The position numbers were made by a program, and so were the translations under genes. The notes under the pieces are model-generated. The model did not search any database. It was not told the origin of the DNA and saw only the letters and a program-made list of their open reading frames with translations. A stretch of 64,000 nt of DNA, taken from NCBI RefSeq assembly GCF_000264995.1, contig NW_006767452.1:155496-219495 (forward strand), in the 5' to 3' direction. Source of the DNA: Punctularia strigosozonata HHB-11173 SS5. Taxonomy: Eukaryota; Basidiomycota; Agaricomycetes; Corticiales; Punctulariaceae. Of the stretch, positions 1-64,000 are shown one piece after another (position 1 is the stretch's first letter; each line of letters begins with the position of its first letter).

Positions 1-55
1 GCCTTCTTGTCGCGTCCCTGCTCTGTGCGTAACGGTCGCGATCCGTCGTTCACAG

Positions 56-469
56 ATGGCAAGCCCAATTACCCTTACTCACCGTGCTCTCCTCAGAGCA
101 GGTTCGAGCCGCGCATTCTCAAGCGGCCGCGCCCTGTGCTCGTCTCCGCCTGCACAGGCTGTCTCTTCGTCACAACCTGCCTCCGACTCAGAGCCCCTCA
201 CTCACTTCCGCATAACCCTACGGCGCTCCGCCATCTCACTCCCGGACAAGATACAAGACACAGTCGCGGCACTGGGTCTCAGGAGGCGGCATCAAACAGT
301 GTACCACCCGCATTCACCGGAAACGGCCGGGAAAATATTGAAGATCAAGGAGTTGGTCGAGGTGGAGAACGTACCTGCGAGCGCCGTGAAGGACGCCCGG
401 GAGCAGAGACTGGAGAGGAAAGCGAGTAGAGGGTACACCGTGGAGGGCTCAAGCTTGGCGAAATTCTGA
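56..469 (+). CDS. MRPL33: Mitochondrial large-subunit ribosomal protein uL30m (L30)
   Basis: Uninterrupted 137-codon frame. About 45 residues of Ser/Arg/Ala-rich, acid-poor N-terminus look like a mitochondrial targeting sequence. The uL30 fold follows: 'HFRITLRRSAISLPDKIQ', then 'LGLRRRHQTVYHPHSPETAG', matching the L30 pattern of a short beta strand, a 'GLRR.hQTVYH' segment and a helix ending in 'LKIKELVEVENV'. The product is expected in the mitochondrial large ribosomal subunit. The length suits fungal uL30m proteins (yeast Mrpl33 is shorter). The start is the first ATG of the frame and keeps the targeting region. The gene symbol is by homology with yeast. Family is seen directly; localisation is inferred. 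Confidence 0.9.
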   Translation: MASPITLTHRALLRAGSSRAFSSGRALCSSPPAQAVSSSQPASDSEPLTHFRITLRRSAISLPDKIQDTVAALGLRRRHQTVYHPHSPETAGKILKIKELVEVENVPASAVKDAREQRLERKASRGYTVEGSSLAKF

Positions 470-1217
470 GAAACCCTGATTCGGAGGTACGAGATGCATT
501 CGCCTATTCCCGTGTATGCGTTCCACTCACGCTGGGTGCAGGAAAGAGGGTAACATATGCATGAGCCACATCACCCATAGTTTATTCATCTGCAAGGGAA
601 CCATCTGGCCGACTTCCACTACTATATTTGCGGAGCTTAATACATGCATCAATCGACGCATTGCTCGCCTTCCTGAGCAAGACGGGCGTTCATACAAAAT
701 GCAGGGCGTTCATTCGTTTCATGCACTGTTGTCGGCGACGCATTATGACACCCAGAAGTCATATTTTTCGCGCGAAGTACCGAACTCCACTCGACGGCTT
801 TAGATCGTTAGATCGACAGTCATGTTTCAAGGTGCCGCAAGATAGATTATGGGACGAGAAGATACTTTGTGATTTGCGCTGACGATACTACAGATTTTAT
901 TCGGCAGCCGGAGGAATATGAAGACATGCTTTGACCTTGGATGAGCCACTCATGCATGTGATTGGGTGACAACACCTGTTTTCACTCCGTCTTTGTCCTA
1001 GTTTTTGTTTCTTAACCTAATTTGGAAGGCTGTCAAGAAAGACCGTGGCCCCTCGAGCCGCTGTGGCCCTCGTCCTTCCTATAAATTTCCGGGTTTGGTT
1101 CCCTTCTCTCATCCGCTTTCTTACCGCTCGCCACTCGACTAAACTTTCACGTCCGGCGCTTATATTATCGGCGTCTTTTCCAGATCGGTTCCCGTACAGA
1201 GCACCCCATTCGAAAAC
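470..1217. other. Intergenic, no gene recognised
   Basis: About 750 bp with only short frames on both strands and no recognisable protein motif. It probably holds the 3' end of the uL30m transcript and the promoter of whatever is expressed at 1218 onward. Confidence 0.5.
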
Positions 1218-2190
1218 ATGGCACTTCAGCCGCACCGCGGCCGCGGATCTTTTCGAAGGATTAGTACTACGAAGGACGAAGAATCCGCTCGTGTCCCACT
1301 TTTCGAGATACCACAGGCGCCTTCTGCGGACGTGCCATTGTATGCACCGGCGGCCGCGCATCGTACGGGGTCTGTTCGCGCACTCGCCAATGACTGTGGC
1401 TCAGGGAAAATAGTGCTCGTCACCGTACCATTCGCCGAGAAGTGTGAGACTGTCGTGAGCCTCCATAATTCCCTTCCGTCGAGTAGGCGCATCGCACTCA
1501 ATCGCAACTTCCAGTCGGCTCGTGATCTGTCACGGTTCTCTCTGGATATCTCTTTCGTTCCGTATAACACGCCACTGGGTGTTGCCGATCCGTCCTTCCT
1601 TGTCCATCAGCCTTTGGGACATTGTTTGAGGCCACCTATTCACTTTCAAGGTCGGGGTGGCAGACTGATCAACCTCGACGCGGCGTTTCGGAGGTACAAG
1701 TGCGATCGACTGCCCGACAATCCGCAATTGTTGAATGGCGGTCAAAGCGTGTTCGAGACGGAAGACGAGTTTTGGCTTGTGGCAAAGGTAAAGAAAGAAA
1801 GAAAAAATCAGTCGGACGTCTTTGAACGGCGCTGAACGATCAACAGTGGTCGGGTTATATGCCTTGCATAACACGTTGCAGCGGACACGACCTCAGGGAT
1901 CCGAATCTTCAGACCGGTCTCACTCGGACGCAGCTGGGACGCATCGTCGCGAACCAACTGAGGCAATTCTGCCAGGCAGGTTTTTGCCTCCTTTGTTGCC
2001 CCGAGGACCTCATCGGAATCGTTTGTCACAGGAGAACGGAATTGTCAAGAGCGAGGACGAGTGGTTCATCACTCAGGTGGTGAACACCCGCGATCACGTC
2101 TGGCAGGCGGAACTCAGGCGGGTACCGAGGCATCAGTGCAGATATGGCGATCCCGTGCCATCTCCACCTCTCTGCGACCCGAGACTGTGA
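1218..2190 (+). CDS. Hypothetical protein, exon structure uncertain
   Basis: An open frame begins with ATG at 1218 and runs about 190 codons to 'FETEDEFWLVAK', where a GT donor (about 1789) is followed by an acceptor near 1880. Reading on from the acceptor gives about 100 more codons, including 'ENGIVKSEDEWFITQ', and ends at 2190. The two phrases 'ETEDEFWLVAK' and 'KSEDEWFITQ' resemble each other, hinting at an internal repeat. A different acceptor would put the second exon in another frame that also looks protein-like, so the model is not settled. No known domain is recognised. Codon use and length favour a real but fast-evolving fungal gene; a chance frame cannot be ruled out. Confidence 0.35.
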
Positions 2191-2549
2191 CTGCCAGTCT
2201 GTCCAGTCCTCATACTATTGCACCGTACATCACTCATACGCACGCGGAACTGTCCCAAATATAATATGTACGATACCCAGTTCAACATAGCATTCTGAGC
2301 AATTTGCAAATCCAAATCGGACCGACCCGTTATCTCGTTCCTCCAGCGGCTGTGACTCTGACAGGCATATCGCGCTTATTGCATCCAAGTCATCAAGAAA
2401 AGCTCATCGTATACTTGATTAACAAGGATCCTGAGGCATCAATTCCATCGTATATCGTGTTAATTGCCCTCTTGATCTGTATCTGTACGGGCTACAAGGA
2501 GGCTATCGGCTCAACGACCATACTTGCACGTCGTCCCCACTCCTCTGTT
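2191..2549. other. Short convergent intergenic region
   Basis: AT-richer stretch between the hypothetical + gene and the 3' end of PPE1 (-). It probably holds both 3' UTRs. No other feature seen. Confidence 0.4.
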
Positions 2550-4157
2550 TTACAACTCTCCCACCTTCTTCACGTTGATCGGCAGCCTCTCGTTCCGCTT
2601 CCAGAACTCCACCACGATCTCGGCCAACTTCCTTGGATCATCCTGTGCACGCGTACGGCCGTGCATCAGAACCGCTTCTAGTGCCTGGAGTCGAGACAGC
2701 GCACCTCATGAAGCATATGACCAACGCCTTGGACGACCGCCATCTGGAACTTGCCTTGCATCTGGCCGATCGTCAGTTCCCGGTCGAGTCTGTCGGTGCC
2801 TGCGAGGATGAGCAGCCTCGCGGTGCGAGCGGCGAGGAAAGACGACGATAGACCGCGGAACCAGCCTGAAGTGAAGGCAGTATCAACCCCCGGGACTGTT
2901 TGGCCACACAGACGATGGATACTTACTTTCCCAATACGGCGCCGTTGATCGCAAGGGTGTCCGCCACTCGTAAGCGGGCATCGAGGGTACTTTCAACTGC
3001 GTGGGGTGCACTATAGAGGGCACAGATACGCGCGCCGAAGTTTCATTGCGGATTGTGTTCGTGTTCACACTGATGGACGGACGGAAGTGGTCAACTGCGA
3101 CGATACAGCGACCACAAGAAAATACTGGACGTACTGCCATTCCACGGCCTTCGGAACGCTATCGAACCCAACAGGTCTGGCGTTCAAGATGCTGTTCATG
3201 TGGGGCAGTGCGTCCAGTGCGGATCCTTCAACGACGTCCAAGACGACGGTCCCGGTGATATTGTATCTGGAGGTCTGAAGCAGCGGGATAGCGCGAGTGG
3301 TTATGGCGCCGCCCATGGAGTGACCGACGAGCTGCGTTCGTTTTAGTCATAGAAGGTGTTGTTGAGCAAGGTCTGCTCACAAGGAGAGTAGGAGAGGAAG
3401 CAGGATCCGGATACACAACTTTGATCAACTCGACGAAGTCTTGCACGAGGACATCAATTGATAGGTCTTCTTGCTGAGGTGGATCTTGCGATGTCGATGT
3501 CGTCTTCCCTATGGATTACAACGGAGTGTGTGTCAACAGCTTCCGTTGAACGTGCGCGTCGTCCGCTTACCATGCGCCCTTGCGTCTACTGATAGCACGC
3601 CCAGCTCGCCTTTCGTCATGTCCCAGACCTCCCTGGCAAAGCATGCAAAGCTGAGTCCTGAATAACCAGCACCATGGTGGCACAGCAAAACAGTCCCCTT
3701 TCCGTTCGAGCCCTGAGGGAGTTGCGGCGGCGTGTAGTACACCCTCATATCGAGATTCCTGTTGGGGACGGCAACCTGCAGAGCCTGTTCGAAGAATCCT
3801 GACGCTGATATAGGTGCGTATCGTTCGTTAATCTCCGCCTCGCGTTGTTCCTTCTGCCTCTGGCCGACCCTGCTCTGGGTGACGGTGCGTGACCGATCCC
3901 GAGGCGTATGTGCTGGCCTGCCTACGGCAATGCGTGGAAGTTACGACAGACCATCAAACGGGAGGCTGAATATGGGCCTACATCGCGGGCGGCCCGAGGC
4001 CTGTAGGAAGATCTCCAAGAGAGTCGAGCTCATCCTCCTCGTCCTCCTCTTCATCTTCATCGTACGATGGCGCCGTGGTGGCAGGCCATAACGTTGTCGG
4101 CACAGGAGGAAGCTTGGCAATGCGCGCGTGCATCGCTGAACGATACAGATCTGACAT
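2550..4157 (-). CDS. PPE1: Protein phosphatase methylesterase 1 (PP2A demethylase)
   Basis: Multi-exon minus-strand gene for an alpha/beta hydrolase. The first exon (ATG at 4157) encodes 'MSDLYRSAMHARIAKLPP' and an acidic stretch. Later exons give the oxyanion region 'HHGAGYSGLSFACFAREV', the nucleophile elbow 'QLVGHSMGGAITTRA' (catalytic Ser), 'VLDVVEGSALDALPHMNS' and, near the C-terminus, 'VVQGVGHMLHEDDPRKLAE' with the catalytic His. It ends 'INVKKVGEL' with TAA at 2550-2552. This is the full PME-1 signature. The enzyme removes the methyl ester from the C-terminal Leu of the PP2A catalytic subunit. About five short introns interrupt it. It is transcribed away from the oxalate decarboxylase, sharing a 434 bp intergenic promoter region. 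All catalytic landmarks look intact. Confidence 0.93.
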
Positions 4158-4591
4158 ATTATGAAGCCTAGTATACTCGATTATGCACAGATGGACGTCA
4201 GTAGACGAGGCAGCGGCAAAGCTCAGGTTGACGTCAAGGTCACCGGCGTTCAGTGTTCACGAGCTTGCCATTGAATTGCCTTAGCCGAAGAATCAGATTC
4301 ACAGGACGGTGCGAGTCAGCATACGACGGCGGTGGCCTGTCTGAGTCTCGCTCCGAGTGCTTCCCTGAGCGCGGCCCATAAGCGCGATAATCCTGGTACG
4401 ACGCTTCGTCTACACCGGCGGCGTGGCTCGATGACGATGCCATGGACATCGGGAAGACAGCAGATCGACACCTCCTGGACTGATGCTGTCCTCGCCGCGC
4501 GAATATAAGCGTCAACCGTGCTCAGACGCATTCAGGCTCGCTCCTCCGAGTCCCCTGCCAGTCTAGCGCACAACCCTACCTCAAGCCCGAC
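4158..4591. promoter_or_regulatory. Divergent promoter region PPE1 / oxalate decarboxylase
   Basis: 434 bp between two divergent start codons. The part nearest the oxalate decarboxylase carries a TATA element (4501-4510) and a 19-base block, 'CAGATCGACACCTCCT' plus flanks near 4458-4476, that is also present upstream of the broken copy at 27.3 kb. The block is therefore a candidate regulatory site or just shared ancestry. Confidence 0.5.
4501..4510 (+). promoter_or_regulatory. TATA box of the oxalate decarboxylase
   Basis: 'GAATATAAGC' lies about 82-91 bp upstream of the ATG, a normal distance for fungal genes with a short leader. The same element and its surroundings occur in front of the broken paralogue. 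Confidence 0.6.
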
Positions 4592-6866
4592 ATGGTCAAC
4601 CTTCTCACCGCCTGCGCGTCGCTCCTCGTCTGCGCGACGCTCGTGCAATGCGCGCCTGCAGGCTCGATCACGGTGTCCGCGCCTAGCGAGACCGCGACCG
4701 TCTCGCCCGCCGGCGACAGCCCGAACACGATCCTGTGGGCCCCGAGCTCGCAGCCTGGGGCCTACCAGCCCATCCGCGGCGACCTGGGCGCGAACATCAT
4801 AGGCCCACAGAACGAGCCGCTGCAGCGCGAGAACGCGGACCTGCTTGCGCCGCCGACGACCGACCACGGCACGGTGTGAGGTTTCGCGTCTGGTGGTTCT
4901 GTATCGCAAAGGTTGACGATAGGATGTACCACAGGTCAAACTTCAAGTGGCCGTTCTCTTTGAGCCACAACCGACTGCAGACCGGAGGATGGGCGCGTCA
5001 GCAGAACAGTAAGGTTTACGCATATCTTTTTAACCCTCGACCGCTGACTTCTGCACCCTACTTAGCCGATGACATGCCGGCGGCAACCGGTCAGGTCTAT
5101 ACACATAGTTCCCCGTGCTACGCGCTGACTCGCATATAGGACTTGCAAGCGTCAATATGCGCCTTGAAGCAGGCGCCGTTCGGTTAGTTCGTCAGCCCAG
5201 TATTCTTTACGATATCTGACCCCGTACCTCCCATTCAGCGAACTTCACTGGCACACAGCCGCGGAGGTTCGTGCGGTACCGACCCAGGCTGATGTGGTGC
5301 TGACCGTAGTTCGAAATATGTCAGTGGGCATACGTGCTCAAGGTGAGCCGAGAGCTGCCAATGGAAATGACACGAACTGAACACGTTTCAGGGTAAGATC
5401 CAGGTGACCTCCATCGATACCGAAGGGCGAAACTACCTAGCGACTGTCGTGAGTCCGGTCACGCTCCGGACTCTACATACTACATATTCTCATTGTTGGG
5501 TTCAGCAACAAGGGGATCTCTGGTACTTCCCGGCGGGTATACCACATAGTCTTCAGGCTACGGCAGACGACCCGGAAGGCGCCGAGTTTCTATTGGTGCG
5601 TTATCTGACTCCAGCAGCTCGCATATGCTCTATGCTCATCCGCACACTAGGTTTTCCCTGACGGCAACTTTAATGAAGACGGGACCTTCCTGGTGCGCTT
5701 ATCGAATCGCTGGAAGCTGCAACAACGCTGACCCGGCATACGACCCTGAACATAGCTGACCGATTGGTTCTCGCACGTACCGAAGGAGGTTCTCGCCCGT
5801 AACTTCCAGACCCCTATTTCCGCGTTCGATCACATACCTTCCGAGCAACTGTACATCTTCCCCGCAGCGCCTCCCTCCGACGACGCGAAGGATGTGGAGT
5901 CGCCGCAGGGCACCGTTCCGGATCCGTTCACGTTCTCGCTTTCCCAGATGGATGGGACGCGGCTCTCGGGCGGCAGTACGAAGATCGCGGACACGAGGAA
6001 CTTTAAGGTGTCGAGGAACATCTCGGTGGCGGATGTGACCATCGAACCTGGTGCGATGAGGTAAGTTTGAACGTACATGCCCGGAACGCAGATCTGAATC
6101 CTGTCTTGTATAGGGAGCTCCACGTAAGCAACACTTATTCTTCATTCATTTTCAGTAAGGCTGAGGTTCCGTGTTGAGTGGCACCCGACGCAGGATGAAT
6201 GGGGGTAAGTTCTGCCCAGCACTCCCGTGGATCACCTTACTGATGCGTACGTCAGATACGTCATGTAAATTCGAAGTTGCATTTTCCGCGTTCGGTCACT
6301 CACTTAGTGTCTTGCTTTCAGCGAGGGCGAAGCTCGGATGACCGTCTTCGCCGCAGACTCCAACGCTCGCACCTTCAACTACCAGGTACGTCTCCGTTCC
6401 CTGTCGCATCACTGAGAGTTGTAGCGTCTCAACTATCCTCCTTCGCAGGCTGGCGATATCAGTGAGTGTTGATGGTCTATGTTCCAGTATGCTGCGCTAG
6501 CGCTGATCGATCTCTGCCCAGGCTACGTGCCGGCAGCCTTCGGTACGCGTATGCCTTCTTGCGTATGCTCCCGCACTCACACCCCCTTTCAGGTCACTAC
6601 TTGGAGAACATCGGGAACACCACCGTCCGCTTCCTCGAGATCCAAAACTCGGACAGGTTCGAAGACGTTAGCCTGAGCCAGGTGAGGGTCGACGTTACCG
6701 CGGATCGTCTTGCATGATTCACCGCTCAATGCGAAAACAGTGGCTTGCGTTGACGCCCCCGCAGTTGGTGAAGGCCCATTTGGGCGTGGACGACGCGTTC
6801 ATCGAGCAGTTGCAGAAGTTCAAAGTCAAGTCGACCATTGTCGGGCCGGCCATTAATGGCTCCTGA
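4592..6866 (+). CDS. OXDC: Secreted oxalate decarboxylase (bicupin)
   Basis: About 440 residues spread over more than ten short exons. Residues 1-21 form a signal peptide ('[20 protein letters not shown]'). Two cupin domains follow. The first has '[17 protein letters not shown]' and '[15 protein letters not shown]'; the second has '[15 protein letters not shown]' and 'GDISYVPAAFGHYLEN'. Each pair supplies the three His and one Glu that bind manganese in this family. Between them is the usual '[20 protein letters not shown]' segment. It ends 'TIVGPAING' with TGA at 6864-6866. The enzyme converts oxalate to formate and CO2 outside or in the wall of the hypha, protecting against acid build-up in decay fungi. 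One intron splits the metal motif of cupin 1 and another splits that of cupin 2. A broken copy lies inverted at 26.2-27.3 kb. Confidence 0.94.
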
Positions 6867-7143
6867 GGTTGGGTGTACATTACTATATTACCTATGTAAG
6901 AATATTTCTCTTCCGTTTAGCGTCCAACGGGAAGGTGTTGTCGGGTTCTCGTCAAGCAGTAACATCTGACGTAGCAACGTTTGACCACGCAAAAGCTCAT
7001 ACTTACGTGCTCGTCGGAACCGAAGATGAATGCCCTGACTCCTTGCATTTTCTGTTGCAAGCATGACTCATAAGAGGCGTTCTGCAGATATTTGCGTATC
7101 TTAGTTCTCTCATTGTAAATCTATCGAACACGTGGCTACCGAT

Positions 7144-7851
7144 ATGTCGTTCATACTCTCTCCCGCTGAGCCAGCGGACGTCCCCGAGCTCACGTCCATC
7201 TATCTGGCCTCCTTCGTCGATCCCTTCTCGCTCACCTTGTTCCCCCGCACTCCTGGAGTGCGAGCATGGTGGGAGCAGGACCTCGCGCAGGGGTTCGCAG
7301 ACCCGAACGTGCGCATGCTGAAAGTCGTGGACGACGCGTCCGGGCGAATCGCCGCCTTTGCCAAATGGGTGTTGCCCCCGCCGCAGGGCGAGGAGGAGAA
7401 TGAGGAGGAGAAAGGAGAGGCGCTCCCCGAATGGCCGGAGGACGCGGATGGACAGCTGTGCCAGAGTTTCTTCGCCGGCTTGCTGGAGGCGAAAAAGAGG
7501 CTGATGGGTCCGAGGCCGTACTTTTGTCGGTTCCTTTTCACTCTCGCGTCCCACTCTGTCTGATGGTAGTCATTCGCGGCAGATTTGGAGATGTTAGCGA
7601 CGCACCCGGATTTTCAGAAGCGGGGCGCGGCGTCGTTGCTGCTCTCTTGGGGAACCGCGCGAGCGGACGCTGCGGGCATGCCGGCGTACTTGGATGGATC
7701 CCCCGTGGGTGTGGGGTTGTATCTGAGGCACGGATGGGAGGAGAAGGGCGTCGTCGTCCCGGAGGTGAACGGGGAGAGCGCGGCGGAGAGATGGGAGAAG
7801 CGGTACTTGTGCATGGTGCGCGAGCCGAGGGCCGGAGAGACGGGTAGGTAG
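7144..7851 (+). CDS. GNAT-family N-acetyltransferase
   Basis: Two exons joined by an intron of about 65 bp (roughly 7520-7584). The first encodes 'MSFILSPAEPADVPELTS', a typical GNAT beta1/alpha1 start, then 'RMLKVVDDASGRIAAFAKW' and an acidic linker. After splicing, 'YFYLEMLATHPDFQKRGAAS' supplies motif A, with Q-K-R-G-A as the acetyl-CoA pyrophosphate loop, followed by 'YLDGSPVGVGLYLRHGW', typical of motif B. It ends with TAG at 7849-7851. About 210 residues is normal for this group of fungal GNATs. Substrate is unknown; these are usually small-molecule or peptide acetyltransferases. I chose the ATG at 7144 because it begins directly with the conserved N-terminal strand. Confidence 0.85.
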
Positions 7852-8404
7852 CTATCTGAAGAGAGATTCGAGCATTCGACCGTACACTCCCGTTCGGGGT
7901 CGTCTCAGAGGTTGAGGAGGTACAATGCTATTGATCTTGCTTGGTACCGATCGACGCCCACTCGGTGTCAGCGGTGCCAGACAGCCATCAGCGCATGGTC
8001 GACGGTCGTCAAGCTGTTGGCATAAACAGTAGATTATAGCCGTCAAGGTTATAAGGGAGGTGCCGAAGTAAAAAAAATCCAGGAATGAGTCCATGGGTAT
8101 GGACATTGATGAAGTGGATAGCTATCCGTTGAGCAACGACCCAGGGACAGCATCGCGTTCCTTCTCTTTGTACCACAACGGTGCCTCCTGCCGCGCCCCC
8201 GTCAACGACTTCCGCATTGCTCTTCGGGTGTACCTGAATGCGATCACCTTGGAGGAATCTCTGCGAATATGGTCGCCATACTTTGCTCACGCACAATCAT
8301 GCCTTGTTCTGAGTTGTTTTCCTAAAGCTTCGGCAGCGCTCACTGCATAGCTCTCTCAGGAAGCCTCATAGCCTGGGAGGTTTATATACGCCCCCATCTA
8401 CACA
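7852..8404. other. Intergenic, no gene recognised
   Basis: About 550 bp. A short + frame at 8093-8350 (85 codons) has no recognisable motif. 'TATATA' at 8383-8388 lies only about 20 bp before the next gene's first ATG. Confidence 0.45.
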
Positions 8405-9908
8405 ATGAGTAGCTCATCCCGTTCCGTCGCGCCTGCTGCCTCTCCACCGTTTCGCGGCATCGGCTCAATGCGGCGTTTGAGGTGAGCCCGTTCGATGATG
8501 CTCAGGTTTGCTCGTTTGACACTGATCGCGTTCATGTTCTAGAGGCCCTCGTCCTTCGGTTGGCGAAAATAACCCAGAATCTACCCTGGGCAATCTATAT
8601 CAAGGATCACGCGGGCAGGTCCAACTCGATTACGGCTCATCGAATGCCTCGCCGAACTATTTCCAGATCGCAGGGAATCGTGACCATCCGGACTCAACGA
8701 CTCCAAGCCTCGTCTCCGTTCTTGCTTCGCAACGGCATCCGACGCTTGCGCAGCTACAGCAGACGCTGACGCATCTCGAGCAGCTGGTCCAGCAGGTCAC
8801 AACCAACGCGAACTCGCTTTGGCCAGCGGCCGTATATAATGCACCAACACACCAGGCCGGCCCCACAGAATCTTCCATTTCGCGCCTCCCTCCTGAGGTC
8901 CTTGGCGAGATCTTCTGGCATTGCCTACCCGCGCTCCCTGACGCACATTTCAACCTCACCTTCCGACCGCGCACGTCCGAGGCGCCGCTATCCCTCGCCC
9001 GCGTCTGCTCCCTCTGGCGGAGCATCGTGTTAACCACGCCACGGCTCCACGCGACGCTCGCGATAGTCCAGCCTGCGGTGCACGGTCTACTCCCTCCCCA
9101 AGGGACGTACTTCCGCGGTCAGCCCGTTACAGCGCTGCAGACGATGATCGCGCGGGCAGGCAACCTGCCGCTGGACGTGCTGCTTCGCAGCCGCCGATGG
9201 CTACCCGGCGAGGCGAAGGCGTGCGCGCGGACCATTTGTTCCGTCTCCCCGCGCTTACGGGACCTCGATCTGCACTATGGCTGCGAGGACGTCGTGCGAA
9301 AGGTGTTCGCGTTGCCGCCCGACGAGCTGCCGCGCCTCGAGCGACTCCGCATCGCGTCGCACGTGCTATCTGGCGCGGATCACGCTCGTGTCTGGGCGGC
9401 GCCGTGCCTCACAAGCCTCGAGCTCGACAACGTCCGCTTCGCGGCGCCTGTGGCGCTGCCCGCGCTGCCCCTCGTGCGCTTGACGGAACTGGTGCTGAAG
9501 GTGCACGCGCCGCCGGTGACGGTCGCACAGACGCTCGTGATCCTCGCCAGTGCACCCGCACTCGAGAGCCTGACGGTTCGCCTGGACGACGCAGCGTGCG
9601 CGGTGGAAGCATATGAGGCTGGGGATCAGGGTAGGTACGTTCGGCACGAGAGGTTGAGGCGCTTGGTTCTGCTCGCGGGCGAGTTGATGTACCCCTGTCA
9701 AGTGCTGGAGGAACTCGAGCTGCCGATGATAAAGAGCATCCTCGTGCGGGGTGCGGACGGAGGGCGCGGGTGGCCCGGATTGGAAGAGTTCCTAGAGAGG
9801 TCGGGGCGCGTGCTTGGCGCGCCACTGGAAAGGCGTGAGGTACCGATGGTGCATGCTGTGGTTTTGGAGGCGTATGCTGTCGCTGTAAGCCGGGATATGG
9901 AATATTAG
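8405..9908 (+). CDS. F-box protein with leucine-rich-type C-terminal region
   Basis: Two exons separated by a ~60 bp intron (about 8482-8541). After a Ser/Gln-rich N-terminus with a short helical stretch ('LQQTLTHLEQLVQQVTTNAN'), the F-box reads 'ISRLPPEVLGEIFWHCLPA' and 'LSLARVCSLWRSIVLTTPRL'. The remaining ~300 residues contain irregular Leu-rich units such as 'LPRLERLRIASHVLSG' and 'APCLTSLELDNVRF', the usual substrate-binding part in this large Agaricomycete family. The protein should be the substrate-recruiting subunit of an SCF ubiquitin ligase; its target is unknown. If the TATA-like element at 8383 is used, translation may instead begin at the next in-frame ATG (about 8468), losing ~21 residues. 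Length about 480 residues. Confidence 0.85.
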
Positions 9909-9958
9909 CGTTTACTGCGAGAAAAAAGCACAAATAACATTGCACTGCAAACAACAGC

Positions 9959-9963
9959 AAAAA
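9959..9963 (-). terminator. RNA polymerase III terminator of tRNA-Trp
   Basis: A run of five T on the minus strand begins four bases after the tRNA 3' end, as expected for Pol III termination. Confidence 0.6.
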
Positions 9964-9967
9964 GCAG

Positions 9968-10050
9968 TGAACCCTGCCCGGATTGAACGGACGACCTTGT
10001 GGATACTCCATTAACTGGAATCACACGCGCTACCACTGCGCCAAGGGTTC
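9968..10050 (-). tRNA. tRNA-Trp (anticodon CCA) with short intron
   Basis: The minus strand folds as a cloverleaf. Acceptor GAACCCT pairs with AGGGTTC, with discriminator A. The D arm is GCGC-AGTGGTA-GCGC, which includes the A box. The anticodon loop holds TTCCAG. The T arm is GTCCG-TTCAATC-CGGGC, which includes the B box. The anticodon stem closes (TGTG with CACA) only if about 11 bases after position 37 are removed, the canonical place of nuclear tRNA introns; tRNA-Trp genes of fungi often carry one. The innermost anticodon-stem pair would be A opposite C. CCA is not encoded, as normal for eukaryotes. Confidence 0.85.
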
Positions 10051-10248
10051 ATACAGTTACTACACGGCTTTAAATACAGAATGCTAATTAACAGAAGAAA
10101 TGACACATTGCACGTGGCCTTCAAAACATGACTTAGGGTGGGCGCCTTCGCGTCTCACTCTGGGCGGCGTTGGTGTGCGAGTGCTATCACTCCTATCTCA
10201 CTTCTCACCCGGTCCTTACGCTCATCATCACCGACGACGGCGACGAGC

Positions 10249-13200
10249 ATGCGAAGATCCAACAAATCTCACAAAGTCCCGAATGTCAAGCTCCGCCCCG
10301 CCCAACCAGCGCGCAAGGGCGCCGCTCAGCCAACCCGCGACAGGCTGCTCGCGCACGCCCGGAGCGACGACGCGCCAAGCTCAACGAGCGTGATCGACCT
10401 TTGTCCGCGTCCCTTCAAGGGGTTTCTGATATGTGCCACAGGCATTTCGGACAAGGTGCGTCGCCACCATGTCATCCCGCATCCGTGCTGATCCTGTCAC
10501 GCGCAGGCTACGCTATACAAGCAAGCCATAGAGCTCGGCGCGCACTCCATCTCGGATTTGACCGACCAGGTCACCCATCTGTTGGCGGTTGAACCAGGTA
10601 GCGCAAAATACAAAGTGCGTGCGCTCTCGCTTTAGCTGTGTCATCATGATTCTCAAATCGATTGCCAGTGCGCGGTCGAGCGTAAGATCCCGATCATGCA
10701 ACCGTCGTGGATCACTACAAGCTATGAGATTTGGCTGCGAGGAGATGATGTCGATGTTGAGGAAGTAAGCCCTTCCCGTATAGGTCCCTCGTCAGTCGGT
10801 GACTCAATTCTCCATATAGTCTATCCACGCACATCGTCTCCCCATCTTCTCATCGCTCGTCATCTGTCAGTCAGGGGACGCTATGCCAGATGAACGCTCA
10901 CGCGTCGCGAAGCTTGTTCAGGGCGAAGGCGGCGAATACGTGAAGGCCATCGAACGGCCAGTGCGGGTACGCCCTTTCGCTTCGTTATCTCACCAAGGAG
11001 TAATATCTGAAGCGGATACCCTTTTCCAGGTCACACATCTCCTGTGCTCCGGGACAGAGCAGACAGATAAAATCCGATACGCGAAGAAGTTCAATGACCG
11101 CGGCGAGGCCAGCATCAAACTAGTTTGGGAGGAGTGGTTCTGGGACTGCGTGGCGTTTGGAGGCGAGTCCTGCTCATTGTTGAGGAAAACGATGAACTGA
11201 CGACTGTTCTTCCAGGCAGGTTCGATGAGGACAAGTACAGCATCGATCGGCCACGGCCAACGAGGATGCAGCATTCCGAACGTAAGGCCTCCTCAGTAAT
11301 CAGACGAGCTCGTATATTGACCGTGGCGTGAACCATTAGCTACGACGGAGCTTCCGCAACTCTCCACACTAGACGGCGCAGCTCCTTCCAATGCAGGTAG
11401 CAAACCTCAGTCCAATGGAGACGATGCCGACGAGGAAATAGCTTCGGTCCGACGCGTGCCCGCCGTCACCCTCCAGATCTGGGAGTCGCTCCTGGGCCCG
11501 CGGGGCTTCGTCCTTGTCGATGGTGCCCTCGTCCGCAGCCCGTCTAAGTCGCAGTCGCAGCCCCGCCAACTCGACTGGGAACCGTCACCCACGCGACCGA
11601 AGGTAGACCTCAAGGGCAAGGGCCGGGCCGCGGATGGAGATGGTGGCGCCGTAGCGAGCGTGCTCGGCCTGCCATCGTTCCGCCGCTCGGCGTCGTTTGC
11701 CCCCAAGGCGCCGAAGGAGTTCAAGCGGATGGTGTCCGGAATAGGGCGCGCGCAGCCGACGACTCTGTCGGGCGTGAGGCCCGGGAGCTCGTTCCTCAGC
11801 GCAGGCGCGCCGGGCGGGCTGACCATCGACGGCCGGCCGGGGATGACCGTGGGCGCTCGAGAAGCGTCGTCACCTTCTTCGTCTTCTCCTGCTCATGCAG
11901 GCGTAAACGGGGTGCGGGACATGGAGGTAGATAATGAGGCCGGTGCGTCGGAGCGGGAAGGAAGGCCCTCCGCGGGTGTGAAGGCGACGGCAACAGCGAC
12001 GCCGGAGTTGTTCGCAGGGCTGCGGTTTCGGTGTCTGGGCGAGGCGGACTGCGAGAACGTACGGGCCGCGGTGGAGGGTCTGGCCGGCTGCGTAATTGCG
12101 GAGGGTGAGACCGGCGAGGCGGATTATGTGGTAGTGAGGCTCGTCAGGTAAGTTTCATTCCCATTTCATCATTTTGCTGTCTTGCCGCGGAGAGATGCAT
12201 CTATAAGGTTATATGCGCTCTCCGTGTTCTCGCTTTCAGTTCCGCTTGTATTTGTCATCGTCATTGAGTTCTGACCCGCCTTACGTTGCAGCGGAAGCCA
12301 GATTTATAGACAAGAAACCGACGAGCGCCGCCGTCCGCTCTACCGGACCGAATGCTGGCTCGAGCGCTGCATATTCGAAGGCCGCATATGCGCGCCGGAC
12401 GAACACGTTACGTTCACCCCGCTCACCATCGACACTCCCGTACTAGGTGAGCATTGTCCTCCGTCTCACGTTCACGTAACGCAACACGCGAAGTCCCTCT
12501 TCTTCATTAAACCACACATTCTAATGCACAGTTCGCCCTCTAGGCGCGGACTTGATCAAGCTCAGCTTCTCGGGCCTGGACCAGTCTGAGGCGTGCTGGA
12601 TTCGTCGGCTCGCGCGCGCCCTGGGCGTCGGTCACGCTCCCCAGTTCGCTCGTCGACGAACGACGCACCTCCTGTGCCCATCCGGCGCCGGCGCGAAATT
12701 CGCCAAGGCGAACGAGTGGGGCGTGCCTGTCGTCGGGATGGCATGGCTGGAGTACATGGCACGCACGGGTGCTGTACCTCCACGGGGAACGCTCCTCATC
12801 GAGATCCCGCCGCCGCCACCGCAGGCTGTCGAGAAGCTCGCGTCGGATCGAGGTACGCACTGCACCCACCCTGCAGTGGCGGGTCATGCTGACGATGCTT
12901 CGTGATGCAGGCACGTCGTCAGACCAGCGCCAAGTGGTTCGATCCACGCCCGCGCCGAAGGATGCCGCCGTGTCGAGGCCCGCGCAGAATCAGGCCGCTG
13001 AGCAGAACGCGCAGCCGATGCGGCCACGGCCACGGCCCGTGCCTCGGCCCGCGTCCAAGCCTGCGGCGCGGGATCAGGCGCAGGAGAGCACCATCGCGTC
13101 CTTTGGCGAGCCCATGCTGCTGCAAGAGCCGGAGCAGGCGGCGTCGGCGGTGGCGAGCACCCCGCCGCGTGCGGCGACGCCCGAGCCACCGTCGAGCGCG

Positions 13201-13888
13201 GCCGAGATCCGGCGCGAACTCGCGGAGGTTCGCGTCGCGTCGTCCGTGTCGCCCTCGCCGCTTAAGGCTTCGCGCACGGGAGGTGGAGGTAGTGGCGGCA
13301 GCGCAAGCATGCTCCTCCCATCGTCGTCGTCGCCGCTCCGGATCGACGACGCGGCGACGCGCGCGCTGCAGGAAAATATCAGCGTGCTGCTGGGCAAGCG
13401 GGCGAACGAGGGCGAGGCGGGTGAGGAGGGCGCGGGGAGGCCGGCGCGACGCGCTAGGGCGGGCAAGCGAGCCCGCCCCACGGCCAAGTCCAGGGTGGGT
13501 GCATACAGAGATACGAGATCTCCATCTTTGGTTCGCGGCTGACCGGCATCACTGTTTTCGTGCTTTGTTTTCATAGCTTGTGAAGGTGAACTCGAACTCG
13601 GGCTCGCTGTTCGCGGAGCTGCCTATGGATGCGTTCACGGTGGCGCCGGAGGACGACGCGATGCTGGCGAACGAGGCGCTGCCGGACGACTCGGGCATGC
13701 GCGTCGAATACGAGGATCCGCTGCAGAAGGAGGAGAAGATGCGGCTCGTGAAGCTCATGGGCGGCGGCGACCCAACGACGGACGCGGGCGGCGACGACGG
13801 CGCGCAGGAGAACCAGAAGCCTTCGGGGGCTCCGTCGAAAAGGAAGCTGGTGCGGCGAGTGACGAGACAGTCGAGGAGGGGCGGTTGA
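10249..13888 (+). CDS. RAD4: BRCT-repeat replication initiation/checkpoint protein (Dpb11/Rad4/TopBP1 homologue)
   Basis: Around ten short exons, roughly 1,000 residues. BRCT1 begins 'PFKGFLICATGISDKATLYK' and continues 'DLTDQVTHLLAVEPGSAKY' and 'IMQPSWITTSYEIWLRGDD'. BRCT2 follows (about 10820-11250) with 'VTHLLCSGTEQTDKIRYAKK' and 'VWEEWFWDCVAFGGRFDE'. After a Ser/Pro-rich linker (11340-11990), BRCT3 has 'GLRFRCLGEADCENVRAAV' and 'TECWLERCIFEGRICAPD', and BRCT4 has 'IKLSFSGLDQSEACWIRRL' and 'WGVPVVGMAWLEYMARTG'. The C-terminal third is disordered with basic clusters resembling nuclear signals. Two BRCT pairs in this spacing are diagnostic of the yeast Dpb11 / S. pombe Rad4(Cut5) family, which links CDK-phosphorylated Sld2/Sld3 to origin firing and activates ATR/Rad3. 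The start ATG at 10249 gives a basic N-terminus just before BRCT1. Confidence 0.88.
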
Positions 13889-14215
13889 CGGAGCTCGTCT
13901 ATCTATTATCATCTTTGCCATGTACAGTCTACAAATGTTATCTTTTTGCGCACAATGTTGATGTATTCGCGTTCTATGCCGAATCTATGAAACAATGTCT
14001 ACTAATGCTACATGTTATCGTTGAAATGACGACGGGCGCGGATGTCAGGGAGATGCGTGCATGTGTGACCGAAACAGCATAAAAAAGCATGTATTGACCT
14101 TTTGGTATGCGCGATAGATAGATAGATACGTTCCTCGTGCAAAAAAAAAAGAAAAAAAAGTGGCAATCCATTCATGTCGTGAACGGGCCGAACCGACCGC
14201 TTTATCGGACGTCTC
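13889..14215. other. Convergent intergenic region
   Basis: About 330 bp of AT-rich sequence between the tails of the BRCT gene (+) and an F-box gene (-), with a GATA tetranucleotide run near 14113-14125 and an A-rich tract near 14142-14158. Presumably both 3' UTRs. Confidence 0.5.
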
Positions 14216-16593
14216 TTACCACCCGACCTCGTCGCGGCTAAGACAAAACGCGCCCTCGAGTCCGACCACGTCGACCGCCGTCGCCGTATCGCGCCACCGG
14301 CCGAGTATGTTCCCGCCCTGCATGTACCCACGGAACACCCAGCGGCCGGCATGCGCGTGCCCGTGATCGTGCGGCGGGACGGCGTGGAACGCCGCCGCGT
14401 GCGGCGCCATGGGCTTCCCGTCCCCGAACGGGCTGGCGAACGCGGTCCGGGCGGGGTCGGGGCGGGGGAGGCGGAGGAGGACGACGAGGCCGTCCCAGGA
14501 GCGGACGCGGCCGACGAAGACGTGGTCGCCCCACGCGGCGCCGTGCGGCGCGCCCGTCTCGCCGAGGAGGAGGATGTCGCGCACGCCGCTCGAGACGTGC
14601 TCGACCGTGTCCTCCCACTCCGCCTCGACGTCCGCGCCCAGCGGCCCGTCGTCCATCGGCACGTCGTCTTCTCTACACTCGTGCACGGCCGCCTCCGCCG
14701 CCCACCGCTCCTTCGCGGCGGCCACTTTCCGCATCACCGCCGCGCCATAGGGCTCCCCCTCTCCCTGGCCGTTCGCTCCGTGCCCCCCGCGATGCAACGC
14801 GTACCGCGTCCTCCGCCGCGTGACGGGGTCCCACACCGTCGCGCCCTCCCCGTCCTCGCGCACGTCCCACCAGGGCGGCATCCACGCGCCCAGCACGCCG
14901 TTCACGCCCGCCTCGTCCCCGTCGTCCGGCTGATCGGCCGAGATGGAGACGCCGCCGAGGTTGAGCCGCGCGCAGCTCGTGAGCGGCTCGTCCGGCGCGA
15001 GGCAGTGGTACTCGCGCAGGCGGACGTACAGCGGGTGGATGGAGCTCCGGATCTGGGCAAGCGTCGGCCGGCGCGGGTGGTGGTGTCGGCGCGGCGCGGG
15101 CGGTGCGAAGAGGTAGCTCGTGAAGGCTTCCGGGTCCGGGACCTGGGGAGGGACCGGGCGGGTGGTCAGCGAACGGGACGGACAAAGGACACGAGAACGG
15201 GTGATCAATAAATAAAAACTGAATTTCGGAGGATCCCGTGATGGACGTCCGGAGAAGGGACAAAGCTTAAGGGCACGCGCCGCCAAGACAGAACACGATA
15301 CTTACGACCATTCGACCGTGCCAGCACCCGCCGAGCGAGCCGAGATCGTGCACGACGCCCCGGAGCGGCGTCGACTCTTCCGCGCACGGGTCGACGCAGG
15401 CCACGAGCCGATACCAGAGCGCGTCGTGTTGCTCGCTCGCGTCCTCCTGCTCGCCCTCTCCCTCGTCGTCGTCGTCGTCGTCTCCGGCCGCCCTCTCCTC
15501 ATCGAACATCATCTCCACGTCCACGGATTTGATGCCGTCTGGCGGGCCGCGGCGCGGGAGCTGCAGCCGCACGCGGCGTAGACGCGCGACATCTTCCATC
15601 GTCGGGCCGGCGCGGCGGAGGGCGTCGGCGTCGGCGCGGGTGCGCGGGAGGGCGAATTGGGCGGGGTCGAGGACTTCGCGGGATTCGAAGCGGGCGAGGT
15701 AGGCGGCGGACGCGGCGGGGGTGAGCGGCGGGACGCGCGCGGAGAGCGGGTGGTTGAGGTAGGTGGTGTGCAGGAGCGGCGGGGGCTGGCCGTCGGTCGG
15801 GAGGTGCGGGGACACGTCGTGCGGACAAGAGGGGAGGCTGTGCGGGGAGGTCGGGGCGTAGTAGGACGACCACTGGGACGGGGCGTGTGAGTGTCAGGGA
15901 CAGAGCGACGATTAGGACGAGACCGACCTGGAAGCCGCCGATGGTGAGGGTGTAGAGCAGCGTCTGGATGAGGTGCTGCGGGTCTTGTTCCTGTTCGGCG
16001 AGGATGGTATCTGCGCGCTTGATCGTGAGTTTCATTGAATCGGGGCATGGATGATACGCGTGCTTACCGTGGTCGTCGGTGAGCCACAGGACCCAGACGG
16101 CGAGGCTGGCCAAGGTCAGATCTGGGCGGTGCGGCCCACGGCCAAAGACGACGCAGACGATGTCGCGCACCCAGGCGCGCACGCCGCAGACGCGGGTGAG
16201 CAGCGCGTAGTTTTTGCCCGAGTCTTCGAGGAGGAGGACAAAGACGGTCCAGAGATCGCGCACGAGTTCGGCTTCGTCGGCGCGGATATTCGCGCGGCGG
16301 CGCACGCGGCGGAGGGCGGGGAGGCGTGCGGCGAGCTCGGCGGCGAAGCAGCGCGGGGTGCACCAGAGCGGGGGCAGGCGCTGTGCGGCGGCGGCGGTGT
16401 CGAACGTCGCGCGGTAGAGCAGGGCGCGCAGTGGGGTGGCATAGGCCTGGAGGGCGGCGTGGAGGGCGCGCGAGGTAAGGTGGAGGGCGACGAGCGAAGG
16501 GCTGGCGACGGTGGTGGCGAGCTCGGGGGCGGCGAGGAAGAAAGAGATGCGGGCGAGGATCTCGGGGGCGAGGCGGTCGAGGGCGGAGGTCAT
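14216..16593 (-). CDS. F-box protein of the fungal 'WDGLVVLLR' type
   Basis: ATG at 16593 starts 'MTSALDRLAPEILARISFFL', a clear F-box. A long alpha-helical middle follows ('LVRDLWTVFVLLLEDSGKN', 'VRAWVRDIVCVVFGRG'). An exon near 15300-15800 carries an acidic Asp/Glu tract, and the last exon (from about 15140 down) contains 'GVSISADQPDDGDEAG' and a C-terminal 'WGDHVFVGRVRSWDGLVVLL' block ending 'LEGAFCLSRDEVGW'. That last block is shared by a family of Agaricomycete F-box proteins. At least three introns; about 700 residues. Expected role is SCF substrate recognition, target unknown. The opposite strand over this GC-rich gene is also open for long stretches, but those frames show no motif. 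A G-run lies just upstream of the start. Confidence 0.82.
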
Positions 16594-16660
16594 GGTCGTT
16601 CTTGGTTCGTGGACGGTGAGACGGCGAGGTGGGGAGAAAGAGCGACGAGGAGGAGGAGGA

Positions 16661-16682
16661 GGGGGAGGGGGAGGGGGAGGGG
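16661..16682 (+). other. G-quadruplex-type motif upstream of F-box gene
   Basis: Three runs of five G and one of four, each separated by a single A, on the + strand, 68-89 bp upstream of the minus-strand start codon at 16593. It follows a GAG-repeat purine tract beginning near 16645. Confidence 0.7.
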
Positions 16683-16925
16683 ACGGTGGACATATAATAA
16701 TACACCTTTGTCCGCCACAGAGCAGCAGCCGCGCCGCCGTCGTGCGTCGTGATCGCCGCGCGGGGGACGGTGGCGGGGGCCAGAGCGGCGGACATGAAGC
16801 GCGCACGCGAGAGGCGCGGGGAAGCGGACTTGGCCGGCGAAGCACCGGGTGACGTCGCGATTATGTAAACCCCGCCGCCGGGCCTCCTCCGCCGAGGATC
16901 CCGCGGCGCCGAGTGTCCGGCCGGT

Positions 16926-16957
16926 CGGAGCGAGCGGTCGCCCTGTCGCTCGCTCCG
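16926..16957. repeat. 11-bp perfect inverted repeat
   Basis: CGGAGCGAGCG and CGCTCGCTCCG separated by 10 bases. Confidence 0.8.
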
Positions 16958-16963
16958 CGCGCG

Positions 16964-16997
16964 CTTTCATTTCGCTCGTGGTCTGGCGAAATGAAAG
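16964..16997. repeat. 12-bp perfect inverted repeat
   Basis: CTTTCATTTCGC and GCGAAATGAAAG separated by 10 bases, six bases after the previous inverted repeat. Confidence 0.85.
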
Positions 16998-18391
16998 GCC
17001 TTCATAATTGCGCGCCGGTCTTCTCCAGGTTGGTCTCTGCCAGCGCGCGCTCGGCCTCGGCGGGCGGCGTTCTGTGCCAGCGGCAAGAGAGAACGTGCCA
17101 CACCAGCAAACCGGGACGAGAGCTCGACTTCCACCCCGTCGACCCATCCGCAACTTCGGCACCGACTTGACTCTCGTTCTATCCTTTGCCTCTCTTCCCC
17201 GCTCGCCGTCCACGATCGGTATCACTATCAGCATCGCCCAGAAGCTGCTCAAAGATGCCCGCCCATCTCCACTACACCACCACCCCCATCTCCAGATTCC
17301 CGTCTCCGCTGGCGATGGCTATAGCATCTGTGCTATACATACCCGGAGCCCCCATCATACATCGGGATCGCGCTCACAGGCCGGTGCTGCGTCGTACGTG
17401 AACTTAACGTCATCCGCTGCCTCCGTCTCAGTTCGCCGTCTCTCGAACAACGTCCCACCTCCCGTGTTCCTCCATCTCCGCCGTTCCCCTTCTCTCGCCT
17501 TCTCTCCGCTCCCTCTCTTGCCTCTTTGTTTCCCATACTTGCCGCGGCATTCGCCCCGCGCCGTGACGTTGCCTTCCGCGGCAGCGCAGCCCGTTTCGGA
17601 AATTCAGCCATCACGGCGGCACCAGCCCATCGCCGTCGACTGCGTGCCTGCTCGCGTGCCTATGTACATATTAAGTACCACCGAGACACCCACCACCTCC
17701 AGTCTCCTCTCGATCGGAGTCTCACACGCGAGCGCGCAAACGCCACCGATCTCGATCTCCTTACAGCGTGCGTCGAGCTCGGTCCTTCACCAAAGAAAAC
17801 GCAAATCTCTCTCACTCTCTACTCCCGCCCTCCGCCCACCGCGAGCCGACGGGGGCACCGGCCAACCGGCCCAAAGTCTGAGCATGCGAACCCAGGACCC
17901 CCGTCTCCTGGTGAACTCTGATTGCGCCACACATCACCTCGCCGAAAACATCTGTGGCGGATCCTCGCGCGTTCTCGTCCGATCACCGATAATCACTACA
18001 TATCTCCCCCAATCCCTCTCCGACGTCCTAACCCCCCCGAAGCTAGAAGCTATGTATGACCGAACCCAAGATCGATCGTCCTTCCCGCCTTCATCGATGG
18101 CTTTTCATCTTTCGTCCCGCTCGACTGCCAGCGCGTTCTTCGCCGCTTCAACTCGGTTCCTCCCAAAACCCGCTCGGGAACGCAACGCAACTTTCTGTCT
18201 CCTTTCACGCGCGTGCATATTTATATACTTTCTATGACCGTCCCTTGAGACAGAGGCCAGCGCCAGCGCGCATCCCCGATACCACCACCACCACCACCAG
18301 CGCCGTCGCGAACGCCACCGCCCGACCCTTCCAGAAATCTAAACTATCCGCTTCCCTTCCCCCCTGCCGCGCATAAGTGATTCGAGCCCCC

Positions 18392-18393
<2 letters not shown>

Positions 18394-18430
<37 letters not shown>
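18394..18430. repeat. (CA)n microsatellite at gap edge
   Basis: Uninterrupted CA dinucleotides run into the N stretch; true length unknown. Confidence 0.9.
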
Positions 18431-19115
18431 NNNNNNNNNNNNNNNNNNNNNNNNNNNNNNNNNNNNNNNNNNNNNNNNNNNNNNNNNNNNNNNNNNNNNN
18501 NNNNNNNNNNNNNNNNNNNNNNNNNNNNNNNNNNNNNNNNNNNNNNNNNNNNNNNNNNNNNNNNNNNNNNNNNNNNNNNNNNNNNNNNNNNNNNNNNNNN
18601 NNNNNNNNNNNNNNNNNNNNNNNNNNNNNNNNNNNNNNNNNNNNNNNNNNNNNNNNNNNNNNNNNNNNNNNNNNNNNNNNNNNNNNNNNNNNNNNNNNNN
18701 NNNNNNNNNNNNNNNNNNNNNNNNNNNNNNNNNNNNNNNNNNNNNNNNNNNNNNNNNNNNNNNNNNNNNNNNNNNNNNNNNNNNNNNNNNNNNNNNNNNN
18801 NNNNNNNNNNNNNNNNNNNNNNNNNNNNNNNNNNNNNNNNNNNNNNNNNNNNNNNNNNNNNNNNNNNNNNNNNNNNNNNNNNNNNNNNNNNNNNNNNNNN
18901 NNNNNNNNNNNNNNNNNNNNNNNNNNNNNNNNNNNNNNNNNNNNNNNNNNNNNNNNNNNNNNNNNNNNNNNNNNNNNNNNNNNNNNNNNNNNNNNNNNNN
19001 NNNNNNNNNNNNNNNNNNNNNNNNNNNNNNNNNNNNNNNNNNNNNNNNNNNNNNNNNNNNNNNNNNNNNNNNNNNNNNNNNNNNNNNNNNNNNNNNNNNN
19101 NNNNNNNNNNNNNNN
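18431..19115. other. Assembly gap (N)
   Basis: 685 consecutive N, flanked by (CA)n on the left and a C5A12 tract on the right. Both are low-complexity ends that plausibly broke the assembly. Protein frames across it are meaningless. Confidence 0.99.
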
Positions 19116-21154
19116 CCCCCAAAAAAAAAAAAAGCCACCAGAACGGTACACACACAAACATTACCCGCAAACAAAGCACGACGGAAGAGACGATGGGAAA
19201 TTACGTAAAAGAGCGGGAACGGGATTAAGAATGTGATGATAGGGGGCGTTCAGATCGCCCCGGACTCGGTACTCGGTGTTCGGTCCACATATACCATTAT
19301 ACATACATACTCTCAGTACTCGCCATTCAAGCGCCTTGCTATAATGAGCTGCAAGGGACCCACGGCGCTACCTCCGTCGTCCGACATCGTCGGATCGGGG
19401 CAGGTACGAGGCCCAATCGGGGTATTGAGGCGCGCTCGTCCGAAAATAGCTGTAAACGGTGTTCCACCTCGAAGAGGCGATCTGGATTGACATCGACCCT
19501 GACACACCTGATCCTTTGATGCGATCCGCCCTGCCTCTCCGGAATTATAGACGCAACTTGTACTTGTCATGAATGAACCGGACGTTTCCCTCAAACGCGA
19601 GCCCGGTCGCGGCGTTTCCGCCCCATACAGAATGTAACAGATAACGTACGCCAAGTCGCCGTACGCTCGCGGGGTCTTTGCATGGCTCATTCAATATATA
19701 CATACTTGGTGGACCTTCGGCGATGTGATCCCAAAGGCATCCCCCTTCCCGCCGGCGTCTATTTTTCTATTTTTTTTTTTTTTTGAGAAGCAGGAACTCG
19801 AGGCACACCGCTGAATGGCAATCGCGGGGGTATGCGTAAAAAAAAAAAAAGAACTCTGTGTGAAGCCCGGGTGTCGGAAGGTGCAGACGGCGTCTGCTCA
19901 AACGGGTTCGAGACGAAACGCTCTCGATCCCCGTTGGCACGAGACTCGCCCCGCTTTCTCTGTCCGTTTCTCGTCGCACCCACATCTTCAGCGTTCTTAG
20001 GCGACCGCAGGATATATATATATATATATATATATATGCAAACGGAATTCCGCGCCGGGGCCATACCGACACACGGTCCCTCTAAGATTTTTTGCATTTT
20101 CTCGCTCATTTCTCGCGGGGGACTGACCGACTCAATGGCCCGGTATCCTGACGTCGCGAGGGGACCCACACCGGCCTCTTTGTTGTTCCCCCACCTCCGA
20201 AGCAAGGGCACACGTACGCCCACCCAGGCACCGCGTTCAACTTGAGCGCAGGCCGTCCGTCCGATATACAGTTGTGCGACGACAATGCGACGGGCTCGGA
20301 GGCGGACAATATTTTTTTCACGTCGTTTGTGGCCGTCGGCAAGGTCCCCTCCCGCTATCCGCGGACCGTCCTGTATTGTCAGTCGTTTTCCAGACCAAGT
20401 ACTAGTATGTATTCCGACGCCCGATTCCCTGCGGCACGAAAGGTCGATTACATGTTGACGAGCTAGGGTTTGGTCATCTGGACGTCGACGTCCATCCAAT
20501 CACCCACCCTTCGAAGGTGGACCATCCTGCGATTCCACCACGGAACGGAAAGGAAAGATGCGCCATCACGGTATAGGATGGCACGTTTATGGATATGTCC
20601 GCCTTCCGCGTACAACGTCATTTTGGAAGCAGATTGTCAAAGCGCCTGTCTTCGGAGAGAACTAGACTACTGTCTAACATGCGGCTCCCCGCAACGGACA
20701 ATAAACAAGGATTTCTGTTTTTTCGAAAAAGGGCGCTGTCCATGGTACAGAATCGGAAGCCCTTCTTTGCTCTCGGACGTGGGTGTTAGCGCTGGAACTC
20801 TGAGCGTGGACAAGCCAGACGGGATAAGCGTCGAGGGGCCGATTTGCAAAAACCCATCGAGGAAGGGAGTAAGCTTGTTGCGTTACCGGTCCGGAACGGC
20901 AAGGAAGAGGGAGATGAAAAAGTGGACGGCGCGGCAACCAGCCCGCGACGATGCAACATATGAGACATATTTGGTGATTGTGATTAAAGACACTGCGAGA
21001 GGAACATCTGCACGTCGCGGCCTGATTTCCAAAGTACCGGCTTTGTTCGACCACCACCTTGCACTTTCACGTGAAACGACGGGCAAATTGCCTACGCGGA
21101 GGAAAGTGCATTCATTCTGTTCACATCGATGTCCTTGATGCACCAGCCTAGTCA
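19116..21154. other. No gene recognised
   Basis: About 2 kb with mononucleotide runs (T run near 19770-19784, A run near 19839-19851) and a TA microsatellite. A + frame of ~220 codons (20470-21138) lacks an initial ATG and any motif. No RNA gene seen. It may be promoter and leader of an unseen gene in the gap. Confidence 0.4.
20012..20037. repeat. (TA)13 microsatellite
   Basis: Thirteen uninterrupted AT/TA dinucleotides. Confidence 0.95.
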
Positions 21155-22973
21155 TTAGTCCTCGTAATCATCTGATTCGTCTGCTGTCGTTTCTTCCCGT
21201 TCGCGCCACATCACTTCCCTTACTTTCAGGTCTGCTTGCCGCCGTTCCAGCACATCCTGAAGCCTGTATTCCATCTCCTCTTTCGTACCGCCGACGAGAA
21301 TCATGGGGTTGCATTCCGCATGCGCGGCTAGGTTTCGCCTGAGAGCACCGATACTGAGCGAAGCGCATGCGCCGGGATCCCGAATGAGCGGCGGGGCCGG
21401 GTCGATCAGATAATGGTGCTGTATTCCTGGAGCTGGAATGAGCTACGCCGATCAAGACAAAGGATTGCAACTGACGATTGATGTACACCTCGCAGCCATG
21501 AGGGAACTCGACGTCGATCTCTCTGCCTTCGGCGCGAACGCTTGACGCGAACTTCCTCAAGCCCGACATCCCAACTCCTGTTTCAATTAAGGAGAGGCTT
21601 CGTAACCTGTGCAGCCTGAGTAACGGGGCGGCCGCATCATCAGTGACGCGCATGTTCCCCGCGAGATCCAAGTTGAGCAGTGTTCGGCGGAGGCGAACGA
21701 GGTGAAAGACACTGGGCGAAGCTACATCAATACCGTGAGTACACAAAGGGTCAGAAACTCACGCTTCGTCAGAAATCTCAGTGTCGTTGAGCATAAGGGT
21801 GCTGACCCGTGGGAGGTGGTGGATGTGGGTGATGTCCGAGTCTCGAAGGATAGACCCGCCAAGGTCGAGCTCGGCAAGAAACAGGAAACTGTTCGGTTTG
21901 GTGAATACTTGCACATGGTCAGCTCAGCTGGGTTTATATGCGGGATTGAGGTGGAGGATACCTCGCAGCAGGTCAAGAGCGTCAAGATTGAGGCCACTTT
22001 GGTCCATTAGGGAGGGCGTGAGGTTGAGTGTATGTATCTCAGACATCCGCAGCATATTCAGCACACGAGCGCTAAGGCATCCTGAGGGAGGACGTAAATG
22101 CGGCCAAAGCTACTACAGTCTGCTCCGGCTAACGTCCACTTCACGTACCGTGTGCCCCGAGAAAGTCTGCAATGCTTTGATGGTTTAAATTTTCGACGTG
22201 AGGGAGCCGTCGCCTGAATCCGGTACCAGCGAGCAGCATGTCAAGCTGATCAATAAATCTACTTAAGCTGCGCGGAGTTTCCGCTCCAAGTCGCGGTCCA
22301 TAGAGCTCATCTGGAAGCCACGTTGAAACCAGAGTACAAGACTATACAGTAAAGTGCGCAAGATCAGACCTTCCAGGGCGACAATCCTGGCCTCCAGTGC
22401 TCTTGTATTAGGCTGAGTCTGCGTGTCGAACGAGGGCGGGGTATATGCGTCGGAGCTGGGAGAGTGACCCGTCTTGGGAAAGAATGTCTTGATAGGCTCG
22501 GCTTTGTCGCTCAATACAAATGAAGTGTCGTTCGCCGCTTGAGAGGAGCGTTCACGCTTCGTAGGCGCGTGGAGGTCGCTGTAGCCAGATGAGCCAGAAG
22601 AGGTACGTTTGCGCTTAGCCCGAAGCACAGAGTCCACCACAGTCCGCCGGCCGAGCCTATAGGTTAGGTGCTCTTCGTACGAGGATGGACCAGGAGAACG
22701 TATGTGGGCCGGGGAGCGGGTATATGCGTCCAACTGGCGCTTGTGTTGGCCTTCGGGCCTCGAGATAGAGTATATCGTATCCATAGTCGACTGCGAGATG
22801 ATGTCGAGGTCGTCCTCCATGTTCCTGTGCAAGAGGTCCAGGCCGCGTTCTTCGCCATCCTCTTCCACGGCTCGTTCGAGTAGCTTTGTGAATACGCCGG
22901 AATCCCCGTGCACGGAGGCGCCCGAAGGCCGGTAGCATGGGTTTTCGTCGTCTTCGGTAGGTCGTCCCCACAT
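21155..22973 (-). CDS. Hypothetical protein with leucine-rich-repeat-like core
   Basis: Six-exon model on the minus strand. Exon 1 (22973-22370) encodes a polar, disordered N-terminus starting '[18 protein letters not shown]'. Splicing over a 59 bp intron (22311-22369) leads to '[20 protein letters not shown]', keeping the frame open where the unspliced reading would stop. Later exons give LRR-like units: '[20 protein letters not shown]', '[19 protein letters not shown]', '[19 protein letters not shown]' and '[19 protein letters not shown]'. The last exon has '[19 protein letters not shown]' and a charged helix ('[20 protein letters not shown]'), with TAA at 21155-21157. About 480 residues. 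No F-box is visible. This resembles uncharacterised fungal LRR proteins; function unknown. Its promoter carries two strong palindromes. Confidence 0.7.
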
Positions 22974-23281
22974 CGCTAAAGTGGCAGTACGGGCCGGGAG
23001 TTCATATACGTCTCGGCGTCAGGTGCGGAAAGGATGCAAAGGAGGTAAAGGGATGGACCGCGTGCTGTCACAGAGGCGAAGACGCGGTGACTGGGTGACT
23101 AGTCACCATGTGACTGTGACGAGACAAGGTCCCTTGTCAAGGCTCACAAGCTGCAGTAATTCTGCATTAACGCCTTACGTCCCGTACAAGGCAGACAAGG
23201 GACCCAAAGGCAATCAGATCATCTAACCAACCTGATTCGAATAAACAGAATCGCATAACATCACATGAAAAAGCGATTGAA
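22974..23281 (-). promoter_or_regulatory. Promoter region of the LRR-like gene with palindromes
   Basis: A 14-base perfect palindrome GGTGACTAGTCACC (23094-23107) and, 15 bases on, GACAAGG-TC-CCTTGTC (23123-23138), about 120-165 bp upstream of the start codon. GTGAC occurs several more times nearby and GACAAGG recurs near 23190. TGACTAGTCA resembles a doubled bZIP half-site. The region also contains the 3' end of GUP1. Confidence 0.5.
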
Positions 23282-25581
23282 CTAGCATCGTCGATAAATG
23301 CCTCGTCGCATCTCCTCCTCTCTGTTTTCACGTGATGAAACACAAGTATACGGATACATAGAACACTGACAACGTACCTATACTCAAACATCAGCTGTGC
23401 TGCTACGAATAAGCAGATACAGGCGGCAATCAAGAACTGTACGCCTGCGCTGGTTGTCAGCACCGATATACTAGAATCTAACGATGATTGTCCGTACCAG
23501 CGACACTCGCGAACAGCTCCTTGAATATGTATGACGTTCCTTCGAGCCCAATGACAAAGCCAACCAGGTTGGCCGCCATCATCGTGAGTATATTGCCCAC
23601 AGCGCCAACGGCGCACAGGTGGCGATACCAGTACGCCGTGCCAAACTATGCGCTGATGAGTCCCTCGCACATGACGGTCCGTCGAGCGAAAATGCTGACC
23701 TGCTTCTCTCCGAGGTATCTTCCCAAGAACAGCTCGGGAATGATGAACAAGCTGACAAGCCATCCCCAGGCTAGCAACTTGAAGGACAAATCATGCCAAA
23801 GAGCCACGAAGGTGAACACGATCACGGTAGTGAGGACGGCGTTGTTGGCTCCGCCAAGCGGAACGTAGATATAGCTGGCCAGAGCGACAAGAATGAGCCA
23901 AGAACAAGCCGCACATATCGGTGGGGAGCTCACCGTACGATCCATAGATTGTAGCTTCTATGCCAACTCCTCCAAAACCCCAGCGGCGAGTAGTTATTCG
24001 CCACGCATCGAACCATATTTTCCGGCGGATCTATCCCGTCTACAAGCGCCCACAGGCGGAAGAATCGCCAGGGGAGTAGCAACTGTCAAGCACAGAATTA
24101 TTAGCTCCGAGACGTCGGTATGAAAGATAATTTCGCACCTTCAACCATACCACAATGAGATTCCAGAGGCCTACAAGAGCTAATTGCGCAGGCGTATATG
24201 GAGAAGGTCCCGTCCATGCCTTAGAATCCTTGATGGCCACCACGTACATGAAATGTAGGATAGTCTCCATGGTGAGCAGGCAAGCGAGGAAGCGAGCTGC
24301 ATAGGAAACGACTGCGCGCCACGGTAGAAGAACAGGTCGACGAATCTGCATCAATTATCGAAGTCAGGACAATCACAAGAGACGAAGTATCGAGAGGAGA
24401 GACAGAACCTGCCACATGAAGTCGTTAAAGGTCATGATCGGGCCGGCGATGTAGAGCGGCGGATACAGAACATAAGCGATATAATTGTCGAAGCTATATG
24501 TTTCGAGTGAATGGGGGGTCCGAGATCGTTCTTTCTCGTCCAGAACAGCACCTGACTACTGACGAGGGGTTGGCGGTGAATCATTTAGGCGACGGACGTC
24601 AAGAGAAGACTTACATCTCGAGGTCCAAACCGTCTATGCGCCCAATGATGGTCCATGTTGAAGGACACCAGTCTGAGCATAGTGATGTTGAAGGACAAGT
24701 GCCAGCGAGGATAAATGCCGTAAAAGGTATCCTGCGGCACCGTAAGTCACAAACAGAAAACGACGCAACAACGTGTTCGAAACTCACCAGGACTTCCAAA
24801 GAGGGATGAATTGCGCCAAAACGATAGCCCCCGTTCCATTCATTCGCAAACAGTACCCCGCCGTTGAAGAGCCACGTCAGCACTGGTCCCCATTTCGCGC
24901 CTTTCGAGTTCTTTCCGATGACGTAGTTGACGAATAGGATCACTAGAATTTTGAGAGCAGATGCGCCGTGAAGCCCGAGCAGGAAAAGAGCGGAGAATAC
25001 GAGATAGAACGGAATATAATGCGTCGAGTTTGTCGAACTGAACCGCAGGGAACGGGTGTACACTGCTTTGAGAGCGACAAATGCCCCGACGACAAGTAAC
25101 AGGTAGGGTATGTTGGAACGAAAGGAGCGAAACTGAGCATCGCTATTGTCCTACGGATAGCTTAGCCTGTGCGTGACCCTGTGATGGAGAGAAAACACGC
25201 ACGACTCGACGGCCAAACAGCCACCCCGCCGAGAGCCTTCGCTGGAACAGAGGGTAGTTCGGGTGTGATGCTGTCTGAACGTCAGTCCGTGTACTAATGA
25301 GGGGTGCTATCGTTCGTACGTGAACTTAACGTGGTCGGTATCCAAACCATAACAGGAATGACTACGGCCGCCATCACGTAGTATAACACGAATTCAGGCG
25401 TCGTCCATCGTGAGGGTGGTCGCGTATCTTCTGCAGGCACCTTTCGGTATGATGACGGGATGCCGACCGTCAGGTGGAGGATGCCCCTCCGTGGATCATA
25501 ACCGCCAGTCCGGGGGTCAAATTCTGTGTTGAACGAACTGTTGTGGTCCGCCTGCATGTCGATGGTAATGTCCCCGTTCAT
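23282..25581 (-). CDS. GUP1: Membrane-bound O-acyltransferase, glycerol uptake protein 1 family
   Basis: Polytopic membrane protein in about ten exons. The N-terminal region contains '[20 protein letters not shown]', then 'LFGRRV' and '[19 protein letters not shown]', characteristic of fungal Gup1. Next come '[19 protein letters not shown]' and '[20 protein letters not shown]'. The MBOAT core is '[20 protein letters not shown]' with the conserved His of the acyltransferase active site, followed by '[17 protein letters not shown]'. The C-terminal exons hold two more helices and end '[12 protein letters not shown]' with TAG at 23282-23284. Gup1 remodels the lipid of GPI anchors in the ER (known for yeast; glycerol transport is an older interpretation). 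The start is uncertain: an ATG at 25581 begins '[18 protein letters not shown]', but the frame is open a little further upstream to 25704. Confidence 0.88.
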
Positions 25582-26217
25582 TCCGGAAGGAGTATTGATC
25601 AGAGACAAGTAGAGCAGGCCATGGTGGCTCTTGGATGCTGGAAGACGAGGGTATTCTGTCACACGACGCGGGTGACAGCGTAACTGGCAACGAGACTGTC
25701 GCACGGATCATCTCGACCTCGCACTCGGTCCTCGGATGCATACTTAACTGGTGCCTTGAACTATCTATTGCACGCGATCTACCGGTCTAGAACGACCTTA
25801 ATCGTCACCGAATTACAGATCTTTCCCTTCAAAAGCAAGATCAGGGCAGAAAACCGCCCCCTTACGGGAATTGCAACAATGCCAGCTAGATATATAGCGG
25901 ATTTAGACGCGACAGCATACATTGCAGAAGTTCACAATGTACGAAGGTTGTACACGATGGATCGTACTAAAACTAAGCAGGCATTCACAATGTATGTAGT
26001 ACGTTTACAGAGACTGCACTCCCTACTCCGTCGTTTGTGACTATTGCTTCGGCAAGATGAACCAAGGTTCGATCATTCATCGACTACAGCAGCTGTAACT
26101 CGTAGCTGGCAGACTTGTAAGCCATCTTGATCCGTCCAGAAGAATCCAAACATCAATCAGGTGTACAGTATCGCGCAATCATCGCGACATCGCAACGATG
26201 TTGCGTAGGATGCCCTC
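25582..26217. other. Intergenic, no gene recognised
   Basis: About 640 bp with one short + frame (25756-26040, 94 codons) without motifs. It contains the GUP1 promoter and the sequence downstream of the oxalate decarboxylase pseudogene. Confidence 0.4.
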
Positions 26218-27333
26218 TCAGAAAGCCGGCCCATTGGTCGAGTTGCCGGGACCGATAATGACGGGCTTTGTCTTGCTAAGTTTGGCGATAATATCGTCGC
26301 TGAGCCCTAAGTGGGCCTTAACGAGCGCAGGAGGGGTTAAAGCGAGCCACTAGGTTTGTCGAGCGTTATACAGGCCCGACACCGCAGCAGAAAATGCGCA
26401 TACGTACCTGGTTCAGGCTGATATCCTGGAAACGATCGGTGAACGAAAATCTCGAGGATTGTTGCTAGTCGGAGCGTTATGGGGCTGTTATGCTCTGAAC
26501 GTGTGCGTACTCACGACAGTCGCTAGGTAGTTTGGCCCTTCGGTGTCGATGGAGGTCACCTGGATCTTGCCCTACAAGGTGCTCGGTTCGCGTCATTTGC
26601 ATTGTCATCTCTCGACTCACCTTGAGCACGTATGCCCACTGGCGTATTTCGAACTGTGGTTAGCTCCTACGTCAGCTTGGGTTGGCACCGCACGGACCTC
26701 CGCAGCCGTGTGTCAATGAAGTTCGCTGAATGGCAGGTACAAGGTTAGATATTACCAACGAATGCTAAGCGACAAGCTCACCGAATGGTGCCAGCTTCAA
26801 GGCGCATATTGACGCTTGCAAGTCCTATATGCGAGTCAGCGCGTAGCACGGGGAACTGTGTGTATAGACCTGACCGGTCGCCGCCGGCATGTCATCGGCT
26901 AAGTAGGGTACAGATGTCAACGGTCGATGATCAAACGGCATGCGTGAACCTTACTGTTCTGCTGACGCGCCCATCCTCCGGTCTGCAGTCGGTCGTGGCT
27001 CAAAGAGAACGGCCACTTGAAGCTCGACCTAACGTCCTATCGTCAGCCTTCGCGATACAGAACCACCAGACGCGGAAACTCACACCGTGCCGTGGTCGAT
27101 CGTCGGCGGCGCAAGCAGGTCCGCGTTCTCGCGCTGCAGTGCCTCGTTCTGTGGGTCTATGATGTTCGCGCCCAGCTCGCCGCGGATGGGCTGATACACC
27201 CCACGCCGGCGGGCGAGACGGTGGCGATCTCGCTAGGCGGGGACGCCGTGATCGAGCCTGCGGGAGCGCATAGCACGAGCGTTGCGCAGGCGAGGAGTGA
27301 TGCGAAGGCGATACCGGTGCGGAGGTGGACCAT
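26218..27333 (-). pseudogene. Broken, internally deleted oxalate decarboxylase copy
   Basis: Minus-strand relic of the gene at 4.6-6.9 kb. From ATG at 27333 ('MVHLRTGIAFASLLACATL') the exons and introns align closely, base for base, through the signal peptide, '[19 protein letters not shown]' and the first half of cupin 1. A deletion of about 40 bases after 'ATVSPAG' shifts the frame. The metal motif reads E-L-H-stop-H instead of ELHWH. After the 'NYLATV' exon, the whole middle, including cupin 2, is missing. The sequence resumes at the equivalent of the last two exons ('WLALTPPALVKAHLGLSDD', ending 'GNSTNGPAF'). These last exons are visibly more diverged from the working gene than the 5' part. 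Introns are kept, so this is a DNA duplication, not a retrocopy. Confidence 0.9.
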
Positions 27334-27530
27334 GTCGGGCTTGAGGTAGGTTGCGCGCTAAACTGGCAGGACACTCGGAGGAGCGAGTCTGTATGCGTCC
27401 GAGCATGGCTGACGCTTATATTCGCGGCCTGGCGCAGCAGCCGTAGGGGACAGTGAAGACAGAACGCCGACGTTGGTCTAGGAGGTGTCGATCTGCTGCC
27501 CTCTAAACGTCCATGGTATCGTCGTGGTCG
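27334..27530 (-). promoter_or_regulatory. Duplicated promoter of the oxalate decarboxylase relic
   Basis: Upstream sequence matches that of the intact gene: TATA element at 27414-27423 (GAATATAAGC on the minus strand), the ACCTCAAGCCCGACATGG start context, and the CAGCAGATCGACACCTCCT block at about 27482-27500. Similarity fades beyond about 27.53 kb, marking one edge of the duplicated segment. Confidence 0.7.
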
Positions 27531-28214
27531 GGGGTTCAGAGGCGAGGCAAATGCATTCGAAAGGGCGAAGGGGCGAAAGGGAATCCACTAGCCGCCGCCG
27601 CACCGACGCTCTAGTCCACGTGAAGATGGAAGCCACTGTCATCCCAAGCGCCGTGCTAATGCAGTCCTCCCTATGACTACTTTGTGCCTTTCGACCCTGC
27701 CGGTTGCCGCGATCATGACAATCGAGTGGACACCGCATCGTAAAGGTAGGCGACCACAGGCGACCACAAGGCGAATAAACAACTCCTGCATTGCGTACGT
27801 CGGAGGTTAGACCTGTCCAGCACACATGGCAATGATTGCAGAACTTTGGACTGCATGCGCGCGATTCATGTCGCTATCGACGATGGGAATCGAACCTTTG
27901 CGAAGGGACCGCGCATCGAATTATTCGTGAAGACGCACGATGGCCCCGATGCCAGTGCACCCCAACTCTCACGTCTTCGGCGAAGCGCCAAAATGCTGTC
28001 GCGATGTATGCGCCATTCCGGTAACAAAGAACGCCCTACCGACACCCCCCTGCCAGAAACGGTACAAGGATTCTGATCACTTGGGGCCTCTTGCATCGCC
28101 TTGCTCCGGATCGACTACCCACGCGCGAGACGTACATATGGTCTGCAACTCTGCGCAAAGGTGGAGATGCGCGACGCTCTGACTCCTGAAATCCCTGCAA
28201 CCCTCGTTCTTGCC
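27531..28214. other. Intergenic upstream of NLR 1
   Basis: About 680 bp, no gene recognised. A B-box-like GGTTCGATTCC (minus strand, near 27885-27896) has no supporting cloverleaf. Confidence 0.4.
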
Positions 28215-31200
28215 ATGGCTTCCCATCCACAGCCCGCGGTCGATCCGTCCAAGGAGCCCGAAGTCGCCGATTACCAGAAGAGATTGGATCGCGCCCTGGC
28301 GAATGGCGAGACGCTGTTATCCGTCGTGGAGGCGCTCACGGAGGGCGTCGTCGTCTGCGACCCTCTGAAAGGATCCGTCAAGCTGGCCAAGGAGCTCATC
28401 AAGATGGTGCAGGTACGAGACGGATGTTTACCTTTCATGCTCGTTCCATATCGACGCGACACTTGACAGAAAGTCCGCAAAAACCGAGATGACTGCGACG
28501 AGTTGGCCCGACGTGTATTCAAGCTGACCGGCACTATGCTCGGGATCCTCGACGGCAAGCGGGACGAAGACGTACCTCCAGAGCTCAAAACCTGTCTGGA
28601 CTCGGTTCACGCGTACGTCGAGCAGGGCTGCCACAAGATCTGGTATCATGTTAATCTCGCTCCTCTAGTACGCTGAAGAAAATCAAGGATGGTCTAGAAC
28701 CGCTCAGATTGTCGAAGCGATTCTCGTTCAGGGCTTGGATTCGGGCGCTCCTCAGGAGGGAATACGTAGCGGACCGGATCACCAGCTACAACGCCCAGAT
28801 CGATCAATGCCTTCAAGAGTTCACGGTGCGATACGACGATTGCATATCCTTCAAAATTCTGACCCTGCGCGTTTTTTCTTCTTCTAGGTTGTCGTCGTGG
28901 GACAGGTCAGCTTGGGGTTGATGACATTGAACTCCGCGGTGGGAGTCGTGTACTCTCGATTGGACGATGTCTACTCTAAAGCGAGGGACGTTAGCACGGG
29001 CGTGAAGAACGTTCATTCTGACGTCAAGAGCGTCCGTTCAGACGTGACGGATATATACACGGCGGTGATTCGGATTGAGTCTCTCATACACAAGCACTTG
29101 GAGGGTACTTCGAGCGGTACGCAGGCCAATGCCTCCATAGACGTTAGGTCCGTCGATCAGACTGGTCATGCGTGACAAAACATCCTGATAACAGCCTAGC
29201 AGCCTTCAATTTGTCCCTGCCCCTCCCCGCTTGTACGGACGAGATGCCACCGTGAAGGACGTAGTCGGCAAACTTTGCGATGCGGAACAATACCATATCG
29301 CCATCTTAGGGGTAGGAGGGATCGGCAAGACCTCCGTGGCACTTGGCGTCGCCGACGACTCGGTGATCAAGGCCCAGAACAACTGCTACTTCATCCGTTG
29401 CGACACACTCGGCACTGAAACATCCCTCGTCAACGCTGTTCTTCATGCTGTGGACCGTACCTCGTCGGTACACGGGGATCCCATGGAACACCTCAAGACG
29501 CGACTGGAGAAGTCGATCCGTCCCGTGATACTCATTCTGGACAACTTTGAGAGTTCCTGGGACTCGGACACTCCTTATATCAGACAAAAGCTCACCGAAG
29601 TGCTCAGGACATTAGCCGCGATCCCAAAGGTCCAGCTGATCGTGACTATGCGAGGAGACAGTCCACCCGCCGAGGCGGACGTCCAGTGGTCTCCTGTGCG
29701 TCTCGACCCTCTAGGGCATATACCAGCTCGCGAGCTCTTTCTATCCATAAAACCGGAGACGCCGCCGAATGAATACCGGGACCTCGACCTGCTCCTGGAA
29801 AAATGCGATGGCCTTCCTCTCGCCGTCAAACTCCTCGCCCAGCTCAAGCCATCGTCGACCTGCGGTCGCCTGCTGCAGCGATGGGATAAACGCAAGAGCG
29901 CGCTGTTGCAGACTGACCACCTCTCTCCGTCCCGCGAAACCAGCCTGCGCGTCTCCATCTCGATGTCGCTCGAGTCCGCACCGATGCGACTTATCCCCGA
30001 GGCGATCCCGTTGCTCGCGGTGCTCTGCCAGCTGCCGGATGGGATCCCGGGGGGCGTCAAACAGCTCGAGGAGATGGATCTCGGCTTTGAGGACGTCGAC
30101 GTGGCTTTGGCAACCGTACTTGGTTCCGGCCTGGCGTTCAAGGCAGCGGATGACAGTCTCAGAGTCCTTTCTCCCATCCGAGAGCATATCATCGACCATG
30201 ATGTCACCGTCCCGCAGCGACCCCTTCTTCCTCACCGCCAGTACGAGGCACTCCTGCGATATTACGTCCGGCTGGTCGAAACACATGCCCGTAGTAACCC
30301 CGGAGATGACGCATACAAGCCTGCATACGAGGCCTTGCTTCCTGAAATAGGCAATATCATCTACTTGTTCAAGCAGGAGCTTGTCCGTGGAGGAGACAAG
30401 GTGTCGGGTGTCGCACGGGCAGCGTACTCGTTCGCCCGCTTTCAGATCAACCTACGGCCCTCAACCGAACTCATCGACCTACTGCTAGACCACTGGGATC
30501 TCTACGAAATACGTAAAGCTCGCGGTGACGCTCTAGCGGTGAGGGGTGGCATTCTCATGCAGGCAGACCGGTATACGTCGGCGATGGAAGACTACGTCGC
30601 GGCCTGTGAGGACTATAAAAACTCCGGTGATATGCTACACCTGGCGTCTGCTTTGAAAGGGATTGGGGATGTCTATTACATGCAGAGTAGACACGACGAC
30701 GCCATGGCCGCGTACAACCGGGCCTACAACGTGTGCTCCGTGATTGGAGACAAACAGGGCATGGCGGATTGCCTGAAAGGCTGGGCCGACGTCCATCGCA
30801 TGAAGAACGAGTTACCACAGGCGATCATGAAGCTCACCTGGGCCCACCACCTGTATTCCAATATCGGAAACCGACGGGGCGTGACGAATTGCCTGGAGAC
30901 CTTGGGCGACGTCCATCGCATGCAGGGCGAGTACCCCCAGGCGATAAAGAAGCTCACTAGGGCCCACGACCTGTACTCCGAGATGGGCAACCGACAAGGG
31001 GTGGCAAATTGCCTGCACAGCTTGGGCGTGGTTCATCGCATGCAGAATGACTACCCGCAGGCGATAGAGAAGCTCATCCGGGCCCACGACGTGTACTCCG
31101 AGATCGGATCCCGACAAGGGGTGGCAAATTGCCTGCACAGCTTGGGCGAGGTTCATCGCATGCAGAATGACTACCCGCAGGCGATAGAGAAGCTCACCCG

Positions 31201-31840
31201 AGCCCACGACGTGTTCTCCGAGATCGGAGAGCGGCTGGGCATGGCGAGTTGCCTGCGAAGCTTAGGCGAGGTCCATCGCATGCAGGGCGAGTACCCCCAG
31301 GCGATAGAGAAGCTCACCCAGGCTCACGACGTGTCCTCCGAGATTGGAGACCGAAATGGCGTAGCTAATTGCCTGCGAAGCTTGGCCGACATCCATTGCG
31401 AGCAGAACGAATACCCCCAGGCGATAGAGGAGCTGACCCGGGCCCACGACCTGTACTCTGAGATTGGAGACCAGGATGGCGCTGCAGATGCTCTTCACAG
31501 ATTAGGCGATATTGATCGTATCCAGGGGCGATATGATCAAGCGGTCGAAAAACTGGGGCGCGCTCTTGACCTTGCTTCAAGCGCCGGGAACCAATTACGG
31601 ATGGCTTTATACCACATTTACATAGGCTTGCTCAATCACGACCAGAATCGCGATGCTGACGCGAACGAGCATTTTACGACCGCTCGGACATTGTTTACGG
31701 AGATCCAACACCAGACAAATGCGCAGTACTCCCCGCGCCTCATTGCTGCCATTCGCGAGTCAATGGTACGCTGCATTCGCCCGCAATATCCATTCGCCGC
31801 TGACCCGCGTCGTGAAGGTTGTAGCAGAAGCCGAGTCTAG
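28215..31840 (+). CDS. NLR-type STAND receptor 1: helical N-domain, NB-ARC, TPR array
   Basis: About 1,090 residues. N-terminal exons (28215-28830) encode a helical domain: 'TLLSVVEALTEGVVVCDPLK', 'KVRKNRDDCDELARRVFKL', 'KIKDGLEPLRLSKRFSFRAW'. It resembles the MLKL/HeLo-like four-helix domains of fungal NLRs. A coiled-coil linker repeats 'DVKSVRSDVTDIYTAV'. The NB-ARC exon starts near 29200 ('FVPAPPRLYGRDATVKDVVG') and has Walker A 'GVGGIGKTSVALGVADD', Walker B 'VILILDNFESSWDS', sensor 'LIVTMRGDSP' and 'CDGLPLAVKLLA'. A winged-helix region follows, then eight 40-residue TPRs (30646-31605) and a ninth degenerate one. The frame ends at 31840; by analogy with the paralogue, an intron after '...RESM' could change the last residues. 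These proteins act as ligand-gated ATP switches in immunity or heterokaryon incompatibility; ligand and effector action here are unknown. Confidence 0.85.
30646..31605 (+). repeat. 120-bp tandem repeats encoding TPRs (8 units)
   Basis: Units of 40 codons with core 'HRMQGEYPQAIEKLTRAHD' then 'YSEIGDRQGVANCL'. The central units (about 30880-31440) are near-identical at nucleotide level; the first and last are more diverged. Boundaries are approximate. Confidence 0.85.
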
Positions 31841-31921
31841 CTCTGCTACAGGTTCGGTCGCGAATAATGACGAAACTGGAGGTATATGAAATGCGATGTG
31901 CGAGTATATTTCAATCTTCGA

Positions 31922-32022
31922 TCAACGACATGCTCTCTTGAGCGCCTCGCAGAAGTTCCGCGTGACCGGCACGAAGTCCTGTTCGTTCATGTCAATAGGA
32001 TGCTTCGGGTCGTACGCAATGG
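31922..32022 (-). pseudogene. 3' exon remnant of a gene convergent with NLR 1
   Basis: Minus-strand reading 'AYDPKHPIDMNEQDFVPVTR' followed by 'NFCEALKRACR' and TGA (31922-31924). It is clearly related to the minus-strand exon after NLR 2 ('IDMNGQDFVKITRDICTTL'). No convincing upstream exons are seen in the next 500 bp, so it is probably a truncated copy. Family not recognised. Confidence 0.45.
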
Positions 32023-34200
32023 AATAGCAATCACGTACTATACTAGTATATGTCTCCTTCTTTGTATGCGGCTGTGGATGCGCATGGTGTCATTGGATCT
32101 GACAAGTTGGGAACAAATGTCCTACAGAAGGCGGACGTCATCGATTCGGTTTTTCAGGAACAAAAACATACGATTCACGGCTTACCCGGCACTGGATGGC
32201 AGGTATCGTGGTTCGGACTCACGGGAGATCAAGCGAGGAGCATAGGACGGATTTGCCGCCATTATGCCTGCGTGTTGAACACCCTAAGCTGGAATGACAC
32301 GAAGAAAACTGTCATGACGCACGTTATCACGGCGAAGCGTTTCCGTGAATAGTCTGACCGTATAAGCACTCGCGAGACGGCTGCGCCTCCGAAAGCCACC
32401 GCAGAACGTTGAGGGCGAGTGATGACCGGCCGAAGTCCGTATCACCGAAGGCTGGCATCGGGAACAGCGATTTTGAGACATTCTCCGTGAAATGCGGAGC
32501 GCGAGGAGACGGTCACAATCCGTCGCTGCCACCTTCGTTCTGGAGTTAAACTTCTCGGTTCACGTCTGGTTTCGAGATCTCTTGCTCATAACATCGCGTA
32601 GATACAACATACGCCAGAAAGCAGATATGTGATGGGAGCGGGTGCGGAGGCGCGCGCTTGATGATCGAGTTGACGACGTAGATATATCGTGACGCGGGAA
32701 ATGGGGGAATGTTGGAAGTCACGGCCGGATCCATTGAGATTTGAGACTCTTCAGTGAGCTGGAGCGATTCGTCAATTGAAGAAGGTCCATGGCTTGTTGT
32801 ATTGGATGCCACTCCGTGAGCATGTATGGCGATATGTATTCCGAGGACGAAAACGGTTTACGAGAGGATCAAGGCTGAGCTGTCCGCCTGTGAGCCGGAC
32901 GGAACAAAGATGGCGATGAGAATTTCGTCGGGAAAACTCTCGATCAACCGGCGAGCACGCTGCAACGTGAAGTTGGGGTGACGAGCTAGAAGCTTCATGG
33001 TTGGTTTGTGTTCCTGTCGAAGGCGCTCTGATGCAGGTGAGCAGTTATGATCTACAGAACGATATCGACGACCTACTTCCAACGTCCATGATCCCTCCAA
33101 GTTCACTCAGCATGCGCCGTCGACATGTCGACAATGTAGCTCCCGGAGAAGCTCTCCTAAGTAGAACTATACTGCAGCCCATCAGGAAAAACCGGATTTG
33201 CTAAAAACCTTCTAAAACGTACTAAAACGTGCTAATTTAGTAGCTTTAGAGGGTTTCGGTACCCAATAAGCGACTCTTTCGATAGTCCGATTTTTCCTGA
33301 TGGCCCGCCCTCTACCCCCTCACGCGAAGCGTGACATGGAGATCATTCCTTCACGTCCTCCTACGGACATTTGTGGACACCTGAAAGCACTATAACCGTG
33401 TTCCACAGGCTCGAACTCGAGAAGCTATACGTCCAGGACGAGATCGAATCAGTCGGAGATCCACGTCTCGACACGCTGGAGCACCAGAAGAGCGCTTCCC
33501 CTGATGCCGGTACGAGCTAATGCAATAATTCGGCGCTTTAATCTGTCCATGGTTCACGATGTTCATTGTAGGCGCTGCTAGTTACACGACCACGACTTCG
33601 TCAATAGTTGAGCGCTGATCGTGATAGCATTTCTTGAGTCGTAGGCCTTGTCATTGAAGCGCCCCTGATTGGAATGTTGTGGACTCACAAAAATTCAGGA
33701 ACATAAGCACCACAAGATTACCCATATCCATCTCGCCAGCAGTCCCACCACTGTGGCCATGGCAGTTGCGGTCCAAAGCCTTCCTGGCTGTGCATTCTGT
33801 TCTAGATTAGGCAATATTGCACAGCCCTCCGTTTGGAGGATCGAGCTCTTTGACTCCGCTAACGTACGCACCCATTGTATGCTGACTGCGCCTGTACCAT
33901 GTTCCTGCTCTCTATGGATTTGCAGCCCGGCATTATTGTCGCGGCGCGTCTAACGACTCAAAATGCTATATGGTTCTCCGAGCTAAGAATTACGGGAGGC
34001 TGTTGAATCCCAGTGCAACGTCTGCGTTCCGACGCGCTGAAAGTATGCTATTCTTGAAAGCACGGCGCCCCGAGCCCTCTCGCATCGCCATCTGTGGGCG
34101 GGACACCGCGTGATGGCCATGGGGGCGGTATGCACCTGACAACAAGCCAGCCTCTCTTCTTCCCTCCCTCGTCCTCTTCCCTCTGCTCACCTCACCGACG
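32023..34200. other. Intergenic between the two NLRs
   Basis: About 2.2 kb of short frames. Minus-strand 32858-33106 contains 'RRLIESFPDEILIAIFVPSG', which could be an F-box-like remnant. Plus-strand 33409-33520 could be a terminal exon ('LEKLYVQDEIESVGDPRL'). Neither can be built into a gene. A small inverted-repeat element lies at 33179-33303. Confidence 0.4.
33179..33303. mobile_element. Possible miniature inverted-repeat element (MITE-like, 125 bp)
   Basis: Ends are CCATCAGGAAAAACCGGA (33179-33196) and its reverse complement with one mismatch (33286-33303). The 89-bp AT-rich interior carries a CTAAAACGT direct repeat and no coding frame. No clear target-site duplication is visible, so a simple hairpin is an alternative. 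Confidence 0.4.
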
Positions 34201-37200
34201 ATGGAGCATCCCGAGGGGCTGAAGTGGAAGCGCTTCGATGCCGCACTCGAACACAGCAAAACGGTCCTCTCCGTCCTCGGTGCGATTTCGGATGGTCTCG
34301 TCATGTGCGAACCTCTCAAAGGCGCCGTCGGATTGGCCAAAGAGGTCGTCGCGATGATCGAGGTGAGTCGATGAACGTGCTTGGCTCCCGTATCGTATCC
34401 GGCGCTGACGCGGACTCCTTGTAGAAAGTCCGCAAGAATCAGAAAGCGTGTACGGAGCTGGCCCGCCGGATAGGCGCGCTGATCTTCGTCATCTTGAATG
34501 AGCTCGGTGGAAAGAAGGAAGAAGAGGTACCTGACCACCTCAGGTCATACCTCGGTAATCTGGCTCGGTGAGTGCCCGCGTGCGCTGGCGTCGGCGTGCT
34601 TATCCACCTTTTTCACAGAACGTTGACGGACATCAAGCAGGGGCTGATACCACTGAAGCTTCACAAGGAATTCTCGTTCGCTTCGTTTGGGTCGGCACTG
34701 CTAAGACGAGAATCCGTGGCGGAGCAGCTGTCGGGCTATAACAGTCAGATCGACCATGCTGCTCAGGAGTTTATGGTGCGACCGCCGCCGGCTTCCTCAC
34801 CATCGACGCAAGCTGATGTTTGTCTTCGATGCGCAGATCGCTACCCTCACCAATCTAACCCTCGGCATGAACAAGTTGCATATAGCTCAGGTCAGTTCGT
34901 CATCAGGTTGCTTGGCGTCCACTCACGCTTTGAACCAATATAGACCTCAACATCCGCTATTCCAAGGTTCGCTCCCCATATATATCCCATCCCAATGCGT
35001 TTATGTTGACGATTTGAAGTAGAATTCAGATCTCGTCTGTCGTCCCTACACCCCCGATCTACTTTTATGGACGAGATGATGTCGTAGAAGATGCGGTTGG
35101 AAAGCTAAGCGACAAGGAACGGCCTCACATCGCTCTTCTGGGTACCGGTGGCATCGGCAAGACGTCAGTCGCGCTGGCTCTCCTCGACCACCAGGCCATC
35201 AAGTCGCGCAATCGCTGCTGCTTTGTGCCATGTGACTCCCTTCTCACAGCGTCAGAATTGGTCCAGGCCATCGTGCAAGTTCTTGGTGGTAGCTCGTCAT
35301 CTGGCGGGGATCCTATGGAGAAATTGGCTTCTCTTTTGAACGTCGGGTCGGTGGTACTTGCGCTGGACAACTTCGAGAGTCCATGGGATTCGGGTGGTAC
35401 ACAGACAGAGCTCACCGAGGTTCTCCGCATGTTGGCTGCTTCACCGAACGTCCGGTTAATTGTGACGATGAGGGGAAATTCCCCGCCCGCTAAAGGAGAC
35501 GTTCGATGGTCACCCATCTCTCTGAACCCCCTATCCCCCGATGACGCGATGAAGCTCTTCTGTTCTGTCAATCGAGAAATCACAGAGAACGAGAAGCCAG
35601 ATCTCGATTTACTCCTGGACAAGTGCGGCGGTCTGCCGCTGGCCATCAAGCTGCTTGCCAGCGTCAAGGGTGATCTCCCCTGCTCCAGCCTCTTGCACCG
35701 ATGGGAACGACAGTCCACCGACATTCTCAAGGCCGAGCACGACTCTCCTACCCGCCTGACGAGCGTCGACGTGTCGATATCATTGTCCCTCGATTCGAAA
35801 CGGATGAAAGGCGTTCCGGAGGCGATTGCGCTGCTCGGCGTGATTTGCTGTTTACCTGACGGGGTTCAAGGGGGGATCGATCAACTGATCAAGATGAACT
35901 TGGGCCTGAAGGACGTAGACACTGCCCTCGCGACTGTCCTTGCCGCCTCTTTAGCTTTCAGGGCCTCCAATGGGTCCGTCAAGGTGCTTTCGCCGATCCG
36001 GCAATACATGTTGAAGCATCACCCCCCTTCCGCTTCACTCTATGACCAGCTCCTTCAACACTACATCCGGCTCGCGGACAAGTATGGGGATCTTGGCCCC
36101 AATGATATCGGTTTCACCGAGGCATGCGCTGTGTTGCTCCCAGAAGTAGGCAACATCACCTATATATTCAAGCAGGAGCTACTACGGGCGCAAGCAGGTA
36201 CACGGGGAGTTGCTCGCGCAGCCTTCAAATTCACGAACTTTCAATTATGGACACGCCCTTCGACTGATCTCATCGACGACCTGCTCAGTCGATGGCCAGA
36301 CTGTGGGCTGAACGTCGGGCGTCGAGAAGGCCTGGTAAGGAGGGCAAGATTGCGGCAGCGCACGAATGACTATTCGGCGGCCAAGGCGGATCTGGAGTAC
36401 GCACTGGCGGAGTCGACCGCAGTTGCGGATCAGAATATGGTAGCACGGTGCTTTCAAACCCTAGGCGACGTACATCGCATGCAGGGCGAGTACCCGCAGG
36501 CGATAGAGAAGCTCACCCGTGCCCACGACGTGTCCTCCGAGATCGGAGACCGACAGAGTGTGGCGTTTTGTCTGTCCAGCTTGGGCGAGATCCATCGCAT
36601 GCAGAACGAGTACCCGCAGGCGATAGAGAAGCTCACCCGGGCCCACGACGTGTCCTCCGAGATCGGAGACCGACAGGGCCTGGCGCATTGCCTATCCAGC
36701 TGGGGCGAAATCCATCGCATGCAGAACGAGTACCCACAGGCGATAGAGAAGCTCACCCTGGCCCACGAGATGTCCTCCGAAATCGGAGACCGACAAGGCG
36801 TGGCGTTTTGTCTGTCCAGCTTGGGTCACATCCATAGCATGCAGGGCGAGTACCCGCAGGCGATAGAGAAGCTCACCCTGGCCCACGACCTGTACTTCGA
36901 GATTGAAGACCGGATTGGTGCTGCAGGGGCTTTGCAGAGTTTAGGCGAGATTGATCGTATCCAGGAGCAATACGATCAATCCGCAGAGAAGCTAGGGCGT
37001 GCCCTTGCCCTTGCTTCCAGCATTGGACATCGCTATGAGATCGCTTGGTGTCATGTTTACATGGGCTTACTCGACCGCGACCGGCGTCGTTACGCCGAGG
37101 CCGTTGGGCATATCACGACCGCTTGGTCATTGCTCACGCAGATTGGACGAGAAGGCAACGCGGAGTACTGCTCAGATCTCCTTCGTGAGATCCTCGAGCT

Positions 37201-37266
37201 CATGGTAAGGTTGCCGTCACTCGCGACATGCATTCGCCGCTGACCCGCGTCGTCTAGGCTGAATGA
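34201..37266 (+). CDS. NLR-type STAND receptor 2: helical N-domain, NB-ARC, TPR array
   Basis: Tandem paralogue of the NLR at 28.2 kb, about 900 residues. Start 'MEHPEGLKWKRFDAALEHSK'; the helical domain continues 'SVLGAISDGLVMCEPLKG', 'KVRKNQKACTELARRIGAL' and 'TLTDIKQGLIPLKLHKEFS'. The linker is short ('TSTSAIPR'), without the coiled coil of NLR 1. The NB-ARC starts 'VVPTPPIYFYGRDDVVEDAV', with Walker A 'GTGGIGKTSVALALLD', Walker B 'VVLALDNFESPWDS', 'LIVTMRGNSP' and 'CGGLPLAIKLLAS'. Five full TPRs (36441-37040) and a degenerate sixth follow. A final small intron (from 37204 to the CTAG at 37257) leads to 'LMAE' and TGA at 37264-37266. Intron positions match NLR 1. All ATPase motifs look intact, so it is probably functional. 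Confidence 0.85.
36441..37040 (+). repeat. 120-bp tandem repeats encoding TPRs (5 units)
   Basis: Same 40-codon unit as in NLR 1: 'LGEIHRMQNEYPQAIEKLT' then 'RAHDVSSEIGDRQG'. The first four units are nearly identical to each other and to the central units of NLR 1. Confidence 0.85.
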
Positions 37267-37270
37267 GGAG

Positions 37271-37819
37271 CTAGCGATAGTTCGGCGACAGCCTCAACGC
37301 GACCGACGAACTCGAAGGTTTCATGAGGTGCGATGTACGAGTATAGTCCACTCCGTTGTGTGCGACATCTTCGGTGCGGGTGCTGCTACTATAAGCTCGA
37401 TGTTCCCTGCTACCTTTGCGGCTGCTTAGAGAACTCGCGCTGCCTGCCCTGAGCGTCGTGCAGATGTCCCGCGTGATTTTCACGAAGTCCTGTCCATTCA
37501 TGTCAATATAGTCGTTTGACTTGTACGATCCGGGCAGAAATCGCGTACCACATCACTAGATGCCTTCGTATCATCGTCATTGATCGTGTTTATCCGCCGT
37601 ACCATACTCCCCTGCGCATGTAGAGCTTGCAATGACCTCATCCGCGACGTGGTAGAGCTTCGAGAGCGGGTGCTCCATGCTGGGTGGGGAGTGGGGAAGC
37701 CTGCGGCGCTCTCGCAATCCATTTACCCCAATGAACTCGCCGGTTTCGAGGCGGCGGCGGATATAGTCCTCAAAGATGCGGTGTAACCCGCCGACGAACG
37801 CGTATGTCCGCATGTTCAC
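37271..37819 (-). CDS. Partial or decayed gene convergent with NLR 2
   Basis: The minus-strand exon encodes 'SNDYIDMNGQDFVKITRDIC' and a Ser/Arg-rich tail with a stop at 37271. A possible upstream exon (37819 down) reads 'MNMRTYAFVGGLHRIFEDYI' and 'RRRLETGEFIG', then across a ~47 bp intron 'MEHPLSKLYHVADEVIASS'. The join between these parts is not resolved. The 3' exon matches the remnant after NLR 1. I do not recognise the family. It may be a live small gene or a relic. Confidence 0.35.
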
Positions 37820-39484
37820 GTCGAGTTGTAGGCACCGTCGTATGAGCTGGTGGACGCACGTATGGCGCTATTGCGTTTCGGGATGAACGGATGTCTCCTG
37901 TGGAAGATGGATGTCGTTCGACCGGATTTTGAGGATAAAATTGCAGATACTTCGCGACTCAACCGGCACTAGACGATATCAGACTATACGCACATAGCCA
38001 TATCGCCGTTCGGACTCGCGACATTGAACGTGTAACCGCTTCGACCCGTTTGCCGGACAAGGAGCTGCGGTGATATCAAGAGGAATCCCGACAAAGCACC
38101 TAATAGCCACCGTCCGTGGATGGTTTAACCGGCCGCTGCTAAACACTCGCGAGACGGTTGAGGATCATCACGACGAGGACATAATAGCGCTGCGCTGCCG
38201 CGAGGGTTTCGAACGACGATGACAATGAGTGGCGTCGTCGTGTCGGCTAGCAACGCGAGCATAATAGAATCGGCGCTATATAGACGTTGGTCGAGTCGTC
38301 GAGCCCGCTGAGGCTCTCTTGGCTACTAGCGCTGTCGACGACCCATCGCAAGGCCGCACGCCAATTCGCCAGGAGGGAACGCGCAAAGGTCACCGTGATT
38401 ATCGTCATCACCGGATCGGGATCCGATGCCGGCGGAAGCAAAGGCTTTCCGGATATGGACGCGGCTGGCCCGATTGCCGCGTATGGAAGATTGCTTTGTC
38501 AGCGGTCGCCTTTGGTCTTTGCCCGCCACAGCTGGGGTCGGGTCTCGCTGCAAAACGCGTTTGCTCAAAGAACACTCCGAGGCGCGTTCGCACAGGGTCG
38601 CACGGATATGCATCTAATATTTGCTGACAGCTTGAACGGTGCGCCGATACGCGGAAAGAAAGGCGGCGCGGCGCGTCGGGCGCATCCCGCCCCTCGCGTC
38701 GGGAGGGGTTGCCTTTCGCGATTGTGGACCCACAACGGCTCTCCTCCCTGTGGGCGCCCCATTTCCGTTCCCGGCCCACTCAACAGCCTTGATCGCCTTC
38801 CCTGCCTCGTTCCCCGGCCCAAAAAGTCGTTTGGCCCCTCGGGCGTGGGTCCCCGTCCAGAATGGCAATCCTCCCCTTCGACCTCCCCTTTGACCTGTTC
38901 GCCCCGCCAGCGAGGGGGGGTTAGCTAAGCAAGTCGCACCAGGGTTCGGTGCGCGCACGAATCATAGACTTTTTGGGCTCGAGCGAGAAGCGGGGCGGTT
39001 GCCTTGTATGGGAGGGGTGTGGGCGCCGTGGCGGGGAGGGGCGAGGGGAATAAAAGGCGAGCCCCGCCCTCGGACGCCCTCAGGTATCTGCGCGTTGAAG
39101 GACGTGCCAGAGACGACCTACGAGCCCTCTCCGACGAGTCTGCGACTTTTCCGAAGTTTTTCGGCAGCGGACGGACAAAGGGATCGCTACGAGCTCGGTT
39201 ACGACACGTCGATTCCTTTGAGGTACGTACGCCACTTCCGGATCGGTGCGGACAAAGGGATCTGCTCGGCTAACGATTTTCTGCCCTTTTTTCCTTCTCC
39301 CTTTGGCTCCCTTTCTTCGTCGCTCGGATGGACCTCGTCGCCCTTGTGCCCGGCGTGGAAACGGAAACGCGGTTCGCGGTCCAATCGTCGCGGTTGTTGA
39401 CGTACCCTTTGGCGCTGTGGGTCCGGCCTCGCAGCAAGGAGATCGCCGTTTGTTCTCCCTTTTTTGCCAATAGCGACGGCGTGG
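37820..39484. other. Intergenic and promoter/leader of the forkhead gene
   Basis: About 1.66 kb without a recognisable gene; + and - frames at 38287-38960 lack motifs. A TATA-like 'GAATAAAAGG' lies near 39049-39058. A plausible 5'-UTR intron runs from GTACGTAC at 39223 to CCAATAG at 39473, ending 11 bp before the forkhead ATG. Confidence 0.45.
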
Positions 39485-42400
39485 ATGGATCCGAACCGGA
39501 CGGCACACGCCGGGTCGTGGGCGAGCGCGCCCCCAGCGGCCGGCCCTTCGTCGTCGTCGTCGCCCGGAAGCTTCCCTTTCTCGTCCGCTTCGGGGCAGCC
39601 GGGGTTCGCCTTTGACGCGTGCGAGCTCGAGGAGGCGAAGGTGTTTGGGCGGCAGCAGCAGCAGCAGCCGTCGCCAGGCGCTTCCGGATTCGGACAGCAG
39701 CAGCAAGGGCAACAAGATCACCACGCCGGCGCGCCTTTTTCTCCCCTCGGGCCGTCTTATCAGCCGCATCACGCGCCGTTCGACGCGCTCTACCACCCGG
39801 CGCACGCCCAGCAGCCATTATACGCCCAGGAACGGTCGCCACTCCCCTTGTCGTTCGAGTACAACGCCCCTTTGCCCCCCGGAGCCCATATAAACCTCTA
39901 CCCACCCGCCGCCTTCGCTCACAGTCCAGCCCCCGCCCCCGCCTCCCACGCCGAATTCCACCCCCAGCCCGCGTCCGAGTCCGCAGCCTTTCCGCCGAGC
40001 CTTGATCCGCGCCTCGCCCACACCCACCCACACGCTCTCCTCGTCCCCGCCGACGACCACCACCAGCTCGCGCTCATGCCCACCTTCGCGAACAGGCACC
40101 ACGCGCACGCGCCCCAACACGCGCAGCGCCGTCCGGGCGACGAGTCCAGCGGCCAGGAGCCGTACACCGACACCTCCGATGACGCCGCTTCGTCCTCGTC
40201 TTCGTCCGCCGGGAGCCCCTACCCGCACGCCTCCCAGCAGCAGCCGCCGCCGCAGCAGCAGCAGCAGTACCAGCAACAGCAGCAGCCGCTCTCTCAGGAA
40301 GAGCGCGAACGCCGCCACGCAGCAGCCGCCTACTACGAGCGCGAACGCGCGCGGAAGCAAGCCGAAGAGCGCGATCGCGAACGCCACCGCGAGCGCGCGA
40401 CCTCGCACGCCAGCCGGACGTACTACCCCGCCTACGACGCGCAGAACAACCGCGTCGGGATCGAGCCGGTACGTCCCCCTCCCCCTGCCTCCGATCGCCC
40501 CCCGATCGCTGACGTCTCCGTCCAGCTCGACGCGCGCCCCGGCCCGCCGCCCGACCGCCCGTACTACCGCGAGCGCGTGCGCAACTACCCCGGCCAGGAC
40601 TTTGGCACGCACGACTACTCGTTCCAGCGCACCGCGCCGCCCCCGCCGCGCGAGTCGATCATGTACCCGACCTCGTCCCACGGCGGCGCGACGACGGGCC
40701 GCCTCCAGCCCGCGCGCTACACCCCCCCTCCTCCTCCCGGTCCCCCCTCGACGCGCCCATGCCCGACGCCTACCCGCCGGACCCCCTCCGCCTGCCCCAA
40801 GCCCCCGCTCCCCCGCCCCCGACGCTCGACTTTTCCCAGCAGCAGCCCCCGCCCTCGCACGCGAACTGGCAGCGCTACGTCGACCCGGACCCGCGCCTGC
40901 GCCCGGCCTCGCCCGAGTCGGCGCACTCTCGCCAGATGCGCGAGGTCCTCGCGCTCTCGGCCGACATGCCGACCACGCTCGCCGACCTCCACGACCCGCC
41001 GGACGGCGCGCGCCCGCAGTACTCGCTCCCGAACCTCGCCGCGCTCGCGATCAACGGGAGCGAGAAGAAGATGCTCACGCTCCAGGGCATCTACGAGGCC
41101 ATCCAGGCCCGGTTCAAGTGGTACGAGGAGCACAAGAACGATAAGAAGGGGTGGAAGGTGAGCGAAAAACGCGGTTTCGAGGCGGATGTTTTAAGGCAAG
41201 CTGATGGATGTTTGTTCTCGATGTTGCAGGGCTCGATCCGCCATAATCTGTCGTTGAACAAGATCTTCAGGAAGATCCCGAGGCCGATCACCGAGCCCGG
41301 CCAGGGCAAGTACTGGACGCTCGACTTTTCCCAGGGCGCGGGCAACAAGCGTGAACGCCGCCGCGGGAAGGGCAAGCGCAAGCAGCAGCAGGAGCAAGAG
41401 GGCCAAGAGCAAGGGCAGGAAAAGCAGAACACGCGCCGGACGCGCAAAAGCAAGCGGCGCGCGGCGGACGACGAGGACGAGGACGACAGCGACGCGATGG
41501 ACACGGACGACAGCGACGACAGCGAGAGCGCGGCGGAAGAGGCGGACAAGACCGCCGCGCGCGCGCGGGCGCGGCGCGAGCGCGAGCGCCAGACGAGCCT
41601 CACCGAGGAGGACCTCGAGGCGATCGCGGACCGCGCGAGCATGAGCGCGAGCCCCGCGCCCTCGCCCGCGACCTCGATCGACATGCAGATCGATCCCGCG
41701 CTCCGCGGGGACGAGGGGCACGTCGTGGGCGACGCATCCGCCCCGCGCCGTCCGCGCCCGCGCCCGATCAGCCGCGCCAGCCCGCGCCCCGCGCCGTACC
41801 CCACCCCTATGCGCCTCCCTACCGGCGCGCCGGTCGGGATGCCGAATATGGCGATGGGCATGCACCCCGCCGCGTACCCGCCGCCTCCTCCCCCTCCGCA
41901 CGGCGCGTTCGGCGGGCCGTCGCACTCGCGCTCGCCGTCGGGCGAGGCCTCGGACGAGCAGCAGCAGCAGCACGTGAACTTTCAAGGTCAAAGCTCAGGG
42001 CAGCCGGGGAAAGCGCCGCAGCCGTACCGCGAGCACCAGATCAAGCTCGGCCGGCTGGGCGCGAACGCGCCCGCGGCGCCGCACCCGCAGGGCCAGGCGC
42101 CGCCCACGTTCGGCGCGACGGGCTTTGGGCAGCCGTCCGGGCCTGGCTTTGGGCGGTTCTCGTCGCATCCTCCCGGGGCGTTCGGCTCGCAGCCTCAGCA
42201 GCAAGCGCAGGGGATGATGGGCGGCAACGGCAACCACAACAATCCGAACCCGAACCAGGGCCAGCATTATCGTACTGCGCCACAGGTGCCGGCCCAGTTC
42301 CAGGCGCCGCAGGGGATGGTCCCGCAGGCGGCGTATGTGCCGGCACATCAGCAGCAGCAGCAGCAGCAGCAGCAGCAATCGCAGCAGGGAATGCCGGTGT

Positions 42401-42567
42401 ATGGGCGGGTGAGGCCGGATGTGGAGATCGTACGCCATGGAGGGTTGCCGATGGCTATCCCGCGACAGCAGATGCAGCAGCCCAATCCGTTCGGGGTGGG
42501 TAGCCCGGCGGGATCGGGCGGATCGGGCTCTGGGTCATCAAGCTCGACACCGACACGGACGTCGTGA
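39485..42567 (+). CDS. Forkhead transcription factor
   Basis: About 984 residues. The N-terminal half is disordered, rich in Gln, His and Pro, with polyQ tracts (near 39655, 40255 and 40275) and a charged helix ('QEERERRHAAAAYYERERAR'). The forkhead domain (about 41015-41370) reads 'QYSLPNLAALAINGSEKKML', 'YEAIQARFKWYEEHKNDKKG', then 'GSIRHNLSLNKIFRKIPRP' and 'GQGKYWTLDF', with helix 3 (SIRHNLSLN) intact. A basic region and an acidic Asp/Ser tract follow, and the C-terminus is Pro/Gln-rich with another CAG run (42348-42377). Introns at 40469-40525 and 41158-41229 are multiples of three. The frame shifts by one base at a C-run near 40742-40747. With one C added there, the spliced length is divisible by three, so a homopolymer error in the assembly is likely. 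ATG at 39485 is the first in frame. Targets unknown. Confidence 0.88.
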
Positions 42568-44810
42568 TTTAGGTCAGTTTTTTTCTTCGATCACGATGCG
42601 CGTTCCATCTTGGACTCATCGTTTCCTTATAGAACCGCGGCCTTGTTTTTACGACGAAGATCAAGATTCGATATGCCTACCACACGCTCGTGATGCTCGC
42701 CATCGTTTTCGTACCGCTCTGCCTCTCCCCACGGACGTTACTCTCCATCTTGCATTATCAAAATTTGACGTTACCGAACGCAAACACAACGATTTATCCA
42801 CACGCGACGCGGCGAGCCGAAAGTGTTCTCTTTCGGATCGCCGGCGGTTTCTTGCACCTCCCTCCCCCTCCATGCGTCCCCCTTGTCTACCTTAATATCC
42901 ACCCTGTAGACGCTCTTCCGTCGATCGCTTTCCCCCTTCCTACCTCAGGCTTTCTCCCTCATTTATAATCATAAACCAAAAATATTCTTGTTTGCTCCTC
43001 ACCATACCCACCTATAAAAGCTTGCCTTACATCACTTTCTTCCTCCTTCTTCCTCGTCCTATGCTGCTCCCTGTTTTCATCGCACAAATCATCACAATGT
43101 TCGAAGGGATTTCCCAAAACCCTCATCATCGTTCCGGTCGACTTGCAATCTGCTGTTTATACGCGCACCGTCCGTCGAAATTGTTGTCATCGAATCCAAT
43201 CCTACGACGCTACTTGCTCGCTCTCTGCTTGTCTTTTTTTCTTTCAATTCGCATTCCATGTACTGTAGATAGCAATGCTCGTCTGCTGTGAAATCACACC
43301 GGTCTAGATAGTGTGTTCGTATGCGGGCGTAGGTGACCGTAGATTGCCGACGTGGTCCAAGAACACCGAAAATTAGCCGGAAGCTCGATGTGCTGACTAA
43401 TCGTTACGACGCTGTCTCGCTCAGCCGTCGACCTCTCGAGCGAGACATCCTTGCGAAAGGATGGACTGCGGACGCTTTCGCGTGTCGTTATGCACATGTT
43501 TCGGAATGATCTTGAACGTCGTCTTTACGACGGAAGCATCAGAATGAGGCCGACTCCTTGGAGGTGGCGTGAAATTCTAGAAGCTCGCACTCTCTTTCGT
43601 GCGGTTTGTTTCCAATGATTGCCGTCTGTGTCCGGAATGCTGATGCATTGTCTATGCAGCTGATGTGATCTCGGTGGCGATGGAGGCATCAGACGAACGA
43701 TTTTTCCCTTGAGACTCGCATGCCTTTCTGGACCTTCCTTCTCCTTTTCCCGTCCGATTCATTCCAGTGCTTCCAGGTTGTGATCGGCCGCGGAACGCTG
43801 ATTCGTACAACGACGATCTCAGCGAGAGACCTGCGATGCGGGACCCGCCTGTGGCGTTGCTAAGGAGTTTCGGATTACTGTGCAAGTACCTTCAGGGTAC
43901 GTTCTCATACTCATGGCAGTATACGGATCAATTATACGGAAGTAGCGATGCCGAAGTGCTTCTCTTACATTTGCACAGTCGTCTCCACTGCAAGACACGG
44001 GACTGTTGAGCGCTGTGCTTCTGTTGGTCGGTCTATGATGTTCAACCGTCGAAGCAACAACCTGGTATGCTAACGTAACCCCTTCAGCATGATCGCGCGA
44101 TTATTACTTATGCAGTGGATCGGCTGCAATCCCGAAGGTCAGAGCAAGCGCGCCACAGCAGAGCTTCGACGTCGTGCGCGCTGCGTCGCTTTCCTGAACG
44201 ACTCGCTTCCGTCGCTTCCTTGAAGGCTGGGATCGACGCTGCAATTTTGAAGCGTCTAGCACCGTGTTCCCCAGCAGGATCGTCATAGTAGCATCCCTTA
44301 TAGTGATTCGTCCGGTTTCACCAATTGCCTGGTGCAGCATACACTGACCCCGGCTTTAGTCGAATTCTTTCGTCGGGAGCCCGTCAATCGACATCGATGT
44401 CATACGAAAAAGACAGACGGAGAAGTCGTTGAGTCAACGCCAATGCGACACGTCGATCTGCTTAGCCCAAGGCGCCTTCATCGAGGACCGTCTGCAGTGT
44501 TCTTGTCTAAGGATCCCGTGCGTGTAGGCTCGCCAAGAACCGAAGAATCATCAGGGCCTTCTCAGCATTCCGCCCACCGTCCGCTACGTTGGGAAGGTAT
44601 GATCATGTCTGACTACATGTGCCATTCCCTGACGGGTTCTCGATGGCCAGCCCGATCTGGTTGTTCCGATGGAGCGAAGATCGTGACACGGAAAGCTCGG
44701 TCTTGCCAGACGCGAAAACGGTATAAAATGCGCGGGCCTTCCATCCCTTCAACTCCAGTCCAGCAACCGAGAATCAACCGCTCTTGCGTCTGTTCGACTA
44801 GACTAGCGCG
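42568..44810. other. Intergenic; forkhead 3' region and hydrophobin promoter
   Basis: About 2.2 kb. 42570-43300 is T/C-rich, probably 3' UTR and spacer. No protein motif is seen in the short frames on either strand. Near the right end lies a TATA box. Confidence 0.45.
44722..44728 (+). promoter_or_regulatory. TATA box of hydrophobin 1
   Basis: TATAAAA, 83-89 bp before the ATG at 44811. Confidence 0.7.
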
Positions 44811-45558
44811 ATGAGGACCCCGCTCTCTCTGATCGTGCTCTTCGCTACTATGGTCATCGTCTCCGCCACCGTCATCAGCCCTAACGCCGACCGCATGAGG
44901 CGCGGACTGCCTCCTCTTGCTCCTCGCCAGCTTTACAATCCTACCGTCGCATCTGGTATGTGGGGACGATGATGCATAGGAGGGATGGCGCTCATTCAAT
45001 TGAGCATGCAGGGGCTAAACGTCAGGAGCCCTCGGGATCGGCCTCCAACGCCGAGCGCATGAAGCGAGGACTTCCTCCTCTTCCTCCTCGTCGGCCTTAT
45101 GCACCGACCGCCACGTATGGTATGTGGATACAATGATGAGAATAGCGATTGCGCTCACACCATGCAGGCGCTAAACGTCAAGAGCCCTCCGGATCAACCA
45201 CCGCCTCGCAGTGCCCCGAATCCGGCACCAATCTCTTGTGTTGCGGCTCCGTTACTACTGTGCGTCTTCCTTTCTTTGAAGCTGATTGGTCGGTGTTGCT
45301 TATACTGCCACAGCCGGACAATCCGGAAGCTTCTGGCATTCTGGTAGACCTCGACATCATGCTGGGTGATGTCACGCTGGTCGGGCTTGACTGTACCGTG
45401 CTCGACCCCGCCGACACCTGCACCACCACTCCCACATGCTGCACGGAAACCTTGGTATGCTTTGCCATTGTCCGCACACGCGCATGGTTAACCAATTTTA
45501 CTACAATACTACATAGGCTGGCATTATCTCCATCGGTTGCGTCAATGTCAACGTTTGA
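44811..45558 (+). CDS. Class I hydrophobin with duplicated pro-region
   Basis: Five exons, about 175 residues. A signal peptide ('MRTPLSLIVLFATMVIVSAT') is followed by 'NADRMRRGLPPLAPRQLY', then, after the first intron, by 'AKRQEPSGSASNAERMKRGL' with 'PPLPPRRPY', and again 'AKRQEPSGS' at the start of exon 3. The mature part has eight Cys in hydrophobin order: C-x7-CC ('CPESGTNLLCC'), C ('GLDCTVL'), C, CC ('TCTTTPTCC') and a final C ('SIGCVNVNV'). Secreted hydrophobins coat aerial hyphae and fruit-body surfaces. The two Lys-Arg sites could be cut by a Kex2-type protease. The pro-region has been doubled together with its intron (44956-45011 and 45120-45167). Stop TGA at 45556-45558. A paralogue lies 1.6 kb downstream. 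Confidence 0.85.
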
Positions 45559-47123
45559 GTACTTTCCGGTGCTGTGGAGGAACCTCGCGCACTTCTTCAA
45601 ACGATATGGACGTTCACAAGTTCAGTTCGATGTGACCTTTCGTTCTGGTTGAGACATGTTACGATATACTCGTGTTATAATTCTTAGCGGACGTGCAACA
45701 TCGTCCATAACTGTCATTACGCCGAAATTTTGTTGGAGTGCGAGCATTGACGCGAAGCAGATATGGAGGATATATCGCGGACCGTTTGCAACTACGCAAC
45801 TTAAGGTGTGTGTTTCCGTTTGGACGATTTGCCTGGCTCGACGCCACGCGAGAGCCACGCGGGGGTCATATTGGATCTTCCCGTATTGGGCCCCGCGGGC
45901 GACTGGAGGGAGCCTAACGCCACGTGCCCCCCGTTTGCACCATAATCTCGGATGCTACTTTCATCCCGTCAATGTGAGCTCCCGCCGTGAGTCCAAGTCT
46001 CCGTTCCCTTTGACGGACCGGATCACATACCTGTTCTTTTTTATTTCCAGTATATGCAGCATGCGTTGTGCAAACAAACATGATCACTCTGTAAAAGCAC
46101 TCAACGCAAGCAGCCCGTCAACTTGAACCGCGCACGGCCAAATCCATCCACATCCGCGCGCGCCTATAGGCCGACGTTCGCAATGTCCGGACCTAACACA
46201 CTCGGACGTGGAGAACGAGCGGCGCAACAATTAGCGCCGGGTACCTTGATTGAGCGCTCCAAAGAGCGTCCAAGTATCATTGGCTGCTGAAGCTACTCCG
46301 AAACATAGAGCCCCCTGTATGCGTTGACCGTCTCCGACGCGTGCTCCCGTAGCTTCTTGTGCCTTAGCGCTGCGAAAGCGATTTGACCGGAGGCGAAACA
46401 CGAACTTGCTCGTCTGTCGGGCTACGTGGCGACCAGCTGCTGAACGCGGCAACATACTCGCCACTTCGACCGTCCATGATCGTGCGCCGAGCGCAGTGCT
46501 TCCCGACCTCTTTTGTACCTGCTGGCACTACTGCTACACTGGTGCGTATTACATACCTCGACATGCATGGTTTCCCAGCGTCCACTGAGCGCTTTCGCAG
46601 CTCGATCGGCATTTGCCAAGGTCTAACTCCCCAAGCGATGACGCAAATTCTGCGCGCCTGTCCATGCGCGTCTTGCTTTCATGACGGTCCTCCATATGAA
46701 ACCATTTCTCGAACAAAGCTAACCACGATCGCATCCGCCGCGGTACCTTTATACTATCACCCCGACGCGCGGCCCCGACGCGACTTGCCTAATGTATCAA
46801 CACCCGCTGCTTGTGCCCTGAATCCCGTGTCTATCGACTCCACCATACCAGGCACAGTGCTTGTTTTCTGCACAGTACGCTCACTGCTCAAGTTCTTCTT
46901 GGAATGTCGAAACCAAGGTGCGTACTTCTGGGGGATGAAAACCGTTGACGTCGAGCATTGGCTATCGCCCCACACGGTCCAGACTTCGACCTCCAGGTAC
47001 TTGTGCGTCATGAACGGCGAACAACTATAAAGACACCCGTTCTACTCTCAAAATCTTCAGTCGAACAACCTTGACTTCCAGTCCCACTCGCGACCACCCA
47101 ATTGCATCTTCAAGATAATCACC
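45559..47123. other. Intergenic between the two hydrophobins
   Basis: About 1.56 kb. Several + frames without motif (for example 46383-47030, 215 codons, no recognisable domain). A TATA box sits near the right end. Confidence 0.45.
47026..47032 (+). promoter_or_regulatory. TATA box of hydrophobin 2
   Basis: TATAAAG, 92-98 bp upstream of the ATG, the same spacing as for hydrophobin 1. Confidence 0.65.
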
Positions 47124-47704
47124 ATGAAGTCTTCGTTGTCTCTCTCGTTGCTCCTCGCCATCGCGGCGTCGGTCTCGGTCTCGGCTTCCACCGCCAGCAC
47201 CAACGCCGAGCGCCTGAAGCGCGGGCTGCCGCCTCGTGCCCCTCGCCGTCTCTACGCACCGACGCGCGTCTCTGGTAAGTATCATTTGACGAACATCTTC
47301 GTTCTTGAACTGACGCTCGTCACTCTGTAGCCGCCAAGAGACAGTCTCCTTCCGGCACGCCTTCCGCTGACACTTGCACGACCGGTCAGTTGTTGTGCTG
47401 CGGCGAGCTTACTCCCGTGAGTCTCGTCTCGAGTGTTCGCGCGTCTCCGCTCGCGTCGCTAACGTGTACACAGGCCGACAGCGCAGACGCCGTAGACGCC
47501 TTGGCTTCCATCGACGTGACCTTGACCAGCGCCGAGGATGTCGGGCTGAGTTGTGAGGTGCTCACGACCGACGGCACCTGCGGCGGCACTGCTGCCTGCT
47601 GTGGAGGCATTCTCGTAAGCTCTCTCATGATCGCATAAGCTCTGCTATTCACCGTTGTTCAGAGTGGGCTCGTCTCGATCGGCTGCATCACGGTTGCCCT
47701 TTAG
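47124..47704 (+). CDS. Class I hydrophobin
   Basis: Four exons, about 139 residues. The signal peptide is 'MKSSLSLSLLLAIAASVSVS', then a single pro-segment 'NAERLKRGLPPRAPRRLY' and 'AAKRQSPSGT' with a Lys-Arg site. Eight Cys follow: 'CTTGQLLCC', 'GLSCEVL', 'GTCGGTAACC' and 'SIGCITVAL', the class I spacing. The hydrophobic 'DAVDALASIDVTLTSAEDV' segment lies between the CC doublet and the fourth Cys. Intron positions in the mature part match those of hydrophobin 1, so the two arose by tandem duplication. Expected to be secreted and to self-assemble at air-water interfaces. Stop TAG at 47702-47704. Confidence 0.92.
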
Positions 47705-48109
47705 ATGTGTATCTTTCTCGCAACCTTGTACCTGTTCCGCGGACAATTTCGTTCTCTCCAAGTATCTACTACATTGTATTCTCATATACGGATCCTTGTA
47801 TCCGCCCTTTCCTTTCGATACGACAAGTCAGAATAAGACTTTACGCCGCTGAGACTACTGGAGCGAACACTTGCGACGCGTCCGCCTTGCTGTCACCTCG
47901 CTAGCCGCTCAACCGGCGTGATCGGAGAAAAGAGCAGGTTGTGTACTTCTTACCGGTCTAAGGTTTTGCTCTCCGCATCAAAACCAAAAGGGTACAAGAA
48001 CTACTCCACGCACACTTCCATGCAGCATTCATTAAGAGTACCTACATATATGATGTAGCAACAAATGAACAATACGACGCGAGAAATGCCATGGAGTTGC
48101 TACGAGTAT
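47705..48109. other. Convergent intergenic region
   Basis: About 400 bp between the hydrophobin 2 and CK2 beta 3' ends. No feature recognised. Confidence 0.45.
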
Positions 48110-49004
48110 TCCAGCTCTTCCAGTCGGGCGATTTGTCTGCGGATGCAGTCAGCTATGTGTCCTAAGAAGCTGGCAGTGCAGCGAGCACTTACTTATCCCT
48201 GACTGCTTCCTGCCAACGCTGCAGTTTGGCGATCTCGTTCACCTGGAAGCCGAAGATCTTAGGGCGGTAGCGTTCGGCCTTGAGCGCCGCGGTCGCGGTG
48301 CTGAGACCCTCCGCCGCGCCTTCGGCGACCACCTCGTCTTCGCGCGTCGAGCCTCGCCTCCGCACGCCCTTCGCCCAGTCTTCGGCCCTGCCATCGCCCC
48401 GGGCCGGATCGGAGGGGTTCGCCTTGGGAGGGATGAGGTGGGGGTAGACGAGGAACATGAGGTGGGGGAAGGTGGTACCGAAGTACGCGCCATCGATCGA
48501 GCCATGACGGGAGCTCTTCGGGGAGTAGATGTCCTCACACCGGCCGCAGTATAGCTTGACCGACTTCTCGTACGGGACGTCCGTGAGGCCGACGGGGAGG
48601 AGTGGCTGAGACTGGCAGAAGACGCGCGGGCAGCGACCGAAGTCGGCGCGCTTGTATTTGTCGAGCATCTTCGAGAGGCCGCGCACGGTGACGATCCATC
48701 GCGCGTGGATGAGGCCGTATAGTAGACGGGCTTGGACATCGAGCGACCCTCGAAGCTCGTCCTGCACGTCGTCGTCTTCTGGGCCAGTGTGGGATCAGGG
48801 GCTGGGTGGACGTGCGACGATTCACGTACCTAGATTATCCGTTATCAGATCCAGCGCTTGTGAGTAGTTGGCCACTTCGGTGTTTAGACCGGTAAGGTTG
48901 AAGCGGTCGAGGATGTAGTCTTCTTCGACTTCGCAAAAGTATTCGTTCCCTTTAGAGGAGAGGAACCACGATATCCACTGCAGAGCGTTACAGTCGGATC
49001 TCAT
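48110..49004 (-). CDS. CKB1: Casein kinase 2 regulatory (beta) subunit
   Basis: The main exons encode '[20 protein letters not shown]' and '[20 protein letters not shown]', then '[20 protein letters not shown]'. The zinc finger is C-x4-C ('[17 protein letters not shown]') and C-x2-C ('[19 protein letters not shown]'), followed by '[20 protein letters not shown]', the CK2 beta dimer interface and C-terminal docking region. A Ser/Glu/Ala insert separates this from '[20 protein letters not shown]'. The reading frame can stop at 48189, but splicing from GTAAGTGC just before that stop to a small exon gives '[11 protein letters not shown]' and TAG at 48110-48112, which I prefer. The N-terminus is unsettled: an ATG at 49004 reads '[10 protein letters not shown]', while an upstream exon ('SDSDYSK', near 49085) can be spliced in frame but lacks an ATG. 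Confidence 0.9.
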
Positions 49005-50323
49005 ACACGATAGAGGAGTATATGCATACAGAACTAGAGCGATTGAGCACGCAGTAGCACCATAGCCATGTGGGACGCCTACTTTGAGTAATCCGAGTCA
49101 GAACCGGTGGACACATCTTCCACTAGGTGGTCAAAACGTTGATCAAAGCGGCGCGAACACAGTGTATCGAAGACTGACTGGTGCTGAGGTTACTGATAGG
49201 AGACAGAGAGTCGGTTGTGGTCCAAGCCAAGGTGCGATGACCTCGAGGCTGGCTGGCGCTTCCGCCGCATCCTGATCCGTCCACCTCCTTTACTCTTGAC
49301 TTCGACCGGCGTTCTACTTTCCAGTCTCATGATCCAACAGGTTGCGTCAAATAAATGTGCTAGGACTATAATCGTGAGGGATTGGAGGGATACTCTCCGT
49401 TGATTATGCCGTAATTCGTTGCGCGAGCCGCGAGCCTGTCAAGGACGAGAAAATCTGAACTCACTGCTCTACACACCACTTGGTACCAGATAGGGCCTAT
49501 GTGCATCATGGATAGCACGGCATTCATAACTCTGAGATGTAGCAAGGCTGTAGGCTCGACGAACCATCGTACGGACTTCTCCCATCGCGGTCTGGTGCCA
49601 TATACAAGGAATGCTATCATGATCTCGCAGTCAGCCTAGGCTGGATAATCTCCTCAAGCTGGTTGTCACCACATTGACGTTTCAAAGCAGCCTGCTATAA
49701 CAATGGCTCGTGCCGATACGGTCTCGATGGTAGAACGCCTCGCACGCGCTCGGACTTAGCTGTTCTGTGACGTTCCGAGGTACGTCGTGTTTATCGTCGT
49801 GCAGCCAGAGCTTACTCGGAAATTACAAGTATACAGAACTCAACACCGTTGCTCTCCTTGGTTTGCAAGCATAACACCCAGTCGGGCACCAATCTCGGAG
49901 CATACGACATACGCCTGATACTATCTCAAGCTCGGAACTCGAAGGCGCGCGTACTCCGATTTGCCTTGGCTTTTCTGGCTTCACACCGCCGCCCACAACC
50001 GGAGTCATGTCAGTGTCTTTGAGCGCGCTCGCATAGCCCAACAAAATTGAGAAAGAAGCTGCGATGCTGTTCAGCGTTGCGCGGAGGGCTTGAGGCACTT
50101 GCAGGTCAACGGCGACACTAAACGTGGATAAAGAGCAGTTTTCCCCCGAACTGCGACGAAGATTGGAACCAAGGCAATTTAATACCAAGAACGCATGAGA
50201 TAGGCAACTGTTACTGTCAGTCGAGAGCCCAACATTTGCGAAACCCACAACGATGATGATGTTGCATACATGCTTCTCTTGTGTTGAACTATCCGATACA
50301 TACTTAAACTACTTGCAATGACC
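49005..50323. other. Intergenic, no gene recognised
   Basis: About 1.3 kb. Minus frames at 49366-49620 and 49823-50248 (141 codons) have no recognisable motif. Includes the CK2 beta promoter and perhaps an extra 5' exon near 49085-49180. Confidence 0.4.
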
Positions 50324-52247
50324 TTATCGTGCATATACACACGGCGACTGGCAAAACATGTTCAGTCCGTGATGTCGCATTTGCTCGGATCCTCCACCTG
50401 GTATTGATATCGGGGGCGTCAATCGTGGACGATGCTCGCTTAGAGATCGACGTACGTTGAATCTAAGTCCCATATCTCCTGTCCTTTCCGGAGAAGCTAG
50501 TCGGGGTCTCACGGTGATGGTGTTCAGCGGAAACGACGTATTACCTCTTGCTCGCGGATACGGTCGGTGGCTGTTTCGGTCTGCTGGCGAAACTGCCCAG
50601 TCCTCCGGAGACTCGAAAGTGTGTATACCCCAATCTTTCCGGTTACCGGCTGCACCTGCCTTCTTCAAGGAGAGGATCAATCGGTTCATCAGAAGCGATG
50701 TGAGCCTGAAAAGAGCGGTAAGTGGATATGGCAGGGTGAGTTACGTCCGCCCTCTTACAATACATGGGCTCTGTGTCAGCAATTCAGTAAGAGTACTGGA
50801 GCTAGGAAGGGATTCAGACTTACTCAGCTTGGATGGATCGCAAACCAGGCTGTATATTGACGTAAGGAACGTCGATTCACGAACCACCGCTTGATAGCTT
50901 ACCCGTCCATGAGATAACAGGAGATGCCAGATCAGGATCGAAAGGAAGATAATAAGGAACGAGATGGCTCCGTCACGCAGCATGACTACCATGAGTCGGG
51001 AACCATACCGAGACCGTGCTGCCGAAACGGTGTAATACGCGGTGAAGAGAAAGATCAGCCCATGAAACACGAGGCCGAGTTCCAGTATGACCGCGATGAG
51101 AGGTAAATGAGGTGGCACAAGGAGGCAGACTGGACGATGGGTCTTAGCCTGAAAGTAACAATTTCGGATGATTTGTCACCCACTTCTCGTCACATTATCG
51201 CCAATGAAGGGCGAACCTGAGTACGACATGAGTCGCTACAGTCATACTAGCAATTGACCGATACCTGTGTTTCCGGGATTCACGATTGTGTATAAACCGA
51301 CTCCGGCCAAGGCCAGCATGACTGGAATCAATGTACATTGAACCAGCCAGTTCTTCTTGGAGACAGCGTAAACCCTGGAATTATTTGGGTTAAACGGAAC
51401 GGGTAGCATAGAAAAGACTAACCGGAACAGCATTATAATCATTGATACGACCGTCACGAGGATGAGATACAGCTGCTGGCTGTATGCCCACTGATTGCAA
51501 CTGTATACGGCTCATGAGTCAGAGATCGTGTGTTATCTTTACCCAAAGGGTAGCGTCTAATGACAAGTCAGAGCATGTGCATCGTTGATCAAGGGCTTCC
51601 ATACACATATCCTGTGTCCACGAAGATGAATGCCATGCTATTGAATCCTCATGAGAATAAGATCGGATTATCAGAGAACGAGAACAGACCTAGATTCACG
51701 AGTAAGGCGAATGTGAATGGTATGTAGCGGTTCTGTTATGACGATGCTCAATTCTGGTCTTCGGTGAATTGCTGATGTTGGGGTTCCGTGCTTACAGCTA
51801 GGAAGAGAAGGAATACTGTATTACGGAAATGGGTGTTGATGCGGAGAACGTGTACCGGTGTTACACTCACTTGGCGACCATTTCAAGTTCCATCCCACCC
51901 ATGCGTATCGTATCTGAGCGATATATCAATCCGCGTTGCTGTCATCAAAGCGAAAGCGAGCTTCAAATTGAACTACTGACCTCGTCGGATAATGTCAACA
52001 AGTAATCATAGACGTACAGCGTGGTCATAGAGACAAAGTAAAGCTTCGCGTATTTCCATCATCATAGGTTAATGTACGAACATCGCTGCATTGGTTTAGG
52101 CAATCACCTTCGTTGCAAAACTATAAGCAAGTGATGTTACAAAACCTCTAAAGGATATGATGAAACTCATACTCACTAATCACGACCAAGTTGCAGTGTC
52201 TCAACATCGATAACGGGCGACTGGGTCGATACCGGCCACAGCGACAT
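50324..52247 (-). CDS. DUF6533-type seven-helix membrane protein
   Basis: About ten small exons on the minus strand. ATG at 52247 ('MSLWPVSTQSPVIDVETLQL'), then across introns 'GRDYFATKLYFVSMTTLYVY' and the family signature 'YDYLLTLSDE'. Next are 'IRYAWVGWNLKWSPS', 'FLLFLA' and 'NRYIPFTFALLVNL', then 'CNQWAYSQQLYLILVTVVSM' and 'VYAVSKKNWLVQCTLIPVML', a long TM pair ('LIAVILELGLVFHGLIFLFT', 'DGAISFLIIFLSILIWHLLL') and a polar cytosolic tail from 'LTSLLMNRLILSLKKAG' to the stop at 50324. This order is typical of a very large Agaricomycete family with GPCR-like topology and no known ligand. TATATA on the minus strand (52284-52289) lies about 40 bp upstream of the ATG. The middle exon borders (51550-51720) are the least certain. 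Confidence 0.72.
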
Positions 52248-54002
52248 GGCGAAAAGCGCATGCAATGACCCCTCACGATTACCTATATACGTATCTGGCG
52301 TAGCTGTACGAAGACACCCTGGGTTATAAACAGACCCATCATCAGCATCTCTCAACAGACTACACACCTACATCACTGCCCGTTTCATTTCCGCTTTACC
52401 CGACCAGAAGGAGATACCTACACAGGATCTCATCAGCAAGGAAGGGCATGACTGCATTCGGATCCCACCACCTTATTCGGCATAGAGACAACGGGATGCA
52501 CGTAGGTATCACGTTCCAGCTTCTTCAGTGGAGTGAACACATGCACACGGTGTGGAGAGCTGATCGGAGAACCGCTAATGAATTCAACGTTTGTGAACGA
52601 TGGTACGCAGATTGTGGGCGTGAAGTAAGAAAAGAACGCGCTCACATGCGAGGTTTGATATTGGCTGCGGCGTTAGAGTGCCGATATGGCAAACTCTGTT
52701 AGCGTTGAGAGCTCTATGAGAAGAATGGGATGGGAACGGTCCCATGCTTCGCGAGCTTATTGGACGCACCTTTGTCGGACTTACGAATCCCCGTGGCAGT
52801 GATGATCCTGACCAGATCCAGAGCGCCACAACGGTAAGTGAAATATCCCGATAACTGCGCGATTTCGTTGCGACCTCCACAAGATGGTCGTAAAAAGAAG
52901 AGCGCAGATAATCAGATGGCCTGCCTAGTTATAAAGGTTATTAATTATCAGTTGACTTCGGGGAATAGGACTGGAAGCCGAGAGAAGGATAGGTATGCTG
53001 ATGCTGTGCCTCCCGATTTGGAACCATGGGAGGTACGTAGCAGCGTTGTGGCGTTGTGAATGGGGCGGTATCGATCCGATTCAATGATACATTCCATTTC
53101 TTGGGCGGTGCACGTGGGTAACCGTGATATCCACTTCCGCTTTCTTCGCGATCCTCTCGCATCTGGTAGACGTATACCTTATGTTCATACTCATGAAGCG
53201 TGTATGGAAAACGGCGTCGGCAGAAGTGGTGTCGTGCTCCCTCGCCAGCATCGCGAGGCTCGCTTGCTCGTAGTATGTGTGCTGCTGCCAAATAATGAGC
53301 TGTTATCAGTTCGACTTTGAATGACGCCATGATCCACCAGCGCTCACAATAGTGAAAATGGTTGGCGAGCACAACTCCTCGAAACGCTCCTGGTGAACGG
53401 CAGCAGCGGCGTTTTTTCATATTTGCGGACGTTCTGAACCGCCGCAAGCTGAGCATGGTTACGGGCTTCTGCTTTTCATGTATCAGCTTCGTACGAGGGA
53501 CTCTCACCGCGCCCGGTTTTGAACCTCGTGTTATGCGGTCCTCGCCCGAGGCTAGTTCTGCATCTGATGTGAGGTACGTACGCCAGCATTGGCCTGCAGC
53601 GGCACGCATATGGATCGCGCAGCGATGGTTCACTCTCTTTCTCACATCGCCTTCGGCGTGCACTAGTGATTATTGGTGCGCTCGCATCTCACGCGGCGGG
53701 ACTGCACTCAAACAGTTCATGCGCAGAGCAGTAGCGGTTCTCGAACGGAGAGAAACCACATCTCACGGTTCAAATGACTGCCTCATGATTAGATTCATCA
53801 GAGTTGCGAGCGAATGCCCCATACGCACTGATACGTTCGTAATCCTATCACCTTCCTCGCATGATGGCGTCGAAGTTTGAAAGCGCATCCTTTGGGACAA
53901 ATAGACTCCTTGAGCCTCGTATACATAGCAACCCTAGTATGTACCAAGGTCACCCACCGTCTTCAGACTCCAGGCCAGTACCTCGCATATTCCTCCACAG
54001 AA
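52248..54002. other. No gene confidently recognised
   Basis: About 1.75 kb. Open frames exist on both strands (+ 53362-53880, - 52941-53663), but they overlap each other and show no motif. A short + model (52748 onward, 'MLRELIGRTFVGLTNPRGSD', with a good GTAAGT donor at 52832) may be a gene fragment. Confidence 0.35.
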
Positions 54003-54924
54003 ATGCTTGAGATACAGCACACTGGTCTCCCTCATGCCGCGAGGGTAGTCGGAGCTTCATCCATCGCTACACCTGTCATATACTCGCATACTCAGCCACT
54101 TCCACCGTATCCCGACGACGCACACAATGAAGTTCTTCCGACATACCAGCGATACGCTTCGGTCTTGCCATGGCTCGAACTTCTACGGCATCCCGCATGG
54201 GAAAGTAATTCCGATCTTGCACTGTTCTTGCGGTCGGATGGCCATCCAGACCCACCGAAGGTCGGCTGGAAGGCCCAATACATGAGCCATGTCCATGATT
54301 GCCTTGAAATGGGCTTGGCTGTGGACCCGTGCAACGACGTCGAACAAGATCACATGTTTCAGTCGCTCACGGACGAAGTAAGGTCGTACGTGCGCGCCGA
54401 GATGCCCCCTGAGCTGCGCTGTGAGTTGTCAGACATCACGCACTTCCCCATCCTGAAAGCCGAGTCTTCGCACAGCCGCCGCGCTGAGCTTAGCATGCCG
54501 TTCCCTCACTCCGGAACCGCTCAAGCTCAGCCCGTTCTTCCTTGATGCTCTGACCGCGGAGGCGTCGCGTCCACCATCGACCATACCGTCTGCGTTGCCG
54601 ACCCGGCCTTCGCCAGATCTGCATTGGATCCTCGCCGAACTCCGCAGCGTCAACCCCGAGTTGCATCTCCTTGACTTCACCTACTTGCCGCAGCGCAACC
54701 TCGACGCCATCGTCAAGGCACTTTTCGTGCTGAGGTGCCGCGAGCGGTTCTCCAGGGCGGCACGGCGGCGCGTGTCCAGTCGCCAGGCGGGCACGTTCAG
54801 CAAATGGCTAAAAGGCACCGCGAGCAGATGGAAGAAAGCCGAGGAGACGCGGAAGCGGGGTGTCGTGACAGAGGCACGGCATGCGGGGCATGACGTCTTT
54901 TGCGCTTTCTCCGTTCTGGACTAA
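54003..54924 (+). CDS. Hypothetical protein, two exons
   Basis: ATG at 54003 begins 'MLEIQHTGLPHAARVVGASS'. The frame runs to 'VRSYVRAEMPPELR', where a perfect GTGAGT donor (54421) and an acceptor at 54475 remove 55 bp and join to 'SLTPEPLKLSPFFLDALTAE', 'LHWILAELRSVNPELHLLDF' and a basic C-terminus ('RERFSRAARRRVSS') ending at 54924. The splice is needed to connect two protein-like frames that are offset by one base, which supports the model. About 290 residues, soluble. 'PWLELLRHPAWESNSDLALF' and 'YLPQRNLDAIVKALFVL' look structured, but I recognise no family. Confidence 0.6.
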
Positions 54925-55248
54925 GGGTTCCAGATGTATTTGCGAATTCCTGTCACATTCGTTCACATCACTCCTTACATATGGATGAGTATTCAGGTGA
55001 GCACGTACGAGTCGCCGTTCTTCATTGACGCCTTGCTCATTTCGGCTACCTTAGTATGAGGATGGTCGCCGGTCAGGGATGGCCGATCACGCGCGACTAT
55101 ATCCACAGCGACTTCACTGCACATCACTGAACTGATAATGTCTGAACAGTAAAACCACGTGAGAGATACATATACAGCGAGCTGGCGATGCGCACAAGAA
55201 TACAATTCGTCCAACATTAAACTGTCCGCAATGCAGGAGCAGGTGCTG
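54925..55248. other. Convergent intergenic region
   Basis: About 320 bp between the ends of the hypothetical gene (+) and the ECM11-like gene (-). No feature seen. A further 3' exon of the minus gene is possible but not convincing. Confidence 0.4.
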
Positions 55249-56725
55249 TCAAACTCCGTTGAGGCCGCCGCCATATCTTACAAGCTCCTCGTGCTTCGTG
55301 TCAAGCAGCTTCTTCCGTGCCTCGAGTTTGTCCTTATGAGTGCTGATCGACCGGTCAAGCTTGGCGTACAGCCGAGCCTTGGATCTAAGTGCAGGAAATG
55401 CAGTCGTAGAGCGCTCAGGGCAGCGTAGGAGAAAGCATATAACATACATCATATGGTCTTTCACCTAATGTAAGGGCGTAAGCGAAAGGTTGGCTTGGAG
55501 CAATAACGCACGTACCGTATCGAGCAGTTTCGAGAAATCGGAGATCAGCTCTACACGGTCAGCAATCCATCAGCCGCCTGCTATCTGTGCGAGCGGTAAG
55601 CGGATTCACCATCTGCACCTGCGGCCCACTCGGCTGGAGAAGCCTCCGCCCAGCGACGCTTGTTGCCTTCATAGGCGCCGAGATGCTGCGCGATGTAGAC
55701 ATCGATATCGATGTTCAGAATCCGAGCGAGATCGGAGCCCGACATGTCAGGCGTCGGCGGAGGCTCGATCACCGCGCCATGATGGTGAGCGCCAGCCCCA
55801 CCATCATGGGCCATGGAGTAGTCGCGCTGTCGAGCCATGACGCGTTGTCAGAGATAAGGACGAGAGGAAGAGGACTCACGTGTTCGTCTGGAAGGTCTTG
55901 ACGATAGCGCTTTCCTGGGTGTTCGGGTTCGTCCGGATAAAGCAGTTCGTCGTCGTCGTCGTCACCCTCGCGCTGAGAGTGAGAGCGCTTGCGAGCGTAG
56001 CTGACCTCCTGATGTGTGCCGCGATGACTGTGAGCGGCAGGTCCGATAGATGACTGGCCGCTGGAAAGGGCATATAATCCGTCCGTCGAGGGCAGAGCGA
56101 GCGTCGAGCGCATCCCACCACCAGGAATAGGCGAGTGCAAACCAGCGTGAGCCAGAGATCGTTCCGAATGGGATATATGCGTTGCTTGTACGAATGTATG
56201 CGTCTCCTGGCCAGGTGTATGCGCCTTGTTTACTTGAAGATCGTTCTCAGAGAAGGGCGGACGCATAGGTCCTGGACGAGCTTGCTGAAAAGAGTCAGAA
56301 GGGGCGCCAGATGCTATATCGTGACGGGATGGCGGAGAAGGTAGCATCGTCGGAGAATCGAGCAGGCCGCCGAGAAGTCCATTCGAAACTAGAGCAGAGG
56401 AGGCGCGAGGAGAATGAATCTGTGGGGGAGCCATGCCGCCCTGCTCCAACGACGGAAAAGAATTAGAGACGCGAGAGCGAGAGCCTTGTTGTTGAGCTTT
56501 ATGATGAGTCTGCGGGCCCATCCTCTTCACGAGTCCGGCAATGTTGAAAGGTTTAGGTGCGATATTGTGTAACATGGCTTGAGGGTCAGCGGACGCGCCT
56601 CGGGTAGGAGCTGCGCTTGCCGGCCTTTGAGGCGGCATGGGTTTTTTATCCGGAGCTAGCGCCGCGTCCCTGTTACCAGCTACAGACGGAGGTCGAGAGG
56701 GAAAAAACTGGCTGCGGTTGCTCAT
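55249..56725 (-). CDS. Probable ECM11-like protein (meiotic/chromatin-associated family)
   Basis: ATG at 56725 ('MSNRSQFFPSRPPSVAGNRD') starts a disordered Pro/Ser-rich N-terminal half containing 'PKPFNIAGLVKRMGPQTHHK' and a nuclear-type basic cluster ('YARKRSHSQREGDDDDDE'). After an intron at a GTGAGT donor, the C-terminal domain reads 'IDIDVYIAQHLGAYEGNKRR', 'WAEASPAEWAAGADELISDF', 'SKLLDTVKDHM' and then 'KARLYAKLDRSISTHKDKLE', a helical region ending 'DTKHEELV' near 55249. The W-x-EW-x-GADELI-F pattern followed by long charged helices resembles the ECM11 C-terminal domain. In budding yeast Ecm11 with Gmc2 forms the central element of the synaptonemal complex. The assignment rests on this pattern only. 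Possible alternative start at 56776. Confidence 0.55.
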
Positions 56726-57136
56726 CGTGGTGCGGAACGAAAGCAAGTCAGGAGAAGACCGCGGGAAAAGGCACATGAGGTGCCTGCATGCTCACGTGCA
56801 CCCACGCGAGAGTTCGAACTCAGTTGGTTCTGTTCGGCCCTGGGTTCTCTGTTGTCTCGACTCTCATCCCATCTTCCTTCCGTCCGCTCATCCCTCCTCC
56901 ATATTATCCGCACAACCTCTAACGACCGGCCCACGAAACAAAAGGGCCAAATAACGCGGTACGTCGCGAGCAATCACGCGGTGGACAAGGCATACTAACT
57001 CTCAAACGTCTATCAAGCAGATCGCTTCCCTTTTCCAGCCACTGTCATTCACTTTCGAACGCATACATCAGTTATTCAATTGCGATAAGACCTATATCTA
57101 TCTGTGCTACCCAATCACACTCTCCCACCTGCCCCG
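56726..57136. promoter_or_regulatory. Divergent promoter region
   Basis: 411 bp between the divergent starts of the ECM11-like gene (-) and the large membrane protein (+). C/T-rich on the + strand at 56830-56930. No certain TATA box. Confidence 0.45.
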
Positions 57137-60100
57137 ATGGCCAGCCAAGACCTCCCGCCATGGATGACGCTTGCCACCAGCACCTTTACCGACGCTGCGG
57201 GAAACCCGACCGCAACGGCTGAAGTGACGCTAGAGCTGCCGTTGACTTACTTCGGACCCAGCGTGAGTCTCCCTCTGCGACTGAGCTGGCACGGGCAAAT
57301 TGCTCGATTACGTACGGTCGGATTGACTGCTTGGGGACAGATACCGCTCGGTCCGGACTGGGTATGGGGTGGCTCGACAGAACCAGCGTCCATCGGCATC
57401 CCAAACACGGGCATTACGACCACGACAGCGATACCTACCTCCGCGCCGGCGACCACCACCAGCGTAGCGACGACCGTACCGACGGCTTCGGAAAGCTCGG
57501 ACACTGCCTCCGATACATCCGCTACGACGTCATTAACCTCTATCGGCCCGTCCACATCCAGCATACCGAGCTCGCAAACAGCCCCTGTAACGAGCATTGC
57601 ACCGACCGGCACGCTATTATCTTCGTCACCCGTTCTGCCGTCAACACTTTCTTCGTCCTCCGCTATTCCAACCGCAGTCTCCGGTCACACCTCCCATTCG
57701 CGCACAGTTACCTTGATCGCGGCCATAGTCGGTGGCGTTGCCGGACTCTTCCTCATCGCCGCACTCCTCATCGGTTGTTGGTTGTGCTGGCGCAGACGCC
57801 GCCAACGTCAAGCCCCGTTAGGCACTGGTTGGGAGATGATCTACCCCGAAGACCCGTCAGCCTTGCAATCGCCCATTTCACCGACTCATAGCATCGAAGG
57901 AGAACGTCCCCAGTCTCCAGGAGAGGGCGGAGGAGAGGAGGACCCGTTCTTGCAAAGGAGCAATCGAGCGGATATGGAGATGATCGGCGGTGCGAGGCTG
58001 GTGACCGTTCCCCCGCACGTGCTCAGGCCATCCGACTCGGGTGGGGATGATGGAGGAATGTACTACGTGGATGCAATGGAGGATCGGGCGTTCTACAATC
58101 CCGACGAGGAGAAAGAGCGAGAGCGTCAGGCTCAATTGACCAACGCGGCTGCAACGAACGCCATGGTCACGCAACCTCAATCCCAGCGCAATTCGGACTC
58201 GGACCCTGAGGTCGGCGTCGTCGGTTCCAGGAGGCACTCTCAGAAGGAAGACGAACAAGCACAGACCATGCGCGACGCGCAGCCGCAATCAGACGGCGAA
58301 GACGACCTGGACGGGACGACAGCACACGACCACGACGAGGCACCAGACGCGGACGCGCCTCTCCTTCGTCGCCCGGGCGCGGCACTGTGGCTTGGCCGCT
58401 CCCCAGCCGGCCTTGACCGCGCCTCGCCAAATCCATCCCGACGCTCACGCGGTTCACGCGCAAACACGCCCTTCGGCTCGCGGAGCGCACTCAGCATTCC
58501 ACACTCGGATGCGGGTGAGGTCGAGCACGCGGAGCTCCTGACCGCCACCCGAGTGCACACGCCGTACGGCACGCCCGTCGCTGCGCACCCTCAGCTTCAC
58601 GGAAGCGGGAACGAACGCGCGGTTGGTGCCGGGAGCGTGAGCAGCGCTTCGTCGAACAGCATACTTGGCTTGAGCGGGCTCGCGCGCATCGGCAGATTCA
58701 GCTGGTTCAGGCGCATAGATTCTGGTGCCAGTGGCCGTTCATCAACTGCCGCCGCTGCCCGTCCCTCATCTCGCGCGACCGGAAACAGGTCACGCCCCAC
58801 GTCACGCCCGTCATGGTACACGCCCCGCACACCTGGAGCTAACGACGTGGAAGCCGGTACCGGATCAAGCAACGGCGCAGGCTTGCTTGGCGCTGATCTG
58901 GTCGGGCGGCGAATTGTGCCACCGTCCTCGTACATGGCCGTTGCGCAAGGTGATGGCGAGCGCCCGATATCGACAGTGAGCGGACGCAGCGCGGTCAGTT
59001 CCGGCAACACGATCTACTACGACGCGCCATCCCGTCCTCTTACGCCCGGCACGCCTGTAACTTCGGCTGCAACTGCCTTCCCTCCCGTTCCGCCGATGCC
59101 TGCGTCGTTCCGTTCCCGTCCCGCCACGCCGCCATCCGGACAGACACCCGCATCCGGCGTGGCGACTCCCACTGCGGCCCATCTGCGCGGAGGCGATCAT
59201 CCTGGTTCGTCTCATGCCGCTGTGCCGACCACCGGACCTCCCGCCTATGAGGATTTGCCGACAACCCAGAGTCAGTATTTCACGCCGACGGAGATCCCTC
59301 CGGGCGTTGATGTTCTTGACCTGCCTATCCCGCGACCGGCGTCACCCTTCTCAACCGTCTCCTCGACCAACTCCAACCGGCCCCGTCCGAAGTCGCTCCA
59401 GTTCCCTCCTGGCCTTGCCCCGAGCGCAATCCCGAGCCCAAGGGTATGGACCGATCTCGCCAACTCGAGCTCGAGCCGCGAGGGAGTCAGTCCTGCCGCC
59501 AGCAACGTCGGGAGCGGGGTCAGCGGGATCGGCATCACCTTAGAGTTGGAGGATGCCCCTCCCAGCGCTGTTGGTGGATGGAGGACGTTGGCGAGCGCTA
59601 ATGATCGACGTACGACGTTCGGGCAGGTGCGCACTCGTTCATGTCCACTAATCCATGTACCATTTTACTCACTATATTCCTTACAGGCTCCTGTCCTTGT
59701 TCATCCGGAGCGCACTCAGACGTCTGACCAAGGCTCGCTACATTCTCATGTACACTCCATCCCCGGCTCCTCTCGCGGCTCGGATTCGGTACCTCCGTCA
59801 GGACGGTACATCCCGATTGCCAGCATCGGTTCCCGCTCTGCCTCTTCGCTCCACTCTGGCCCCCGTTCACAGGAGCCGTCCGGGAGCAGCGGCGAGACGG
59901 GCGGCGCGACGCTCTCGCACTCAGGTTCGATCTCGTCCGATGACCGCATTAAGCGCGGCCGACGGACACGTTCACCCGCCGACCTGCGCTCTCCCCATGT
60001 CAGCCTCGGTGCCGTCGGTGGCCGCGTTCCACGGCTGCCCGAACTAAACCTCCCGTCGTCACCGCTGCACCTGTCACCCCAAGCGTCCGGGGACGACATT

Positions 60101-60406
60101 ACTACTGCGTCCACCGGGCACTCCCCGCTCCTCGGCTCGACGCGCGCCGGCACCGTCTCTGGTACCATAGGCACTACTGCCACTAACTCCTCCGTGTCCA
60201 CGCATACGAGCATCACCGATCCGTCTACGGGTATCGTGATGCACTTCCCAAGCGTGCCATGGACAAGTGGCCAGGAGCGCGACTGGCCCGCGGACGCGTG
60301 GTCCGAGTTCCCTGGTGAAGACGGGATGCGGTGTTGGGGTCCTCCAAGCCGCCTATTCGCGATGCGCTCGACGTTACGGCAACAAAATGACCTGGAGCAC
60401 GTCTAA
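57137..60406 (+). CDS. Large single-pass membrane protein with Ser/Thr-rich ectodomain
   Basis: 1,043 residues after removing two introns (57263-57340 and 59637-59696). Start 'MASQDLPPWMTLATSTFTDA' has no clear signal peptide. The short N-terminal domain ends 'TYFGPS' spliced to 'IPLGPDWVWGG'. About 130 residues of Ser/Thr/Pro-rich stalk, probably O-mannosylated, lead to one membrane helix ('LIAAIVGGVAGLFLIAALLI') and a basic stop-transfer 'CWRRRRQRQ'. The remaining ~830 residues are a disordered cytosolic tail rich in Ser/Pro/Gly. The layout is that of fungal Mid2/Wsc- or Axl2-like surface sensors, but no specific family is recognised. Both introns are multiples of three without stops, so retention would only insert 26 or 20 residues. 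Confidence 0.75.
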   Translation: MASQDLPPWMTLATSTFTDAAGNPTATAEVTLELPLTYFGPSVSLPLRLSWHGQIARLRTVGLTAWGQIPLGPDWVWGGSTEPASIGIPNTGITTTTAIPTSAPATTTSVATTVPTASESSDTASDTSATTSLTSIGPSTSSIPSSQTAPVTSIAPTGTLLSSSPVLPSTLSSSSAIPTAVSGHTSHSRTVTLIAAIVGGVAGLFLIAALLIGCWLCWRRRRQRQAPLGTGWEMIYPEDPSALQSPISPTHSIEGERPQSPGEGGGEEDPFLQRSNRADMEMIGGARLVTVPPHVLRPSDSGGDDGGMYYVDAMEDRAFYNPDEEKERERQAQLTNAAATNAMVTQPQSQRNSDSDPEVGVVGSRRHSQKEDEQAQTMRDAQPQSDGEDDLDGTTAHDHDEAPDADAPLLRRPGAALWLGRSPAGLDRASPNPSRRSRGSRANTPFGSRSALSIPHSDAGEVEHAELLTATRVHTPYGTPVAAHPQLHGSGNERAVGAGSVSSASSNSILGLSGLARIGRFSWFRRIDSGASGRSSTAAAARPSSRATGNRSRPTSRPSWYTPRTPGANDVEAGTGSSNGAGLLGADLVGRRIVPPSSYMAVAQGDGERPISTVSGRSAVSSGNTIYYDAPSRPLTPGTPVTSAATAFPPVPPMPASFRSRPATPPSGQTPASGVATPTAAHLRGGDHPGSSHAAVPTTGPPAYEDLPTTQSQYFTPTEIPPGVDVLDLPIPRPASPFSTVSSTNSNRPRPKSLQFPPGLAPSAIPSPRVWTDLANSSSSREGVSPAASNVGSGVSGIGITLELEDAPPSAVGGWRTLASANDRRTTFGQVRTRSCPLIHVPFYSLYSLQAPVLVHPERTQTSDQGSLHSHVHSIPGSSRGSDSVPPSGRYIPIASIGSRSASSLHSGPRSQEPSGSSGETGGATLSHSGSISSDDRIKRGRRTRSPADLRSPHVSLGAVGGRVPRLPELNLPSSPLHLSPQASGDDITTASTGHSPLLGSTRAGTVSGTIGTTATNSSVSTHTSITDPSTGIVMHFPSVPWTSGQERDWPADAWSEFPGEDGMRCWGPPSRLFAMRSTLRQQNDLEHV

Positions 60407-61246
60407 TGCCTCCATAGTTTCCCCGCGACCTTCTTCGGTTTAGCACATTCCCACTGCGAATTTTGTTGCGGTCTACGCGTTGCTCTGTCCCCGGTCGCCG
60501 CGCGGATGCTATTCCTGCCCCTACACCCTTGTCGATGTTCGGAGCATCAACCGCTCAACACTCGTGCCCTTGCACACGACCTTTCTCCCCTCTCTGCTTG
60601 GATTCACGACGGAACATTTGCTGATATTTATGACATTTCTCTTGCTCATTCACCTCATTGCTTCATCACGACACGACATACTCACGACTAACACCGACAC
60701 GACTCTCATGCGACACCTTTACTCCGGCGACACCTATATCCTTATTCCTATCCATTTGTATCCACGTTATGTCGTGTATCCGTGCAATTAGACGTTCATC
60801 AACGAAATACGCACCAGAGTTGTAGGCTAACCAGCGAAAGGATGGTGGGCAGAGAATGAAGCAACAACGATCGGGGCTGTCGCTGTTGCCTTAGCCTCTA
60901 CATAAGAAAGGAACGGAGTCGAAGGTGCGCGATTGCCAAAACAGTACTATTACAGAAGAATACTCGACAGGGATAACACAAGCCAACAAGACAGGGAGCT
61001 ATGGAGACAACACAGTCCGACGAAAACAGGCATACATTGTACAACAAGTAAAATAATCAATCGCAAGATTCTGACCCTCAAGATCGCTCGTGGCGATCTT
61101 GAGGTGCAGAACCTACCCCTTGATAAGTTATACAAGCAATACTGACTCTACGTGACAAGGCGCGCGACGGGCATGGACGGGTATCTGCATAATCTGCATG
61201 ACGACTGAATGAGCCATGCATATCGTAAAAAGAGATCGGCACAAAC
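60407..61246. other. Convergent intergenic region
   Basis: About 840 bp, AT-richer from 60580, probably holding two 3' UTRs. Contains a strong hairpin at 61076-61104. Short frames have no motif. Confidence 0.45.
61076..61104. repeat. Perfect 12-bp hairpin
   Basis: CCTCAAGATCGC, loop TCGTG, GCGATCTTGAGG; lies about 145 bp downstream of the minus-strand stop codon at 61247. Confidence 0.8.
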
Positions 61247-64000
61247 CTAGGGCTCAGTTTTCCGGGCTGAGGTATCGGGAATGATGCCACACTCAGACAG
61301 GCCAGCTGCTGAGGGCGGTGGCGTTTCAGATATGGGGGAAAGCATCGAGACGTGATGTTTCGTATCGGCTGCGGCTTGCGAAGGGATGGTAGGAGATATG
61401 GTTGAAGGAGAGCGCAAGTTGGGTTCGCCTACACTGCGTCGATGACGACGATCTGCCAGAAAATCTTTCTCCCAATTCGATTGTGAGCTCCCGAACAAGG
61501 GCCCTGACGGGCAGTCGTCGCGTGCTATCGAGGGTCGAGATCTGGAGCGCCTATGCTTCAGCTCGACGACCACCGGAGGGCTTTGGGACTTCTCCTCATG
61601 GCCGGCGAGAAGTGTACTGATCATGGAGAGGGAGATTTCCGGCGCGCTTCGACGTCGAGAGGCTCTCGAACCGTTGGAGTCGGAACCGCTGTCAATCGGG
61701 GTGGCGTTGCCGAACGTTGCTTTGAAGATCTCGTCGAAATCGTACGTGACGGAGGGAACCGGAGGCAGTGCGAGGCCGATTGGAATGGTGGGCGATCCTG
61801 GTGAAGTTACGGAATCTTCGGGCAGGACACGCGTGTGTTCACGTTCGGAAGTCGGAACGAATCCCAGCCCCGTATCGTCCACGTCGAAGAGGGCAGCCTC
61901 CGGTTCGTCGATACTGGTTTGTTGATTTTGCAAGTCCGTGTCATTGGGGCGAGGAACGGATTCGACCACGGGCGTATCAGGCTCAATTCCCAAAGCTGCG
62001 GCTTCATCACCATCGGGCAACGGCAGTGGAATGCTAGTTGGCGATGCCAGATTATCGACCGATCCCTGAGCCTCACTATTGATGCGAGGGAAGGATAGTT
62101 CGGACACCGAAGGCACCGCCGATGCTCCGGAGTCAGGGATCCCGAGCGGGGAAAGCGACACGATAGCCTCAACTGTTGCCCCAACGCCTGCCTTCAGCAA
62201 GTGCGTTACGGTATCGAAGACCCCATGAGTGTCGGACGAGCCAGGCTGTTCGACATCTTCCGGTGGTTGAGGCTGGCTAGCGGAGGCTGTCTCGTCATGG
62301 TGCGCGTCAGCCGAAGGCGGGTCCGACGATGACGGTGACTCAACCTCGAGGTGGTGGTTACCGTCCTGCTGCTCGACGAGGGCCTGAACGCCTGTGTCTA
62401 CACCGTCCGTAGCTCCATCGCGCAATGGCGTATCGTTACTGCCATCGCTTGCAGTCTCATCCTGGCCGTCATCCAACGACGATTTAGGGCTAACGTCAAG
62501 GGTGCTCGTGGCTGCAGGTGTCGAGGGAGGAGCCTCCTGCAATTCAGGGAGCGATTCAGGCATGACCACATCGATAGCGGGATCGACGACGGCAACGTTC
62601 TCCGACGGTGCGGGGTGAGCGTTCGATGATTCGGTCACAGGCTCCGGTACACCGATCATCGTCGTCAAAGAGTGTAGCTCTGGCGATCCCTGCGCGCTGT
62701 CCACACTAGTCGCCGATTCCGAGCGAAATTCGGTATCGGCTTGTATAGCATCCTCTGATACGGGGATCGGCGAGGACGACCGTGATGCCTCTGCAGGAGT
62801 GGGGGGTTCGACGAGGATGACAGGAGGTTCAGCATTGTCATCATCCTCCGATGGATGCGGAAAGGCTGGTCTCGGGGTGCCTGAGGGGCGAGGAGTAGTG
62901 TGGCCTTCAACGGATTCGGTGCCCTCGGCGCCAGAAGACGTGCCTTCGCTAGATTCGCCGCCCGTTGGGGTCGCTGACTGGCCGGCGCTTTCCCCGGAAT
63001 CCAAAGCCGGGGTAGGTACAGTCACGATAGCCTCGATAGGAGGTTCGGGGAGCGGTTTGCTTAAGAGATCAGACGGCAGTGGTGAAGTGTCTATGGGCGA
63101 ATCTGGAAGCGGGGTGCTTAGAGCGAGCCGGTCTGCTTCGATGGTATGGTTTGCAATCGTGATGGTGACTTTCGCAGCGACAATCTCCTCCGTAGCAACC
63201 GGCGTCTGCGTAGATGCTTCAGAGCGATCCTGCTCATCAACAGGGCCAAGAACCTCCGAGACTGACTCTTGACCGGCGGGAGCAGCTTCCCGGACGTCGG
63301 ACTCGGGAAGGGATGGGGTCGGCAGAGCGACAGGCTCTTCGCGCGGAGTAGTCTCATCTGCGGGTGCCACGTCTTCCACGACATTCTGATCGCGCTCATT
63401 CTCCGTCGATGGCTCGGTGTCGGTGACGGACGGATCACCAGGAAGATTGTTGCCGGCTGGAGCATCCTCACCAATTGAGGGTTCGGCGGGTGGTAAAGGG
63501 ACGAAGTCCTCCCAGTGGTTTAACAGCTTCGGTAGATCAATCCAATCGCCCACGAGCTCCGATCCGTCGAAATGAAGTCCTTCAAGCGCTTTCGCAGCTT
63601 TCTTCATCATCTTATCCAGCTGCTTGGCATTCGGTAGCGTGACGGTGAAGTCGAAGATCGATCGAAGAGACCCAGAGACCGCGTGGCTGAAGGTGTTGTC
63701 TTCGAGCCCCATGATCAGAGAGGCAACAATGGCCTCGCAGCTATCCGTCGATGTAACAGCCTCCTTCGTGGAAGTTGAGACGGAAAAAAGAGTTTTATTC
63801 AAGTCGGGGCCTTCATTGATCGCGTTGGCCTGGGCCTCTTCCTCGCACGAGTGAGGGGTTGTGTCCGCGGCCGCGGCAGTATCGACAGGTCGTGTCGTAC
63901 TCGTAGAAGATGAAGATGATTCCGCAGCGTCAACACTTGCATCGGACGGGGCTGGTGGACGCGCGCCGGTGGGACTGGGTGGCGGGGCGAGATCATGGCC
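61247..64000 (-). CDS. Acidic low-complexity protein, 5' end outside window
   Basis: The frame is open from the window edge to the stop at 61247, at least 917 residues. A short structured segment near the edge reads 'CEAIVASLIMGLEDNTFSHA', 'IFDFTVTLPNAKQLDKMMKK' and 'LHFDGSELVGDWIDLPKLLN'. It is followed by about 550 residues rich in Glu, Pro, Ser, Thr and Ala, and then a basic, Ser-rich C-terminus ('SRASRRRSAPEISLSMI', 'KHRRSRSRPSIARDD', 'DRRHRRSVGEPNLRSP') ending 'SECGIIPDTSARKTEP'. RRS/RSRS stretches could be kinase sites. No family recognised. No intron is needed within the window. The start codon lies beyond 64000. Confidence 0.75.
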   Translation of the reverse strand, partial: GHDLAPPPSPTGARPPAPSDASVDAAESSSSSTSTTRPVDTAAAADTTPHSCEEEAQANAINEGPDLNKTLFSVSTSTKEAVTSTDSCEAIVASLIMGLEDNTFSHAVSGSLRSIFDFTVTLPNAKQLDKMMKKAAKALEGLHFDGSELVGDWIDLPKLLNHWEDFVPLPPAEPSIGEDAPAGNNLPGDPSVTDTEPSTENERDQNVVEDVAPADETTPREEPVALPTPSLPESDVREAAPAGQESVSEVLGPVDEQDRSEASTQTPVATEEIVAAKVTITIANHTIEADRLALSTPLPDSPIDTSPLPSDLLSKPLPEPPIEAIVTVPTPALDSGESAGQSATPTGGESSEGTSSGAEGTESVEGHTTPRPSGTPRPAFPHPSEDDDNAEPPVILVEPPTPAEASRSSSPIPVSEDAIQADTEFRSESATSVDSAQGSPELHSLTTMIGVPEPVTESSNAHPAPSENVAVVDPAIDVVMPESLPELQEAPPSTPAATSTLDVSPKSSLDDGQDETASDGSNDTPLRDGATDGVDTGVQALVEQQDGNHHLEVESPSSSDPPSADAHHDETASASQPQPPEDVEQPGSSDTHGVFDTVTHLLKAGVGATVEAIVSLSPLGIPDSGASAVPSVSELSFPRINSEAQGSVDNLASPTSIPLPLPDGDEAAALGIEPDTPVVESVPRPNDTDLQNQQTSIDEPEAALFDVDDTGLGFVPTSEREHTRVLPEDSVTSPGSPTIPIGLALPPVPSVTYDFDEIFKATFGNATPIDSGSDSNGSRASRRRSAPEISLSMISTLLAGHEEKSQSPPVVVELKHRRSRSRPSIARDDCPSGPLFGSSQSNWEKDFLADRRHRRSVGEPNLRSPSTISPTIPSQAAADTKHHVSMLSPISETPPPSAAGLSECGIIPDTSARKTEP

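What the first reader, a model, noticed from the sequence alone, without database searches (positions are those of the whole stretch)
28215..37266. Tandem pair of fungal NLR (STAND) receptors with a putative cell-death N-domain
Two paralogues share helical N-domain, NB-ARC and TPR array, with the same exon layout and all ATPase motifs visible (GGIGKTS, LDNFES, GLPLA). The N-domains look like the MLKL/HeLo-like four-helix bundles linked to membrane disruption in other NLRs. That makes this locus a candidate immune or allorecognition module and the main accessory system of the window.
Basis: partly seen in the sequence, partly recalled or inferred. Interest (0 to 1): 0.72.

Follow-up and report, generated by a model that had tools for sequence, protein, structure and literature searches.

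The report
Two fungal MLKL-like NLR immune receptors
Two neighbouring genes of a fungus encode intact immune-type receptors with a probable membrane-attacking front end and a variable sensor end; they belong to a family of about a dozen in this genome and are of a kind already described in mushrooms and their kin.

Summary
NLRA (28215-31840, 1132 aa) and NLRB (34201-37243, 919 aa) are intact genes coding for a helical N-domain, NB-ARC and a TPR array. The MLKL-like call is supported: Pfam MLKL_N matches NLRB above its cut-off and NLRA 0.2 bits below it, 10 of 12 family members match at E<=1, and 0 of 8 reversed sequences do. This is the published 'BaMLKL' type of basidiomycete NLR (PMC9815663), so a new member of a known kind.

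Two corrections. The genes are adjacent but not a recent tandem duplication: over N-domain plus NB they are 49% identical, and each has closer relatives on other contigs. They belong to a family of 12 loci plus one relic. NLRA also has a heptad coil exon that NLRB lacks.

Added here: N-domain and NB are under purifying selection. The 40-aa TPR units vary most at TPR positions 5, 15, 38, 2, 9 and 12, four of them ligand contacts. Synonymous divergence is mosaic, which suggests sensor modules recombine between diverged receptors. Cell death, allorecognition and strain variation could not be tested.

The parts
28215..31840 (+). NLRA gene, 5 exons, 1132 aa: MLKL-like N-domain, heptad coil, NB-ARC, TPR array
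   Evidence: spliced model; Pfam; coil-bearing members of the same clade (C22_278, C22_306, C11_824) modelled
28215..28825 (+). NLRA N-domain, exons 1-3 (28215-28412, 28470-28612, 28669-28825); MLKL_N match at residues 55-168, whose last residues run into exon 4
   Evidence: PF22215 26.8 bits, cut-off 27
28888..29147 (+). NLRA exon 4: long single helix with heptad periodicity; a 21-nt tandem repeat lies at 29001-29045
   Evidence: AlphaFold model of the contiguous exon: helix 2-74, mean pLDDT 86; hydrophobic periodicity at 3.5 residues, 0 of 2000 shuffles reach it; TRF
29200..30673 (+). NLRA NB-ARC and following helical region; GGIGKTS from 29315
   Evidence: Pfam NB-ARC; motif spacing
30674..31633 (+). 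NLRA TPR array, eight 40-aa units
34201..37243 (+). NLRB gene, 6 exons, 919 aa: MLKL-like N-domain, short linker, NB-ARC, TPR array
   Evidence: spliced model; same exon layout in the C22:72 kb copy
34201..34775 (+). NLRB N-domain, exons 1-3; MLKL_N match at residues 43-154
   Evidence: PF22215 31.7 bits, E 1.3e-7, cut-off 27
34944..34966 (+). NLRB 23-nt micro-exon between N-domain and NB-ARC; the same length in C22_72 and C22_270
35023..36352 (+). NLRB NB-ARC and following helical region; GGIGKTS from 35147
   Evidence: Pfam; nearest solved sequence is a plant NLR, 6j5t, E 4.1e-10
36353..37192 (+). NLRB TPR array, seven 40-aa units
   Evidence: confident helical-pair array in the model

Best explanation
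NLRA and NLRB are NLR (STAND) receptors of the basidiomycete MLKL-like type. The likely working is as follows. The C-terminal TPR superhelix binds a ligand on its concave face. Binding releases autoinhibition of the NB-ARC, which exchanges nucleotide and oligomerises. That clusters the N-terminal four-helix bundles, which insert into or permeabilise membranes and kill or wall off the compartment, as MLKL, HeLo-type and plant coiled-coil executioners do. In NLRA-type members the long heptad coil between bundle and NB would act as an oligomerising brace or stalk; NLRB-type members do without it. Shown here: domain order, motifs, intactness, the MLKL_N similarity, the coil, the variable TPR positions, purifying selection, and mosaic divergence between paralogues. 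Inferred: ligand binding, oligomerisation, membrane attack and cell death.
For: MLKL_N at 31.7 bits in NLRB and 27.0 in C11_824 (cut-off 27), 26.8 in NLRA, 10 of 12 members at E<=1, and 0 of 8 reversed controls. Profile to MLKL sequences of the PDB, weak. NB closest to plant NLRs 6j5t and 9fyc. TPR array modelled with confidence; Foldseek finds TPR domains first and a STAND-TPR structure, 6mfv, at rank 25, loosely superposed (TM 0.35-0.39). P-loop, LDNFE and GLPLA spacing in all 10 members with a P-loop exon free of in-frame stops, of 12 loci; two of the ten have runs of N in the array. dN/dS 0.17-0.21 in the N-domain and 0.08-0.32 in the NB. The six most variable TPR positions include four of the six published ligand contacts (PMC1261162). 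All 40 N-domain matches in the genome fall in the 13 family loci (one query, best candidates only), so no separate executioner of this type was found and it is probably in cis.
Against: No activity data. The PDB profile hits to MLKL are weak (best E 0.03) and four designed helical proteins rank above them. MLKL_N is below cut-off in 6 of the 9 members scored and has no match in C4_44 and C15_626. The N-terminal extension may change how helix 1 reaches a membrane. Averaged over all codons the TPR units show pN 0.14 below pS 0.26, and positions 5, 9, 10 and 38 do not show pN above pS.
Confidence: 0.65

Rival explanations
1. The N-domain is an oligomerisation or adaptor helical bundle that recruits another effector (signalling, not membrane attack); the MLKL resemblance is a generic helical one.
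For: Four designed helical proteins outrank MLKL in the PDB profile search; 8 of the 9 members scored are below the MLKL_N cut-off or have no match; PMC9815663 (section 12) asks for experiments before death activity is attributed to Goodbye-like domains, which share the N-terminal extension.
Against: MLKL_N is the only Pfam family for the NLRB N-domain; all nine matches whose range was printed start at profile position 5; 0 of 8 reversed N-domains match.
Confidence: 0.25
2. NLRA and NLRB work as a sensor-helper pair, which would explain their adjacency and their different linkers.
For: Same orientation, 2.4 kb apart; on C22 an NLRA-type gene (C22_278) likewise lies about 8 kb from a gene outside the NLRA clade, C22_270.
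Against: The other two NLRA-type members (C22_306, C11_824) and the NLRB-like C22_72 have no family locus within 20 kb among those found; both window genes have a full sensor, switch and executioner.
Confidence: 0.1
3. The locus is decaying paralogue debris without function.
For: C20_128 has a stop soon after its P-loop, no P-loop pattern was found in C20_298, and the C9:1269 kb copy lacks NB-ARC.
Against: NLRA and NLRB are open, keep the motifs, and show dN/dS well below 1 in N-domain and NB against their nearest paralogues.
Confidence: 0.05

Closest known systems
BaMLKL (basidiomycotal MLKL-like) fungal NLRs, PMC9815663
   Same: MLKL_NTD-like N-domain preceded by an N-terminal extension, fused to a NOD
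   Different: Here the NOD is NB-ARC with TPR and 12 loci sit in one genome; the NLRA type adds a heptad coil exon. The N-domain structure could not be computed here.
Podospora NB-ARC/TPR NLRs with polymorphic, positively selected repeats, PMC4986451
   Same: NB-ARC paired with highly conserved TPR units, differing unit numbers, variable sites on the concave face
   Different: The N-domains named in the passages read are other ones (sesB-like, PFD, unknown); there variation was measured between strains, here only between paralogues of one genome
Plant NLR proteins 6j5t and 9fyc
   Same: NB-ARC sequence similarity
   Different: LRR instead of TPR (recalled); the profile search of the N-domain listed no plant NLR
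HeLo / HeLo-like executioners (HET-S, HELLP)
   Same: Placed with the MLKL bundle in one superfamily (PMC12881547, passages)
   Different: No family named HeLo among the 25 of 26 Pfam families shown; a weak PF17111 match (PigL_N, recalled as the former Helo_like_N) in 2 of 12 members; no amyloid motif was sought

Membership tests
Fungal NLR (STAND NB-ARC/TPR) | NB-ARC domain with P-loop, Walker B and GLPLA | tested here: met
Fungal NLR (STAND NB-ARC/TPR) | C-terminal superstructure-forming repeats | tested here: met
Fungal NLR (STAND NB-ARC/TPR) | N-terminal effector domain | tested here: met
   MLKL_N match; effector activity itself untested
BaMLKL-type NLR | MLKL_NTD-like sequence match | tested here: met
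   NLRB 31.7 bits over cut-off 27; NLRA 26.8, just under; 0 of 8 reversed controls. The CDD model used in the paper was not available; Pfam PF22215 was used.
BaMLKL-type NLR | extra N-terminal helix (hG) ahead of the MLKL register | tested here: inconclusive
   42 residues precede the match in NLRB and 54 in NLRA; helicity not modelled
BaMLKL-type NLR | four-helix bundle fold | not testable with these tools
BaMLKL-type NLR | found in Basidiomycota | not tested
   genome unnamed; fungal origin inferred from short introns and domain content
MLKL / HeLo cell-death executioner | membrane permeabilisation and death | not testable with these tools
   needs experiment
Allorecognition (het) gene | strain polymorphism that triggers incompatibility | not testable with these tools
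   one genome held, no relatives

The most novel reading that the evidence does not exclude
The family is a set of diverged executioner-plus-switch chassis that draw on a common pool of TPR sensor units and whole sensor modules by recombination between loci, so that a recognition specificity can move between receptors with different N-domains. NLRA and NLRB, next to each other but from different clades, would be two such chassis.
Probability: 0.4. Interest if true: 0.5.

Novelty: new member of a known kind. Interest (0 to 1): 0.35.

Why it matters
MLKL-like NLRs link fungal, animal and plant cell death, and in the passages I read no basidiomycete receptor of this type had been tested for killing. 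This family gives intact, related receptors with and without a coil, variable sensor sites, and a paralogue set in which executioner, switch and sensor have diverged to different degrees: a practical set for testing what each part does. Taken alone, the locus is an ordinary example of a large known class.

Tried and rejected
A giant TPR receptor: open frames of 3633 and 2639 aa at C22:72 kb and C4:44 kb looked remarkable but span runs of N (8349 and 5060 bases; assembly gaps or withheld stretches, not known which) in the repeat array. Recent tandem duplication: rejected by the tree and identities. Subtelomeric position: no TTAGGG arrays on C20 or C22, which does not exclude it, since the contigs may be incomplete. 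PF22215 searched directly in the genome gave 0 matches, as expected if introns split the domain. phmmer of the NLRA N-domain alone against the PDB found no MLKL. NB fold: the two-row model is poor there (321 of 739 residues with pLDDT under 50), so only its TPR part is used. Strong concerted evolution of units within each gene: the effect is real but small (85.1% within against 82.8% between genes, 0 of 2000 label permutations reach it; 85.4 against 83.0%, 3 of 2000). TPR positions 6 and 13 (contacts) and 33 and 34 (variable in PMC1261162) are conserved here; with the paper's seven variable positions the excess of diversity is not significant (p 0.06). Low A-B divergence of units caused by constraint alone is not excluded: end units, a control, differ more for A-B (pS 0.56 against 0.32), but of 15 pairs some show a smaller or reversed contrast (means 0.38 and 0.32 for the two end segments, 0.28 for core units). 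My unit pattern had missed 2 of 42 core units; one search repeats the unit statistics with all 42.

Full report
What is there. The window lies at C20:155496-219495 of a 33.6 Mb, 32-contig genome, taken to be a fungus from its short introns and domain content; no call named it. Spliced models give NLRA, 5 exons, 28215-31840, 1132 aa, and NLRB, 6 exons, 34201-37243, 919 aa, same strand, 2.36 kb apart. The NLRB layout, micro-exon included, was found again by a spliced aligner on a paralogue at C22:72 kb. NB-ARC and TPR families exceed Pfam cut-offs in both. P-loop GGIGKTS, LDNFE and GLPLA sit at near-constant spacing in all 10 loci that have a P-loop exon free of in-frame stops. Of the other two of the 12 loci, C20_128 has a P-loop but a stop soon after it, and in C20_298 only GLPLA was found.

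The N-domain. Pfam MLKL_N (PF22215) matches NLRB at 31.7 bits (E 1.3e-7; cut-off 27) and NLRA at 26.8 bits. Across the 12-member alignment A1, 10 of 12 match at E<=1. Scored singly, 7 of the 9 others given match (C11_824 27.0, C3_1723 23.6, C22_278 21.2, C22_306 21.1, C22_270 19.9, C20_128 18.7, C20_298 14.6 bits) and C4_44 and C15_626 do not; C22_72 was not scored singly. MLKL_N is the best match for 6 of those 9; for C22_270 another family scores slightly better. All nine matches whose range was printed start at profile position 5. None of 8 reversed N-domains (of 12, cut at 175 residues) matched it. A profile of A1 against PDB sequences gave 18 hits at E<=10, six of them MLKL (best 4btf, E 0.03), in about one register, but four proteins that I take to be designed helical ones scored better, from 2.6e-8. 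The MLKL register starts near residue 43 in NLRB, so an N-terminal stretch precedes it; PMC9815663 (passages, section 12) describes an extra N-terminal helix in basidiomycotal MLKL-likes, about 600 sequences, whose largest cluster was modelled as a four-helix bundle. The most amphipathic 18-residue stretch of the family average is residues 37-54 of NLRB (moment 0.53), with 55-72 close behind (0.51). The fold itself could not be predicted, because the domain is spliced.

The linker. NLRA exon 4 is predicted as one helix, residues 2-74, mean pLDDT 86, from a single sequence, with 3.5-residue hydrophobic periodicity that 0 of 2000 shuffles reach (2, 3 and 66 of 2000 for C22_278, C20_298 and C11_824). 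NLRB lacks it and has a 54-nt exon plus a 23-nt micro-exon instead.

The switch. NLRB's NB region is closest among solved sequences to plant NLRs: 6j5t (E 4.1e-10; named RPP13-like protein 4 in the file, recalled by me as ZAR1) and MLA13, 9fyc (8.7e-5).

The sensor. The TPR arrays have 40-aa units, 8 in NLRA and 7 in NLRB counting end units. The AlphaFold model of the NLRB last exon, made with NLRA's as the only other row, is confident in the array and poor in the NB. Foldseek finds LGN/Pins TPR domains first and a STAND-TPR structure, 6mfv, at rank 25 (E 4.9e-8, TM 0.35-0.39, rmsd 17). Variation was measured on the 42 core units among the 56 units of 7 genes; end units, the three genes with divergent arrays or gaps (C3_1723, C15_626, C4_44), C22_72 units after its run of N, and the two stop-bearing loci were left out (one search is the same on 40 units). 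Positions were numbered by my own fit to the TPR consensus. The most variable are TPR 5, 15, 38, 2, 9 and 12. PMC1261162 (passages) names 2, 5, 6, 9, 12 and 13 as ligand contacts; their mean diversity here is 0.50 against 0.20 elsewhere (Mann-Whitney p 0.011), carried by four of the six, 6 and 13 being conserved. With the paper's seven most variable positions (2, 5, 9, 12, 13, 33, 34) the excess is not significant (0.43 against 0.20, p 0.064). Of the nine positions with diversity of about 0.5 or more, pN exceeds pS at 2, 12, 15, 31 and 36 but not at 5, 9, 10 and 38; over all codons pN is 0.14 and pS 0.26. PMC4986451 (passages) reports positive selection on the concave face of Podospora NLR TPRs.

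The family. NB-domain and N-domain searches of the genome find 12 loci with N-domain and NB including the two in the window, and a relic at C9:1269 kb where N-domain pieces run into TPR without NB. All 10 NB-ARC matches in the genome at E<=0.001 and all 40 N-domain matches fall in these loci; both counts are lower bounds by the tool's own statement. NACHT gives 23 matches, two of them family loci. In a tree of 10 members NLRA groups with C11_824, C22_278 and C22_306 and NLRB with C22_72, both groups at 100/100; NLRA and NLRB are 49% identical over N-domain and NB, whereas NLRB and C22_72 are 93% and NLRA and C22_278 75%. Pieces covering 33781-37690 around NLRB, and one at 32445-32976, are shared with C22.

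Selection and exchange. dN/dS against near paralogues is 0.17-0.21 in the N-domain, 0.08-0.32 in the NB, 0.18-0.23 after it and 0.43-0.64 in the linker or coil. Synonymous divergence is uneven along genes: C22_278 against C22_306 has dS 0.069 in the N-domain, 0.49 in the NB and 0.14 after it. C22_270 and C22_278 differ at synonymous sites by 0.74 and 0.69 in N-domain and NB but by 0.18 in core TPR units and 0.11 and 0.09 in the two end segments. NLRA and NLRB differ by 0.58 and 0.75 in N-domain and NB, 0.56 and 0.58 in the end segments, and 0.33 in core units, no more than units within NLRA (0.35) or NLRB (0.33). This points to exchange of sensor modules and units between loci. Within-gene similarity of units exceeds between-gene similarity slightly. 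Constraint on the repeats cannot be excluded as a contributor, and the contrast with end units does not hold for all 15 pairs.

Surroundings. Among 20 selected ORFs scanned against Pfam only two gave a match over a cut-off: a Forkhead gene at 40513-42564 and a CK2 regulatory subunit gene at 48192-48794. A 123-bp dispersed repeat lies between the two NLR genes. No RNA family reached its threshold in the window.

Verdict. Intact members of a known class, BaMLKL-NB-ARC-TPR NLRs. Cell death is the best-supported reading of the N-domain but untested. An allorecognition role is neither supported nor excluded; [quoted passage not shown] Literature was sought; passages of PMC10197012 and PMC3192844 were also read and changed nothing.

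Noticed in passing
window 33180-33302: A 123-bp repeat with inverted ends between the two NLR genes; 42 further matches at 91-99% identity across the genome, a lower bound, and a strong predicted hairpin; no Rfam match over threshold. Looks like a MITE-type element.
   Followed up: partly
C9:1265001-1272000 (L050), minus strand: A family relic in which N-domain pieces run straight into a TPR array with no NB-ARC match between; either a deletion relic or a switchless variant.
   Followed up: partly
window 34944-34966; L039 2752-2774; L041 2086-2108: A 23-nt micro-exon in three members between N-domain and NB-ARC; skipping it would shift the frame and could switch the receptor off.
   Followed up: no
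L039/L040 (C22:74576-82924) and L044 (C4:46029-51088): Long runs of N inside the TPR arrays of two paralogues, which make false giant open frames.
   Followed up: yes
window 32445-32976: Stretch between NLRA and NLRB about 69% identical to the region upstream of the C22:72 kb copy; the nearby minus-strand ORF 32858-33106 recalls an F-box motif by eye but has no Pfam match at E<=0.01.
   Followed up: partly
window 18431-19115: 685 Ns directly after a CA dinucleotide repeat, in the stretch of lowest GC.
   Followed up: no
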